A stretch of DNA of 64,000 nucleotides from positions 1 to 64,000 of the forward strand of contig NZ_CAMLHO010000013.1 of assembly GCF_946479765.1 (NCBI RefSeq), written 5' to 3'. Position 1 is the stretch's first letter. Each line of letters opens with the position of its first letter. This DNA comes from an uncultured Aliivibrio sp. (GTDB lineage Bacteria > Pseudomonadota > Gammaproteobacteria > Enterobacterales > Vibrionaceae). The notes beneath the pieces are model-generated. The model was not told the origin of the DNA. It made no database searches and was given only the letters and a program-made list of their open reading frames with translations. The translations under genes were made by a program, and so were the position numbers. This document shows positions 1 through 64,000 of the stretch, piece by piece.

Positions 1-38
1 AAGTCACTATCGAAGACGGTTACTTCCTGAATAAATAA
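1..38 (+). CDS. 3' end of an unidentified protein (cut by window edge)
   Basis: In frame 3 the first 38 bases read as the last eleven residues of a protein, VTIEDGYFLNK, then TAA. No other plus frame gives a better ending, and the reading fits the direction of the next gene. The fragment is too short to identify a family. It may be the upstream neighbour, possibly operon partner, of the amino-acid permease that follows. Confidence 0.4.
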   Translation, partial: VTIEDGYFLNK

Positions 39-70
39 GCAATAGAAAACCAATAATAAACGGCATCTGA

Positions 71-1597
<1,527 letters not shown>

Positions 1598-1631
1598 TTC
1601 ATGGTTTTTTAATTAAATAAAACTAAACAGA

Positions 1632-1668
1632 AAAAAAACGAGAGTAATCACACTCTCGGTTTTTTTAT
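1632..1668 (+). terminator. Rho-independent terminator after first permease
   Basis: CGAGAGT (1639-1645) pairs with ACTCTCG (1652-1658). An A-run precedes the stem and a T-run (TTTTTTT) follows it, so it may work in both directions. Confidence 0.85.
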
Positions 1669-1758
1669 TTTAATTAATACTTTATCCGTTATTCGCCATC
1701 GATTTTTCCCTATTTGTAAACTACGTTTATTCTAGATAATAAAAATCAATGGTGCGTT

Positions 1759-4668
1759 ATGAACTCCCTAAGAATAAAAATAAAAAACAAACTAATATTT
1801 CCACTGCATATTCATATTTCAACGCTGTTTACGGTAATGATCGTCGTCATCTGTTCGGTACAAATATACATAACCAACAAAGGTATTAATCACCTTTTGC
1901 TTGAGGCGTCATCAAGCATTTTTTCCCGAGTATCAACCGAAACAAGTAACTTAATAAGAAGTGAATACCGACCTGTATTTAACGCAATCTCTAAGCTCAC
2001 CAAGAGAGAGATCGTCCACACCAAAACATTAGAACAGCGCAACGCTTACTTTACCGAATTAGCGATGCTATTAGATTTACATAAACACGTTTCAACTTAT
2101 CGTATTACCTTTCCAAATGGCGATTGGTTTGGGGTTGGTATATTAGGTAATTCTTTATTTAGAAAAAGACTAAACGCACCAGAGAGTACCTACTATTTTT
2201 TTATTCATAACAACTCATCTCTCGAAAATAAAACCTCTGCTTTCTTCTACGATGAACAGGCGCGTTTTATCAGTTCAAATGAACTTAATGAACGCCAATA
2301 TGACCCAAGACATGAGAATTGGTTTAAAAATTCGACCAAAGAAAATGTCGTCTTATCCAAACCTCGTTACTTTCCAGGATTGCAACAATTTGGTTTATCC
2401 ATCCATAAGAAATCGGCAAATAATGTCGTTGTAAGTGCCGATATTTTAATGGACAAAATTAACCACGTATTAAAAAGTACGACTATCTACCCCTCGTCTC
2501 TTAGAGTGCTTTATGATGAAGAGAATATCGTTTACACAAGTAACGCCCCTAGCCTCGCTTTAATTAAAAAAGAAGAAAGTAAAATTATTAATTTAAAGGA
2601 CTTATTTAACAATGAGGTATTAAGTTCTATTAAACACATCAATTTAGACCAAAAAATTCAACGGTATCAACATAATGAAGAAAATTGGTATGGGAAGATT
2701 TTTTCGGTTCCAATTAATGAAGAGCGAACATTAAACCTATTAATTACGGTAAAAGAGTCCGAATTATTAGCGAGTGCTTACCTTATTCGACAACAAACTA
2801 TTTTGTGGTCTTTCGTTATCCTGATGTTGTCCATTCCTTGTGTTTATTTTATATCACAAAGAATATCAAAGCCGATCCAACAGGCCACAGAGCAAGCACG
2901 GTTAATATCCACATTTGATTTTTCATCTATCGATCACACACCAACCAAGATACTTGAAATAGCAAATCTTACTCACTCTATTTCTGGTATGAGATCAGCG
3001 ATAGAAAATTACTTCAATCTAACGAACTCAATATCAAAAGAAAATGATTTTGATGAATTAATAAAACTCATTGGCCGCAGTACTGCCGAAGCAACAAAAG
3101 CAAACGCTGCTTATCTTTACCTTGTTAATGATGCAGAAACGCACATAGAGCCTCAATTTGCATGGAGAGCCACCACACAAAATGAAGACATTAGTCAATT
3201 AGAAAGCTTTGCTCTAAATGATGAAAAAATAGCAAAAACCATTGACCACATAATGATCAAAAAGAAACCCTTTGAAAACCTGAATATTAATCTGCTCGAC
3301 AAACAAGAACAGGGTAAATTGGGTTTAAACAGTGAACAAATATGGTCTATCACCTTTCCTTTATTTTCTAGAGAAAAACAAACCATAGGGGCAATGGTAT
3401 TAGTATTTGATGTGAAAAATAGTGAATACATTCGTCATACTCAATTTCACTACTTTGAATCCTTAGTGAATTATACCGCGATTGCTCTCGATGGAAGAAA
3501 AATGCAACAAAATCAAAAGAATTTACTCGACTCTTTTATTCAAATAATGGCAAGTTCGATAGATACAAAGTCTCCTTATACTGGAAACCATTGTCAGAAA
3601 GTGCCTTTATTAACCCAATGGCTTGCGCAAGTGGCGAGTGATTCTTCCACTCCACCCTTTAACGATTTTAAACTGAGTTCAACACAACAAGAAGAGTTAA
3701 GAATTGCTTCGTGGTTACATGATTGCGGTAAAATAACCACACCAGAATACGTCGTTGATAAAGCAACAAAATTAGAGACTATTTACAATCGAATTCATGA
3801 AATAAGAACAAGATTTGAAGTATTAAAACGTGATGCTGAAATAAAACAATGGAAACAAGTGTTCAACAACACACTGCCTGATGAGTATAGAGAAGAATTG
3901 GAACAAGAATGGCAACGATTAGATGAAGAATTTGCTCTTATTGCGAGGGTAAATGTGGGTGATGAGTTTTTATCAGAGCAAGACGCTGAAAAAATTCAGG
4001 AAATTGGTCAACAAACCTGGGTACAGACACTAGATAATAGCCTTGGTCTGGCATGGGAAGAAAAAGCACGCCTGAATAACTCAAATAACATCCGAGTTCC
4101 CTTAACGGTTACTCTCTTACAAGACAATCAATCTCACTTAATTCCGAGAACAACCAATACAGATCAAGATCCACGCTTTACATTACAACCTCCAGAATAC
4201 ACAAATAATATTGGTGAAGCCTATAATCTATCGATTCAGCGCGGTACGTTAAATAATGAAGAGCGATTCACAATAAATGACCATATTATTCAGACCATTA
4301 AAATGCTGGAAGCTCTCCCATTTCCAAAAACGATGAAGGATGTTCCAAAAATAGCAGGTGGCCATCATGAAAAAGTCGATGGCACTGGTTACCCTATGGG
4401 ACTAAAAGCAGAAGAAATGCCACTCACCGCACGAGCAATGGCTATTGCTGATATTTTTGAAGCCCTAACCAGCCACGATCGACCATATAAGAAAGCAAAA
4501 ACATTAACGGAATCTTTAAAAATCATGAGCTTCATGGTTAAAGATAAACACATAGATAAAGCCTTATTTAATTTATTTTTAACCTCTGGTCTTTATCTCA
4601 AATACGCAGAAATACACTTAAACCCAGAACAGTGTGATGACGTTGATATTAATAACTACCTAAGCTAG
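1759..4668 (+). CDS. Membrane HD-GYP domain protein with GAF domain (putative c-di-GMP phosphodiesterase)
   Basis: A 969-residue sensor-type protein. One membrane segment near residues 14-38 and another near 347-365 bracket a periplasmic Cache-like sensor region. HAMP-like sequence follows, then a GAF-like domain (about 427-584), then an HD-GYP output domain. HDCGK (about 653) supplies the HD metal ligands and HHEKVDGTGYP (about 868-878) the GYP signature. HD-GYP enzymes hydrolyse cyclic di-GMP; all hallmark motifs appear present, so activity is plausible. Oddly, HD and GYP motifs are about 215 residues apart, whereas simple HD-GYP domains have about 57, implying an insertion of roughly 150 residues. 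The gene stands alone between two permeases and has its own terminator. Confidence 0.88.
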   Translation: MNSLRIKIKNKLIFPLHIHISTLFTVMIVVICSVQIYITNKGINHLLLEASSSIFSRVSTETSNLIRSEYRPVFNAISKLTKREIVHTKTLEQRNAYFTELAMLLDLHKHVSTYRITFPNGDWFGVGILGNSLFRKRLNAPESTYYFFIHNNSSLENKTSAFFYDEQARFISSNELNERQYDPRHENWFKNSTKENVVLSKPRYFPGLQQFGLSIHKKSANNVVVSADILMDKINHVLKSTTIYPSSLRVLYDEENIVYTSNAPSLALIKKEESKIINLKDLFNNEVLSSIKHINLDQKIQRYQHNEENWYGKIFSVPINEERTLNLLITVKESELLASAYLIRQQTILWSFVILMLSIPCVYFISQRISKPIQQATEQARLISTFDFSSIDHTPTKILEIANLTHSISGMRSAIENYFNLTNSISKENDFDELIKLIGRSTAEATKANAAYLYLVNDAETHIEPQFAWRATTQNEDISQLESFALNDEKIAKTIDHIMIKKKPFENLNINLLDKQEQGKLGLNSEQIWSITFPLFSREKQTIGAMVLVFDVKNSEYIRHTQFHYFESLVNYTAIALDGRKMQQNQKNLLDSFIQIMASSIDTKSPYTGNHCQKVPLLTQWLAQVASDSSTPPFNDFKLSSTQQEELRIASWLHDCGKITTPEYVVDKATKLETIYNRIHEIRTRFEVLKRDAEIKQWKQVFNNTLPDEYREELEQEWQRLDEEFALIARVNVGDEFLSEQDAEKIQEIGQQTWVQTLDNSLGLAWEEKARLNNSNNIRVPLTVTLLQDNQSHLIPRTTNTDQDPRFTLQPPEYTNNIGEAYNLSIQRGTLNNEERFTINDHIIQTIKMLEALPFPKTMKDVPKIAGGHHEKVDGTGYPMGLKAEEMPLTARAMAIADIFEALTSHDRPYKKAKTLTESLKIMSFMVKDKHIDKALFNLFLTSGLYLKYAEIHLNPEQCDDVDINNYLS

Positions 4669-4742
4669 TCGTATTAGCGCTACTTTCTGGTTTATTGAGC
4701 ACGACAATCCAAATAACCTTCCGTACTTCCTATGTCTCACTT

Positions 4743-4785
4743 CTTTGCACCTATAAATATGGGTGCAAAGTTATTTCTTTTATTT
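4743..4785 (+). terminator. Terminator after the HD-GYP gene
   Basis: CTTTGCACC (4743-4751) pairs with GGTGCAAAG (4762-4770) around a ten-base loop, followed by a T-rich tract. In the 303-base gap before the next permease I otherwise see only the inverted repeat at 4873-4917 and the promoter region. Confidence 0.75.
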
Positions 4786-4818
4786 TTCTACGGATCACTA
4801 TTCTCTGTGCTAGCGTAG

Positions 4819-6393
<1,575 letters not shown>

Positions 6394-6438
6394 GTAGAAA
6401 TCAAATTAGCATTTAGTTTCTGTACCGTACCCTAAAGC

Positions 6439-6469
6439 AAAAGGCACTGATCCCCCTCAGTGCCTTTTT
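6439..6469 (+). terminator. Terminator after second permease
   Basis: AAAGGCACTGA (6440-6450) pairs perfectly with TCAGTGCCTTT (6457-6467), ending in a T-run. Confidence 0.88.
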
Positions 6470-6584
6470 AATATCTACTTTCGTTATGCCAACTGAATCA
6501 CACTCCATCTTTATATCACCTTATTAAATGAGACTGAGTTCACGGACAGTCACTCTATTTATTAATACCATGCACAAAGTTAAA

Positions 6585-9006
<2,422 letters not shown>

Positions 9007-9044
9007 TAAACGCTTTACTTAGCACATCTTAAATAACAGACAAC

Positions 9045-9080
9045 AAAAAGGGATATGATTAACGTCATATCCCTTTTTTA
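9045..9080. terminator. Bidirectional terminator between ygjK and doxX-like gene
   Basis: AAAAAGGGATATGA (9045-9058) pairs with TCATATCCCTTTTT (from 9065). T-runs flank both sides, fitting two convergent genes. Confidence 0.88.
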
Positions 9081-9112
9081 CTATTTTAATTTGAGATTGT
9101 TTTATATCGTTA

Positions 9113-9508
9113 TTACGATTTGGCTTTTTCTTTGCAACACTCAGGCATTGCGTGGCCTGAAAGTACCAATAAACCAGCAAAAATACCCAAGTTCTTAATG
9201 AAATTCTGCATCTCATGTGCGCCTTCCAATCCTGAATAATTCCAGAAATCATGCAACGACACATTAATAACCAACACTAACCCTGCCAATAATAAGGCGA
9301 CTATCCACGTAAAACGATTTGCTATTAGTAAAACGGCAGCACCTATTTGGAAGATACCCGCAAGTCCTAATAGGACAGGCACAAATGGCATATTATGCTT
9401 TTCCATTAATTGGATGTGCATATCCCATGACACAAATTTCATGATCCCAGGTACTAAAAAGTACAACGCAAGTAAGACTCGCCCAACCGTTAAAAACAGC
9501 GTATTCAT
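9113..9508 (-). CDS. DoxX family membrane protein
   Basis: A 131-residue protein with four hydrophobic helices and the DoxX-type opening GRVLLALYFLVPGIMKF. DoxX/YphA relatives are small inner-membrane proteins linked in several bacteria to redox or thiol stress, but no precise activity is agreed. The C-terminus ends in a soluble tail with a Cys-Cys pair (PECCKEK). The gene lies 37 bases downstream of ohr on the same strand, so it is probably co-transcribed and part of the OhrR-controlled peroxide response. That regulatory link is inferred from position. Confidence 0.82.
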   Translation of the reverse strand: MNTLFLTVGRVLLALYFLVPGIMKFVSWDMHIQLMEKHNMPFVPVLLGLAGIFQIGAAVLLIANRFTWIVALLLAGLVLVINVSLHDFWNYSGLEGAHEMQNFIKNLGIFAGLLVLSGHAMPECCKEKAKS

Positions 9509-9545
9509 GTTATTTATCCTTTATAACGTCAGCTCATTGAATCAA

Positions 9546-9968
9546 TTATAGTACAACGCCATTTACTGACAGTTTCACATCAATATTGCCTTTAACTGCA
9601 TTCGAGTATGGGCAGACTTGGTGTGCTGTCTTTACTAATTGCTGCGCTTGTTCATCGTCTAGATCTAACGTAACAGCCAGTGCAACCGTGAGTGCAAAAC
9701 CACCCGTTTCATTTGGACCAATGCCCACTTCAGCCGTTACAGGTGCTTGCGTTAATTTAATTTTCATTTCACGTGCTACGTGAATAATCGCATTTGAGAA
9801 ACACGCAGAATACCCTGCCGCAAACAATTGCTCAGGGTTCGTTGCTTCCCCTGTTCCGCCCATTTCTTTAGGGTAGCTTAGAGCAAGATCAAGCATGTTA
9901 TCGTCAGTCGTTACTTGACCATTACGTCCTGCTGAAGCCGTTGCTGTTGTTGTGTATAACGTCGTCAT
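9546..9968 (-). CDS. ohr: Organic hydroperoxide resistance protein Ohr
   Basis: A 140-residue OsmC/Ohr-family thiol peroxidase of typical length. The two catalytic cysteines are visible: Cys56 in AGYSACFSNA and Cys119 in HQVCPYSNAVKGN. Ohr reduces organic hydroperoxides in the cytoplasm using lipoyl-type thiols. It is divergent from the MarR-type regulator ohrR, with two matching operator-like sites between them, the standard Ohr/OhrR arrangement. A DoxX-type gene follows closely on the same strand. Confidence 0.95.
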   Translation of the reverse strand: MTTLYTTTATASAGRNGQVTTDDNMLDLALSYPKEMGGTGEATNPEQLFAAGYSACFSNAIIHVAREMKIKLTQAPVTAEVGIGPNETGGFALTVALAVTLDLDDEQAQQLVKTAHQVCPYSNAVKGNIDVKLSVNGVVL

Positions 9969-10021
9969 AATGATGTCCTTTAAATTAAATACGATAATTA
10001 ATTACTTTAATTGCCAACAAT

Positions 10022-10036
10022 TAGATTGCGCACAAT
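10022..10036. promoter_or_regulatory. OhrR operator, ohr-proximal
   Basis: TAGATTGCGCACAAT is the exact reverse complement of the site at 10083-10097, and its core ATTGYGCRCAAT is itself nearly palindromic. It lies 54 bases upstream of ohr, as expected for a MarR-family operator controlling that promoter. Confidence 0.7.
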
Positions 10037-10082
10037 TGAATTTCAATAAGTATAAGTCGATCCGAAGACAAAATACAAGTAT

Positions 10083-10097
10083 ATTGTGCGCAATCTA
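10083..10097. promoter_or_regulatory. OhrR operator, ohrR-proximal
   Basis: ATTGTGCGCAATCTA mirrors the first site 61 bases away (start to start) and ends 20 bases before the ohrR start codon. It likely mediates autoregulation. Confidence 0.68.
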
Positions 10098-10117
10098 TTT
10101 TTAATAAGGGTGTTAAA

Positions 10118-10585
10118 ATGACGAATTCAACTGAGAAACACGGTAAAAATGAAGTGGAAGCACCTCAATTGTTACTTAAAAATCAAGTATGCTTCTCTCT
10201 TTATAGCGCATCGAATGCGATGATCAGAGCGTATCGTCCATTATTAAGTGAACTTGATCTTACCTACTCTCAATATCTAACAATGATGGTTATTTGGGAA
10301 AAAAATGGCATTAATGTAAAAGATCTCGGTCATGACCTTCATCTTGATTCCGGTACGCTGACACCTTTACTGAAACGTTTAGAAGTAAAAGGCTTCATCA
10401 CAAGAGAGCGAAGTAACGAAGATGAACGCATTCGACTGGTTTTTCTAACCCACCAAGGCCGTGAATTAAAAGAGCGCGCCTTGTCGGTTCCTAATAGTAT
10501 TTTCTGTAAAAGCCAGTTAGAAATTGAAGAATTACAGCAATTAAAAGCCACTTGTGAAAAGCTACTGGCCAACCTCGAAAAGTAA
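10118..10585 (+). CDS. ohrR: MarR-family peroxide sensor OhrR
   Basis: A 155-residue winged-helix repressor. The helix-turn-helix and wing lie around residues 62-105 (VKDLGHDLHLDSGTLTPLLK and following). Cys25 in KNQVCFSLYS matches the peroxide-reactive cysteine of OhrR, and Cys130 in PNSIFCKSQ fits the second cysteine of the two-cysteine class, which forms an intersubunit disulfide. Oxidation by organic peroxides should release it from the two operators between it and ohr. Its length and the divergent neighbour both fit. Confidence 0.93.
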   Translation: MTNSTEKHGKNEVEAPQLLLKNQVCFSLYSASNAMIRAYRPLLSELDLTYSQYLTMMVIWEKNGINVKDLGHDLHLDSGTLTPLLKRLEVKGFITRERSNEDERIRLVFLTHQGRELKERALSVPNSIFCKSQLEIEELQQLKATCEKLLANLEK

Positions 10586-10625
10586 TTTGAGACCAGTAAA
10601 TTCCTTATCCCCACCTAAATAATAA

Positions 10626-10913
10626 GATAACCTATTTCACACAATTATAGGTATTTCTATCCATAAAGAATTTCTTAATACATTGATTTTTGAGTACCCA
10701 GATACAACCCTTCAAATTGATGGCCATACTGATAGCTCTGGCAATGATACTAAAAACCAAACCCTATCTGAGCAACGCGCTGAATCAGTACGTACTTACC
10801 TGATTAAACAAAAAGTAGCCGCAGGTCGTGTTAATGCTCATGGTTACGGTGAACGTTACCCTGTTTGTGATAACTCAACATCACAAGGCCGTGCGTGTAA
10901 CCGCCGTGTATAA
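10626..10913 (+). pseudogene. Remnant of an OmpA C-terminal (peptidoglycan-binding) domain
   Basis: An open frame from 10626 to a TAA at 10911-10913 encodes a recognisable OmpA-like domain end: LQIDGHTDSSG, LSEQRAESVRTYL and RACNRRV. The first strand of the domain, any signal peptide and any beta-barrel are missing, and the only in-frame starts are weak (TTG at 10683) without a convincing ribosome site. The protein stops directly after NRRV, where relatives usually continue. I read this as the 3' stump of a decayed outer-membrane protein gene. Expression as a short protein cannot be excluded. Confidence 0.7.
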
Positions 10914-10960
10914 ATCACTATCCTACCGCTTAAATAAGCATCTATATTGATAAAAAAATC

Positions 10961-10988
10961 AAATAACTGTACATAATCACAGTTATTT
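10961..10988 (+). terminator. Hairpin after the OmpA remnant
   Basis: AAATAACTGT (10961-10970) pairs perfectly with ACAGTTATTT (10979-10988). The following T-tract is short. It is a plausible relic terminator of the OmpA-type gene. Confidence 0.5.
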
Positions 10989-11019
10989 GTTGGTTTTCAA
11001 TATTTACTGTTATAGAATT

Positions 11020-11062
11020 AAAAAATCCCCCAAGATGCTAGTCATCAAGGGGGATTTTTATT
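11020..11062. terminator. Strong bidirectional terminator
   Basis: AAAAATCCCCC (11021-11031) pairs with GGGGGATTTTT (11049-11059); an inner GATG/CATC pair continues the stem around a short loop. It can serve both the plus-strand remnant and the small minus-strand gene that ends at 11107. Confidence 0.88.
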
Positions 11063-11106
11063 TTAAGGCAAACACCTTAATTGCTAAGTAGTTTGGTTCT
11101 ATTTAA

Positions 11107-11277
11107 TTATTGAACCGCACCTTCTATTTTTTCAAGCACTAGATCTTTACCATCAACTAAGGTGTCTTGTACTTTCTCAAAGGTATCTGAATCCATCACA
11201 CTTTGAACTTCATCGCCGTAATTCATTCCAATGTAAATACCTAACGCGATGAACAGTAATGCAAATATTTTAAACAT
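11107..11277 (-). CDS. Small membrane protein, 56 aa
   Basis: A minus-strand frame starts at the ATG at 11275-11277 and stops at TAA (11107-11109). It encodes a 56-residue protein with one N-terminal hydrophobic helix (KIFALLFIALGIYIGMNYG) and an acidic, helical tail (SDTFEKVQDTLVDGKDLVL). A purine-rich stretch (AGAGAAAAT) lies just before the start and a strong terminator just after the stop. I recognise no family. It is probably an inner-membrane small protein with a soluble tail; its role is unknown. The divergent ydjM-like gene starts 57 bases away. Confidence 0.65.
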   Translation of the reverse strand: MFKIFALLFIALGIYIGMNYGDEVQSVMDSDTFEKVQDTLVDGKDLVLEKIEGAVQ

Positions 11278-11333
11278 GATTATTTTCTCTATTAATTCAG
11301 CATATATCTTACAAAAGAATTCTTTAAAAACCT

Positions 11334-12032
11334 ATGGCAAATTTTAGTACTCATTTTAACAGCGCAGCTTTAATCTCAGGCGTAGCTTCTGCAGCTTTAC
11401 TCTCAGCAAACCACATTGAACTAAACACCGCATTATGGCTTTGGTTTTTAGGTACAATTGGTGGACTATTACCCGATATTGATTCAGATAATTCTACCTC
11501 TTTAGATATTATCTTTAACCTTTTCACTATTTGTATTGTCTTACTCAGTATCCGCTACTTTACCAGTGATGCCATTAATGAAAGGCAATTTTTACTTTTA
11601 ATAGGTCTGCCTGTCGTCATTCATATTTTTATCAAATACGGTATTCGTAATGTCTTTGAATGGCAAACCATCCATCGTGGGATATGTCATTCACTGTTAT
11701 TTCTTTTATTTTGTGGGTTACTAACAACAAACATCACCATGTTCATTTTAAATACTAAGCTACAAGGCGCAGATTTAATTGGTTGGCTTTCTGGTATGTT
11801 TGTCTTTGGTGGTGGGTTAATTCATTTATTATTAGATGAGATGCACAGCGTGGATCTCGCAAATATTCGTATAAAACGATCTTTTGGATCTGCATTAAAA
11901 TTAACTGATTTCTCTAATCTTACTTTATCGAGTTTTTTCCTTATCATTACCGCCGTTCTTTTTTGGTTAGCTCCTCCGATTGAATCTACACTGGCTACAT
12001 TGAGTGACTGGCAATTTTTCAAATTATGGTAA
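11334..12032 (+). CDS. YdjM-like membrane-bound metal-dependent hydrolase
   Basis: A 232-residue polytopic membrane protein of the YdjM/YfhO-type (DUF457) family. Conserved metal-binding-looking motifs are visible: LLPDIDSDNS (about 45), IHRGICHSLLF (about 112) and LIHLLLDEMHSVDL (about 160). Family members are annotated as inner-membrane metal-dependent hydrolases, but the substrate is not known. In E. coli ydjM belongs to the LexA regulon; I do not see a clear CTGT-N8-ACAG box here. The ribosome site is weak. A terminator follows. Confidence 0.78.
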   Translation: MANFSTHFNSAALISGVASAALLSANHIELNTALWLWFLGTIGGLLPDIDSDNSTSLDIIFNLFTICIVLLSIRYFTSDAINERQFLLLIGLPVVIHIFIKYGIRNVFEWQTIHRGICHSLLFLLFCGLLTTNITMFILNTKLQGADLIGWLSGMFVFGGGLIHLLLDEMHSVDLANIRIKRSFGSALKLTDFSNLTLSSFFLIITAVLFWLAPPIESTLATLSDWQFFKLW

Positions 12033-12073
12033 TAAATCTATAATCAATTAATCTTTATAGCACCTGATAAAAA

Positions 12074-12110
12074 AGCACAAGAACGAAATGATCTTGTGCT
12101 TTATTTTTAT
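12074..12110. terminator. Terminator between ydjM-like and chemoreceptor genes
   Basis: AGCACAAGA (12074-12082) pairs with TCTTGTGCT (12092-12100), followed by TTTATTTTTATT. Confidence 0.85.
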
Positions 12111-12136
12111 TATTTATCACGTTGGCATTGTATTAT

Positions 12137-13798
12137 CTATAAAGTAAAGCGTTCTACCAACTCAGACAATTCATTGGCTTTCTGGCTCAACAACACACCA
12201 CCAGCTCTATTTTGACTAGCTAGTTCAGCAGACTCAGAACTTTGATCTGATACCGATACAATTCGCTCTGAAATCTCCTGCCCAACAAGGCTTTGTTCTT
12301 GTGTTGCTGTCGCAATTAATGAGTTCATTTCCATAATGGTATTTACTGACACTAGAATTTGACCTAATGACTCAGAAGCAGCTACCGCTTTATTTACCGT
12401 TAATGTACTAAAGTTCTTACTGGCAGCCATTACTTGAACTGCTGAATCAGATCCTGACTTCAACGCCTCAATACGTTGGTGGATCTGTGCAGTACTTTCT
12501 TGAGTACGGCTTGCCAGCTTACGAACTTCATCAGCAACAACGGCAAAACCACGCCCTTGTTCACCCGCCCTTGCCGCTTCAATCGCCGCATTTAAAGCCA
12601 ATAAATTTGTTTGCTCAGCAATATCTTGAATTACCGATAAGGTACTTGCAATATTTTGTACATCACCTTCTAGTTTCGAGATAACATTACTTGCTTCATC
12701 TAGCTCTGCTGCTAATGTTTTTACTGACTCAGATGCTTCGTTAACGGTACGCATCGCCACTTGTGCATTCTTGTCTGCATCTTGTGCGGAGTTAGCCGCT
12801 TGTTCCGCATTCGATGAAATCTCATGAGATGACATTGTTAACTCAGTCATTGCTGTTGCAATTTGCTCAGTCTCTGAACGTTGATTTGTCACAACAACAT
12901 TAACTTGAGCGGAACGTTCTGACATATTTTTTGTTTCAGCAACCACTTCTTGGCTAACTAAAGACACATTACTAATAATTTGGTGTAACGAACTGACAAA
13001 CAGGTTGAAATTCTTACTTAACTGGTTGAATTCTGGAACCGAAAAATCAGGCATACGGGCAGTTAAATCTGCATCACCAGAAGCAAATGATTTAATTGAC
13101 GCATCGAACTGCTGGATTGGTGTCATAATGCTTTTATTAATAAACGAACCAAGTACAGCAACCACAATCATGATAAGTAATGTAAATAAAACAATAACTT
13201 GAACGCTATCTAATAACTGTTTATCACTCAATACTTTCATCTCATGAATAACGGCATCTACATCATCGGTATAGAAACCCGTACCAACAATTAAATCCCA
13301 CTGAGGAAAATATACGTTATAAGCTAATTTTGGCAATGCGACCGTTTCATTCAATTTAGGGTAGTAATATGTGACATATCCAGTGCTATTTTTTGCTGCT
13401 GCAATCATATCTTGAATGAAGTAATTGCCTTTTTTATCTTGCGCGTTCCACATATTATGACCAATATCACTCGTATTCCCTTGTAAAATACGAACACCAT
13501 TTGATTGAAAACCAAATAAATACCCAGTATCTGCAAATTTAACTAACTTTAACGACTCAAGGACTTGTTCTTTTGTTTCACCTTGTTTTTCGAGGTGTTT
13601 TAATTCTGACGATACAATATCTAAATAAGATTTAAGTTCCACTCGCTTCATTTTCATCATTTGCGAACGAGTCATGTCCATTTGAACTTGGTTTAATTCA
13701 CCAGCTTCTTTATAAGTCATAGCCATAATCAATACTGATGTCAAAATGATCGGTAAAATTGCAAGTAAATACAATCTCGCTTTTATTGATAAATTCAT
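12137..13798 (-). CDS. Methyl-accepting chemotaxis protein with Cache sensor
   Basis: A 553-residue chemoreceptor. An N-terminal membrane helix (about 10-30) leads into a single Cache-type periplasmic sensor containing [16 protein letters not shown] and [19 protein letters not shown] second helix (about 190-212), a HAMP region and the cytoplasmic signalling domain follow, with the invariant hairpin tip ([19 protein letters not shown]) near residues 386-425. Cache domains of this type often bind small carboxylates; the ligand here is unknown. I start at 13798 rather than the longer 13882 because AGAGGAAAT lies just upstream of MNLSIKAR. It should couple to CheA/CheW, which are not in this window. 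Confidence 0.92.
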
Positions 13799-13816
13799 AT
13801 TATTTCCTCTAAAAGA

Positions 13817-13833
13817 CTCAAGATAATCTTGAG
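13817..13833. promoter_or_regulatory. 17-nt palindrome upstream of the chemoreceptor
   Basis: CTCAAGATAATCTTGAG has 8-bp mirror arms around a central A, just upstream of the ribosome-binding sequence of the chemoreceptor. It may be an operator or a 5'-leader hairpin. No regulator is implied by the sequence. Confidence 0.4.
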
Positions 13834-14006
13834 ATACATTGTTCGCCAAAAAATCATTATTTCCACCAATAACACGCATCAATTTTCATGCCACTTATTC
13901 GAAGATATATTAAAGAAGCTAAATTAAAGTGAGCACGTCATTGACCTTTCTATTTTAATCCATAGAATACTGACAATAGTTATCATTTAAGATAAGGCTA
14001 GTTTCT

Positions 14007-14393
14007 TTGAGATTCTCATTACTCCAATACAAGCGTCAACACCTCGCTTCATGGTCACTAATATTAGTGAGTATTGTGCTAATGGTCTGCTTTTCTCAAA
14101 ATTTAGGTCTCTCTTCATCTTGCCCACTAACACCTCATCCAGACGCTACTGAGAAATTACAACAGCAATCAACCTCTCAAACTCCTGATGATGATGTTTC
14201 TCAATGCCATAACAGTGAACATTTAGTCAACGCGCACACTGTACATCTCGATTTTGCTATTCCTATGTTTATCTTAGCCTTAATCATTATCGCGGCAATT
14301 CTTAAACAAGCAGGAACAACGTATTTCTTCACCGAGCCTATCACCTCTTATGGTGTGCGGCGGCATTTGGCCTTCTGTACTTTTCAAGAATAA
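14007..14393 (+). CDS. Small Cys/His-rich two-helix membrane protein heading the scs cluster
   Basis: A 128-residue protein beginning with TTG, preceded by AAGG about nine bases upstream. It has one hydrophobic helix near residues 15-33 and another near 84-100. Between them is a polar, presumably periplasmic loop containing two cysteines and several histidines (SSSCPLTPHPD, SQCHNSEHLVNAHTVH). It lies 53 bases before scsB in the same direction. I do not recognise the family. The loop composition and the neighbours suggest copper or other thiophilic-metal binding; that is inference. Confidence 0.68.
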   Translation: MRFSLLQYKRQHLASWSLILVSIVLMVCFSQNLGLSSSCPLTPHPDATEKLQQQSTSQTPDDDVSQCHNSEHLVNAHTVHLDFAIPMFILALIIIAAILKQAGTTYFFTEPITSYGVRRHLAFCTFQE

Positions 14394-14446
14394 ACATACC
14401 GTAAGTACTTATATCTTTTTTATATAATTATTTTCGGAGTAACACT

Positions 14447-16555
14447 GTGTTTAAAATTCAATCAGTTAAAATAGTGAGCGTATTACGTTTAGCTATTCTT
14501 TTAACGTCAACACTCTTGTTGTCGGCATTTTCGGTATCTGCACAACCCATTACAACAGGCTGGTTAACTCACCCTGATCATCCACCGGCACAAGTTCGCT
14601 TTATGCTGACCGGTGAAGTCGATGAAGAGAACAATCAAGCCCGAGGTTTACTCGAGGTAAAACTTGGTGGTGAATGGAAAACCTATTGGCGATCACCTGG
14701 TGAGGCAGGCGTTTCACCGGTACTCGATTGGAGTAAATCAACCAACCTTTCTAATTTAGATTGGCATTGGCCTACCCCTGCTTATTATGAGCAATCAGGC
14801 TTAATGACGCTTGGCTACAAGCACGATGTTGTTTTCCCTATGGAGCTAACCGTTGGTGATATTACCAAACCCGTTAGTTTCTTAGGTAAGTTGACCCTAC
14901 CAACTTGTACCAATATTTGTGTCCTAACTGAGTATGATCTGGAATTACCTCCTATCAATCTCACAGACATTGAAACGGATGCAGACGCTCAACATTTGTA
15001 CCAACAAGGGTTTTCAAACGTACCAACAGCAAGTGATTCCATTACCATAGTGGCCGCCTCTTTTGATAAGGTATCGCAACAATTACACGTTAAATTACGC
15101 CAAGATGCGGGTTGGGATAAACCACAGATCCTCATTGATGGCAGCGAAATTACCGATGACTATTTTTCCCAACCATCAATAGACATTAATGGTAGCGACG
15201 TAACCGCGACTTATAAGGTGACGAACTGGTTAGGCGAAACAGACTTAGTCGGCAAACCTATTTCGATTACCGTGTCTGATGCCCTTTTCTCTCATGAGCT
15301 GAAGGCTGTTATCAATGACAAGCCTTTTGTACAAACGACATCAACAAGCTTATTAACAATGATAGGCTTTGCGTTACTTGGTGGTTTAATCCTTAATATT
15401 ATGCCGTGTGTATTGCCCGTATTAGGCATGAAACTGAACAGCATGGTGGCGTCTTCTCAAGCGAGTAAACGCTCAATTCGCTTGCAGTTTTTTGCCTCTG
15501 CCGCTGGAATATTAACCTCATTTTGGTTATTAGCAGCAGGGTTACTTATCTTAAAGTTCACAGGCAGTGCTATTGGTTGGGGAATTCAGTTCCAAAACCC
15601 TATTTTCATTGGTTTTATGGTCACAATAACCGCCTTATTCACGGCTAATTTATTTGGTGTATTTGAAATTCAATTACCAAGTCGATTCTCTACCTCTCTT
15701 GCAAATAAGGGCAACGATTCCGCACTTGGGCATTTTGTGCAAGGGATGTTTGCAACCTTACTCGCAACCCCATGCAGTGCGCCATTTCTGGGTACCGCGG
15801 TTGCCTTTGCATTAGGAGCAAGTACCCTGGAAATGTTGATGATATTCACTTTCTTAGGTTTAGGTATGGCGCTACCTTGGTTGGTTTTTGCTTTATTCCC
15901 TCTCCTTGTATCGTTTATGCCAAAACCGGGCATGTGGATGAATAAAGTCAAACTCATTTTTGGCCTCATGATGTTAATCACTACATTATGGCTACTGAGT
16001 TTGCTTACACCATTTATTGGTGGATTATCAGCAACTATTATTGGGTTATTACTCAGCACTTACTTACTGTATCAAATAGGCAAAACACAAGGTAAAAACA
16101 CCGTGATCGCAATTATTGCAGTCATTGTGTTTGCAAGTAGCGCTGCGCTAATTGTTGGTAGCATGACCACCAAACACTGGGCTACACCAATTGAAGATAA
16201 CCTTGCTTGGCAACCATTAAATGAGCACGCCATTGATCAATACGTTAAACAAGGAAAAACGGTTTTTGTCGATGTAACGGCTGATTGGTGTATTACTTGT
16301 AAGGCCAATAAGATTGGTGTGATTTTGCAAGATCCTGTGTATTCAGCATTACAGCAAGATAACGTCATTACCATGAAAGGTGACTGGACACATCCAAGCG
16401 ATAAAATTACCAATTACTTAAAAAGTCATCAACGATTTGGAGTTCCCTTGAATGTAGTTTATGGGCCGAACGCACCGCAAGGATTACCACTGTCCGTGTT
16501 ATTAAGCAGTGATGAGATTATTCAAGCCATGGAATATGCTGGGAGAACACCATAA
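14447..16555 (+). CDS. scsB: ScsB-type membrane thiol-disulfide reductase (DsbD family)
   Basis: A 702-residue DsbD-like electron carrier. It has a signal peptide, an N-terminal periplasmic immunoglobulin-like domain with a cysteine pair in PTCTNICVL (about 155), a multi-helix membrane domain (about 300-560) with the paired cysteines MPCVLPVLG and ATPCSAPFLG, and a C-terminal thioredoxin domain with DWCITCK (about 613). ScsB passes reducing power from cytoplasmic thioredoxin to periplasmic partners. The stop overlaps the start of scsD, so the cluster is one operon. The ScsB name rests on the ScsC/ScsD neighbours; a plain DsbD is less likely. Confidence 0.88.
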   Translation: MFKIQSVKIVSVLRLAILLTSTLLLSAFSVSAQPITTGWLTHPDHPPAQVRFMLTGEVDEENNQARGLLEVKLGGEWKTYWRSPGEAGVSPVLDWSKSTNLSNLDWHWPTPAYYEQSGLMTLGYKHDVVFPMELTVGDITKPVSFLGKLTLPTCTNICVLTEYDLELPPINLTDIETDADAQHLYQQGFSNVPTASDSITIVAASFDKVSQQLHVKLRQDAGWDKPQILIDGSEITDDYFSQPSIDINGSDVTATYKVTNWLGETDLVGKPISITVSDALFSHELKAVINDKPFVQTTSTSLLTMIGFALLGGLILNIMPCVLPVLGMKLNSMVASSQASKRSIRLQFFASAAGILTSFWLLAAGLLILKFTGSAIGWGIQFQNPIFIGFMVTITALFTANLFGVFEIQLPSRFSTSLANKGNDSALGHFVQGMFATLLATPCSAPFLGTAVAFALGASTLEMLMIFTFLGLGMALPWLVFALFPLLVSFMPKPGMWMNKVKLIFGLMMLITTLWLLSLLTPFIGGLSATIIGLLLSTYLLYQIGKTQGKNTVIAIIAVIVFASSAALIVGSMTTKHWATPIEDNLAWQPLNEHAIDQYVKQGKTVFVDVTADWCITCKANKIGVILQDPVYSALQQDNVITMKGDWTHPSDKITNYLKSHQRFGVPLNVVYGPNAPQGLPLSVLLSSDEIIQAMEYAGRTP

Positions 16556-17091
16556 TGACTCAGGGCTCGATTAATGAAAAAAAACCAAAGAACTCCAAAA
16601 AAGACGTGATCAAATTTATTAAAGAAATAGCAAAATTTGCTTTCTTCATTATCTTACTTGTCTCCGCTATCGATTTTTGGCGCAGTAAAGATATGCCATC
16701 AGAATCAATACCAGAGTTATCAATAAATACGATCAGTGGAGACTGGGTTGATATAGAAAAAATGAGTCACAGTGAACCTGTTTTACTGTATTTCTGGGGT
16801 ACATGGTGTCCTATTTGCAACGTTGTTAGCCCTAGCGTCTCTTGGTTGGCAAATAATCATCAAGTCGTGTCTGTTGCTATTACCTCTGGTGATAATAAGC
16901 GACTGTCACACTTCATGAATTACAAGGACTACGAGTTTCCGGTAATCAATGATTCAACAGGGCAGATAAGTAAAGAATGGGGAGTTACTGCGACCCCTTC
17001 AGTTGTCATTATTAGTAATGGCAAAGTATCTTCTATTACAACCGGTGCTACGACTCCATTTGGTCTGTGGCTACGTTTATTTTTCGCTTAA
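16555..17091 (+). CDS. scsD: ScsD-type membrane-anchored thioredoxin-like protein
   Basis: A 178-residue protein with a cytoplasmic N-tail, one membrane helix (about 26-41) and a periplasmic TlpA-like thioredoxin fold. The active site WGTWCPIC places the redox cysteines at 85 and 88, and a cis-proline loop is visible in VTATPSVVI. It probably acts as a periplasmic thiol reductase fed by ScsB. It overlaps scsB by one base and is followed nine bases later by scsC. The order scsB-D-C differs from the Salmonella order scsB-C-D. Confidence 0.85.
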   Translation: MTQGSINEKKPKNSKKDVIKFIKEIAKFAFFIILLVSAIDFWRSKDMPSESIPELSINTISGDWVDIEKMSHSEPVLLYFWGTWCPICNVVSPSVSWLANNHQVVSVAITSGDNKRLSHFMNYKDYEFPVINDSTGQISKEWGVTATPSVVIISNGKVSSITTGATTPFGLWLRLFFA

Positions 17092-17100
17092 GGTTATCTC

Positions 17101-17829
17101 ATGAAATCACTACTAATATCAGCAACAATTACAGCAACTCTGCTTTTATCCCCGCTAATTTCCGCACAGAGCGTTACAGCAGTTCAAGAACAACAATTAA
17201 CTGAGATCACCAGTTTATTACGTCAAAATCCAGAGTTAATTGAAGGTTTACATACCAACTTAAATCAATATCTTGATGGACAAAAATCATTAGACTCTAT
17301 CTTAAAAACCAACCACGATTATTTATATAACAACCCACAGCAACCCTATTTTGGCGCTGAAAACCCTAAGTTAATCATCATCAATTTTACTGATTATAAC
17401 TGCCCTTATTGTAAGCGCTTAGAATCTGGATTAGTTGAAGTAATTAAAAAACATCCAGAGATCCGCGTTGTAAATATTCTACTTCCATTCCAACAACGTA
17501 TGATCCCAGGGCTAAAAACCAATACAGCATGGTACGCATTAAATGTATGGGAAAATGACCGTTCTAAATTTGCCGAGGTTCACCGTTTGATGATGGCAAA
17601 ACCATCACGACATGACAGCACATCAGTAATGAAAATTGCAGATTTAACTCAGACCCAAAAAGAATTAACACCAAATCCTAAAAAATCAGAGCTGGTTGAA
17701 AAAAATGAAAAGATCTTTAGCCAACTTGGACTTAGAGGAACACCAAGCTTAATCATTGGTAATGAAATTATTCCTGGTTTTATTCCACAAGACCAATTAG
17801 AAGCAACGATAAAAGCACAGTTAAAGTAA
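17101..17829 (+). CDS. scsC: ScsC-type periplasmic DsbA-like protein
   Basis: A 242-residue exported thioredoxin-fold protein. A signal peptide (LLLSPLISAQS) precedes an N-terminal helical segment of about 50 residues (24-75) that in ScsC relatives mediates oligomerisation. The DsbA-like catalytic site is CPYC at 101-104, and the cis-proline loop is RGTPSL near the C-terminus. ScsC relatives act as disulfide isomerases or oxidants and protect periplasmic proteins under copper stress. It is the last gene of the scs operon, followed by a terminator. Confidence 0.87.
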   Translation: MKSLLISATITATLLLSPLISAQSVTAVQEQQLTEITSLLRQNPELIEGLHTNLNQYLDGQKSLDSILKTNHDYLYNNPQQPYFGAENPKLIIINFTDYNCPYCKRLESGLVEVIKKHPEIRVVNILLPFQQRMIPGLKTNTAWYALNVWENDRSKFAEVHRLMMAKPSRHDSTSVMKIADLTQTQKELTPNPKKSELVEKNEKIFSQLGLRGTPSLIIGNEIIPGFIPQDQLEATIKAQLK

Positions 17830-17838
17830 TATAAATCG

Positions 17839-17880
17839 AAGTAGCCATGATCCAAAAGACATGGCTACTTATTATTAATA
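17839..17880 (+). terminator. Terminator after scsC
   Basis: AAGTAGCCATG (17839-17849) pairs perfectly with CATGGCTACTT (17860-17870), followed by an AT-rich tail. Confidence 0.8.
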
Positions 17881-17998
17881 TTCTCTGCTACATGAAGAAG
17901 GCTCAACGAGATCAATTTCAATCCCTTCAGCTACAACCGCTAATTCCATGATCAATGGAAATAATGGCATTAATCAACACCTCATCACTAGTACTACC
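17875..17998 (-). pseudogene. Decayed fragment of an EAL-domain gene
   Basis: Read on the minus strand, one frame gives GSTSDEVLINAIISI and a shifted frame continues with MELAVVAEGIEIDL then SSCSREY and a stop. Joined, these match the end of an EAL (cyclic di-GMP phosphodiesterase) domain, whose consensus has an INAII helix, the VVAEGVET signature and a Cys residue shortly after. At least one frameshift and loss of the rest of the gene make it a remnant. It lies directly downstream of thiE. The call rests on motif recognition over about 40 residues. Confidence 0.5.
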
Positions 17999-18002
17999 AA
18001 TC

Positions 18003-18650
18003 CTATTTACAAATGACCGATCTATTTTTATTTAAATGAATTAAAACAAGCAACCCTTCACTTGCCTGCTTTGGCGATGTTGCATGGCAAATTGCCGACA
18101 CTAAAGCAATCCCATCCACTTGAGTATCTGCTATCTGCTTAATGTTCGTTTCGTTAATGCCACCTATAGCTACAAGAGGAAGTTTGCTTTCTTTAACCGC
18201 TTTTGTTAAACCGTCAATGCCCCACTCTTTAATAATATTAGTCTTAGTTGGCGTAGAAAATATCGCACTGATACCAAGGTAATCAACTGGCAGGTCTTGC
18301 GCTTCACGCAACTGCGTTTCATTTTCAACAGACAGCCCTAAAATCATATCAGGGCCTATCAATTGACGAGCAAGGTTTGCAGGCATATCCGATTGACCTA
18401 AATGAACCCCATCCGCTTGCACCGCTAATGCCACATCAACACGATCATTTATAATTAATGGTACACCACTGTCTTTTAATACTTTTTTTATCGCCAATGA
18501 GCGTTCAATAAAAGCACGTACATCACCATGTTTTTCACGGATCTGCACCATGGTTACGCCGCCTTTTATTGCCTCTGCAACAACGTGGCACAACGTATCA
18601 ATGTCTTGTTGATCGTCGGTCACTAAATACAAGGTATAAGGGCTATTCAT
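18003..18650 (-). CDS. thiE: Thiamine-phosphate synthase ThiE
   Basis: A 215-residue TIM-barrel enzyme joining HMP-pyrophosphate and thiazole phosphate to give thiamine monophosphate in the cytoplasm. Family landmarks are YTLYLVTDD at the start, VQIREKHGD, INDRVDVALAVQADGVHLGQSD and ISAIFSTPTKT. I start at the ATG at 18650, which has TAGG nine bases upstream and aligns with the family N-terminus; an earlier ATG (18668) overlaps the thiM stop and lacks a ribosome site. It is the last gene of the riboswitch-controlled thiamine cluster. Confidence 0.93.
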   Translation of the reverse strand: MNSPYTLYLVTDDQQDIDTLCHVVAEAIKGGVTMVQIREKHGDVRAFIERSLAIKKVLKDSGVPLIINDRVDVALAVQADGVHLGQSDMPANLARQLIGPDMILGLSVENETQLREAQDLPVDYLGISAIFSTPTKTNIIKEWGIDGLTKAVKESKLPLVAIGGINETNIKQIADTQVDGIALVSAICHATSPKQASEGLLVLIHLNKNRSVICK

Positions 18651-18660
18651 ATTACGAAAC

Positions 18661-19464
18661 CTATGCATTAATCGTTAATTTCAAACGACGTGTGAGTGTT
18701 TCTTCATCTAACTGATAAAGCACATCCAGTAAATTCATTTGCAAGCTACCTGGGCCAGCTGATTGCTCTGCGGCGATTTCACCTGCAACGCCTAAAATAG
18801 CCGTAGCTGCAACCCCTGAATGCTCACCTATTGCGGCAAAAGCACCTGTTAATGCGGTATGTGTACAACCCATCCCCGTAACAAAAGGCATCATCGCATG
18901 GCCATTATTCAATTGGTACTGCGCTTCTTTCGTGACAACGTAATCAGTTTCACCCGAAATAACGACGCTGCATTGATACTGCTGCGCGACGTAACAAGCC
19001 GCACCTAATGCAGAATCACTGCTGTCTAATGCATCTACGCCTTTGCTCTGCGCGTTCTCACCAGCTAATGCGATGATTTCAGAAGCGTTGCCTCGAATAA
19101 TCAGTGTATTCGCGGCTTCTGCAATTTGACGCGCGGTTTGGGTACGAAGTTGACTTGCACCACAGCCCACAGGATCAAGCACCACCACTTTATTATTAAG
19201 GTTTGCTTGCTCTACCGCGAAATGCATTCTTGGTGTCCATACACTGTCTAATGTACCGATGTTGATCACCAACGCACCAGAGAAACTCATCATCTCTGCC
19301 ATTTCTTGTTGGCTGTGCGCCATGATTGGTGAAGCACCTAGCGCCAATAAAGCATTCGCAGTGTTATTCATCACGACGTAGTTGGTAATATTCACAACTA
19401 ATGGCTTTTTCTCACGTAATATCGCTAATGCGTCAATAATCTTTTGCGTGTTCATGACCGTCAT
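18661..19464 (-). CDS. thiM: Hydroxyethylthiazole kinase ThiM
   Basis: A 267-residue salvage kinase that phosphorylates 4-methyl-5-hydroxyethylthiazole. Visible family features are [19 protein letters not shown], the PVGCGAS segment and the anion-hole/catalytic [22 protein letters not shown] just before the ATG supports this start; an internal ATG three codons later is possible. It sits between tenA and thiE in the same direction and feeds thiazole phosphate directly to ThiE. Confidence 0.94.
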
Positions 19465-19518
19465 TTTTCTTCCTTAATTCGTTCGCTTATTCATTAATTG
19501 AGTACTAATCATCAACAA

Positions 19519-20181
19519 TTAGGCTTCATCTAATCCTTGCTGCCAAAACGCCACTTCCATACGAGTCGCCGTTTTAAAAATATGACACAAACGCTGCCCA
19601 CGCTGGCTATCAAGGTCGATATCGACAAGCAATTCATCTAGCTGTGTAATGCTTTTTTGTACGCCTGATTGAAACTCTTCACCACCATACATCTTGATCC
19701 AATTCGCATACGGATTGCCTTCAAGCTTAGTTGATTCTCTTGCTAGTAGCTGCGCGCCAATCACACCATAACCAATCGAACACGGTGCTAATGCTGCGTA
19801 TAAATCAATGACATCACCAGACATACCGGTATCTAATACGAATCGAGTGTAAGCTACCGTGCCAAAGGCCTCTGGCTCTGCTTCCATCTCTACTTCTGAC
19901 ACGCCCCATTCACCACAATAAGTCACATGGTGTGCAATTTCTGAACTCAATAATGCTTGTACACTCGGTAACGCCATTCGCATTTCCGCTAACGTTCTCG
20001 CTTTATAAATCGCTAAGGCATACGCTCTGGTGTACTGCTTTAAAAACAGAAAATCTTGTTTTAAATAATGTAGAAATGACGAATGCGCTAATTCTCCAAG
20101 CGCTAATTGTTGAACGAAGCTGTGCTCAGTGTATTCGGTCCACTCGTTTTGACACGCTTGAATTAAGTCTTGATGATTCAT
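19519..20181 (-). CDS. tenA: Aminopyrimidine aminohydrolase / thiaminase II TenA
   Basis: A 220-residue all-helical TenA protein. Catalytic Cys134 is seen in LAPCSIGYG, and QDFLFLKQYTRAYALA and YGGEEFQ match family surfaces. TenA hydrolyses the amino group of thiamine breakdown products to regenerate HMP for salvage. Its place between a pyrimidine-type ABC transporter and thiM fits a pathway that imports and recycles degraded thiamine. Confidence 0.92.
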   Translation of the reverse strand: MNHQDLIQACQNEWTEYTEHSFVQQLALGELAHSSFLHYLKQDFLFLKQYTRAYALAIYKARTLAEMRMALPSVQALLSSEIAHHVTYCGEWGVSEVEMEAEPEAFGTVAYTRFVLDTGMSGDVIDLYAALAPCSIGYGVIGAQLLARESTKLEGNPYANWIKMYGGEEFQSGVQKSITQLDELLVDIDLDSQRGQRLCHIFKTATRMEVAFWQQGLDEA

Positions 20182-20215
20182 ACTGATTCTCTAAAAAATA
20201 AACAGGAAAAATGGA

Positions 20216-21163
20216 TTACAACACCGGCACAAAATCTTGAGCTTTAGGTTGTGTTTTTATGATCTTATGCTTGAACATAAACTCAGAGAAACGATTGTAG
20301 CGTTCTAAATCAACCGCTGATGGGCGTAAAGCAAAACGCGTTAACGTGTCATTCCATGCGCGTTTATTTAATTCATTGTTTAGAGTGTCTGGCGCGTAAG
20401 AAACAAAGGTTTTCCACGATTCATCAGGGTGATTCACAATAAATTGTGTCGCTTTTTCGATAGCGTGATTAAATTTCTTTAGCGCATCGGCATCGTATGT
20501 TTTGGCATTCGCAACAAAAACAAGCTCATCATACGACGGCACACCATGCTCTTCTGGGAAAAACGATTTCGCTTTATAGCCTTTTAATGCCAATTGATTG
20601 GTTTCAAAATTACGTAATCCACCCCAAATAGCATCCACTTTTCCTGAAGCTAAAGACGACGATAATGCCCAGCCTACATTGATGATTTTAACCTCAGAGA
20701 AATCAACACCTTCTGTATTTAGCATCGTTCCTATCGTAGCGTCTTCATTACCCGCAATCGCAATACCAATCTTCTTGCCTTTCAAATCAGCTAAAGAATT
20801 TATCTTGCCGTTATCAAGTACCATTAAGGTATTTAATGGCGTGGCGATAAGGGTTGCCGAACGAATTAACGGTAAACCTGCCGCTACATCAATCGTTAAA
20901 CTGGTTTGGTAAGAAATGGCTAAATCAATGTTATTTGCCGCCACTAATTTCGCCGGCATGCTTGGATCGGCGGGTTCTTGAATCGTCACATTTAGGCCTT
21001 CCTCTTTGAAATAGCCTTTTTGTTGTGCGATAACCACTGGCCCATGGTTCGGATTTACAAACCAATCCAACATTAATGTCATCGCTTTATCTTCCGCGCT
21101 TGCCATCATGGAGTAGCTTGAAATAAGAAGAGCCACCGCCCCTTTAATTACCATTTTATTCAT
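20216..21163 (-). CDS. thiY: ThiY-type periplasmic substrate-binding protein (NMT1/THI5 family)
   Basis: A 315-residue binding protein with a signal peptide ending ASA before residue 24. The NMT1/THI5-like fold is indicated by LDWFVNPNHGPVVIAQQKGY near the start and KGKKIGIA in the middle. With ThiX and ThiZ it should deliver a thiamine pyrimidine precursor such as formyl-aminopyrimidine or HMP. AAGGA lies shortly before the start codon. Gene order thiZ-thiX-thiY-tenA supports the assignment; the exact ligand is not settled by sequence. Confidence 0.88.
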   Translation of the reverse strand: MNKMVIKGAVALLISSYSMMASAEDKAMTLMLDWFVNPNHGPVVIAQQKGYFKEEGLNVTIQEPADPSMPAKLVAANNIDLAISYQTSLTIDVAAGLPLIRSATLIATPLNTLMVLDNGKINSLADLKGKKIGIAIAGNEDATIGTMLNTEGVDFSEVKIINVGWALSSSLASGKVDAIWGGLRNFETNQLALKGYKAKSFFPEEHGVPSYDELVFVANAKTYDADALKKFNHAIEKATQFIVNHPDESWKTFVSYAPDTLNNELNKRAWNDTLTRFALRPSAVDLERYNRFSEFMFKHKIIKTQPKAQDFVPVL

Positions 21164-21191
21164 TATCGTTGAGTCCTTTTTTATTATGAAT

Positions 21192-22010
21192 TTATTTATC
21201 GTGTTGCCACGGTATGAGTTTTTTAATCAATACATCCGCAAGAAAATACAAGCTAACGGATAGCGCCGCGAGAATAAATAACGCAGCAAACATCTCATCT
21301 ATCATCATTCGAGCATTCGCTTGCAGCATTAAATAACCCAGCCCTTCGCTTGACCCTACCCATTCACCAACCACCGCACCAATAGGCGCGACAACAACAG
21401 CAACACGAATCCCAGACGCTAAGGCAGGTAAAGCCGCAGGTAAGCGAACGTATTTTAATAATTGCCATTTTGATGCCCCCATCGTATGGGCTAAATCAAG
21501 ATAACCACTTGGGGTATTTCGCAGCCCGTCATAACAACAGGTAGTCACAGGGAAAAAGATAATTAATGCCGCCATAACTACTTTTGATGCGATGCCATAA
21601 CCCAACCACAACATCAGAATCGGCGCGATAGCAAAAACAGGGATCGCTTGGCTCGCAATTAAAATTGGCAATAACCAACGGCGAAGTGGATCAAACAACA
21701 GCATTTGAAGCGCAAATAACAACCCCATAGAAAGGCCTAAACCAAGACCAAGCAAGATCTCTTGAGCCGTTATCCATGAATGAGCAAGTAGCACATCATA
21801 TCGTTGTATTAATTTAGTAAAGACAGCCAATGGACTAGGTAAAATGAAGCTTGGTAAAGCAAAAACTATTACGATGAATTGCCATAATCCCAGAATAACA
21901 ACCACACTGATTAAGATTCTTATCATGGATTTCACGCTTTGTAGCATTGGTTTTGGCGTTACCTTTCCTATCGTTGCTGATGTCGAATTTATAAGGAATG
22001 ATTTAGACAT
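21192..22010 (-). CDS. thiX: ThiX-type ABC transporter permease
   Basis: A 272-residue inner-membrane permease with about six helices and the BPD_transp_1 coupling loop seen in [22 protein letters not shown]. It overlaps the stop of thiZ by eight bases and is followed by thiY 28 bases later, forming a complete importer for a pyrimidine precursor of thiamine. Confidence 0.88.
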
Positions 22011-22776
22011 AATCGACCTCTAAGGTATCAATTATCTGTTGTTGAAGTGCAGCTAGCTCAGCATCAATCTTTCGAGGTATCTGCGTACTAGGAACAGGTA
22101 AAGAGACCGCTGAAGCAGGTTGTCCTTGCATGATATAAACCGCATCACTCAGTCTTAACGCTTCTTGTGGATCATGCGTGATCAATAAAACGGTTTTATC
22201 TGCTAGCACTTGAGCAGCAAGATCTTGCAGACGATAACGAGTGACGGCATCTAATGCGGAAAAAGGTTCATCCATTAATACCATTGGTTTGTCTTGCATT
22301 AATGTTCGAGCTAACGCCACACGCTGGCGCATCCCGCCCGATAATTGTGACGGCATCGCAAGCTCATGCCCTTTCAGCCCAACTAACTCTAAAAGTTCAT
22401 GCGCTCTATGTTTATCCGAATTCGGTTTGGTTGAATTAAAGCGGGAGTTCGTTGCAAACTTATCGGCAAAGCAGACGTTATCTATTACGTTTAGCCACGG
22501 CATCAATAAATCTTGTTGCGCCATGTACGCAATATTGCCTTCTAATGCATCTATGCCATCAATCGAAACATCCCCTGACCACACCACTTTGTCGGTCAAT
22601 AATCCGGCGAGATAACGCAATATCGACGTTTTTCCACAACCACTTTTGCCTAATATAGCTGTCCATTTTCCTTTAGGAATCGTCATATTTAGATTGAAAA
22701 TAATAGGGTGTTCGCTGTCTTTATATTGTAACGCCCCATTAGAAATGACGGCACCAATGCGATTATTCATCCCCAT
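22003..22776 (-). CDS. thiZ: ThiZ-type ABC transporter ATP-binding protein
   Basis: A 257-residue ATPase with Walker [13 protein letters not shown] signature [13 protein letters not shown], Walker B MVLMDEPF and the H-loop [10 protein letters not shown]. It energises ThiXY. Its start overlaps the thiD stop (TAATG), which indicates translational coupling. An alternative ATG lies two codons downstream. Confidence 0.88.
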
Positions 22777-23630
22777 TACTCTGGAGTATGTAAAGCAAAA
22801 AAGTGATTCACAGGGCCATGACCTTTACCAATATTCAGCTCATCGGCATGGATAATGGCTTGAGTAATGTATTGCTTACCTAACGCCACCGCAGCCAGTA
22901 ATTCATGACCTTGCGCTAAATACGAAGCAATCGCTGACGATAATGTACAGCCCGTGCCGTGTGTATTGCGAGTTTCAATTCGGGGTGTCGATAAACGTTC
23001 TATGGAATCAGATAAAATCAGTAAATCGGTACTGTTTTCATCCTTTTCTAAATGCCCGCCTTTCAGTAAGACTGATTTAGCACCTAATTGACGAAGTTCA
23101 TCAATCATTGCCGTCATTTCAGCTTCGCTTTCGGGTACTTTAGCGTTAATGAGTGCCGCCGCTTCAGGGAGGTTTGGCGTGATAACATCGGCAAGGGGAA
23201 GCAGTTCGGATTTAAGGCTTTCAATAGCAGAGGATTGCAGAAGAAGATCACCACTGGTTGCGACCATAACAGGGTCAACCACAAGGTAGCGAGGTGAGTA
23301 TTGTTTTATTTTTTTCGCAACAGAGCAGATGATATCAGAATCACTTAACATGCCGACTTTAACGGCGATAACATTCAAATCAGAAAAAACAGCATCCAGT
23401 TGCTGCTCAACAAATTCACTGCTGATTGGATAAATGCCCATCACGCCTTGCGTATTTTGAGCGGTTAGGGCTGTAATCACCGAGCACGCATAACTGCCGG
23501 TTGCAGAAATCGCTTTGATATCGGCTTGGATGCCAGCACCGCCGCCACTGTCAGAGCCAGCAATGGTTAATACAATCGGTGTGGTAGAAGATAATGTCGA
23601 TAAAAGTGCGGTAGTGTGTAACGAAGGCAT
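22776..23630 (-). CDS. thiD: Hydroxymethylpyrimidine / HMP-phosphate kinase ThiD
   Basis: A 284-residue ribokinase-like enzyme that phosphorylates HMP twice to give HMP-pyrophosphate, the ThiE substrate. It shows the ThiD opening [20 protein letters not shown], the [11 protein letters not shown] segment and the catalytic [13 protein letters not shown]. It is the first gene after the TPP riboswitch, so the whole cluster is probably repressed by thiamine pyrophosphate. Confidence 0.94.
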
Positions 23631-23671
23631 ACTTATTTTCCCTAACTAACGGTCAGGAAAAACAGTCACAT

Positions 23672-23705
23672 GAGATAAAGATACCGAGTAGGTGCTATCT
23701 CATTA
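23672..23705 (-). promoter_or_regulatory. Possible expression-platform hairpin between riboswitch and thiD
   Basis: On the minus strand ATGAGATA (plus 23696-23703 region) pairs with TATCTCAT, followed by GTGACTGTTTTT. A shorter hairpin (CGATC/GATCG) with a T-rich tail lies nearer the aptamer. One of these probably acts as the terminator switched by TPP. Confidence 0.45.
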
Positions 23706-23739
23706 AAAGAAATCGATCAGAGAGATCGTTTCAAGAAGA

Positions 23740-23827
23740 CCATTAGTTCCCTACGTCAGTACTAACTGAATCAGGTTCAACGGGTTCGCTATTGCGATCT
23801 CAGCCTATTGGCTCCCCGACTAATGGC
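23740..23827 (-). ncRNA. TPP riboswitch (THI element)
   Basis: The reverse complement contains the hallmark blocks of the thiamine pyrophosphate aptamer: CGGGGAGCC, GGCTGAGAT, ACCCGTTGAACCTGAT and GACGTAGGGAAC. The ends GCCATTAGTC and AACTAATGG pair to form P1. It lies 110 bases upstream of thiD on the same strand and should sense TPP to shut off the salvage and transport cluster. Confidence 0.95.
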
Positions 23828-23890
23828 GTCATACTATCACTAATCGATTTGTAAATAGTATGCTTTTTATGAGAATGATAACTGTATTAG

Positions 23891-24928
23891 TTAATTCTTA
23901 TCTTGAGAACTCAATTTGGATGCTAATTGAGCAACTATCGTTTTACGCATATCAGAAAGCTTAGGCGCTTCACCTACTTGCCATGGCAATGGACGCATTA
24001 GATTCATGGTTCTTAATCCAAAACGTGCCGTTAATAAACCAATCCCTAACCCCTGTGCTGCTCTGGTTGATAATTTACCGGCAAGGCCAGTAGATAGCAT
24101 ATCAACACCAACATCCGTCACCATTTCAGTTGCTCCTGCAAACGCCATGTTTTGCAAAACCATTTTAAATAAACGCAAACGTCCCCAATAGCCAAGCTCT
24201 ACCCCATAAACTTGAGAAACTTGTTCGATTAATCGAATATTACGCCACGCTACTAATAACATATCCACCACAGCTAATGGACTTAATGCCACCATCAATG
24301 CTGATTCACCTGCGTGTTTACTAATTAATGCTTTTGCTCGTTTATCTTGCTCTGAAACCACCATGCTGTCATACATTTCAAATACTTCAGCGTTATTATG
24401 ATGCGATTCGATACTGTTCTTCCAGCGCGTATATTCTGCCGTATTCGCCGTCGCTCCTTTCTTAGCTAATGCTTCACAGAACGGTTTTGCCTGACCAATA
24501 CCATTGCCTTCAACCAATTCAGTTACTTGATGTTGAATTTCAGCTCGGTTTTTAAGTTTACGCAATGTCCATAATTCACGACCAATAGCAGTAACCCCCA
24601 TGATTGCTGCAAGGCTAATTAACCCAGCCCAGCCTAATGACAGAAAATCAGCCGATTGGATTGCAGTAATGACATGATCAACACTTTGCCACACCGTTAA
24701 ACCAAGGAAACCACCAATCAGAGTTTTAATACTCCAATGGGTTTTCTTTTTGATTAATGGCGTTTCAATATCCACACCATCAAGTTCCTCCTCTTCGATA
24801 GCTTGAGGAACAAATTTAACACTCTCTTCAAATAGCTTTTGAGTTTGCAGGTTATCAAGGGTTTCGCTATCTTGCTCCAGTTCTTGAGACGAGGCTTGAA
24901 AGATACGCTGTTTTTTTAACTCACTCAT
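23891..24928 (-). CDS. ycjF: YcjF-like inner membrane protein (DUF697/TIGR01620)
   Basis: A 345-residue protein with an acidic soluble N-terminus, two membrane helices around residues 70-120 and a C-terminal DUF697-type region (SPLAVVDMLLVAWRNIRLI). It follows ycjX with a four-base overlap, as in E. coli, where both belong to the PspF regulon. Its biochemical role is not established; membrane-stress functions are inferred from its regulon. Confidence 0.88.
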   Translation of the reverse strand: MSELKKQRIFQASSQELEQDSETLDNLQTQKLFEESVKFVPQAIEEEELDGVDIETPLIKKKTHWSIKTLIGGFLGLTVWQSVDHVITAIQSADFLSLGWAGLISLAAIMGVTAIGRELWTLRKLKNRAEIQHQVTELVEGNGIGQAKPFCEALAKKGATANTAEYTRWKNSIESHHNNAEVFEMYDSMVVSEQDKRAKALISKHAGESALMVALSPLAVVDMLLVAWRNIRLIEQVSQVYGVELGYWGRLRLFKMVLQNMAFAGATEMVTDVGVDMLSTGLAGKLSTRAAQGLGIGLLTARFGLRTMNLMRPLPWQVGEAPKLSDMRKTIVAQLASKLSSQDKN

Positions 24929-26322
24929 ACTAATTTATCTCCTAGCAAGAACTGCATCGCCTTATCCATTCGGATGTGTTGCAGCGGTTTGTCATTCTCA
25001 TTGTGCAACGGTTGAAAACTCATAAAGTTAAACGGTTTTGTTTCCCAGTAGGCTTTACTTGGTATACGTTTTGGCACTTCGCCCGGAAACATCATTAATG
25101 GCTGCTGCTCAGAGCTTACTCCTGAAATAGCAGAAAATAGCTCACCATTTTCATCAATCATTCCCGCCGTAGTCGCTTGAATAGACGCAATACTCATGCA
25201 CTCCATCTTGATACCTTCATACGCCGTTTCTTGCCATGTTTGGTGGATCATTTGTTGTAACAAGGACACCATATTTGGATGCTGCTCTGGTGTCACATGA
25301 TCAGCCTTGGTTGCCGCAAACAACACCTTATCAATTTTTGGTGAAAACAAACGCTTAAGCATTGAGCTTTTACCATATTGAAAGCTGTGCATCAGTTGAT
25401 CAACCGCTTGGCGCATATCGTTAAATGATTGTTCACCTGCATTTAATGGCTGTAAACAATCGACCAGTACGATTTGACGATCAAAATGTCTAAAGTGTTC
25501 GTTATAAAACTGCTTCACTACGTGTTGCTGATAATGTTTATACCGTTTTTTTAATGCCGAAATATTTGAATCTTTACTCGCTTTTGCTAACTCTTCTTCT
25601 GTGTATTTATGCAGAAACATAAATGGGAAAAATTGCAATACCGGCGCACCTGCTAGCTCTCCAGGTAATACAAAACGGCCCGGCTGAACCCAATGTAATC
25701 CCTGAGAATCCTTACAATCATGAAGATATTGTGTAAATAGCTCAGAAATATGAGCTATTTGCTTTTCATCAACAGGCGCCAAGGGATCGAGTTTCTTCGC
25801 TTCTTGCAACCAAGCTTCAGACAGCATTTTACGATGACCCGTAAGGCTCGATTGCTGCTGTTTAGACCACTCTAAATAATCCATATCCAAAAGCGGTAAA
25901 TCCAATAACCACTCGCCCGGATAATCGACAATATCCACATACAAGGTCGCACTGTCTTGTAAATGCTTTAAGAAACCCGACTTTGGTTTAAATTTTATCG
26001 CTAAACGTAACTCACTCACATCGCGTGTTGGCTCTGGCCATGTTGGAGGCTCAGAAAGTAGTGAGTCCATTCCTTCGTCATAAGTAAAACTAGGAATAGA
26101 AAGATTTGATTGCGGTATGCGTTTCGCACCAATCATTCGCCCTTCACGGGTCACGGATAACAAAGGTAACTTATCACTTGATGCGGCATGTAAGCATTGA
26201 TTAACTAAAGAGGTAATAAATGCCGTCTTACCTGCACGCGATAGCCCTGTAACCGCCAACTTGACGTGGCGATCCATACTACGGCTAACTAATTTATTCA
26301 TTTCTTTGGTTAATCTGCTCAT
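24925..26322 (-). CDS. ycjX: YcjX-like stress GTPase-type protein (DUF463)
   Basis: A 465-residue P-loop protein with Walker A GLSRAGKTAFIT near residue 26 and a Walker B-like DIVDYPGEW. YcjX-family proteins resemble Ras/translation-factor GTPases, and in enterobacteria they are induced with the phage-shock operon. Here the gene lies 135 bases after pspC on the same strand and overlaps ycjF, so psp and ycj may form one transcription unit. Confidence 0.88.
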   Translation of the reverse strand: MSRLTKEMNKLVSRSMDRHVKLAVTGLSRAGKTAFITSLVNQCLHAASSDKLPLLSVTREGRMIGAKRIPQSNLSIPSFTYDEGMDSLLSEPPTWPEPTRDVSELRLAIKFKPKSGFLKHLQDSATLYVDIVDYPGEWLLDLPLLDMDYLEWSKQQQSSLTGHRKMLSEAWLQEAKKLDPLAPVDEKQIAHISELFTQYLHDCKDSQGLHWVQPGRFVLPGELAGAPVLQFFPFMFLHKYTEEELAKASKDSNISALKKRYKHYQQHVVKQFYNEHFRHFDRQIVLVDCLQPLNAGEQSFNDMRQAVDQLMHSFQYGKSSMLKRLFSPKIDKVLFAATKADHVTPEQHPNMVSLLQQMIHQTWQETAYEGIKMECMSIASIQATTAGMIDENGELFSAISGVSSEQQPLMMFPGEVPKRIPSKAYWETKPFNFMSFQPLHNENDKPLQHIRMDKAMQFLLGDKLV

Positions 26323-26457
26323 TCATATTTCTCTCTTTTCTATAAACAACAAATGGAGTGTACAGAACTGATTCTGAACCCCCCATGAACAAGATAGTAA
26401 TCCTATGTGTCATATCAATCTACATAAGTTATTGACTGCTCTTGTTAATTAATCCAA

Positions 26458-26844
26458 TTATAGGTTTCGAAATTCACGGCGAACCTTGTATTCAGAAGAC
26501 GTAACATAGCCTTCCATTCGACGAATTTTCTCTTCCATTCTCGCCATGTCTTTATCCACACGCTTAATTACTTCTGATGGCGATTGACCCGCTTGCCACG
26601 GTTTACTTTTAACGGTGTGCTCACGGCTTTCTTCAGCTCGGTAATACATTTCAGCCGGCGCTTTATCTAAGAATAATACCGCCGCAAAGTAGGCTAACAT
26701 CACCAGAAAACCAGCACTAAATAAGGCTGCTGAGACGACTAATATACGTACTATCCAAGGTTCAATACCAAAGTACTGAGCAATGCCTGCACAGACGCCA
26801 CCAATTTTTCCATTTCGAGTATCTCTATACAGTTCTTTTGACAT
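26458..26844 (-). CDS. pspC: Phage shock protein C
   Basis: A 128-residue PspC-domain membrane protein starting MSKELYRDTRNGKIGGVCAG, with one membrane helix near residues 35-60 and a coiled C-terminal tail. PspC with PspB releases PspA from PspF on envelope stress. I take the ATG at 26844, which overlaps the pspB stop and has GGAGG eight bases upstream, rather than an upstream TTG. Confidence 0.93.
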   Translation of the reverse strand: MSKELYRDTRNGKIGGVCAGIAQYFGIEPWIVRILVVSAALFSAGFLVMLAYFAAVLFLDKAPAEMYYRAEESREHTVKSKPWQAGQSPSEVIKRVDKDMARMEEKIRRMEGYVTSSEYKVRREFRNL

Positions 26845-27068
26845 TAGCGCTCCCTCCAACTCGGGGATTCTGCATCTAAAATTTTCTCTAACGTTTCAAC
26901 ACGACGCTGCATTTTATCCGCACGCTCTGTCATTGTTTTAAGTAACTGCGTGTCTTCATGCGACAGACCTTGCGCTGTTTTACCTTTGCTTCGGTAATGT
27001 AAAAACAGCCATAACGGTGCAACGAAAATAAAAAATATAACCAATGGGAAAGCAAAAAAGCCGCTCAT
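26844..27068 (-). CDS. pspB: Phage shock protein B
   Basis: A 74-residue inner-membrane protein: one N-terminal helix (FFAFPLVIFFIFVAPLWLFL) then a charged coiled-coil. AAGGAGAAAACA before ATG 27068 fixes the start; an earlier in-frame codon at 27101 is not needed. It is the partner of PspC in sensing membrane damage, and its stop overlaps the pspC start. Confidence 0.93.
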   Translation of the reverse strand: MSGFFAFPLVIFFIFVAPLWLFLHYRSKGKTAQGLSHEDTQLLKTMTERADKMQRRVETLEKILDAESPSWRER

Positions 27069-27114
27069 TGTTTTCTCCTTAAGTAATTCAACTTCAATCA
27101 ATACTTGTTTCTAT

Positions 27115-27780
27115 TTATGCGTCTTTTTTCATTTGTTCTTTTAGACGCTCTAACTCTTTTTCAATTTCATCTTGCGCTTGAAGCTCTGCAAATTCTTGCT
27201 CTAACGAGTTCGCTTTGCCCATTGAGTACGTATCTGCTTTTGCATCTAGCTCATCAATGCGACGCTCATATTGCTCAAACTTTGCCATTGCTCGCTCTGT
27301 TTTACCAGAATGAGTGTGCCCTTTAATCTCATTGCGATGTTGCGCTGTTTGTTGACGGATCACTAACGCTTGTTGACGAGCACGTGTTTCTGTCAGTTTA
27401 GTCTCTAATTCGGTTAATTCTGTGGTTAACTTCTCAATGCACTCTTCAACAAGAATAAATTCTGTTTTTAAGCTTGATAATACATCCTGAACTTTCTGTT
27501 TTTCTATCAACGCCGAACGAGCCAAATCTTCACGTTGTTTAATTAACGCTAAGCTCGCCTTTTCTTGCCAATCGGTGACTTGTGCTTCAATTGATCCAAT
27601 TTTACGTGTCAGTTCTTTTTTATCCGCAATAGATTTTGCTGATGCGGTACGAACTTCAACTAACGTGTCTTCCATTTCTTGAATGATCAAACGGATCATT
27701 TTTTCTGGATTTTCAGCCTTATCCAATAATGAAGTAACGTTAGCATTAACGATGTCTGCAAAGCGTGAAAAAATACCCAT
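27115..27780 (-). CDS. pspA: Phage shock protein A
   Basis: A 221-residue, almost entirely coiled-coil ESCRT-III-like protein starting MGIFSRFADIVNANVTSLLD, the invariant PspA opening. PspA binds stressed inner membrane and inhibits PspF. AGGA before the ATG at 27780 supports this start over a longer in-frame reading. It is first in pspABC and is preceded by a sigma-54-like promoter. Confidence 0.96.
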   Translation of the reverse strand: MGIFSRFADIVNANVTSLLDKAENPEKMIRLIIQEMEDTLVEVRTASAKSIADKKELTRKIGSIEAQVTDWQEKASLALIKQREDLARSALIEKQKVQDVLSSLKTEFILVEECIEKLTTELTELETKLTETRARQQALVIRQQTAQHRNEIKGHTHSGKTERAMAKFEQYERRIDELDAKADTYSMGKANSLEQEFAELQAQDEIEKELERLKEQMKKDA

Positions 27781-27856
27781 AATTGATTCCTTTTTAATAA
27801 ATGATAACGCGACTTCGTTATCTAAATTCAGTGTTGTTAAACTTGCTATGACTATT

Positions 27857-27872
27857 ACACAATACATGCCAA
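27857..27872 (-). promoter_or_regulatory. Sigma-54-type promoter of pspA
   Basis: On the minus strand TTGGCATG-N4-GTGT matches the -24 element well and keeps the -12 G, with the correct spacing of the RpoN consensus (TTGGCACG-N4-TTGC). It lies 77 bases upstream of pspA, as expected for a PspF-activated promoter. The palindrome ACCATTTAATGGT at 27945-27957 is a candidate PspF upstream site. Confidence 0.6.
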
Positions 27873-27987
27873 CTTTTCACCTATTACAAATCAATAGGTT
27901 ACAAAATATTGACCTCTCATGAAAATTAAGCAATGATTAAACTAACCATTTAATGGTCAATTTAACCAAACAATCATGAGGTCAATG

Positions 27988-29004
27988 ATGAGAAAAGACA
28001 GTTTAATTGGTGAATCTGATGCGTTTTTATCGTCATTGGATCATGCCTCCCAACTTGCAGGCATTGACAGACCTATTTTAATTCTTGGTGAACGAGGAAC
28101 GGGTAAAGAGTTAATAGCACAACGTCTTCACTTTTTATCCAAACGATGGGACGAACCCTTGATTAGTTTGAACTGCGCAGCACTCAGTTCAGGCACATTA
28201 GATTCTGAATTATTTGGTCATGATGCGGGGGCTTTTACTGGCGCAAAACAACGTCATCAAGGTCGATTTGAACGAGCCGATGGCGGTTCTCTATTTTTAG
28301 ATGAACTCACAACTGCTCCATTAACGGTACAAGAGAAATTGTTGCGTGTTATTGAATACGGTGAATATGAACGTGTTGGTGGGTCTCAAACCCTCAGAAC
28401 AGACGTGCGCTTGATTTGTGCAACCAACCAAAATCCACAAGAAATGGTGACAGAAAAGAAATTCAGAGCCGATTTATTAGATAGGCTCTCTTTTGATGTG
28501 ATTCATTTGCCCCCTCTACGATACCGCGAGCAAGACGTACTCCTTCTTGCAGAACACTTTGCCATCAAGATGTGCCAAGAAATGAACTTGGCATACTTTG
28601 CTGGTTTTTCCCGCTACGCTCAGCATCAAATTTTAGATTATGACTGGCCGGGTAATGTTCGTGAATTAAGAAATTGCATCGAGCGCGCTGTGTTTAAGCA
28701 CAATCATGAAGAAGCACAAATTGAATCGCTCCAACTTAATCCTTTTATCTCTCCTTGGGAAAATGAACAGGTGAAGACGCCCACCTCTACTATACTCAAT
28801 ACTCAAGAGGAACAAACTCAAACCGTAATATTGCCTTTGAATTTGAAACAGTTTCAAATTGAACAAGAAAGAAATCTATTAGAGCAAGCATTACTTGAAA
28901 CACAGCATCATCAACGAAAAGCGGCTGAAAAATTAGGCATAACCTATCATCAATTTCGAGGATTATTAAAAAAGCATCAAATCTTAGACACAAACAAAGG
29001 ATAA
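27988..29004 (+). CDS. pspF: Psp operon transcriptional activator PspF
   Basis: A 338-residue sigma-54 activator with no N-terminal receiver domain, typical of PspF. The AAA+ domain shows Walker A GERGTGKE, the sigma-54 contact loop ELFGHDAGAFTGA and Walker B GGSLFLDE. The C-terminal Fis-type helix-turn-helix is RKAAEKLGITYHQFRGLLKK. I start at 27988, where GAGG sits six bases upstream; ATGs at 27976 and 27985 are also possible. It is divergent from pspABC and followed by the sap operon, the enterobacterial order. Confidence 0.94.
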   Translation: MRKDSLIGESDAFLSSLDHASQLAGIDRPILILGERGTGKELIAQRLHFLSKRWDEPLISLNCAALSSGTLDSELFGHDAGAFTGAKQRHQGRFERADGGSLFLDELTTAPLTVQEKLLRVIEYGEYERVGGSQTLRTDVRLICATNQNPQEMVTEKKFRADLLDRLSFDVIHLPPLRYREQDVLLLAEHFAIKMCQEMNLAYFAGFSRYAQHQILDYDWPGNVRELRNCIERAVFKHNHEEAQIESLQLNPFISPWENEQVKTPTSTILNTQEEQTQTVILPLNLKQFQIEQERNLLEQALLETQHHQRKAAEKLGITYHQFRGLLKKHQILDTNKG

Positions 29005-29088
29005 TCTTAGATATTTAAGTGCAGAACCAGTCACTTGGGTATAAAATGACAGGTTCATTAATCAAAATTGATAAAAGCTGCGGTCATT

Positions 29089-30714
29089 ATGAAGATTATT
29101 ACGCGCATACTCATTGCTGCCACGGGATTATTTAATCTTACTGGTTGCTATGATGCGGGGATCAAACAGACTATTCAGGAAACAGGATTCATCTACTGTG
29201 AATCAGGAAGTGTGGAATTTTTTAACCCACAGATTTCTGATGAAAACAGTATTCTTGAAGCCATTAGTGCTCAAATTTATGACCGCTTATTAATTATTGA
29301 CCCAATCTCACAATTGCCTTCACCTAATTTAGCCAAATCTTGGGAAGTAGATAAGACAGGTATGGTTTATACCTTCACATTACAACCAGATGTCGATTTT
29401 CAATCAACTGAACTCTTTACTCCGACAAGAGCAATGAACGCCAATGATGTTGTGTTCAGTTTCGATCGTGTTATCAATCCAGAGAATCCTTATCATACGG
29501 TAAATACAGGTCACTACCCTTGGTTTGATAGTATAAATTTTTCTCGCATGGTCAAATCAATTAAGGCGATTGATAACAACACCGTTCAATTTGTATTATC
29601 TTCACCTGATAATACCTTCTTATCTGCCCTTTCTACCTCATACGCGGTTATCCATTCATTAGAATATTCTCAAAAGCTCGTTTCTATTGATGAAAAAGAA
29701 TTAATCGACATTAAACCTGTTGGCACAGGACCATTCAAACTTGATCAATTTCAAAAAAGTGAATTGGTTCGCTTAAAACGGCATGATAACTATTGGCAAG
29801 GTCCGGTAAAAATGTCGCAAGTAGTTTTTGATATATCGAACGGTGGAACAGGATCTCTTGCTAAATTATTACGTCAAGAATGTGATGTCGTTGTTAACCC
29901 AATTTCAAGCCAACTACCTATTATTATAGAGAATGATAATCTCACGCTGTACTCACAAACGGCAACCAACGTTGCTTTTATTGCTGTAAACACTCAAAAA
30001 CCTGAATTACAGGACCAACGTATTCGTAAAGCTCTCAGTTTTTCGATTGATCGCTCAAGTTTAATTAATTCTGTTTACTATAATTCTGGTATCGAAGCCA
30101 AATCAATTTTACCACCAGCCTCTTGGGCTTATGGTGATGACAGCTCATTTATTCGTTATGATTTGAATTATGCTAAGGGTTTATTACGAGAAGCAGGAGT
30201 TAAAGCACCATTAGAACTAACCATGTGGGTTCCTTTAGATAATAACTCTTACAACCCAAGTCCTAAAAAATCAGCAGAGATAATACAGAGTGATTTTTCA
30301 AAAATAGGCGTCAATCTAACCCTGATTACCAGTGACTTATTAAGCCGTAATGAATTAGAAAATAATGACATTGATTTAGTCCTTACAGGTTGGAATGCCA
30401 ACAGTTCAGACCCCGATTCTATACTCAGACCCCTACTCTCTTGTAACGCAAAACAAGCAGGGTTTGGTGTTGCTAACTGGTGTAATGAAGAGTTTGATTT
30501 ACTATTGGATCTAGCAAAAGAAACGAGCCAACCGCGCTATCGTATGAACTTATATCGCCAAATTCAAAATCTTCTGAGTGAAGAATTACCGGTTATCCCA
30601 CTCGCTCATGGGGTAAAATACCAAGCAAATCAATCATCATTGCAAGGATTTATATTAAGCCCATTTAATACTTACCCTTTCAACAATGTTACGAGAATTA
30701 AGGAGGACAAATAA
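29089..30714 (+). CDS. sapA: SapA, peptide ABC transporter substrate-binding lipoprotein
   Basis: A 541-residue SBP_bac_5 family protein. The N-terminus ends in lipobox NLTGC, so it is predicted to be a lipoprotein, whereas the enterobacterial SapA is usually described as a soluble periplasmic protein. Family features include GTGPFKLDQF and NVAFIAVNTQKP. Sap systems bind cationic peptides and have been linked to resistance to them, heme and potassium uptake. I start at ATG 29089; a TTG-started extension is less likely. The stop overlaps sapB. Confidence 0.88.
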   Translation: MKIITRILIAATGLFNLTGCYDAGIKQTIQETGFIYCESGSVEFFNPQISDENSILEAISAQIYDRLLIIDPISQLPSPNLAKSWEVDKTGMVYTFTLQPDVDFQSTELFTPTRAMNANDVVFSFDRVINPENPYHTVNTGHYPWFDSINFSRMVKSIKAIDNNTVQFVLSSPDNTFLSALSTSYAVIHSLEYSQKLVSIDEKELIDIKPVGTGPFKLDQFQKSELVRLKRHDNYWQGPVKMSQVVFDISNGGTGSLAKLLRQECDVVVNPISSQLPIIIENDNLTLYSQTATNVAFIAVNTQKPELQDQRIRKALSFSIDRSSLINSVYYNSGIEAKSILPPASWAYGDDSSFIRYDLNYAKGLLREAGVKAPLELTMWVPLDNNSYNPSPKKSAEIIQSDFSKIGVNLTLITSDLLSRNELENNDIDLVLTGWNANSSDPDSILRPLLSCNAKQAGFGVANWCNEEFDLLLDLAKETSQPRYRMNLYRQIQNLLSEELPVIPLAHGVKYQANQSSLQGFILSPFNTYPFNNVTRIKEDK

Positions 30715-31676
30715 TGTGGATATATACGATTCGACGTTTTAACCTATTCATTATTACACTATTGATCCTTACTTTGATCGGTTTTAGTATTTTACGTCTT
30801 GATGATAATTCCGTTTGGTCTCAGACCTCTTTTATCTCAGGTTGGTTCACCTATTTAGGTCAATTAGCGAACGGTAATTTAGGAATGAATCAATATGGAG
30901 TAAACATGCTTGATGAAATTCTGCGTGTTTTTCCTGCCACGATAGAGCTTTGCTTCTTTGCATTCTTTATCGCCTTAATCATTGGGACTCCACTCGGCAC
31001 TATTGCAGGTATGCGTCAAGGTAAGCCTACCGATACCATCGTATCTTCAATTGCATTACTCGGTTATTCAATGCCACTCTTTTGGATTGCATTAATCTTA
31101 CTGATGTTTTTCAGTTTAAAATTAGGCATAACACCAGTCTCTGGTCGTTATAGTTTATTGTATGAATTTGATGCAAAAACAGGATTTGTATTCATCGACG
31201 TATTGGCTTCTAAATCGCCATATCGTGCTGAAATGCTAGAGAATATTATCCAACACCTTGTTTTGCCTACTTTGGTTCTATCCATTGCCCCAATGACTGA
31301 AGTTATTCGTTTAATGCGATCGTCAGTTGCAACCGTAATCACTCAAAACTACATTAAAGTTGCCCACACGAAAGGATTATCAAAATTTGAGATCATGGTG
31401 AAACATATTATTCGTAATGCCTTACCACCCATTATTCCTAAATTAGGTATTCAACTCTCCGGTTTATTTACAGCAGCAATCGTCACTGAATCCATTTTTA
31501 ATTGGCCGGGTGTCGGACGTTGGCTACTGGATGCCATCATTAATCAAGATTTTGTTGCAATACAAGCTGGCGTAATTACGGTGGCTTCATTTATTCTATT
31601 GGCTAATATTTTGTCGGATTTATTAGGTGCTGCTGTAAACCCGTTAGTAAGGAAAGAATTCTATGCTCTCAAATAG
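30714..31676 (+). CDS. sapB: SapB, peptide ABC transporter permease
   Basis: A 320-residue DppB-type permease with about six helices and the coupling segment AHTKGLSKFEIMVKHIIRNA. It is translationally coupled to sapA (one-base overlap) and overlaps sapC by fourteen bases. It forms the membrane channel with SapC. Confidence 0.92.
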   Translation: MWIYTIRRFNLFIITLLILTLIGFSILRLDDNSVWSQTSFISGWFTYLGQLANGNLGMNQYGVNMLDEILRVFPATIELCFFAFFIALIIGTPLGTIAGMRQGKPTDTIVSSIALLGYSMPLFWIALILLMFFSLKLGITPVSGRYSLLYEFDAKTGFVFIDVLASKSPYRAEMLENIIQHLVLPTLVLSIAPMTEVIRLMRSSVATVITQNYIKVAHTKGLSKFEIMVKHIIRNALPPIIPKLGIQLSGLFTAAIVTESIFNWPGVGRWLLDAIINQDFVAIQAGVITVASFILLANILSDLLGAAVNPLVRKEFYALK

Positions 31677-32550
31677 TGTTTACCAAGAAGAACATATTCC
31701 GACTCAAATGGAGCGTTTCTGGCTGAGTTACCGTGCTAATTCGCTAGCCATGTTCGGTTTTTGGTGTTTGTTACTCATTATTATTATTACGATAGCCTCT
31801 CCATGGTTAAGCCCATACGAACCACAATGGCAATCAGAAAATCTATTAATGCCGCCTTCTTGGAACTCTGAAGGCGACGTTGCCTTTTTCTTAGGTACTG
31901 ATGACTTAGGGCGAGATATCCTATCTCGACTTCTTATTGGCTCACAACTTACCTTTGGCTACGCCGTCGTGGTTGCTCTATTCTCTGGTATTGTGGGTTG
32001 TACTATCGGTATTTTTGCCGGTATGACGAAGGGATTACTATCAAGTATCTTAAATCACCTGTTAGATACGATCTTATCCATTCCCTCATTATTACTGGCT
32101 ATTATCTTTGTTGCGTTTTTAGGCTTTGGTGAATTCAATATCTTATTAGCGATTTGGCTCGCTCTTATCCCTCGTTTTATTCGAGCAGTTTATACTGCGG
32201 TTCATAATGAAGTTGAAAAAGACTACATTCTTGCTGCTCGTCTAGATGGTGCTAATGATTTCTATCTATTATGGAACTCGGTGCTACCCAATATCCTAGC
32301 TATTATTGTGGCTGAAATGACGTTAGCTATCTCTGTCGCTATTTTAGATATTACTGCATTAGGTTTTCTTGGGTTAGGCGCACAGGCACCAAGCTCTGAG
32401 TGGGGGGCAATTTTAGGTGACTCAATAGAGTTAATATACATTGCACCTTGGACAGTAACACTGCCAGGTATCGTCATTACTTTTACAGTTATTATCATTA
32501 ACTTAGTGGGTGATGGAATTCAGCGCGCATTAAATGCGGGGACAGAATAA
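31663..32550 (+). CDS. sapC: SapC, peptide ABC transporter permease
   Basis: A 295-residue DppC-type permease with [16 protein letters not shown] near residue 80 and the coupling loop [28 protein letters not shown] precedes the start inside the end of sapB. It pairs with SapB, and its stop overlaps the start of sapD. Confidence 0.92.
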
Positions 32551-33563
32551 TGCCATTATTAGATATTCGCCATTTAACCATTGAGCTAGAAACGCCTCAG
32601 GGAATGGTAAAAGCGGTAGACCGCATGAGCTTAACTCTGAATGAAGGTGAAATTCGAGGTCTGGTAGGTGAATCAGGTTCAGGTAAATCTTTAGTAGCAA
32701 AAGCTATTTTAGGGATCACCAAAGATAACTGGAAGATAAGCGCAGACAGAATGCGCTTAGGTAATATCGACTTACTTGCTTTGTCTCCAAAAGAGCGACG
32801 TCGTGTTATTGGCCGTGAAATGGCAATGATCTTCCAAGAACCATCAACTTGTCTCGACCCTTCTGAGCAAGTCGGTAACCAACTAAAAGAAGCTATCCCA
32901 TCAAAATACTTTACTGGTAATTGGTGGCAACGTTGGAACTGGCGTACTAAAGGCGCGATCGCACTGCTGCATAAAGTCGGCATTAAAGATCATAAACACA
33001 TCATGAAATGCTACCCCTATGAGCTTACAGATGGTGAATGTCAAAAAGTAATGATCGCAATGGCGATTGCCAATAAACCACGTATTTTGATCGCTGATGA
33101 ACCAACAGATGAGTTGGATGCGGTGACACAATCACAAATATTCCGTTTATTGAGCCGTATGAATCAAGTTAACAACACGACGATTTTGTTAATTAGCCAT
33201 GATTTAATTACCTTAACTCAATGGGTAGATAGAATTACTGTTATGTACTGCGGACAATCGGTCGAATCTGCTAGTCGTAAAGAGATCCTTGAGGCACCAA
33301 AGCATCCCTATACCAACGCGTTATTACGTGCGATGCCTGATTTTAGCAAGGATGGGATCCCTCATAAAGCCAAACTAGAGTCTTTGCCCGGAACTATTCC
33401 TCCATTACAGCATTTACCTATTGGTTGTCGTCTAGGGCCTCGGTGCCCTTACGCCCAACGTAAATGTGTTCAAGTTCCTGAAGGCCGAAAAGTGAAAGAC
33501 CATAAATTTAGCTGCCATTTCCCATTAAATTTTGAGGAGAAGAAAAATGACTGCGCTTCTTGA
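32550..33563 (+). CDS. sapD: SapD, peptide ABC transporter ATP-binding protein
   Basis: A 337-residue oligopeptide-type ATPase with Walker A GESGSGKS, Walker [13 protein letters not shown] and the C-terminal OppD/DppD cysteine motif ([15 protein letters not shown]) that binds an iron-sulfur cluster in relatives. The expected LSGGxxQ signature reads [12 protein letters not shown], the degenerate form typical of SapD. Its end overlaps the sapF start region. Confidence 0.92.
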
Positions 33564-34371
33564 AGTTATTGATCTTAAAAAAGACTACGTATTCCGTACA
33601 GGCCTGTTTCGTAAGCAAATTAAAGAGGCAGTAAAGCCTGTTAGTTTTTCTTTAGAAGCCGGACAAACTCTTGGGTTTATTGGTGCTAATGGTTCAGGAA
33701 AGTCTACATTGGCACGCATGTTAGCAGGCGTTGTTGAGCCAACCTCTGGCATCATAAAAGTAAATGGGGAAGTTCTCGATTACAAAGATTTTAAAACACG
33801 TTGTAAACTGATCCGTATGATTTTTCAGGATCCTAACTCTTCATTGAATCCTCGAATTCAAATCGGACGAACCTTAGAAGGTCCATTAAAGCGTAATACC
33901 AGCATGTCTCAAGATGCACGAGAACGACGAGTAAAAGATACTCTCCAACGTGTAGGTTTATTACCGGAACATGCTTACTTCTACCCTCAAATGCTAGCAA
34001 CAGGACAAAAACAACGTGTCAGTTTGGCAAGAGCATTAATATTGCAACCTTCTATCATTGTGGCAGATGAAGCCTTGAATGGCTTAGATATGGCTATGCG
34101 CTCTCAGATCATTAACTTGTTCTTAGAACTTCAACAAGAAATGGCTATCTCATTCATTTACGTATCTCAGCACATTGGGGTGGTAAAGCATATTACCGAT
34201 AAAGTAATGGTGATGCATGAAGGAGAAGTAGTAGAAAAAGGAATAACTCAAGAAATTTTTGCGAATCCTCAACACTCTATTACACAGCGTTTACTAGCAA
34301 GTCATTTTGATGCACCAACGCATGATAGAAAACAACGAATCAGTGCAGCAACACCTAAAATTGAGTGTTAA
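33547..34371 (+). CDS. sapF: SapF, peptide ABC transporter ATP-binding protein
   Basis: A 274-residue ATPase with Walker [10 protein letters not shown] and Walker [13 protein letters not shown]. The signature loop reads [16 protein letters not shown], again non-canonical (no LSGG) as in SapF. I start at ATG 33547, which has GAGGAGAAG directly upstream, instead of the longer reading from 33532. It overlaps the sapD end by 17 bases and ends the operon. Confidence 0.92.
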
Positions 34372-34402
34372 TCGCTTTTAAACATAGATAAATATTGTCC
34401 GA

Positions 34403-34437
34403 TCTCTATCTCTTTATTAATAGACAAGAGATAGAGA
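34403..34437. terminator. Hairpin between convergent sapF and alpha-galactosidase genes
   Basis: TCTCTATCTCTT (34403-34414) pairs perfectly with AAGAGATAGAGA (34426-34437) around an eleven-base loop. No T-run follows on the plus strand. Its location between convergent stops supports a termination role. Confidence 0.65.
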
Positions 34438-34448
34438 GAAGATGATTA

Positions 34449-36188
34449 TTAGATTGAAACCAAAATAGCTCGACTACTTAATCTACCCTCTAATGTAAGC
34501 AATAACATTTGCATTGGCTCTTCGTTTAGCTGCTCACCACTCCAAAAATCACGCCAGATTGACGGTTGATCAGCCACTAATGTGTGCTCCATCGGTTCAT
34601 CTTCATAATTAAAGATACAATGAAGTTCATGCTGATGATTTAATCGTAAAGTACAGTGACGGTTAGATAATGACTTAAATTGCGCAGAGTCCTGTGTTAA
34701 TCGAAGACGAGAAAGTAAATTCTTCCATGTTTTTTTAGCGAAGCTATTTAATTCAGACAATGGATCACCCGATAGTGCTAATCCACCAGAAGCCAAAATT
34801 ACATTACGATGAAATTCATAATATTTTCTTTCCGTACCCTGATTAGGCAAAGACGTTAACGTTAAGCAATCTGGATCTATTTGCCATAATTTACGATGTT
34901 GCCAACTGCGATAGAACGTCTCTTGAGCAATTTGTTCAAATCGTTCAGGGTTTCGTTCAACATCATCAGAGATTCGCATTGCATCTACAAGACCAAGAGA
35001 TGGCCACATCGGTGCGTTGCAACCAAGAATGAGAGCGTCTCCAGAACCATTAATGATAGCTTGCATGCCTAAACGATAGGCTTCAACACCGGTAATTCCA
35101 GATTGAACTCGAGTACCTTTTAAAGCTCCCCAATAATTAGCATCTAACTTAAAAAGCTCAACTCCCCACTCTTCTCTCATAGTGCGGATCACTTCCGTTA
35201 AATGGATTTGAACCGCTTGTTTTGAAGTATCAAGAATATACCAAGGAGTACAACGCCAGCCACCATAGGTAATGTCCTCAGCTTTTAATAGATCACCATT
35301 GTCATTACGAACAAACCAATCAGGGTGATTTTTAAATAACTCTGATTCTGGCTGAGCAATAAACGGTGCAATCCAAATTGCTGGTTTTTTCCCTTTTTCT
35401 TTAATTGCACGAAGTAAACTTTCAATACCATTAGGAAATTTATCTGACGGTGTTAACCAATCACCCATGAACGCTTGATAGCCATCATCAAGCAATACCC
35501 ATTCAAGCTCTTTTTGTTCATCACACATAACATCGACATTATCTAATACATTTTGCTCTGTCACATCAGAATAATAGGCATACCATGAGCACCAACCTAC
35601 CGGTGCATCTTGTTTTACCCCTGCTCTAATTGGATGATTTTGCTGTATTTTTGCGGCATAAAGCTCATAAATTTCAGTCAGTGAATTCGCTTTAATAACG
35701 GTTAACGCTTCCATTTGATTGTTGGCCCAGTCCTTTGGATGTGTATGCTCGCCATCCAAAAATGCCATTACATTCATTTCACCTTGGTATTGATGGATCT
35801 CGAAATATCCAGAAAAACGGTGACAAGAAGTAAAACCAAATAAGATAAAGCCATCTGATTGCTCAATGACTAAATAGTTATAAAATCGTTTTTTTGCATT
35901 CTCTGAATACAGACGATAACTGGCACTATTATCTGGACAGCGACCTAAGTCTTTTGGTGTATCAACCTGACCCGTAGTTTGAGCCAGCATTTGAAAGCCA
36001 TCACCTAAAATTTTAGCATCGTGTTCTAACTGTGTGGGAAATTGTAAGATAAGATAGTGATCATTAATTAGAGAATTATGAATACCAGCAAAACGCATGG
36101 TAATTTGATCATATTCTAACTCATAGACTAAATCAGTTTGAACAGGAATGGTTTCCTGTCCACATAATAAAAATAATGGGTTCATCAT
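34449..36188 (-). CDS. GH36 alpha-galactosidase
   Basis: A 579-residue cytoplasmic enzyme, with no signal peptide, of glycoside hydrolase family 36. WCSWYAYYSDVTEQNVLDN begins the catalytic barrel; the nucleophile is the Asp in FKLDANYWGAL and the likely acid/base lies in DAMRISDDVERNP. It should release alpha-linked galactose from small oligosaccharides such as melibiose or raffinose; its length is on the short side for GH36. AGGAAGCGC precedes the first of two ATGs. No transporter is adjacent, so its substrate supply is unclear. Confidence 0.88.
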   Translation of the reverse strand: MMNPLFLLCGQETIPVQTDLVYELEYDQITMRFAGIHNSLINDHYLILQFPTQLEHDAKILGDGFQMLAQTTGQVDTPKDLGRCPDNSASYRLYSENAKKRFYNYLVIEQSDGFILFGFTSCHRFSGYFEIHQYQGEMNVMAFLDGEHTHPKDWANNQMEALTVIKANSLTEIYELYAAKIQQNHPIRAGVKQDAPVGWCSWYAYYSDVTEQNVLDNVDVMCDEQKELEWVLLDDGYQAFMGDWLTPSDKFPNGIESLLRAIKEKGKKPAIWIAPFIAQPESELFKNHPDWFVRNDNGDLLKAEDITYGGWRCTPWYILDTSKQAVQIHLTEVIRTMREEWGVELFKLDANYWGALKGTRVQSGITGVEAYRLGMQAIINGSGDALILGCNAPMWPSLGLVDAMRISDDVERNPERFEQIAQETFYRSWQHRKLWQIDPDCLTLTSLPNQGTERKYYEFHRNVILASGGLALSGDPLSELNSFAKKTWKNLLSRLRLTQDSAQFKSLSNRHCTLRLNHQHELHCIFNYEDEPMEHTLVADQPSIWRDFWSGEQLNEEPMQMLLLTLEGRLSSRAILVSI

Positions 36189-36230
36189 GCGCTTCCTATT
36201 GCTGGTTTTTGTACAAAATGAATCAGCTAA

Positions 36231-36247
36231 CTATGTAATTTACATAG
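36231..36247. promoter_or_regulatory. 17-nt palindrome upstream of the alpha-galactosidase
   Basis: CTATGTAATTTACATAG has perfect 8-bp arms around a central T, 43 bases upstream of the start codon. It resembles a repressor operator. No sugar-responsive regulator gene is nearby to assign it to. Confidence 0.5.
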
Positions 36248-36321
36248 AATACTACGATTCAAGATACAAGCAACAATAACAGATGAAGGACGAGTGTTCA
36301 GGGAGGGATTAATACATTAAA

Positions 36322-36361
36322 AATACCAAGTCAGTTATCATTGATACTGACCTGGTATACT
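36322..36361 (-). terminator. Terminator after the second chemoreceptor
   Basis: On the minus strand ATACCAGGTCAGTATCA pairs, with two mismatches or bulges, with the arm ending in TTGGTAT and is followed by TTTTTAATG. It lies just after the chemoreceptor stop. Confidence 0.7.
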
Positions 36362-36373
36362 AAATTACTCTAC

Positions 36374-38386
36374 TTATACTTTAAAGAACAATAATTGTTC
36401 TCTTTGATTTTCAGAAAGTTCAGATAAATGTTGGCTTGCCTGAGTTGACTCTCTAATGCCTTCGACATTCTGATTAATACTCTCAGTAATCACATTTACG
36501 TTTTCACTGATAGATTCAATCGCTCTACTTTGCTCGTTAGCAGCGGTTGCCATTTCTGAGTTTGTTTGAGAAATACTTTCAATCGAATCAGAAATATTTA
36601 ACAGTTGGTTATTAGTATCAAGGCTCATCTGTGCAGTTTGATTAATCATCTCTATCGACTGATTAACAGAATCAACTACATTTAATGATTTCTGTTGTAG
36701 CTCATTAATAATATTTTGAATATTCTGTGTCGATTGCTGAGTCTTAGCCGCAAGAACACGCACTTCATCTGCAACAACAGCAAAACCTCTACCACTTTCA
36801 CCAGCACGTGCTGCTTCAATGGCTGCATTAAGCGCTAATAAGTTAGTCTGCTCTGAAATAGAATCAATAACAGTGATCACTTCACTAATACGGTCGGTTT
36901 GATCTTTAAGGATCATCACTTCGCTTGATGTAGCATCCATTTGAATCGCAAGATTTTGACTTAATTTAACCCCTTCAGAAGCAGATTTCGCCCCATCACG
37001 ACTCATTCCAAGCACTTCTCTTGCTTTCATGTCTGCTTGATTCGCTGATGCATCGACTTGGTTTGCTGAAGCAGCCAATTCAGTGATTGCCGTCGCAATT
37101 AAATCTACTTGAGATTTTTGATCTGAAGAATTCACTTCACTTTGCACCATAATTGCGGCCAATTCTGTCGAAGAAGAAGACACTTCTTCACCTACATTAC
37201 GCAAATTTCTGATCATTTCTTGTAGACGAATAACGGTACTGTCTGTATTTTTACATAACTCACCAATTTCATTGTCGCTTAATTGGTTATTCAATGAATC
37301 TAAACGACCATTGGAAATGTCAGACATTTGCTCTTGAAGGATCAAAATTGGTCTGGTGACTATTCTAGCAATAAATATACCAATAAATAATGAAATAATC
37401 ATGGTAATAAAAATAGCCGTTAATAGTAATGTTTGACTTTCTGCTATGAATCTCATGTTCTGTTCTGAGATTTTCATGTTAATTTCTGTTAAACGTACTT
37501 TTTCATCATTTAATTCTTGGTAAACAAGGTTACCAAGATCAATTAATGCCTTCTTATTTTTGTTGATATTTTCAGTCGCATTCCATAGAACTAAATTCAT
37601 ATTTGACTGTATTTTAAATGCTGAAAGTAAAATATCTTTTGCTTTCTTATGACCTAATGGGGCAATAAGTTTATCTAATGATTCAAAATCTCGCTTAACA
37701 ATATCAATTCTCGGTGTTTTACTTACCGATGTATATAAATCATCATTGAACAAAGACGTCATCTGAATTTCAATACTACCAGCCTTATTGTACATTTCAG
37801 CAACTACTTCACCCCAATATTGCTTTGATGCCTCATCTTCTGATGAGAAGATCAATTGACTCGCTTGCTGAATTGGTTTTGTCAAATATAATGAGTTCCC
37901 CCATTCATTTATTTTTTTATCGTGAAATATAGAAATATCTTCTGCATACTTTTTATAGGTATCTAACTGCAAGAGCAATAAATCCGTTTCAGATTGGAGT
38001 TGTTCTGGTGTTTTAACTACTGCATTCATGCGTTGTAGCAATCGTTGTTGTTCTACCATGCCATTAAAATTAGCATCCAACTCGGAGGTAATACCTGCAA
38101 AATTAATCGATTTTAATAGATCATAATTATTAAAACCCGCAGATACGCTTAATCGTAAATAAAGTAGACGAGATTCAGCGACAGATATATTGTGTAATTG
38201 AATACTTCTATAGTCTGAAATTTGTACATTTTTATTAGTCGATTCTAATTTAGAATTAACAAGTAGAATAGCAATCATCATGACAATAATAGTTACTACT
38301 ACTGGAACTAAAATCTGATATTTTGTTTTTAAATTTATAAGTAAAAATTTTGCAGCATTCTTGTACCTACCTAAAAGGTTTATCAA
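36374..38386 (-). CDS. Methyl-accepting chemotaxis protein with large helical sensor
   Basis: A 670-residue chemoreceptor. A membrane helix near residues 27-45 and another near 315-340 enclose a periplasmic domain of about 265 residues that is nearly all helical, like helical-bimodular (HBM) sensors. HAMP and the signalling domain follow, with the tip [20 protein letters not shown] at about 507-543. The start is uncertain: there is no in-frame ATG before the first membrane helix, so a TTG at 38386 is the best available start and it lacks a good ribosome site. The ligand is unknown. Confidence 0.85.
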
Positions 38387-38532
38387 AACAATTTTTTGGC
38401 GAGAATAATACAGTTTTAAGTTTTCTCATAGAAAAATAAAAATAATTTCAATAAAAATTTATCTTTTTAAAAATAACCCAATATCGATCAATATGTTTAT
38501 TAAGTTTAATATAAGAATATATACATAATATG

Positions 38533-38567
38533 AAAAAAAAGCACCTATAGTATAGGTGCTTTTTTTG
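38533..38567 (-). terminator. Terminator after torA
   Basis: GCACCTATA pairs with TATAGGTGC (38541-38559) with A- and T-runs on either side. It ends the torECA unit and could work in both directions. Confidence 0.88.
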
Positions 38568-38591
38568 TTTAATACTTGTTACTTTATTGTC

Positions 38592-41054
38592 TTACTCAAC
38601 AATAATTGGACCGCCAAATGAAGTGACTGGTGGAACTTTACCTGTAAACTTCTCAAAATCAACCAAACATGTATTTGCTGATGTTGCTTGAGCTAGCTCT
38701 GACGATGGAATATCTTGCGTTAGTGTATTTGGATCGCCGTATGTACAGATTGCGCCCACTTTTTCATTCAATGGACCGTACCATGCACCTTCTTCGATAC
38801 GAATAACACCACTTGGGTAGCTATCAGTAAGAACAGCACCAGCAAGGAGCTGACCACGGTCATTGAATACTCGAACTAAATCACCATCTTTAATGCCTTT
38901 TTCTTTAGCATCTTGAGGGTTAATATATACAGGCTCACGACCTTGAACAGCGTAAGTTGCACGGAGCGCTTCAGATTCACACATTTGTGAATGCAGACGC
39001 TTATCAGGGTGACAAGACTGCATCCAGAATGGGTGTTTCTTAGAGCCAGGACCACCGTGTGAACGTTCCGATTTCTCGAACCACATTGGGTGACCTTGAC
39101 ATTCTTCGTAGCCAAAACGTGCAATTTTACGGCTTGTGATTTCAATAAAACCAGAAGGCGTACCTAATGCATTAACTTCAGGATCTTTACGGAAGTCAGC
39201 GTGACGAACCCATGGTTTACCTTCACCGAAGTCTAGAACGCCTTTTTCCCAGAATACATCAAACTCAGGCATTTCAAATTTGCCTTCGTTTGCTGTGCGA
39301 CATTCTGCATATAATGAGCGAACCCACTCCATCTCATCCATACCACGAGTATATTCTTTATTACGACCAAAGCGGCGAGTCAGCTCAGTCATGATCTCAA
39401 AATCAGATCTTGATTGGTATAGAGGATCAACAAGCTTATGCATTGCAATTAAGCCACGAGCAGAGTATGAACCGTATTGGTCAATATCGTTACGTTCCCA
39501 TTGCGTACATGCTGGAAGTACGATGTCAGAGAAACGACACGTTGCAGTCCAAGCAAAATCAATCGTTACAACCGTTTGAAGTTTTTGGAACGCTTGCTTC
39601 ATACGGTTACGGTCTTGGTGGTGATGCCAAGGGTTGTTACCAGAAATAACCATCATTTTAAAATCAGGCAGTACAACTTTAGATCCGTTATAACGGATCT
39701 CTTTACCTGGTTCTAATAAACAGTCGATCCAACGCGCTACAGGAATAGTATTGCTGTAACCATTGAAGTCGTTGTTATTCCACTTAGGCTCATGACCTTG
39801 GTCCACGTTGCGTGGGAAACCACCAGGACCAGCGAAACCAGTTGAAGGTACACCAACACTTGAATAGTGGTGACTGTAAGATACACCGCCGCCAGCAAGA
39901 CCGATTTGGCCAGTCATTGCAGATAGCACCGTGCCCATCCAGTATGGCTGCTCACCGTGTTGTTGACGTTGGATACACCAACCAAATAGGATCTGCGTAC
40001 GACCAGTAGACATCATCTTCGCGAAATCACGAATTTGCTCAGGAGATACGCCACAGATCTCAGCAGCCCACTCAGGAGTTTTCACTACTTTGTCTTTTGT
40101 CTCACCAAGAACATACTGCATAAACTCATCAAAACCTAGGCAGTAAGTATCGATGAACGCTTTGTCGTACAAGTTCTCAGTATACAAAGTGTAAGCCACA
40201 GCCAACATGAACGCCACATCAGTTTGTGGATTCAAGTACATGTGGTCATTTTGTAAGAAACGTTGTGTTTTGTTTTTAACTGGGTCAACAGAAAGCACAT
40301 TTACTTTACCCGCAGCCACTTTTTCTTTTAGTTGCTCAAGGTATGCGTAAGATTCATGAGTTTCACAGTTCCAACCTACTTGTAGGTTTTTAACTGGATC
40401 CGTTGCCCATAAAATAATGTTATCTGAATGCTCGATGATCTCAGACCAAGAAGTACCTTGTGCATATACTTCTGTTGAACCAAGAACGTAAGGCATGATC
40501 GTTTGGCCAGCACCCGTAGAGTAGTCACCTACTTTCTTGATGAAGTTACCATGCATACCAACCGCACGTTGCATATGTGCTGTACAGTTATGGAAAGAAC
40601 CTGTTTGGTTCCAACCAGTTTGACCTGCATGCAATGCCCATGGACCATAATCTTTTTGAACTCGCTCAAGTTCACGGTAGAATAAATCTAACGCTTCATC
40701 CCAAGTTACACGAACAAAACGGTTGTTACCACGAGTCTCTGTTGAGTACTTATGTTTTTTCAACCAATCCAGACGAACCATTGGGTAACGCACACGGCTT
40801 GGGCTGTAAATAATACCCTTGATACCATTCAACATTTCTGTTGGATGCTTATCCATTTCTAATGCTGTAATTTCTTGTACTTTGCCACCATAGATGTGCG
40901 CACGGAACGCACCCCAATGTGAACCAGACGTACGCCATGTACCCGTAGTTTCCGCGGCAGTGGCTTTTGAAGACATTAATAGGCTTGGACCCACTAGAGA
41001 TACTGCACTTGTTGTTGCAACACCTTTTAGAAAACTTCTTCTGCTAATAGACAT
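38592..41054 (-). CDS. torA: Trimethylamine N-oxide reductase TorA
   Basis: An 820-residue periplasmic molybdoenzyme of the DMSO-reductase family that reduces TMAO to trimethylamine. The Tat signal [12 protein letters not shown] at residues 4-15 implies folded export with the molybdopterin cofactor. The Mo-ligand serine lies in [10 protein letters not shown] (about 178), and the C-terminal molybdopterin-dinucleotide domain is evident in [16 protein letters not shown]. Length matches E. coli TorA. It follows torC directly. No torD chaperone or TorSTR regulators are in this window. Confidence 0.95.
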
Positions 41055-41077
41055 AATGCTATCTACTCCATTAATTC

Positions 41078-42256
41078 TTAGTGTTTTTCGTCAGAAAAAT
41101 CTGAAGAGTGTTTTTGTAGGTATTTCAATACAAGTGACTTGCTGTCTGTATCGAAGTTAACGAATGCCATCATACCGTCAAACATACCAGGCCATGTATT
41201 TGAATCGAAGTGACCTTCAGCTGGTTGAGTATGACATACAGAACAGTTTGTTTTGTATGACTCTTCAGCTTTCTGCCAAACCGTTGTGTAGTCAGGTAAG
41301 AAATCTTCTTTCTTCATCCATAGACTCACAGTTACACGCTGCCAAGGTAGACCCGTTAGCTCATCTTCTTTCGTTTCAAATTTCTGAACAACTTCATCGT
41401 TCTGAGCGGCATCTTTAAGTAAAGCACCAACCGCAATGTTCATACCAAAATCTTCTTGGATAACACGACCGAAGCCTTTAACTTTACGCCAACCTTCAAT
41501 CGCAACTTTCATTGCATCGCCTTTCTCTTCAAGCACAGTGACTTGAGAGGCAGGATTTAATAGGCCCGCTTCAACAGTTAGTTTCTCATCTTCATACATT
41601 GGAAGGTGACGAACAGATACGTAAGTTTGACCATCTTCATATTTTGTGTTGCTTGCAAGTTGAGTCAGTTCACTCACCATGCCGCCAGAGCTATCCATGT
41701 TTGCAGGAAGGCTATGAGCAATACCTTTATGACAATCTACACAACTTTGATCACGTTCTTTTGCGCCTTGCATTTGAATACGTGCTGTAGGTTGCATTTT
41801 AGAGAAATCCATACCGTCATAGTCATGACAGTTACGACATTCAAGAGATTTGTTAGCGCTAAAACGGTCCCATTCGTGCTGGGCTAAAACGATACGACGC
41901 TCTTCAAATTTCTCAGGCGTATCGATAAAACCGAATACGTGAGCGAATACTTCTTTACTTGCTTGCATCTTACGAGCAATTTTAGAAGTCCATTCATGTG
42001 GAACATGACAATCAGGACAGGTAGCACGAACACCTGAACGGTTTTTATCGTGAATAGTACCTGCATATTCAGGTTGAATATTATCTGCGTGACAACTAAT
42101 ACAAAACTCTTCTGTATTAGTAGCTTCTAACGCAACGTTAAAGCCACCCCAGAAAATAACACCGGCAATGAAACCACCAAGGGTTAAAACACCCAAGCTG
42201 ATATGTACACTCGGACGAGCAAAAACCGCCCAAGCTCTTTTAAGTAATGACATCAT
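41078..42256 (-). CDS. torC: Pentaheme c-type cytochrome TorC
   Basis: A 392-residue membrane-anchored cytochrome. One N-terminal helix (about 16-36) precedes five heme c motifs: CISCH (52-56), CPDCH (80-84), CRNCH, CVDCH, and CSVCH in the C-terminal TorC-specific domain. It passes electrons from menaquinol to TorA. It lies 23 bases upstream of torA and 57 bases after torE. Confidence 0.95.
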
Positions 42257-42313
42257 AATTGCTTCTCTTTTATCTAATTCTAATTTGTTGTAGCGGCTGT
42301 ATTCTTAAAAGAA

Positions 42314-42490
42314 TCAACCCCCGTGACCTGGCATACCAAAAAACAGCGCCTGCATTAACCATACAGAGAAACCATACGCACCAACCACACCCACGCTTAA
42401 AATTGGGAAAAGAACAACCGTGATGAAGAAAAAGGCTTTCCATTCAGATGAACGTTCAGCTCCATCGTTTTGCTTTATTGCATTGCTCAT
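42314..42490 (-). CDS. torE: TorE/NapE-family small membrane protein
   Basis: A 58-residue protein from ATG (42488-42490) to TGA (42314-42316). The N-terminal tail SSEWKAFFF leads into one hydrophobic helix (FFITVVLFPILSVGVVGAYG) and a tail ending FFGMPGHGG, the NapE/TorE pattern. AGGAAT precedes the start. It heads the torECA unit; its role in TMAO respiration is not defined. It is easy to miss because of its length. Confidence 0.88.
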   Translation of the reverse strand: MSNAIKQNDGAERSSEWKAFFFITVVLFPILSVGVVGAYGFSVWLMQALFFGMPGHGG

Positions 42491-42819
42491 AATTTTATTC
42501 CTAGTTATCTTTCTACTTTATGAATATAGAAAATGTTAACAAGTTGTCGAACCTATCTGACATGATTTTAATCCCTCACAAATAGTGCTTCAATTAAATT
42601 TTCAAGATAAACCCTTTTATCTACTAGTTTTTTGCGTTCATCCAGACATGTATTTAATTGAAAAATAATATGTGCGAATATTAACACTTATGACAGATTA
42701 ATTTTATGCGGTAATTGTTAACAATGTTAAATACCATTAAAGAATAGGTCACTTTAATCACTCCGCCAATTGATCTACATCAATTTATTAGCCTAATTTT
42801 ATAGCGTAGCATGTAATTA
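42491..42819 (-). promoter_or_regulatory. Regulatory region upstream of torECA
   Basis: This 329-base gene-free stretch holds a perfect FNR/Anr half-site pair at 42771-42784 (listed separately) and a CRP-like TGTG-N8-AACA at 42671-42686. I could not identify convincing TorR boxes. Nothing else structured is seen. Confidence 0.4.
42771..42784. promoter_or_regulatory. FNR box upstream of torECA
   Basis: TTGATCTACATCAA matches TTGAT-N4-ATCAA exactly. It lies 281 bases before torE and just beyond the stop of the upstream minus-strand gene, so torECA is the only sensible target. The distance is long, so the promoter would leave a leader of more than 200 bases. Confidence 0.55.
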
Positions 42820-43128
42820 TCACGCTATCGGTTTCTTTGATAAACAATGTTGACATAAACACTCTTCATTCTCAGAAACAATACCGACATCTCGCGTTTC
42901 AACGTTAAAACACCAACACGTTTCTTTACCCATTTTAATGTCACACTGAACAGACTTTGTGCATTCAGGGCAAGCATGAGTGGCTAATTTCCCTGACAGC
43001 CTATCCATTACATTCTCTCTTTCATCATCGGTCATTGATTTCCATTCAATTATTTCAGTAATGGTGCGTTTACAACCAATACAGATACCGTCTTCATTTT
43101 TACAAGCCGCAATACAAGGTGTTTTCAT
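42820..43128 (-). CDS. DUF1289 plus CWC cysteine-rich protein
   Basis: A 102-residue cytoplasmic protein with two cysteine-rich modules. Residues 1-40 match DUF1289 (PCIAACKNEDGICIGCKRT). Residues 52-100 match the CWC module (CPECTKSVQCDIKMGKETCWC). Twelve or more cysteines suggest zinc or iron-sulfur binding. The function is unknown. It is divergent from the DUF2058 gene and lies upstream of torECA. Confidence 0.8.
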   Translation of the reverse strand: MKTPCIAACKNEDGICIGCKRTITEIIEWKSMTDDERENVMDRLSGKLATHACPECTKSVQCDIKMGKETCWCFNVETRDVGIVSENEECLCQHCLSKKPIA

Positions 43129-43215
43129 CTCTACTTCTCTCTATTGTCCTTTAAATCCCATACAACTCATGGGATAATCGTCAGAATTCGACATCGTTAT
43201 TATTAGGAATTATTT

Positions 43216-43734
43216 ATGGCACTAAGCTTACAAGAGCAAATGCTAAAAGCTGGGTTAGTGAACCAAAACAAAGTAGCAAAAGCAAAGAAAGCTTCAAAAA
43301 AATCTCGCGTTCAAAATCGTGAAGCAAAAGCAGCGGTTGAATTAAACAAAGCAGCTCAAGCTGAAAAAGACAAAGAACTAAGCTTGAAACACAAAGCGGA
43401 GAAAGATCAGAAAGAGTTGCTCGCTCAAATTAAACAAATTATCTCAGCCAATAAACTGAGTCGCTCTCATGGCGACATTGGTTATAATTTTACTGATGGT
43501 ACGTTAGTCAAAAAAATGTACGTTGATAAAATCATGCAAACTCAATTGGTTGCTGGCCGTTTAGCTATCGTACATTTTAATGACGATTATGAAGTGGTCC
43601 CAGCCGGCGTTGCTGATAAGATTACTCTGCGCGATGAATCTGTTGTTGTACTTAACAACGTAATAGCGGAAGATGCGCAAGATGAAGACGATCCGTATGC
43701 GGAATTCGTTATTCCTGATGATTTAATGTGGTAA
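43216..43734 (+). CDS. yaiL: DUF2058 (YaiL-like) nucleoprotein
   Basis: A 172-residue protein starting MALSLQEQMLKAGLVNQNKV, the family hallmark. A lysine- and alanine-rich coiled-coil (about 20-75) precedes a compact C-terminal domain ending in an acidic tail. YaiL-type proteins are described as nucleic-acid associated, but no activity is established. GGAA precedes the ATG. The DUF2986 gene starts four bases after its stop. Confidence 0.85.
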   Translation: MALSLQEQMLKAGLVNQNKVAKAKKASKKSRVQNREAKAAVELNKAAQAEKDKELSLKHKAEKDQKELLAQIKQIISANKLSRSHGDIGYNFTDGTLVKKMYVDKIMQTQLVAGRLAIVHFNDDYEVVPAGVADKITLRDESVVVLNNVIAEDAQDEDDPYAEFVIPDDLMW

Positions 43735-43738
43735 TACA

Positions 43739-43927
43739 ATGAGCCGTAAAAACAAAATAAAAGAGACTCTTTTAAAGAAACACCGTAGAACTCAAACAAA
43801 AAACAGCCGAGCACACAATAAGCCAAAGTACATCTGTAAAGCTGATCGTGAAAAAATGGCGCTTGAAGCTGAACAAGCAGCAACAGAATCTGAAAATACA
43901 GAACAAGTAACACCATCAGAAGAGTAA
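43739..43927 (+). CDS. DUF2986-type small basic protein
   Basis: A 62-residue protein with a strongly basic N-terminal half (MSRKNKIKETLLKKHRR), the conserved NKPKYICKADREKMALEAE segment of DUF2986, and an acidic tail. It starts four bases after the DUF2058 stop, so the two are probably translated from one mRNA. The function is unknown; RNA or ribosome association is a guess from composition. Confidence 0.75.
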   Translation: MSRKNKIKETLLKKHRRTQTKNSRAHNKPKYICKADREKMALEAEQAATESENTEQVTPSEE

Positions 43928-43946
43928 TCTAATTACTAACTGATAC

Positions 43947-43986
43947 AAAAAAACCTCATCATTTGTTCTAAGTGATGAGGTTTTTA
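43947..43986. terminator. Bidirectional terminator
   Basis: AAACCTCATCA (43951-43961) pairs perfectly with TGATGAGGTTT (43973-43983), with A- and T-runs outside, between convergent genes. Confidence 0.9.
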
Positions 43987-43996
43987 TAACGCTAAG

Positions 43997-44677
43997 TTAG
44001 CTGTTTTTTAATACAGCCTGTAATGCCGCTAATGAATTAACCACGTAAGTTGGTTCAATTTCTTCAGGACATGCTTGGCCGGTTTCATTTAACCAACAGG
44101 TATCAATCCCTGCATTCATGCCGCCAAGAACATCTGAACCGGGGTTATCACCTACCATCAACACCTTAGATAAATCAACCTCACCCATCATCGAGAACGT
44201 ATATTCAAAAATACGTTTGTCCGGTTTGGCAACACCGACTTGCTCTGAAATGGTGATCAATTCAAAATAGTGACTAAATTCCGTTTTTTCTAAGCGGATC
44301 TTCTGTAATTCAGTAAATCCATTCGTAATAATACCCATTTTTACATTGTTCGCTAACAATGAATCAAGCAACTTTCTAGCACCATCTAATGGCGTACAAA
44401 TCTCAGCCATTGCCATCATAAAAGCACTGTTCATTGCTTTTGGCGTAACACCTACTTTTTTAGCCCACTCTTCAAATCGTGTTTCTTGGAGTTGCTGAGC
44501 CGTAATTTCATTATCTTGATATTGTACCCAAAGCGGTTTATTTACCAACTGATATTCAATAAACTGCTCTTTACTAAAGTTAATGCCATAGCCTAAAAAC
44601 ATACGTTGCAAACCAGCAAACGCATCAAAATGAAAAAGTGTTTCATCAGCATCAAACAATATCCATTGGTACTTCAT
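43997..44677 (-). CDS. yjjG: HAD-family pyrimidine 5'-nucleotidase YjjG
   Basis: A 226-residue haloacid dehalogenase-type phosphatase. The nucleophile motif is FDADETLFHF (motif I DxDxT variant), motif II is ITNGFTE and motif IV is VMVGDNPGSDVLGG. YjjG dephosphorylates pyrimidine nucleotides, including non-canonical ones, in the cytoplasm. It is 46 bases downstream of modC on the same strand; co-transcription is possible. Confidence 0.9.
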   Translation of the reverse strand: MKYQWILFDADETLFHFDAFAGLQRMFLGYGINFSKEQFIEYQLVNKPLWVQYQDNEITAQQLQETRFEEWAKKVGVTPKAMNSAFMMAMAEICTPLDGARKLLDSLLANNVKMGIITNGFTELQKIRLEKTEFSHYFELITISEQVGVAKPDKRIFEYTFSMMGEVDLSKVLMVGDNPGSDVLGGMNAGIDTCWLNETGQACPEEIEPTYVVNSLAALQAVLKNS

Positions 44678-44723
44678 CTCTATTCCCTTAATAATATTTA
44701 GTCATTCAAAGCGATTCTTATCT

Positions 44724-45818
44724 TCACTTAGGACAAAGATCTGATTGAGTCACGCTGACACCTTTAATTTGTGCGAACCATTGCTGACCTAACTCTAACG
44801 CTAGATCTTCTTTTGCCCAGCGAGTGATATTTGCCCACAATACATGCCCAGATAAATTCAATTTCACCGCCACCATGTCGTTTTCTTCATCTTCAGTTAA
44901 ACTTTCAATAACCACTGGGAGAATATTTCGAATAGAACTAAACTCTGGCTGTTGTTTAATCAATGACACATCGTTTGCTCGAATACGTAAACGAATGCTC
45001 TGACCTTCTTCAGTGCAGTCACAGGGTGATTTTACCCAAATCCCTTGCTGAGAATTTTTTAATGTCACCAACGTCATCGGATGCTCTGAATGCAGCTCTG
45101 TTATCGTCCCTTCTAATAACGCAGAATGCTCTGACGCATTTAGCCAAGGACGCATTAATGGAGATCCCCACACCGAAGTAATATCTCCCGATAAGCTTAC
45201 CGAGCCTTCATTAAGCAATACCATGTGATCTGCCAATCGTAGGATCTCATCTAAACTGTGTGATACATAAATAATCGGCGTTTGGATCTCTTTCGCTAAT
45301 CTCTCTAAATACGGCATTACTTCATGTTTTCTTGGCAGATCCAAAGACGCTAATGGCTCATCCATAATAAGCAATGCTGGTTCAGACAAAATTGCACGTC
45401 CAATCGCCACTCTCTGTTTTTCACCACCCGATAATGAATGTGGGTAACGCTGTAATAGAGGCTCAATATCGAGTAATGTCACGACATCACTAAAACGTTT
45501 TGTTCTTTTTCCATTGCAACCATACAGTAAATTACCTTCTACTTTATAGTGAGGGAACAAACGTGCATCTTGAAAAACATAGCCAATATGTCGCTGCTCT
45601 GGTGGCAATGAAATCTTTTTCTTCGAATCAAATAGCACCGTATTATTAAGTGAAATTCGTCCTTTATCTGGTGATGTTAATCCACTAATCAAATTAGCTA
45701 ATGAGGACTTACCTGCACCAGAACGACCAAAAACAGCACTGATACCAGAAGATGGAAGCGATAATTGAACATCAAGGTCTAAATCACCCAATTGTTTTTT
45801 TATATCAATAACTAACAT
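44724..45818 (-). CDS. modC: Molybdate ABC transporter ATP-binding protein ModC
   Basis: A 364-residue ATPase with Walker A GRSGAGKSS, signature LSGGEKQRVAIGRA and Walker B LLIMDEPLASLD. The C-terminal extension contains a TOBE/MOP-like molybdate-binding domain (LRIRANDVSLI). It powers ModB for molybdate uptake, which TorA and other molybdoenzymes need. It follows modB after three bases. Confidence 0.94.
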   Translation of the reverse strand: MLVIDIKKQLGDLDLDVQLSLPSSGISAVFGRSGAGKSSLANLISGLTSPDKGRISLNNTVLFDSKKKISLPPEQRHIGYVFQDARLFPHYKVEGNLLYGCNGKRTKRFSDVVTLLDIEPLLQRYPHSLSGGEKQRVAIGRAILSEPALLIMDEPLASLDLPRKHEVMPYLERLAKEIQTPIIYVSHSLDEILRLADHMVLLNEGSVSLSGDITSVWGSPLMRPWLNASEHSALLEGTITELHSEHPMTLVTLKNSQQGIWVKSPCDCTEEGQSIRLRIRANDVSLIKQQPEFSSIRNILPVVIESLTEDEENDMVAVKLNLSGHVLWANITRWAKEDLALELGQQWFAQIKGVSVTQSDLCPK

Positions 45819-45821
45819 AAA

Positions 45822-46511
45822 TTAACCCAGTAACCTTTTTTTACTGGCACGCGCTAACCATTCTGAAAGTAGTAAAGATATTAAAGCGACAATAATTGAA
45901 ATAACACATAAACGCGCCGCTTCCATTTCAGCCCCTGGGATCTCAATATAACTAAACATGGCAAGAGGAAGTGTTCGAGTCTCACCTTCTATATTCGATA
46001 CAAAGCTGATCGTCGCACCAAACTCACCTAAACTACGCGCAAAAGCCAATACTGCCCCCGTTAAAATACCCGGTAACATTAAAGGAAGCGTGATGGTAGA
46101 AAACACTTTTGTACGTGAAGCGCCTAGAGTTCTTGCAGCTTGTTCTAATTTTTGGTCAACCGATTCCAAAGCTAAACGAATGGCACGAACCATTAATGGC
46201 AGCGCAACAATCGCAGAGGCCAACGCCGCGCCTTTCCAATTAAAACTGAAGGTTAAGCCAAATAATTCATACAGCCATTTACCAATAATACCTTGTCGCC
46301 CCATTGAGATAAGCAACAAATATCCAATCACAACTGGGGGTAACACTAAAGGCAGATGAATTAATCCATCGAGTATCGCCTTTCCTTTAAACTCACAACG
46401 AGCAAGCACCCAGGCTAACAAGATCCCAATAGGTAAAGAAAAGCTGACGGCAATACCCGCAATTTTTAGACTAAGTAATAAGGCGTCAACTTCGTAATCC
46501 GTCAATATCAT
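45822..46511 (-). CDS. modB: Molybdate ABC transporter permease ModB
   Basis: A 229-residue inner-membrane permease with about five helices and the coupling loop ARTLGASRTKVFSTITLPLM. Family-specific segments LPLVLPPVVIGYLLL and RSLGEFGATISFVSNIEG are present. The start shares a base with the end of modA. Confidence 0.95.
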   Translation of the reverse strand: MILTDYEVDALLLSLKIAGIAVSFSLPIGILLAWVLARCEFKGKAILDGLIHLPLVLPPVVIGYLLLISMGRQGIIGKWLYELFGLTFSFNWKGAALASAIVALPLMVRAIRLALESVDQKLEQAARTLGASRTKVFSTITLPLMLPGILTGAVLAFARSLGEFGATISFVSNIEGETRTLPLAMFSYIEIPGAEMEAARLCVISIIVALISLLLSEWLARASKKRLLG

Positions 46512-47245
46512 TAAATTGTTGTAAACCCATAAGAAATAAATATATTTTTCGATTTTTCAGATAATAAATATTGATAAAAGCGCGAAACTTTATCTGAGGT
46601 TTTATTCTTTACTATTGCCATAGGATAGATTATAGGATCGTGAGAGTCTGTCGGGAATTCTTTAACAATCGTGACACCTGTTGATAAAAGTGCATCGGTT
46701 TTATAAACAATCCCTAATGGTGCTTCATCACGCTCGACAAACAATAAAGCAGAACGAACATTATTGCCTGAGGCGATATGATTTTTGACTTCAGGCCAAC
46801 GATGCTGTTTTTCTAAACTTTGTTTCCCATAGATACCAGCAGGTACATGTTTTGGATCTGCCATTGATAACCGAAGCCCTTTTTGCCCAATAAACCACTG
46901 CCACGAATTTTCTTTTGGTGTTGTTTTAGACGCAATTAATACCAAACTATTTCGCAATAAATCCACTTTGCTCTCAGTCTCAATATGATCTTTTTCAATC
47001 AAATAATCCATCCATTGGGTATTGGCTGAAAGATAGATATCCGCAGGAGCACCATTCGCAATTTGTCGAGCTAATGAAGAGGAGCCAGCATAGCTAACTC
47101 GGACTCTTTCACCCGTTTCATCCTGATACGCATCTACAATATCGTTCATCACATTGGTTAACGATGAAGCAGCATACACAGTAACATTAGCCCATGCTGA
47201 CAAAGAGCTAAACAGCAGTACAAAAAATAACGTAATTCGAGACAT
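46511..47245 (-). CDS. modA: Molybdate-binding protein ModA
   Basis: A 244-residue periplasmic binding protein with a signal peptide ending AWA. VYAASSLTNVMNDI and YAGSSSLARQIANGAPADI are the oxyanion-binding loops of ModA. It captures molybdate or tungstate for ModBC. It is preceded by cobQ with a gap of only fourteen bases, so transcription probably starts upstream of cobQ. Confidence 0.94.
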   Translation of the reverse strand: MSRITLFFVLLFSSLSAWANVTVYAASSLTNVMNDIVDAYQDETGERVRVSYAGSSSLARQIANGAPADIYLSANTQWMDYLIEKDHIETESKVDLLRNSLVLIASKTTPKENSWQWFIGQKGLRLSMADPKHVPAGIYGKQSLEKQHRWPEVKNHIASGNNVRSALLFVERDEAPLGIVYKTDALLSTGVTIVKEFPTDSHDPIIYPMAIVKNKTSDKVSRFYQYLLSEKSKNIFISYGFTTI

Positions 47246-47259
47246 ATTTAATTCAATCC

Positions 47260-48747
47260 TTAATATGTAGATTTCTTTTCAAACAAACTTGGCCACAATT
47301 GAGATAAATCTAAACTTTCTTCAATCGATGCCGCAATACGTTCAATGGCCTCTTCTTGAATCGCCTTCATATCTATCGCTTTACTCTCTTTTAAACCAGC
47401 CCAAGTTAAAATAGCTTCAAACGCTTGCGGTTCATCAAAAATACCATGCAGATAAGTGCCAAAAATCGACCCGTCTTGATTTACTGTACCATCTCGCCTT
47501 TCAAGCGATTCATTATTAATCACGATGGGGGATTTACTCGCAATAGAGTGAGTACTTACTCCTGCATGAATTTCATACCCTTTTACTTTCACGGTGATTT
47601 GATTCTGAAGCGTTAATTCACCATCAACCAAGGTGAGTTGTTTTTGTTTTTTCAGTTCAGTCGAAATGGGTAAATAACCTAACCCATTAATCGTCGATGG
47701 CTCTCCCTCAAGACCTAAAGGATCAGAAAGGTGTTCACCTAACATTTGATAGCCACCACAAATGCCCATCACTTTGCCACCAAAACGAAGGTGTCTTTCA
47801 ATATCTTTATCCCACCCTTGAGATTTAAGATAATTCAAATCCGCTTGAACCGATTTACTGCCCGGAAGAATTATAAAATCAGCCCCAGAGAGTGATTGCC
47901 CTTTTCCAACAAACTGAAGATCAATTTCTGGATGTAATCGTAACGGGTCAAAATCAGTATGATTACTAATGCGAGTAACCACCGGTACTTTAACGACAAA
48001 CTTACCCTTTTCTTGCTGCTCACTTTTAATGGCATCTTCTGCCTCTAAATTTAAACCATGCAGATAAGGAATAACACCTAATACAGGTTTGCCCGTTTTT
48101 TCTTCTAACCATTCTAGGCCTGGAACTAATAAAGAGATATCACCACGAAAACGGTTAATTACAAACCCTTTTACTCGCGCTTGTTCAGATTCAGACAATA
48201 ACGCCAGCGTGCCATAGAGATGAGCAAACACACCACCACGGTCAATATCAGCAACAATAATCACTGGAACATCGGCCGCTTCTGCAAAACCCATATTAGC
48301 TATGTCATTTTCACGTAAGTTAATCTCAGCAGGACTTCCCGCTCCTTCAACAACAACGCACTGATAATGCTCAGTCAGATAAGAAAAGGATTCCAAAACA
48401 TAAGGCATGGCCAATTTTTTATAATCTTGAAAACCCCATGCATCCATCGTTTCGATTGCCTGACCTTGAACAATGACCTGAGCACCAATATCTGTATTTG
48501 GTTTCAATAGGATTGGATTCATATGAACATGAGGCTTTACCCTTGCCGCATCCGCTTGCAAAGCTTGAGCTCGACCAATTTCTCCCCCCTCTTCCGTTAC
48601 CGCACTATTTAATGCCATATTTTGAGGTTTAAAAGGGGCAACTTGGATCCCTTTGTTGGCAAGTACTCGGCATAAGCCTGCCACAAGTACGGTTTTACCG
48701 GCATCAGAGGTGGTCCCTTGAACCATTAACGGGGATAAAGCGGTCAT
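47260..48747 (-). CDS. cobQ: Cobyric acid synthase CobQ/CbiP
   Basis: A 495-residue amidotransferase that amidates the corrin ring side chains in late cobalamin synthesis. The N-terminal P-loop domain shows GTTSDAGKT and [10 protein letters not shown]. The C-terminal type-1 glutamine amidotransferase domain shows the Cys nucleophile in [10 protein letters not shown] and His in GTYLHGIFD. It is the first gene of an apparent cobQ-modABC unit; other cobalamin genes are not in this window. Confidence 0.93.
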
Positions 48748-48969
48748 AATTCCATCTAATTTCGTTATACATCAAGTCGATAATCTTAGCATTGTTCCCA
48801 GTGAAGAGGCTAGTTATCCCACCGCTTATTTCTCCGTCCCCCTACTGAATATCTAGATGAATTGAATATGAATATATTAGTCACGATAGATTCAGCCAAC
48901 CTTTGTTTTAATAGCGCTATCGAAACAGAGTGAACAACATTACCTAATCAACCGAATTAAGGATTTATT

Positions 48970-49344
48970 ATGAAAAAGACAATCATTGCAATTACAGCTG
49001 CCCTAATCTTATCTCCAACTATCGCTTTAGCTGATAATGGCGACCACAACAAACACGCTCAGTTTAATTACACAGGTCCAGTAACCACTACGACTGTTGC
49101 TGAGTTATTAAAAGATACAAGTATGTTCACAGAGCAAGACGCAACTGTTGATGGCCATATTATTCGTCATATCCGCAAAGATAAATACGTATTCTCTGAT
49201 GGAACAACTGAAATCCAAATTGAATTGGATGATGACATTTATCTACCTACCGCAATTAATGAAACCACAAAGATACGTATTTTTGGTGAATATGAAGGTG
49301 GTAATACCCCTGAGATTGAAGTAGAACGCTTACAAACACTATAG
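48970..49344 (+). CDS. YgiW/YdeI-family periplasmic OB-fold stress protein
   Basis: A 124-residue exported protein with a signal peptide (ALILSPTIALA) and a BOF/OB-fold domain (TVAELLKD, DATVDGHIIRHIRKDKYVFSDG, IRIFGEYEG). Relatives YgiW and YdeI contribute to tolerance of peroxide, metals and antimicrobial peptides; the ligand is uncertain. AAGGA precedes the ATG. The 222 bases upstream hold its promoter but no recognisable box. Confidence 0.85.
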   Translation: MKKTIIAITAALILSPTIALADNGDHNKHAQFNYTGPVTTTTVAELLKDTSMFTEQDATVDGHIIRHIRKDKYVFSDGTTEIQIELDDDIYLPTAINETTKIRIFGEYEGGNTPEIEVERLQTL

Positions 49345-49426
49345 AAATTAAAAAAATAAATAATCTGGCCTGTTTTTTGCAGGCTTTTTCATAGATGAAA
49401 TTTATGAATATCAGGTTAACTACGTT

Positions 49427-49966
49427 ATGAAATCAATTAAGTACATCAAAAAATCCTTTCTTTTAGCGACGGCTCTGACTTCGTCAAGTGCAATGGCTAA
49501 TAACTTCCCTTACACTTTTTTTGAGACTCGTATTGGCACAAGTCCAGGAACTTATGGTGTACAAGTTAACCAACAGTTCACTGAAAATTCTCACCTTATT
49601 GCCAAGGTAGATACTAAATTTTCTGGCGATTGGGATGTCAGTGGTGGTATTGGCTTTAATGGCCCTGTCAATGAATTTGCTGACATTTATGGTCAACTCC
49701 TTCTGCATAATGTAAAAAACAAAAGCAGTGATAAATTTGGTGATGAAATGCTAACCGAAGTCAATTTTGGTTTCCGTGTTTGGTTAATGCAACAGATCGA
49801 AGTTGGTGCTCAATACGGTCAGCTATTTAACAGTAATGTTCACAAAGACATTGGGGGACTTCATTTTCGATTCCACTCAACAGAGCAACTTTCCGTTGGT
49901 ACTGAAGCTAAATTTGGTGGCGTTTATGGTGGCCAAATGATATTGACCGCTAGATTTACATTCTAA
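49427..49966 (+). CDS. Predicted small outer-membrane beta-barrel protein
   Basis: A 179-residue exported protein with a signal peptide cleaved after SSAMA. The mature part alternates polar and hydrophobic residues and ends in aromatic-rich strands closing with LTARFTF; a C-terminal Phe is the outer-membrane insertion signal. Repeated strand-like segments (DWDVSGGIGFNGPV, TEVNFGFRVWL) suggest an 8-stranded barrel resembling YfaZ-type proteins. The function is unknown. A terminator lies about 110 bases downstream. Confidence 0.7.
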   Translation: MKSIKYIKKSFLLATALTSSSAMANNFPYTFFETRIGTSPGTYGVQVNQQFTENSHLIAKVDTKFSGDWDVSGGIGFNGPVNEFADIYGQLLLHNVKNKSSDKFGDEMLTEVNFGFRVWLMQQIEVGAQYGQLFNSNVHKDIGGLHFRFHSTEQLSVGTEAKFGGVYGGQMILTARFTF

Positions 49967-50072
49967 TTCGACTAAATACAGTTAAATGATATTTCAACCT
50001 CTACCATACCGACTTCAAATATCAGATGCAGTACAAAACGGTAATGGATGAGGTAAGCATGAATAGTCAATC

Positions 50073-50108
50073 AGCCAGTGTATTTATACGCTCTTCACTG
50101 GCTTTTTT
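50073..50108 (+). terminator. Terminator after the outer-membrane protein gene
   Basis: AGCCAGTG (50073-50080) pairs with CACTGGCT (50096-50103), followed by a T-run. Confidence 0.85.
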
Positions 50109-50208
50109 GCATTATTAATAGGAATTTGGTTAATCCTTATAAAAACACTTGATTTCACCTCCTTTTAACACTAACTTGTTGCAATATTGTTAAAAAGGAT
50201 ATTTCGAC

Positions 50209-51627
50209 ATGCGTTTTATGCATAAATGTGTTTTATTGCTTACCTTATTACCCACTCTCGCTTTCTCGCTTGAGCTTTCACCTCTGACACAAGTCCCCTA
50301 TATCGGCGATCTTAATATATTAAAGAAAAAAGGAACCGTACGCGTTCTTGTTTCTGCCGATCTTGGATTTTATTATATTGAAAAAGGACAACCAAAAGGG
50401 ATTATTGCCGAGTTCCTTCATCATTTTGAATTACATCTCCACAAGAATAAAATTAACGTCAATGTTCAAATAATTCCCGTACCAAGAGATGATCTTCTTG
50501 ATGCACTCGAGGCTGGTTTTGGTGATGTTGCAGTCGCTAACTTAACCATTACACCACAGCGCTTAAAATACGTTGATTTTAGTGATCCAATCATAAGCAA
50601 CAGCCAAGAATGGTTAGTCACTTCAAAATCGATACCAACAATTACTTCTTTTGAAAACTTATCAGGAGAGGAAGTCTGGGTTCGAGCCAGTTCAAGTTAT
50701 TTTGAAAGTTTACAGCAGATTAACAAGCAATTATCTTCTAATGGCATTCCTCCTATTCATATACAATTTATAGAAGAGAACTTACAAGATTACGAACTAA
50801 TGGAGATGATAAACCAAGATATTCTACCTATTACCGTAATTGACAGCCATAAATCTCAATTATGGACCAAAATAATGGATAATATCGTTATTCATGAAGA
50901 TCTTCCTATCCGCACTAATGCCAACATTGGCTGGGCAATGAGAAAAGATAGCCCTCAGTTAAAATCGGCCATCAATCAATACGCAAAAAAAATAAAACAA
51001 GGCTCATTTTTAGGTAATGTTATTTATAACAAGTATCTTGATAATACAAAATGGCTTAAAAATGCGTTAAACCCTGATACGGTTAAGCAATTTAATCACC
51101 TTGCTGTTTTATTTGAGCAATATGCTGAAGAGTACGATTTCGATTGGTTAATGATTTCAGCGCAAGCTTATCAAGAATCAAGATTTAATAACCACCTTGT
51201 TTCTCATATGGGTGCAGTTGGTATCATGCAAGTTTTACCAAAAACAGCAAAAGAGCCTTACATAAACATCCAGAATTTTAGAAAGTTAGAACCCAATATT
51301 CATGCTGGCGTAAAATACATGAGTTTTGTTCATAAGCGCTATTTCTTAAAACCAGAAATAACCAAAGAAAATCAAATGTATTTTTCACTAGCTGCTTACA
51401 ATGCTGGTCCTGCTAATGTAAGAAAAATGAGAAGAATGGCGGTTAAGCATGGGTATAATCCCAATATTTGGTTCAATAACGTAGAAATTATGGCACGAAA
51501 ATACGTAAGCAAAGAGCCTGTACACTATGTTAAAAATATAAGTCGCTACTATGTTATTTATAAGCAAATCGCGTTACTCCAATCACTTAGGGAGCATCAA
51601 AACGCCTCCAATTATAAGTTACTTTAG
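50209..51627 (+). CDS. mltF: MltF-like lytic transglycosylase with solute-binding domain
   Basis: A 472-residue exported protein. A signal peptide (LLPTLAFS) is followed by a type-3 solute-binding domain (about 35-270; KGTVRVLVSADLGFYYIEKG) and an SLT lytic transglycosylase domain (about 300-450). The catalytic Glu is in AQAYQESRFN, with family motifs GAVGIMQVLPKTA and YFSLAAYNAGPANV. MltF-type enzymes cleave peptidoglycan, with the binding domain regulating activity. No lipobox is visible, so it may be soluble in the periplasm. It appears monocistronic. Confidence 0.88.
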   Translation: MRFMHKCVLLLTLLPTLAFSLELSPLTQVPYIGDLNILKKKGTVRVLVSADLGFYYIEKGQPKGIIAEFLHHFELHLHKNKINVNVQIIPVPRDDLLDALEAGFGDVAVANLTITPQRLKYVDFSDPIISNSQEWLVTSKSIPTITSFENLSGEEVWVRASSSYFESLQQINKQLSSNGIPPIHIQFIEENLQDYELMEMINQDILPITVIDSHKSQLWTKIMDNIVIHEDLPIRTNANIGWAMRKDSPQLKSAINQYAKKIKQGSFLGNVIYNKYLDNTKWLKNALNPDTVKQFNHLAVLFEQYAEEYDFDWLMISAQAYQESRFNNHLVSHMGAVGIMQVLPKTAKEPYINIQNFRKLEPNIHAGVKYMSFVHKRYFLKPEITKENQMYFSLAAYNAGPANVRKMRRMAVKHGYNPNIWFNNVEIMARKYVSKEPVHYVKNISRYYVIYKQIALLQSLREHQNASNYKLL

Positions 51628-51707
51628 TAATACCGATGGCATTAATTAAATGTTCTATTTATAGCTGAAATTGGTATAAGGTTAATAACAATTTAAATCA
51701 CCAAACT

Positions 51708-51742
51708 AAAACGCCCAAATATGATATTTAGGCGTTTTTATT
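51708..51742. terminator. Bidirectional terminator
   Basis: ACGCCCAAATA pairs with TATTTAGGCGT (one mismatch) with A- and T-runs outside, between convergent genes. Confidence 0.82.
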
Positions 51743-51761
51743 TGAACATGATTTATTGAGA

Positions 51762-52442
51762 CTATTTTGCTAACTTCACTTTTGGTTGAACAAACTTCTT
51801 ACTTACATCAACAACCGCTATATCACGAAAAAAAGTTCTACCCAGTAACACTGGAAATGTCATATGCGTTCGATCATTCAACGTAAATTCAGTTCTTGCT
51901 TTCAAATCACCAATTTGTACCCATGCTTCAATCACAGGACGATCAGTACGCTCTTCTGTACTTGATTGACGAATAGTGACAATACGAGCTACGGGGTATT
52001 CAAATTCTTTTGTCACACTATCGCCATGAGCCAGTTTAAATTTAACCCAATCTTTTCCATCACGTTCAAACATTTCAATATCAATGGCTGAGATTGAAGA
52101 TGTTGTTGCTCCTGTATCTATACGAGCTTTCACGTTATGGTTGATCGCCTTGATGTACATCCACTCTTCTTCACCTAAAATCAATTTGCCATCTGCGGTT
52201 TTTAGATTTGTGACGATTGGCTTCTTCACTGGTGGTTTAGGATCAACTTGTGGTTTTTGCTCAGGCTTTACCGCGGGCTTTGTTTCTGGTTTTACTGCCG
52301 GCTTAGTCTCTGGTGTTACTGGTTGCTCAACAACCGGCTTATCAGTCGTACCTGTTTCTGGTGTTGTCGTTGCTGTTGTCGACATACAACCAGCAAGTAA
52401 AATAGGTAAAAGTAACGTTGACCATTTTTTTGTTATCTTCAT
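51762..52442 (-). CDS. Retropepsin-like aspartic protease-family lipoprotein (PF05618-type)
   Basis: A 226-residue lipoprotein with lipobox LLAGC. A Pro/Lys/Thr-rich linker with repeats of ETKPAVKP (about 40-75) leads to a retropepsin-like domain (PF05618, often labelled ATP-dependent zinc protease). The presumed catalytic motif is ARIDTGATTSS, and a second conserved segment is FPVLLGRTFF. It is probably anchored to the outer membrane with the linker spanning towards peptidoglycan. Proteolytic activity is inferred from the motif. A smaller paralogue without linker or lipobox lies at 60230-60727. Confidence 0.82.
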   Translation of the reverse strand: MKITKKWSTLLLPILLAGCMSTTATTTPETGTTDKPVVEQPVTPETKPAVKPETKPAVKPEQKPQVDPKPPVKKPIVTNLKTADGKLILGEEEWMYIKAINHNVKARIDTGATTSSISAIDIEMFERDGKDWVKFKLAHGDSVTKEFEYPVARIVTIRQSSTEERTDRPVIEAWVQIGDLKARTEFTLNDRTHMTFPVLLGRTFFRDIAVVDVSKKFVQPKVKLAK

Positions 52443-52512
52443 GCGTTTTCCTTTACTGTATTATCTGTAATGATTCATTCTATTAGTATAGTAACTATCT
52501 CAAAAAATTCTG

Positions 52513-53700
52513 TTACTGATTTGCAACAGAGGCAACGGATTTTGCAATATAATCAATATGCTGCTCTTGCATTCCAGCAATATTAATACGACCGTCCCCT
52601 ACCGCATAAATTCCATGTTCAGATTTTAATACTGCCATTTGATCGCCATTGAAGCCAATCACAGAAAACATGCCTTTATGTTGTTCAATAAAATCAAACT
52701 GAGTCGATTGCGTTTCATCACGCAGCGCTGCACAAAGATTCGAACGTAAACCAAGTAAACGTTTTTGCATCTCATCTAACTCGGTACGCCATGATAATGT
52801 TAATGCCGCATCGTTTAAGATTCGTCCGACAATGGCCGCACCGTGATCGGGTGGCATCGTGTACGTTGCTCGTGCCATTTGCAGTAATTTAGCTTTTGCA
52901 TTCATCGCAATTTCAATATTGGCAGCAATTACCATCGCCGCACCAGTACGTTCGCGGTACAAGCCAAAGTTTTTAGAACACGAAGTTGCAATAAACATTT
53001 GAGGAACACGATCAGCCATAAAGCGTAAGCCGGCGGCATCAGCCTCTAGGCCATCACCAAAACCTTGATAGGCAATATCAACAAAAGGAATAAAGCCATT
53101 TTTCAACGCCAACTCAGTAATTGCTATCCAATCAGACAGACGAATATCCGCTCCTGTTGGATTATGACAGCAACCGTGCAGTAAGATTATGTCTTTGGGT
53201 CCAGCTTTGGCTAGATCTGCCATCATAGCGGCACTATCTACTTGCTTTGTTGCAGGATTGAAATAAGTGTAATGCTTAACCTTTAAACCTGCTGCTTCCA
53301 TTACTGGTTGATGATTAATGTAGCTTGGGTTACTTATCCAAACCGTAGCGCCTGGCTCTGTTGATTTAATTAGGTCAGCAATCATACGCAATGCGCCACT
53401 GGCACCGGGCGTTTGAATAGCAGAAACACGCTCATATGCAGAGGTATCACGCAGAAGAAGATCAACCATGCTTTGGTTAAAGACTTCACAGCCAGCAAGG
53501 CCAACATACGCTTTTGTGGTTTGCTCAGCAGCAATGGCTTTTGCTGAATCACTCACCGCTTTCATGATTGGAGTTTGACCTTGGTCATTACGGTAAACAC
53601 CAATGCCGAGATCGACTTTGTTGTCACGATCGTCAGCACGGTATTCAATAGAAAGAGAAAGAATGGGATCTTTAGCAGGAGTCGCTATATTTTGCAGCAT
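52513..53700 (-). CDS. Aromatic amino acid aminotransferase (TyrB/AspC class I)
   Basis: A 395-residue PLP enzyme of aminotransferase subgroup I-alpha. The PLP lysine is in ATSCSKNFGLYRERTG, and substrate-binding landmarks NPTGAD and DIAYQGFGDG are present. It transfers amino groups between aromatic or dicarboxylic amino acids and 2-oxoglutarate. Sequence alone does not cleanly separate TyrB-type from AspC-type specificity; the aromatic assignment is a preference. It seems monocistronic. Confidence 0.88.
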   Translation of the reverse strand: MLQNIATPAKDPILSLSIEYRADDRDNKVDLGIGVYRNDQGQTPIMKAVSDSAKAIAAEQTTKAYVGLAGCEVFNQSMVDLLLRDTSAYERVSAIQTPGASGALRMIADLIKSTEPGATVWISNPSYINHQPVMEAAGLKVKHYTYFNPATKQVDSAAMMADLAKAGPKDIILLHGCCHNPTGADIRLSDWIAITELALKNGFIPFVDIAYQGFGDGLEADAAGLRFMADRVPQMFIATSCSKNFGLYRERTGAAMVIAANIEIAMNAKAKLLQMARATYTMPPDHGAAIVGRILNDAALTLSWRTELDEMQKRLLGLRSNLCAALRDETQSTQFDFIEQHKGMFSVIGFNGDQMAVLKSEHGIYAVGDGRINIAGMQEQHIDYIAKSVASVANQ

Positions 53701-53790
53701 ATTTTCATATCCTTATGATCTGTAATGCATTTAAATTACCATTCAGACAGGAAAATATCACGGTTTATTGTTTAATTTTTCACATTTTTC

Positions 53791-54261
53791 TTACAATACA
53801 TTAATTGTATGAATAATTTGATTGCTCGAACCACGCCACTCCAATGACGGATCGGCTTTATCTTGCTCAAAACGACCATCAATGAGTGTATCAATCAGAG
53901 CCACTATCTCTTTTTGTGTCTCGTTAAGCTCGTTTAATTCGTAACCTGTCCACATCCAAATGTCTTTATTTTTACATTCAGACTTAACGCGTTTGACTAA
54001 TTTAAGTACTGCTGCACAATTCATTGGGTGCAGGGGATCACCACCAGATAACGACAAACCTCGACGATAAATACGCGTATCGTTCAAATCAGCAATGATC
54101 TTATCTTCTAACTGCTGACAGAAAGGATGTCCTGAATTTGGATTTAATGTGGCTTTGTTGTAGCACCCTTTGCAGTTGTGCTCACAACCAGCAACAAACA
54201 GGGTACAACGCGTACCCGGTCCGTTAATCACATCAATCGAATGATAGACGTGATAATTCAT
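53791..54261 (-). CDS. nrdG: Anaerobic ribonucleotide reductase activase NrdG
   Basis: A 156-residue radical-SAM enzyme. The 4Fe-4S cysteines are at 26, 30 and 33 (GCEHNCKGCYN), in the same spacing and positions as E. coli NrdG, and the SAM-binding SLSGGDPLHP follows. It generates the glycyl radical on NrdD. Its start overlaps the nrdD stop by one base, which ensures coupled expression. Confidence 0.96.
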   Translation of the reverse strand: MNYHVYHSIDVINGPGTRCTLFVAGCEHNCKGCYNKATLNPNSGHPFCQQLEDKIIADLNDTRIYRRGLSLSGGDPLHPMNCAAVLKLVKRVKSECKNKDIWMWTGYELNELNETQKEIVALIDTLIDGRFEQDKADPSLEWRGSSNQIIHTINVL

Positions 54262-56381
54262 TATAAATGCTTCACTCGACGTTGGACTTCTTCTTGCTTA
54301 CCAAAGTTAAATGGGCGCGCATCTGGGCTGCCTAAGTAACCACAAACACGACGTGTTACTGACACTTTAGTCGAGTCATGGTTGCCACATTTAGGGCATG
54401 TAAAACCTTTGCTTGTACACTCAAACTCACCGGTATAACCACACTCGTAACACTCATCAATTGGTGTATTTGTTCCATAATAAGGCACACGGCTGTAGCT
54501 GTAATCCCATACGTTTTCTAACGCTTCAATGTTGCGTTGCATGTTAGGGAATTCACCATAACAAATGAAACCACCACTTGAGATCTCTGGGTATGGCATT
54601 TCAAAATCAATTTTGTCGTATGGATTTACTACTTTTTGAACATCAAGGTGGAAACTGTTGGTGTAGTACCCTTTGTCTGTCACTTTATCAATAACACCAA
54701 ATAGTGTGTTATCTAGCTTACAGAAACGTGAGCATAAGTTTTCGCTTGGTGTGCCATAAAGACTAAAGCCAAAGCCTGTTTCTTTTGTCCATACTTCTAC
54801 AGCATCTTTTAGGTATTGAATAATTTCTAACGCTTTTGCTTGAAGTTCAGCATTATCATATAAGTGGTCATCACTACCGAACAATGCTTCAATTGTTTCA
54901 TGTACACCAATGTAACCTAGTGATACAGAAGCTCGGCCATTTTTAAAGATATTAATAATGTCATCATCTGGTTTCAGACGAACACCACATGCACCTTCCA
55001 TATAGAGGATAGGAGCGACACGAGCCTTCACGCCTTCTAGACGAGAAATACGCGTTTCTAATGCGCGACGACAAAGAAGTAGACGCTCATCAAGCAATTT
55101 GTAGAATGCAGTCACATCACCTTTCGCTTCAATCGCAACGCGAGGAAGATTTAAGCTGATAACACCAATGTTATTACGACCATCATGAATTTGTTCACCG
55201 TTTTCTTCATAAACGTCTAAGAAGCTGCGACACCCCATTGGCGTTTTGAATGACCCCGTCACTTCAACCACTTTGTCGTAGTTAAGAATGTCTGGATACA
55301 TACGTTTTGTAGCACATTCAAGCGCAAGTTCTTTAATGTCGTAATGAGGATCCGATTTTTTATGGTTCAAACCATCACGAATAGCGAAGACTAATTTTGG
55401 AAATACCGCTGTTTTACGGTTTTTACCTAAACCAGCAATACGGTTTGCTAAAATAGAACGTTGAATTAATTTTGATTCCCAGCTTGTGCCTAAACCAAAA
55501 CCAAACGTAACAAAAGGTGTTTGTCCGTTCGCGGTATGTAATGTGTTTACTTCGTACTCAAGAGATTGGAATGCGTCATAACATTCTTTTTCTGTTTGTG
55601 CTTGAGCAAACGCCTCAGCATCCGCAATGTTCCATTTCTCAGCCAATTTCTTCGCTTTTTCGTAACTAACCGTTACATAAGGTGCAAGAATTTCATCAAT
55701 ACGGTTAATCGTAGTTCCACCGTAGATATGACTTGCAACTTGAGCAATGATTTGCGCAGTTACGGCTGTCGCTGTGGCAATGGATTTTGGCGTATCGATT
55801 TCCGCATTACCCATTTTAAAGCCACCTGTTAACATGCCTTTTAAGTCAATCAGCATACAGTTGAACATTGGGAAGAACGGGGCGTAATCTAAATCGTGGT
55901 AATGGATCTCGCCACGTTCATGCGCTTGAACGATATCACGCGGTAAAATATGACGCGTCGCGTAGTGCTTAGCCACAATACCCGCCAGTAAATCACGCTG
56001 TGTTGGGATAACTTTGCCGTCTTTATTGGCGTTTTCATTCAATAATTCAGCATTACTTTGTTCAATCAGGCCGCTAATTTCTTTATTTAGTACACTGATT
56101 TTTTCACGAGCAATGTCACGGTCATGGCGATACTCAATATAGGCACGCGCTAACACTTTGTGTGGTCCTTGCATTAATTCATTTTCAACCAAATCTTGGA
56201 TCTGGCGAATACCCACTTCTTCTTGCCCTTTTAAAGCAACTTCAACCGCATGAGCCACTAACTGCGCATAACTCTCAACCTCAGGTGTTACCTGCTCTGA
56301 CGCGCCTTTTATAGCATCAATAATACGAGAATTCTGGTAGGTTGCACGACTTCCATCTCGTTTGATTACAGTTATGTTCAC
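54261..56381 (-). CDS. nrdD: Anaerobic ribonucleoside-triphosphate reductase NrdD
   Basis: A 706-residue class III ribonucleotide reductase making dNTPs without oxygen. An N-terminal ATP-cone (about 1-95) precedes the catalytic barrel. A zinc ribbon (CYECGYTGEFEC, CPKCG) and the glycyl-radical loop RRVCGYLGSPDARPFN (radical Gly681) end the protein. The start is GTG at 56381 with GGAG five bases upstream. Upstream are a perfect FNR box and two NrdR boxes, so it should be induced anaerobically and repressed by NrdR. Confidence 0.96.
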   Translation of the reverse strand: MNITVIKRDGSRATYQNSRIIDAIKGASEQVTPEVESYAQLVAHAVEVALKGQEEVGIRQIQDLVENELMQGPHKVLARAYIEYRHDRDIAREKISVLNKEISGLIEQSNAELLNENANKDGKVIPTQRDLLAGIVAKHYATRHILPRDIVQAHERGEIHYHDLDYAPFFPMFNCMLIDLKGMLTGGFKMGNAEIDTPKSIATATAVTAQIIAQVASHIYGGTTINRIDEILAPYVTVSYEKAKKLAEKWNIADAEAFAQAQTEKECYDAFQSLEYEVNTLHTANGQTPFVTFGFGLGTSWESKLIQRSILANRIAGLGKNRKTAVFPKLVFAIRDGLNHKKSDPHYDIKELALECATKRMYPDILNYDKVVEVTGSFKTPMGCRSFLDVYEENGEQIHDGRNNIGVISLNLPRVAIEAKGDVTAFYKLLDERLLLCRRALETRISRLEGVKARVAPILYMEGACGVRLKPDDDIINIFKNGRASVSLGYIGVHETIEALFGSDDHLYDNAELQAKALEIIQYLKDAVEVWTKETGFGFSLYGTPSENLCSRFCKLDNTLFGVIDKVTDKGYYTNSFHLDVQKVVNPYDKIDFEMPYPEISSGGFICYGEFPNMQRNIEALENVWDYSYSRVPYYGTNTPIDECYECGYTGEFECTSKGFTCPKCGNHDSTKVSVTRRVCGYLGSPDARPFNFGKQEEVQRRVKHL

Positions 56382-56392
56382 AGTGGCTCCAA

Positions 56393-56408
56393 ATACTAAA
56401 TAGTGGGT
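56393..56408. promoter_or_regulatory. NrdR box 2 (start-proximal)
   Basis: ATACTAAATAGTGGGT matches 12 of 16 positions of the NrdR consensus ACACWATATATWGTGT. Its centre is 31 bases, three helical turns, from the other box, the usual tandem spacing. Confidence 0.6.
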
Positions 56409-56423
56409 GCATTAGGCTCGCTA

Positions 56424-56439
56424 ACACAAGATGTGGTGT
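56424..56439. promoter_or_regulatory. NrdR box 1
   Basis: ACACAAGATGTGGTGT matches 13 of 16 positions of the NrdR consensus. Together with box 2 it forms the standard tandem operator upstream of ribonucleotide reductase genes. The nrdR gene itself is not in this window. Confidence 0.7.
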
Positions 56440-56467
56440 ATTAAGCTCGATCTGCCGATAAAAAGCT

Positions 56468-56481
56468 TTGATCTAGATCAA
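56468..56481. promoter_or_regulatory. FNR box upstream of nrdDG
   Basis: TTGATCTAGATCAA is a perfect TTGAT-N4-ATCAA site centred 93 bases upstream of the nrdD start, consistent with FNR activation of anaerobic ribonucleotide reductase. Confidence 0.8.
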
Positions 56482-56620
56482 GTTAAATCTGAGGGTGATT
56501 CTAGTTTCGCCACTGCTTTAACTTGTTCTCAAAATCGTTGCAATGTATGAAAATGAAACATTTTTTTGTGTGCTATCTTTGAATTTTTTAATTAAACTGC
56601 TTGCGATTTCAGGAGGACTT

Positions 56621-57505
56621 ATGAATCAACGAATTACTCACTTACTTAGCTTTTGTATACTTATTTTTAGCTCATTTTCAAGCTACGCTGTCACATTATC
56701 CACATGGAATTTGGAATGGTTAACACTTAATCCTTCTGAAAAATTTCGACCATCAGAAAGAAACCAACACGATTTTTCTCAGCTGAATGTTTATTTTTCT
56801 CAATCCAACAGCCAAATTCTAGCATTTCAAGAAGTCGATTCGAGAGAAGCGATACTAAAAGTGGTGGGAAGTGACTACCGCATTTTCCTTTCTGACCGAT
56901 CTACAAATCCAAAAAAGCAGTTTACTGATATTAATCAGTACACAGGATTTGCTATTCATCACTCAATTCCAGTGACTGACCCTAGAGATTTATCTCTTCT
57001 ACCGAATAAAAAAAGCAGTAAATTACGCTACGCTACTTATGTGATTGCTACCGTTGATGAGCAGCCTCTTCACCTTCTTTCTGTGCATTTAAAATCAGGA
57101 TGTCTCGGGCAAAAGAAAAATAACTATGCTTGCGAAACATTAAAGACACAAACGAAAGAATTAACTGATTGGATAAATGCACGCGAAGAAAATAACGACA
57201 CTTATTTAGTTTTGGGAGATTTTAACCATACCCTAGCGCATCCTAGAAGTTGGTTATGGAAAAACATCAAGAAGCAGACGACAGAGGCGCCAATACTATT
57301 AACCAAGAGCACAAAAGGAAATTGTACCGTTAAACAATGGAAGCGAGATTGGCCTAAATATAAAACATATACTCGCTTAATAGATCATGGCATAACTAAC
57401 GATATTGAGAAACGATTTACTGTAACTCAGCAAGTTTTCCAACAAGCTGATGTGAAAAAATACCAACTGACCGATCACTGCCCTGTTATTTTTAAATATA
57501 ACTAA
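56621..57505 (+). CDS. Secreted endonuclease/exonuclease/phosphatase-family protein
   Basis: A 294-residue exported protein of the DNase I-like fold. A signal peptide (LLSFCILIFSSFSSYA) is followed by the fold's typical motifs: STWNLEWL, LAFQEVDS, LLSVHLKSGC, YLVLGDFNH and TDHCPV near the end. The catalytic Glu, Asp/Asn and His pattern is intact, so nuclease activity outside the cytoplasm is likely. The start at 56621 has AGGAGGACTT directly upstream; a longer in-frame reading from 56543 is not supported. It is divergent from nrdD. Confidence 0.85.
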   Translation: MNQRITHLLSFCILIFSSFSSYAVTLSTWNLEWLTLNPSEKFRPSERNQHDFSQLNVYFSQSNSQILAFQEVDSREAILKVVGSDYRIFLSDRSTNPKKQFTDINQYTGFAIHHSIPVTDPRDLSLLPNKKSSKLRYATYVIATVDEQPLHLLSVHLKSGCLGQKKNNYACETLKTQTKELTDWINAREENNDTYLVLGDFNHTLAHPRSWLWKNIKKQTTEAPILLTKSTKGNCTVKQWKRDWPKYKTYTRLIDHGITNDIEKRFTVTQQVFQQADVKKYQLTDHCPVIFKYN

Positions 57506-57510
57506 ATAAA

Positions 57511-57540
57511 AAAGGAGCACCAACTGTGCTCCTTCCTAAT
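57511..57540. terminator. Hairpin terminator
   Basis: AAGGAGCAC (57512-57520) pairs perfectly with GTGCTCCTT (57525-57533) around a four-base loop. The T-run is short (CCTTCCTAAT). It lies between convergent genes. Confidence 0.7.
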
Positions 57541-57568
57541 CTAAACTAAATACACAAAAAACGGGCCG

Positions 57569-58732
57569 TTAAAATTTAGCACCACCGTCCATTCTTGTTT
57601 GACTAAAATTCACATTCTCTTTCTTTTCTTCTTTAGTCGCTTGTGTGTGTTCTTCCTCTGAAGACTTCTCTTTTAGCTCATTATTAGGCTTCTTTGGTGC
57701 ATCTTTACCAACGACAAATTCATTGCTATCAGGAAAATAACTCTCTCGTTGGTACAATTTATCAAGCGATTTTATGATGGCGTGTTTCTTTAATTTTCCT
57801 TTCGCCATCTTTTCAAACAACGGCTTTGCCATGCCTTGCAGTCCAATAACAGCATCAACCCCAACAAGATGACCAACATGATCTCGTCGTGATATCGCAG
57901 CTTCAATGCCATTCTTTGCGGCTAGCCATAGCCAGATATAAGCAATTGAGTTCCCTTTTTCGTTGGTATCTGCACCCATCTCACCCGCAAAGTATTGAGC
58001 TTTAGCATCACCAGCTTCTGCTGCGAGCTCTAACCAATAGGTTGCTTTTTTAGGATCAACTTGAACACCATGGCCCTCTGCATATTGTTTACCAATACGA
58101 ATTTGCGCTTCAATATTATCAAGCATTGCGGCTCGCAAGTTCCATTCAGCTGCTAATTTAGCATTCGGTTGTGGGTTTGATTCTGCCACATACCAATCGG
58201 CAATAAAGAGTTGAGCGGGAACATGGTCTAACTCTGCGGCTTCAGTGATAAAGTTAATCCCTTTTTCAATGTTCGCTTCTATACCATGGCCTTGTAAAAA
58301 CGCAACGCCTAATGCAAATTTATCTTCCGGCCTACCTTCTTGAGCAGCAACAACCTTCCCCCAAAAAATTGATTTCTCTTTTAACTCAGGGTTATCACGA
58401 CGACTATCACATAAACGGATCATAGAACGCATCGCAATATTATTATCTAATTTCGCCGCCATTTCATACCAATATAAGGCCCCTTCAACATTGCTCATTT
58501 CAGCTTCTTTTGCTAAAAACAATTGAGTTGAGATATGCCCCGTTTGTGCTTTATATACTCGCTCTTGATACTCTGCTGCACGAGCTTCTTCGAGCGCTCT
58601 TCGATATAAACTATCATCTCGTTCTTTTTGTTTCTGTTGTTTTTTTTGTTTTCCATTTGCAAAGAAAAAATTAATACACACTAACACGAGCAAAATGACT
58701 AGCCCTGTGACAGCGATTTGAATCCAATTCAT
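57569..58732 (-). CDS. Membrane-anchored Sel1-repeat protein
   Basis: A 387-residue protein with one N-terminal membrane helix (about 6-26), then a charged coiled-coil and several Sel1/TPR-like repeats, for example EDKFALGVAFLQGHG, AQIRIGKQYAEGHGVQVD and KKATYWLELAAEAGDAKAQY. The C-terminal 60 residues are charged and probably disordered. Sel1 repeats mediate protein contacts; no enzymatic domain is seen and the partner is unknown. Confidence 0.83.
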   Translation of the reverse strand: MNWIQIAVTGLVILLVLVCINFFFANGKQKKQQKQKERDDSLYRRALEEARAAEYQERVYKAQTGHISTQLFLAKEAEMSNVEGALYWYEMAAKLDNNIAMRSMIRLCDSRRDNPELKEKSIFWGKVVAAQEGRPEDKFALGVAFLQGHGIEANIEKGINFITEAAELDHVPAQLFIADWYVAESNPQPNAKLAAEWNLRAAMLDNIEAQIRIGKQYAEGHGVQVDPKKATYWLELAAEAGDAKAQYFAGEMGADTNEKGNSIAYIWLWLAAKNGIEAAISRRDHVGHLVGVDAVIGLQGMAKPLFEKMAKGKLKKHAIIKSLDKLYQRESYFPDSNEFVVGKDAPKKPNNELKEKSSEEEHTQATKEEKKENVNFSQTRMDGGAKF

Positions 58733-58910
58733 GCTACACCATTCTTATATATTTTAGATATCACCTTATTATCGACTATTTTGAGTAAAACATGAGAGTT
58801 TTATTTTTTATTTATGTTCAAAAACTTCAACTACTTACAGAGTAGTTTATAAATTGTACTCATAAGTATCATTTTTTATTTGAATAATTTAAAAATGAGG
58901 ATTAATATCC

Positions 58911-59032
58911 AGCTCTTGGGGAGTAGTCACAAGATTTAATACTTAATCTTGTTCAGATATCGTCATCCCGAAGCTTCAGCTTCCGGTATCTGTAAGTGGG
59001 CAATGAATGCCAATCACTTTGACAAGACCAAA
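58911..59032 (+). ncRNA. yybP-ykoY (manganese) riboswitch upstream of alx
   Basis: The leader shows the family signature CTTGGGGAGTAG near its 5' end and CGTCAT plus GACAAGACC near its 3' end. Internal hairpins ACAAGATT/AATCTTGT and TGGGCA/TGCC-type lie between. This pattern defines the yybP-ykoY class, which senses Mn2+ and classically precedes TerC/Alx and other metal exporters. It ends about 90 bases before the alx start; an ACCAT/ATGGT hairpin near 59032-59070 could be the expression platform. The remaining sequence from 58733 to 58910 is AT-rich promoter region. Confidence 0.82.
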
Positions 59033-59123
59033 AACCATTACATTAATTTTATTGTTTATGGTGGAAGGTTTATACTCACTCATTTTAGCGGTATTCCTTT
59101 CACCTATTTGTTAAGGAATTATT

Positions 59124-60068
59124 ATGTCACCGTTAACTTGGGAACTCTTTGGTTTCGTTGTTCTCGCTCTATTTGCTCTCGATATGTTTCAAACAAGAAA
59201 AGAGGCTCCTAGCTTAAAAAAAGCGTTATTGTGGTCATTTTTCTGGTTCATACTCGCCTTTATCTTCTGTGCCGCACTCTATGTTTATTGGCCTCTCATG
59301 GCTCCAAACAGCACCTATTCACCTAAAGATGCAAGTATCGCCTTTATTACAGGCTATTTACTTGAAAAAATGCTTAGCGTAGATAATTTATTCGTATTTG
59401 CACTCATCTTCAGCCAATTTGCCGTTCCTGAATCAAGCCGACCTCGAATTTTACTCTGGGGAATTATTGGTGCACTTGCATTACGTGCTGTAATGATTTT
59501 TGTTGGCGCTGGATTATTAGCTCAATACCACTGGATTTTATATATTTTCGCGGTGTTCTTGATCATTACAGGTGTAAAACTTTGGTTTGCTAATACTGAA
59601 GAGAGTAGTGATTTCTCTTCATCAAAATTAGTGATGTTCGCTAAGAAATTTATTCCATTTGATGACAAGTACGATGGCCACAAATTGCTTACAAAAGTAA
59701 ACGGTAAAAGAATTGCAACCCCACTACTGCTGGTTGTTATTGTGATCATGTTTACCGACATTATGTTCGCACTAGATTCCATCCCTGCCATCTTTGCCAT
59801 CACTCAAGAACCTTTCTTGGTGTTTGCCGCCAATGTATTTGCCTTATTGGGTTTACGTTCTTTGTATTTCGTGCTTCAAGGTATGTTAGACAAATTCTGT
59901 TACTTACAACCGGCACTAGCCTTTATTCTAAGTTTCATTGGTATCAAGATGTTCTTAGTAGGAACAGCATATGAAGTTCCTACTGTGATTTCACTGTTAA
60001 CTATTATCGGTATTATTACATTAGCGATCATTGGTTCTATAATGAAAAACAGATCACAAAACGCGTAG
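59124..60068 (+). CDS. alx: TerC/Alx-family membrane protein
   Basis: A 314-residue polytopic inner-membrane protein with about eight or nine helices. The TerC signatures are present: EKMLSVDNLFVFALIF and FTDIMFALDSIPAIFAIT, whose acidic residues are proposed metal-binding sites. Alx/TerC proteins are implicated in manganese export. The manganese-type riboswitch directly upstream supports that role here. A terminator follows the stop. Confidence 0.92.
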   Translation: MSPLTWELFGFVVLALFALDMFQTRKEAPSLKKALLWSFFWFILAFIFCAALYVYWPLMAPNSTYSPKDASIAFITGYLLEKMLSVDNLFVFALIFSQFAVPESSRPRILLWGIIGALALRAVMIFVGAGLLAQYHWILYIFAVFLIITGVKLWFANTEESSDFSSSKLVMFAKKFIPFDDKYDGHKLLTKVNGKRIATPLLLVVIVIMFTDIMFALDSIPAIFAITQEPFLVFAANVFALLGLRSLYFVLQGMLDKFCYLQPALAFILSFIGIKMFLVGTAYEVPTVISLLTIIGIITLAIIGSIMKNRSQNA

Positions 60069-60079
60069 AAATAACAATT

Positions 60080-60116
60080 CAGCGGTATCCAATTACGGAT
60101 GCCGCTGTTTTATTTC
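60080..60116 (+). terminator. Terminator after alx
   Basis: CAGCGGTATCC (60080-60090) pairs with GGATGCCGCTG (60097-60107), with one wobble, followed by TTTTATTTC. Confidence 0.82.
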
Positions 60117-60229
60117 ATTTTTTGCATAAATTTGTCCTATTCTTTACATATCACTGAACTCAATCTCGATTAAAACGTCTACTATTCATAAATACTTTTC
60201 ATTTCATCAAACTTACAATAAAGGCATCC

Positions 60230-60727
60230 ATGAAAAAACTCATCCTCTCAATATGCTTATTATTACTTTCAACGTCCACCTTTGCTGCTGAGTCCTGCTC
60301 TGGTAAGACTATTGTTGGTCAAATTGAAACTATTCATATAAAAGAATTAAATACCAATTATGAAGCTCGAATTGATACAGGAGCCGCTACCACCTCAATC
60401 CATGCAACTAACATAGAAATCGTTGGGCAAGAAGATGAAAGCGATGATATGCGTGATCACTTAGGTGATACGGTAAAATTTACCACTTACAATGAAGAAA
60501 ACGTAGCCATGCAACACACTGGACGTATTATTAAAGTCAGTAAAATTCGCAATGCACAAGGTGTTGAACGTCGCTATGCGGTAAGAATGCATTTTGAGTT
60601 CAATGGCGAAGATAAGAAAGTGGCCGTAAATCTTCGTGACAGAAGTAAACTAGATTACAAATTATTGATTGGCCGTAACTGGTTAGAAGGCGATTATTTA
60701 GTCGACGTAGATAAAAATAGCGAATAA
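60230..60727 (+). CDS. Periplasmic retropepsin-like protein (PF05618-type)
   Basis: A 165-residue exported protein with a signal peptide ending STFAA. The single domain shows the retropepsin-like motif ARIDTGAATTSIHA and the late conserved segment YKLLIGRNWLEG. It is a shorter paralogue of the lipoprotein at 51762-52442, lacking its linker. Protease activity is inferred only. It is followed by the tRNA operon promoter. Confidence 0.82.
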   Translation: MKKLILSICLLLLSTSTFAAESCSGKTIVGQIETIHIKELNTNYEARIDTGAATTSIHATNIEIVGQEDESDDMRDHLGDTVKFTTYNEENVAMQHTGRIIKVSKIRNAQGVERRYAVRMHFEFNGEDKKVAVNLRDRSKLDYKLLIGRNWLEGDYLVDVDKNSE

Positions 60728-60770
60728 CGTTTATTTTTTAAACGCTTAACGTATTTTTTAGAAAAAAGAC

Positions 60771-60799
60771 TTTACATAAAAATCAAAGATGACTATTAT
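60771..60799 (+). promoter_or_regulatory. Promoter of the tRNA-Ser/tRNA-Asp operon
   Basis: TTTACA (60771-60776) and TATTAT (60794-60799) are separated by exactly 17 bases, ten bases before the tRNA-Ser 5' end. The GC-containing discriminator (TCTCGGC) fits a growth-rate-controlled stable-RNA promoter. Confidence 0.7.
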
Positions 60800-60809
60800 T
60801 CTCGGCATT

Positions 60810-60900
60810 GGAGGGATGGCTGAGTGGTCGAAAGCACCGGTCTTGAAAACCGGCAACCGTTAATAGCGGTTCTAGGGTTCAAATCCCTATCCCTCCACCA
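60810..60900 (+). tRNA. tRNA-Ser (anticodon TGA)
   Basis: Acceptor GGAGGGA pairs with TCCCTCC, discriminator A and encoded CCA at 60898-60900. The anticodon loop CTTGAAA gives UGA. A long variable arm (AACCG...CGGTT) and the T-arm (TAGGG TTCAAAT CCCTA) are intact, typical of class II tRNA-Ser. Confidence 0.96.
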
Positions 60901-60938
60901 CTTTTCAAAATTCAGATAGAGTCTGGGTTTTAAAAATT

Positions 60939-61015
60939 GGAGCGGTAGTTCAGTTGGTTAGAATACCGGCCTGTCACGCCGGGGGTCGCGGGTTCGAGTC
61001 CCGTCCGCTCCGCCA
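60939..61015 (+). tRNA. tRNA-Asp (anticodon GTC)
   Basis: A 77-base gene. Acceptor GGAGCGG pairs with CCGCTCC, discriminator G, CCA encoded. Anticodon stem CCGGC/GCCGG holds loop CTGTCAC (GUC). The T-arm GCGGG TTCGAGT CCCGT is intact. It is probably cotranscribed with tRNA-Ser from the promoter at 60771. Confidence 0.96.
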
Positions 61016-61024
61016 ACATCAACG

Positions 61025-61054
61025 AAGCCTTGTCAGAAATGATGAGGCTTTTTT
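61025..61054 (+). terminator. Terminator of the tRNA operon
   Basis: AAGCCTTGTCA (61025-61035) pairs with TGATGAGGCTT (61040-61050), using two G-U pairs, around a four-base loop and followed by a T-run. Confidence 0.88.
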
Positions 61055-61118
61055 GTATCTGTTGGATATGGATACACACGCTTTTTAAAATTCAGATAAA
61101 GTCTGGGTTTTAAAAATT

Positions 61119-61227
61119 GGAGCGGTAGTTTAGTTGGTTAGACTCTTTATTGGGGAGCTTAGCGGCCTGTCATGCCGGGGGACGTGCTGCTCTCAAGGTG
61201 AGATAGAAAGTCCCGTCCGCTCCGCCA
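61119..61227 (+). pseudogene. tRNA-Asp-derived copy with split insertion (copy 2)
   Basis: A 109-base relative of the neighbouring tRNA-Asp. The 5' 24 bases, an anticodon-like stem-loop (CGGC CTGTCAT GCCG) and the 3' end with a perfect acceptor stem and CCA are kept. Extra sequence lies before the anticodon stem (CTCTTTATTGGGGAGC) and after it (GCTCTCAAGGTGAGATAGAAAG). The two inserts can pair with each other, extending the anticodon arm into a long hairpin. The 5' strand of the T-arm is gone, so it cannot be a standard tRNA. It may be a pseudogene or a tRNA-derived small RNA. Confidence 0.72.
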
Positions 61228-61235
61228 ATACAACG

Positions 61236-61265
61236 AAGCCTTGTCAGAAATGACGAGGCTTTTTT
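61236..61265 (+). terminator. Terminator after tRNA-Asp-derived copy 2
   Basis: AAGCCTTGTCA pairs with TGACGAGGCTT, followed by a T-run. Compared with the unit 1 terminator one T has become C, turning a G-U pair into G-C, so the helix is kept or strengthened. Confidence 0.82.
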
Positions 61266-61329
61266 GTATCTGTTGAATATAGAAATAACCACTTTTGAAA
61301 ATTCAAATAATGTCTGGGTTTTACAAATT

Positions 61330-61437
61330 GAAGCGGTAGTTCAGTTGGTTAGACCTTCTATTGAGGAGCTTAGCGACCTGACACGCCGGGGGCGTGCAGC
61401 TCTCAAGGTGAGATAGGAAGTCCCGTCCGCTCCGCCA
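61330..61437 (+). pseudogene. tRNA-Asp-derived copy with split insertion (copy 3)
   Basis: A 108-base relative with the same two-part insertion as copy 2 (CCTTCTATTGAGGAGCT before and AGCTCTCAAGGTGAGATAGG after the anticodon region). The arms differ from copy 2 at several bases yet still pair. The acceptor has one mismatch (GAAGCGG against CCGCTCC), the anticodon loop reads CTGACAC, and the anticodon stem has an A-C mismatch. No terminator hairpin follows. It is more decayed than copy 2. Confidence 0.7.
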
Positions 61438-61496
61438 AAACAACAAGATAAAAACCAAATTGTTTTGCCTCGTCAAATACATACTAAAAGTTGTTG

Positions 61497-61733
61497 TTAA
61501 TAAAACTCGATAGCAATACCAATTTCTTGAGATAACAACTCTAATTGTTCATGGTTGTCTAGTTTAATCGACCATTTCATGCCACTACCAACAGCACTAA
61601 TTACATTTGCACCACCAATCAAAGTAAGTGCATCTATCTCAGCCTGTACTGTCGTTCTAGAGGTATTATTTAATCGAACAACCAACTCATGTTGGTTGGC
61701 AATAATATCGCCTTCTGAGAAAGTGATTTTCAT
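61497..61733 (-). CDS. Small DUF3389-like protein
   Basis: A 78-residue soluble protein starting MKITFSEGDIIANQHELVVRL. The pattern resembles the Vibrionaceae DUF3389 family, but I recall that family only in outline, so the name is tentative. No signal peptide or membrane helix is visible. It is oriented towards the tRNA-Asp-derived repeats. The 234 bases upstream to the desaturase gene show no recognisable element. Confidence 0.65.
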   Translation of the reverse strand: MKITFSEGDIIANQHELVVRLNNTSRTTVQAEIDALTLIGGANVISAVGSGMKWSIKLDNHEQLELLSQEIGIAIEFY

Positions 61734-61967
61734 TCTGCTTTACTTCTATCTAATTTAAATGAACACAAATTATATCAAATTTTCTCGATTATCCCTCTTT
61801 CAAAGTAACCGCATTGCCCTTTATTTAATTTATGAGTAAATCAAACACACTGCCAATTACAATAACTGACTCACATTTGTTACATTTTGATCCTCTCCTC
61901 ATCTTGACTAAAATATCTACACAACCTATTCTAGCGCACAACTGTACGCTTAAGTGGAATATTTATT

Positions 61968-63095
61968 ATGGATCAAGAGTCAAAACCACCCATCATTTGG
62001 TTAAATGTGTTTATATTTGCCTCAAGTCTATTACTTGCTTTAGTCGCGGCTCCTCTTTATGCCTATTACTATGGATTAGGAGCTGAGCATTGGGTATGGC
62101 TGCTTCTCGCTTTCAGTTTTTGTAATCTATCTATTACAGCAGGTTATCATCGCCTATGGTCACACAAAGCTTATAACGCCCATCCTGCTTTACGTTTTAT
62201 TTTTGCCTTAGGCGGCGCTTTCGCTTTACAGAATAGTGTATTGCACTGGTCTTCCGATCATCGAGTTCACCATCGCCATGTCGATAATAATGATAAAGAC
62301 CCTTATTCAGCAAAGCGCGGGTTTTGGTATTCTCATATTGGTTGGATGCTACGTCACTACCAATCCTCTACCAGTGATGAATATAGCAATTGCCGCGATC
62401 TTCAAAAAGATAATGTCGTCATGTGGCAACATAATCACTATGTACCACTCGCTCTTCTTATGAATATTGGTGTTCCAGTGCTTCTTGGGGTTATCTATGG
62501 GGACATTATCGGAATGTTACTTATGGTAGGAGCGGTACGCTTAGTGTTAAGCCATCACACTACTTTCTTTATAAACTCTCTCGCTCATATCTGGGGCTCT
62601 CAACCATATACCGAAAAAAATACCGCTCGTGATAATGGTATTTTAGCTATTTTTACTTTCGGCGAGGGTTACCATAATTACCACCATATTTTTGAAAATG
62701 ATTACCGAAATGGTATCTACTGGTGGCAATATGATCCTACAAAGTGGTTTATTAAAAGCTGTTCATGGTTTGGCTTAACCAATAAGTTACGAGTTAGCCC
62801 TCAAGCTAAAATAGAAAAAGCTAAAGCCCTTATGTTACGCAAGAAAGCCGAGGATAAAATTGCCTCACTTCATAATTATCACGCCGTTAAAGAACATTTA
62901 GAAGCAGAATATGATGCGCTGATCGAACGTATGTCAGAGTATTACGATTCTAAAAAACAGCTTCTTGATAATAAGAAAAATGCGTTATCGAAGAAATATG
63001 AATTGGCTGTACTTAGCGTTCAACATAAACAGATTAAATTGCAGTTTGAACAACAAAAGAAAGCCTGGAATAGTCTTATTTTGCAATATGTGTAA
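61968..63095 (+). CDS. Acyl-CoA delta-9-type fatty acid desaturase
   Basis: A 375-residue membrane-bound desaturase with four membrane helices in two pairs. The three histidine boxes that hold the di-iron centre are intact: HRLWSH, HRVHHRH and EGYHNYHH. It inserts a double bond into saturated acyl chains, an oxygen-dependent way to adjust membrane fluidity. The last 90 residues form a charged coiled-coil (EHLEAEYDALIERMSEYYDS) that is an extension beyond the catalytic core. It is monocistronic, with a terminator after the stop. Confidence 0.9.
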   Translation: MDQESKPPIIWLNVFIFASSLLLALVAAPLYAYYYGLGAEHWVWLLLAFSFCNLSITAGYHRLWSHKAYNAHPALRFIFALGGAFALQNSVLHWSSDHRVHHRHVDNNDKDPYSAKRGFWYSHIGWMLRHYQSSTSDEYSNCRDLQKDNVVMWQHNHYVPLALLMNIGVPVLLGVIYGDIIGMLLMVGAVRLVLSHHTTFFINSLAHIWGSQPYTEKNTARDNGILAIFTFGEGYHNYHHIFENDYRNGIYWWQYDPTKWFIKSCSWFGLTNKLRVSPQAKIEKAKALMLRKKAEDKIASLHNYHAVKEHLEAEYDALIERMSEYYDSKKQLLDNKKNALSKKYELAVLSVQHKQIKLQFEQQKKAWNSLILQYV

Positions 63096-63116
63096 TTTCA
63101 TTCTCCATTGAATACT

Positions 63117-63150
63117 AAAAAGGACACCTCATCACGAGTTGGTCCTTTTT
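63117..63150. terminator. Bidirectional terminator
   Basis: AAAAAGGAC (63117-63125) pairs with GTCCTTTTT (63142-63150) between convergent genes. Confidence 0.8.
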
Positions 63151-63168
63151 ATCGCTTGAACGCTATTA

Positions 63169-64000
63169 TTAATTTAATTTACGACGGGAAAAACCAACAA
63201 AGCATAATGCAAGTAAACCACCAAAAGTGAACGCCCCACCAGAACTGCCACTACTTTCTGTCGCCGTAGTCGTTGGTGCTATCTCTCCCCTCTGCGCCTG
63301 AAGGATCCAATCTTTATATTGACTAACATCTGTGAATACAGATTGAGCTGCAACACTTTCCTGTCCACAAGTTGCAGGACCAAAGCTTACAATACCGATT
63401 TGTTTATTATTCCAAATTAAAGGTCCTCCCGAATCCCCTTGGCATGTAGCTGTAACTAAAGCTGGGTTCGAATTACCGTTAGTACAAATTAACTTATCCG
63501 TAATGGTAATTCCTTGCCATAATCCACAATGTGCAGCGCTAACATAATTAACCGATGCTTCCATAAATTGTAGGTTTGGGTTTTTCTGATTAGTGCCTAA
63601 GCGTCCATAACCAACAATAGTAAAATCTTGATTCTCATCTCGATAAGATAATTCATCACCAGAAGTCCCTAACGTCACCTCATTGGCTGATGCATAAGTA
63701 GGTAACGGTTGAGATAATTCTAAAACTGCAACATCATTAACTAATGTTGAATCATTATAATCACTTGGATAATAGATGTTTTTGACTGCTACCTTTTGTG
63801 CAATAAGCATATCTTGAGCATTATTGACTCCGATGACAACTTTCATGCTAGGCACCAGATAAGCAGCCGTATCATAAACACAGTGCGCAGCTGTTAATAT
63901 ATGCGTCGCATCTAAGACCGAGCCACCACAGAATGGATAAATTGTTCCTGGCTGGCTATCGTATTCAAACATTAAAGACGCCATAAATGGGAAGTGAGCG
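63169..64000 (-). CDS. Trypsin-like serine protease with GlyGly-CTERM tail (5' end beyond window)
   Basis: At least 277 residues of an S1-family protease. The triad is visible: His in LTAAHCVYD, Asp in LVNDVAVLEL and Ser in CQGDSGGPLI. The open frame continues upstream of the first ATG (AHFPFMASLMF), so the signal peptide and pro-region lie outside the window. After the catalytic domain comes a Thr/Ser-rich spacer, then SSGGAFTFGGLLALCFVGF and an RRK end. This is the GlyGly-CTERM signal processed by rhombosortase and associated with type II secretion and surface anchoring. Confidence 0.9.
   Translation of the reverse strand, partial: AHFPFMASLMFEYDSQPGTIYPFCGGSVLDATHILTAAHCVYDTAAYLVPSMKVVIGVNNAQDMLIAQKVAVKNIYYPSDYNDSTLVNDVAVLELSQPLPTYASANEVTLGTSGDELSYRDENQDFTIVGYGRLGTNQKNPNLQFMEASVNYVSAAHCGLWQGITITDKLICTNGNSNPALVTATCQGDSGGPLIWNNKQIGIVSFGPATCGQESVAAQSVFTDVSQYKDWILQAQRGEIAPTTTATESSGSSGGAFTFGGLLALCFVGFSRRKLN

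Follow-up and report, generated by a model that had tools for sequence, protein, structure and literature searches.

The RtT elements (RF00391; rttR, tpr) of the Escherichia coli tyrT operon are repeated in tandem within a tRNA operon, downstream of one of its tRNA genes. They follow tRNA-Tyr and carry tRNA 3' ends, and RtT RNA has been linked to the stringent response. RNAs derived from the spacers or fragments of tRNA transcripts also have roles as sponges. Small RNAs of this kind, described as external spacers, tRNA halves and tRFs, are released from tRNA operon transcripts (PMC11294920). In Bacillus cereus, tRNA-Other is described as a tRNA-like, non-translational RNA that may act within a larger regulatory RNA; it comes from one locus, situated at a genomic island, and is reported to be backed by deletion and RACE experiments, and it shows that a bacterial pseudo-tRNA can matter (PMC3399842).

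Here we analyze tandem copies of tRNA-Asp found in the window, that is, the whole 64,000-nt stretch of Aliivibrio DNA studied (Table 1), and in related genomes. Like RtT, these copies are tandem repeats behind a tRNA gene in a tRNA operon. Unlike RtT, however, each unit contains a nearly complete tRNA that carries two inserts and in most cases includes an intrinsic-terminator-like hairpin, and the parent is tRNA-Asp rather than tRNA-Tyr. The RtT model yielded no match at the Rfam threshold in the window or in ten related loci, nor at an E-value of 5 in 60900-61500; in the MG1655 control, it yielded four matches, three of them spaced 178 bp behind tyrV and the fourth between tyrV and tyrT. In contrast to tRNA-Other, the copies form multi-copy arrays behind tRNA-Asp in gammaproteobacteria, and they are known here from sequence alone. 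They share with the spacer and fragment RNAs a proposed source, tRNA operon transcripts, but those RNAs are spacers or pieces of real tRNAs, whereas the copies are separate and independently conserved. The copies may act in a mode similar to RtT or tRNA-Other, as parallels rather than as demonstrated members of either.

Table 1. Features of the tRNA-Ser/tRNA-Asp array in the window
Feature	Positions	Strand	Basis
Intact tRNA-Ser (TGA), array head	60810..60900	+	ARAGORN, Rfam
Intact tRNA-Asp (GTC), parent of the copies	60939..61015	+	ARAGORN, Rfam
Intrinsic-terminator-like hairpin behind tRNA-Asp	61024..61051	+	terminator scan
Duplicated tRNA-Ser/tRNA-Asp spacer preceding copy 1	61077..61118	+	direct repeat D2
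tRNA-Asp-like copy 1, 109 nt, anticodon loop CTGTCAT	61119..61227	+	sequence comparison
Copy 1, 5' insert (outer arm 61141-61150)	61141..61163	+	
Copy 1, 3' insert (outer arm 61203-61212), substitutes for most of the T arm	61179..61212	+	
Intrinsic-terminator-like hairpin behind copy 1	61235..61262	+	terminator scan
tRNA-Asp-like copy 2, 108 nt, acceptor position G2 changed to A, anticodon loop CTGACAC	61330..61437	+	
Copy 2, 5' insert (outer arm 61352-61361)	61352..61374	+	
Copy 2, 3' insert (outer arm 61413-61422)	61390..61422	+	

An earlier note on this DNA had described two tRNA-Asp-derived copies beside an intact tRNA-Asp, and this description holds: the copies are 108-109 nt long, and copy 2 is 90% identical to copy 1 across query bases 3-109. 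Both carry a 23-nt insert between the D arm and the anticodon arm and a 33-34-nt insert 3' of the anticodon arm, where it replaces the greater part of the T arm. The units are spaced 211 bp (171-211 bp is common in other arrays), and a duplicate of the tRNA-Ser/tRNA-Asp spacer precedes each copy; therefore, the duplicated unit comprises the spacer, the tRNA, and the terminator. In the region 60700-61500, two terminator-like hairpins were found compared with 1.0 +/- 1.0 in shuffled sequences, and none was listed behind copy 2. Two promoter matches were found in the same region, against 0.9 from shuffles, one ahead of tRNA-Ser and the other (9/12) ahead of copy 1, while the scan of an rrn array found none. 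On these scans, a promoter of the copies' own is unsupported. The folding energies of the two copies are unremarkable (z = -0.94 and -0.28).

The genome of the window also contains a third, partial copy at a contig end (G000:C49:20896-20960; L047:1397-1461), about 1.1 kb from a same-strand tRNA-Ser, where the array is cut by the assembly. Elsewhere in the window, Rfam identifies a TPP riboswitch on the minus strand (23731-23828, RF00059, 76.4 bits).

To follow the copies beyond the window, copy 1 was searched against 61 genomes, and 329 genomes of the family were searched with a covariance model derived from 52 copies of Aliivibrio. Elongated copies are present in 12 of 14 Aliivibrio genomes (all but G004 and G009), in at least 20 of the 52 listed Photobacterium genomes, and in at least seven genomes of another genus (coded g12), although most g12 genomes had only 77-nt tRNA-Asp matches among the matches listed. 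A partial copy was seen in G016 of genus g4. Named genomes matching the pattern include A. fischeri, A. sifiae, A. finisterrensis and other Aliivibrio, as well as P. profundum and P. indicum. Among 394 genomes of the order, three from outside the family passed an E-value of 1e-12, namely G411 and G476 from a second family (f2) and G489 from a third (f6). A pattern spanning the border between the D arm and the 5' insert matched in 9 of 11 f2 genomes, at up to 12 sites per genome, with one backwards match across all 11 genomes as the control. Copies could be read in eight of the nine pattern-positive f2 genomes and in G489; in G037, the anchor used for reading them gave only tRNA-Asp. The f2 and f6 copies have the same architecture as those of Aliivibrio with different insert sequences, and insert sequences differ strongly between genera as well. 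Hence the copies are a real family, broader than the earlier note supposed, and judging from these sequences it appears to span three or more gammaproteobacterial families.

A class-wide pattern search was discarded as evidence, because it matched only 9 of 369 genomes (the window's own genome and eight with one mismatch), compared with 19 genomes having backwards control matches; a locus fetched from one of the eight one-mismatch genomes (L218) contained no copy. Two Photobacterium genomes carry 134-nt copies whose anticodon arm is about 30 bases longer (L113:627-760, L121:400-533, and L121:777-910), and a truncated relative of these was found at L136:304-391.

The arrays have one of two layouts, [23S-5S]-tRNA-Asp-hairpin-(copy-hairpin)n or tRNA-Ser-tRNA-Asp-hairpin-(copy-hairpin)n, and the corresponding rrn and Ser-Asp subtypes remain distinct inside one genome. 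The parent tRNA-Asp often closes an rRNA operon. Across seven near-complete genomes, 48 of 51 copies are found at most 1.5 kb downstream of an intact same-strand tRNA-Asp, and an array is carried by 26 of the 51 tRNA-Asp genes, so the copies do not occupy unrelated sites as those of a dispersed mobile element would. Two of the three exceptions belong to an array behind a 5S gene (L076) that is broken by a transposase-like ORF pair; the third, a weak match of 121 nt, lies about 3 kb away from an array. At some other loci, no tRNA-Asp is visible because of an assembly gap or end. Copy number is variable: arrays hold one to four copies, with six pattern sites in one f2 array, and the end copies are decayed or truncated. 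A hairpin and a T run between units can be read directly from the sequence; the terminator scan of an rrn array missed this visible hairpin, and "terminator" there denotes a sequence reading.

Several arrays are interrupted or displaced. The ORFs in L076 (1685-2913; 132 and 277 aa) lie between two copies behind an rRNA operon without a called tRNA-Asp, and by eye the pair looks like an IS3-type transposase. In three Aliivibrio genomes (G003, G007, and G008), the D loop of a copy is interrupted by about 160 bp whose ends form near-perfect inverted repeats (L066:2350-2512, also L063 and L069), the rest of the copy being near the consensus; a short ORF lies within the inserted DNA (38 aa in L063). 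An orphan copy at L065:1390-1565 follows a displaced 3' end of tRNA-Ser, downstream of a 344-aa reading frame open at the locus start, and resembles the distal junction of a genomic island.

The copies have lost several features of a tRNA. ARAGORN called neither window copy, and neither reached the Rfam threshold, while the parent tRNA-Asp scored 70.5 bits (RF00005). As the earlier note had stated, the 5' strand of the T stem is replaced in both, leaving them without the T arm of a functional tRNA. It had also taken the acceptor stem and CCA as kept; in the window, copy 1 has 7/7 and copy 2 has 6/7 acceptor pairs and both end in CCA, but the acceptor stem is broken in 26 of 52 Aliivibrio copies, in which the 3' strand is changed (mostly to TTAACGTA), with pairing in only 54% of cells. 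The copies of one Photobacterium group end in CACTTCACAT where the CCA end would stand. The anticodon loop varies among copies (CTGACAC, CAGTCAC, CTATCAC). The copies retain the D loop of tRNA-Asp and an anticodon stem that is close to normal. Given these losses, the copies should not work as elongator tRNAs; as far as can be judged from their features, they are tRNA-derived and probably unfit for translation, as expected of a regulatory pseudo-tRNA. Some sequences retain more of the parent. Two hybrids have only one insert (L133:538-629 and L135:170-258), and some f2 copies have an intact T arm and an extended variable arm, two of these T-arm-keeping copies being called "tRNA-???" by ARAGORN. 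Both kinds look like intermediates or recombinants.

The inserts flank the anticodon arm and are able to pair with each other, as had been claimed, and this ability is retained across species. In the window, the outer arms are paired at 9 of 10 positions in each copy (GACTCTTTAT/ATAGAAAGTC and GACCTTCTAT/ATAGGAAGTC, either with one C-A mismatch and one G-U), in agreement with the 7 of 8 counted before. In a structure alignment that kept 52 of 68 Aliivibrio copies, the outer helix is paired in 97.7% of cells, and two inner helices that can be drawn score alike (96.2% and 96.5%). Maintenance of the pairing by compensatory change, as the earlier note had suggested, is not supported, however. The covariance-model alignment of homologous copies that had been proposed beforehand as a check gave no covariation signal in Aliivibrio, as no measure exceeded shuffles in the 52 copies, and changes in the outer helix are either one-sided (A-U to G-U, C-G to U-G) or pair-breaking. 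The structure is better than versions slid by 1-3 columns (97% compared with 33-56% paired) because the arms are conserved and complementary. Duplex energies of cognate and non-cognate arms did not differ, with p = 0.33 for 12 types and p = 0.36 for 17 types, the latter including at least one T-arm-keeping copy whose 3' part is no insert. Across divergent types, arms in fixed register are 79% paired, compared with 42-56% when slid; with the 3' arms permuted, pairing is 80% against 79% for cognate arms (p = 0.96; 70 distinct pairs from 139 copies). Therefore, the arms are conserved rather than co-varying, and on the duplex-energy and permutation tests we reject long-range pairing as a conserved feature of the whole family.

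Nor is the long anticodon-arm hairpin envisaged earlier the favored fold of most copies. In partition function calculations, only 15 of the 52 copies have a mean outer-helix probability above 0.5, and 34 of 52 have at least three expected local pairs within the 5' insert; for the window, the mean pair probability of the long hairpin is about 0 in copy 1 and 0.35 in copy 2. In these models a local fold seems at least as likely as the long hairpin. As a feature of the whole family, the local 5' hairpin is a tendency only (nine types; for mononucleotide shuffles, Stouffer z = -1.6; for dinucleotide shuffles, -1.4).

The inserts of Aliivibrio copies are 2.5- to 8-fold less divergent between genomes than the adjacent spacers. 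Over all aligned units, the between-genome p-distances for the spacer, the 5' insert, and the 3' insert are 0.39, 0.107, and 0.05 in the Ser-Asp subtype, where the 3' insert is the least divergent segment, and 0.357, 0.085, and 0.141 in the rrn subtype, in a comparison that involves few genomes and spacers of partly different descent. The contrast is sharper in a second analysis based on per-genome consensus sequences with ten rows removed. There, variable columns comprise 5/34 of the 3' insert and 43/60 of the spacer (Fisher p = 1e-7), and in the other consensus comparison 3/33 and 22/38 (Fisher p = 1.6e-5), the tests treating columns as independent and ignoring shared ancestry. The tRNA-derived parts also lie below the spacer (0.068-0.197), with the exception of the rrn-subtype acceptor 3' strand (0.306); therefore, low divergence belongs to most of the copy and not to the inserts alone. 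That inserts diverge less than spacers argues against plain decay, which the earlier note had also considered unlikely.

We see about an even chance that the arrays constitute a conserved family of tRNA-Asp-derived non-coding RNAs with a putative function, perhaps produced by read-through from tRNA/rRNA operons. Such a family would have originated by tandem duplication of a unit comprised of the spacer, tRNA-Asp, and the terminator, the duplicated tRNA having gained one insert at the junction of the D arm and the anticodon arm and another in the T arm. The pseudo-tRNA genes stand in tandem behind tRNA-Asp, at the ends of rRNA operons or after a tRNA-Ser/tRNA-Asp pair. Polymerase reading through the preceding terminator would yield RNAs of about 105-110 nt, and their amount would track the output of the rRNA/tRNA operon. 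The 3' insert, whose conserved sequence in Aliivibrio is CTYTCAAGGT..ATAGAAAGTC, could be a surface at which another RNA or a tRNA-handling protein makes contact, and an RNA with this surface could be a sponge or a decoy. A more specific version, which we put forward tentatively, is that of trans-acting tRNA-Asp-derived RNAs in at least three families, co-produced with rRNA/tRNA operons, so that their dose would report or tune operon output; mutual or local folding of the inserts would then allow a two-state RNA.

The main rival is a non-functional satellite, in which tandem duplicates of tRNA-Asp and its terminator change in number by unequal crossing over and are homogenized by recombination between rRNA operons. 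The paired inserts would have come from replication template switching on the anticodon palindrome, and the likeness between species would reflect recent spread or transfer. This is a serious possibility, if somewhat short of probable. The variable size of the arrays, their truncated or decayed end copies, and their interruption by the transposase-like ORF pair and by the ~160-bp inverted-repeat insert are all consistent with it, as are hybrids containing intact tRNA-Asp halves (the two one-insert hybrids and L162:1119-1215), the absence of covariation, and the many relatives without copies. Against it, exchange within a genome alone would not lower divergence between species, yet inserts show severalfold less divergence than the spacer that belongs to their own unit, and within a single genome the Ser-Asp and rrn subtypes have remained separate; transfer of copy-limited tracts between species could possibly account for the former. 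It is mainly the low divergence of the inserts, which within-genome recombination alone would not produce between species, that leads us to prefer a functional RNA family.

The remaining explanations are less probable. The unit could be a repeated terminator cassette, selected to stop very strong transcription of rRNA/tRNA operons, with the tRNA-like part a passenger crippled so that no surplus tRNA-Asp arises. The operons that precede the arrays are normally highly expressed, units normally end in a hairpin and a T run, and the rrn-subtype terminator is invariant (0/29 columns, per-genome consensus). Still, we consider this improbable, since it leaves the conservation of the inserts unexplained, the Ser-Asp terminator is more divergent than the 3' insert (p-distances 0.214 and 0.038; consensus, ten rows dropped), and the last window copy has no listed terminator. 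A decoy aimed at toxins or phage enzymes that act on tRNA-Asp would fit multiple copies beside the real gene that keep its D loop and a near-normal anticodon stem, but the anticodon loops altered in many copies should spoil an anticodon decoy, which makes this reading very unlikely. Finally, the earlier note had raised the possibility of a small hairpin element that duplicated. Although a hairpin-like 5' insert recurs in several genera, a mobile hairpin inserting beside tRNA genes fits so poorly that we give it almost no weight: it is largely refuted by the location of the copies, the insert is seen only within tRNA-Asp copies, and viral contigs (searched with one exact pattern of the Aliivibrio type), plasmids, and phage records gave no match. 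By the same location data and mobile-sequence searches, a mobile element, phage, or plasmid origin is unsupported.

In full-text literature searches, no description of these arrays was found among the matches listed. In P. profundum, 150 of 460 putative small RNAs are reported in repeated regions, and four tRNAs not predicted bioinformatically are reported between PBPRA1278 and PBPRA1279 (PMC3505737). The expression analyses, as described in PMC3505737 and PMC5511505, leave out multi-mapping reads or tRNA/rRNA reads, and exclusion of this kind would hide products of the copies. The tRNA-Asp-derived arrays, present in many marine bacteria, may represent a family of undescribed small RNAs; the window copies were left unnamed by ARAGORN and Rfam as run here. 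If real as RNA, the copies would form a family of multi-copy RNA genes linked to rRNA/tRNA operons, in bacteria as tractable as Aliivibrio fischeri and Photobacterium profundum. The family would also show a tRNA gene being turned into something else by duplication and insertion, and living species may still carry intermediates of that change.
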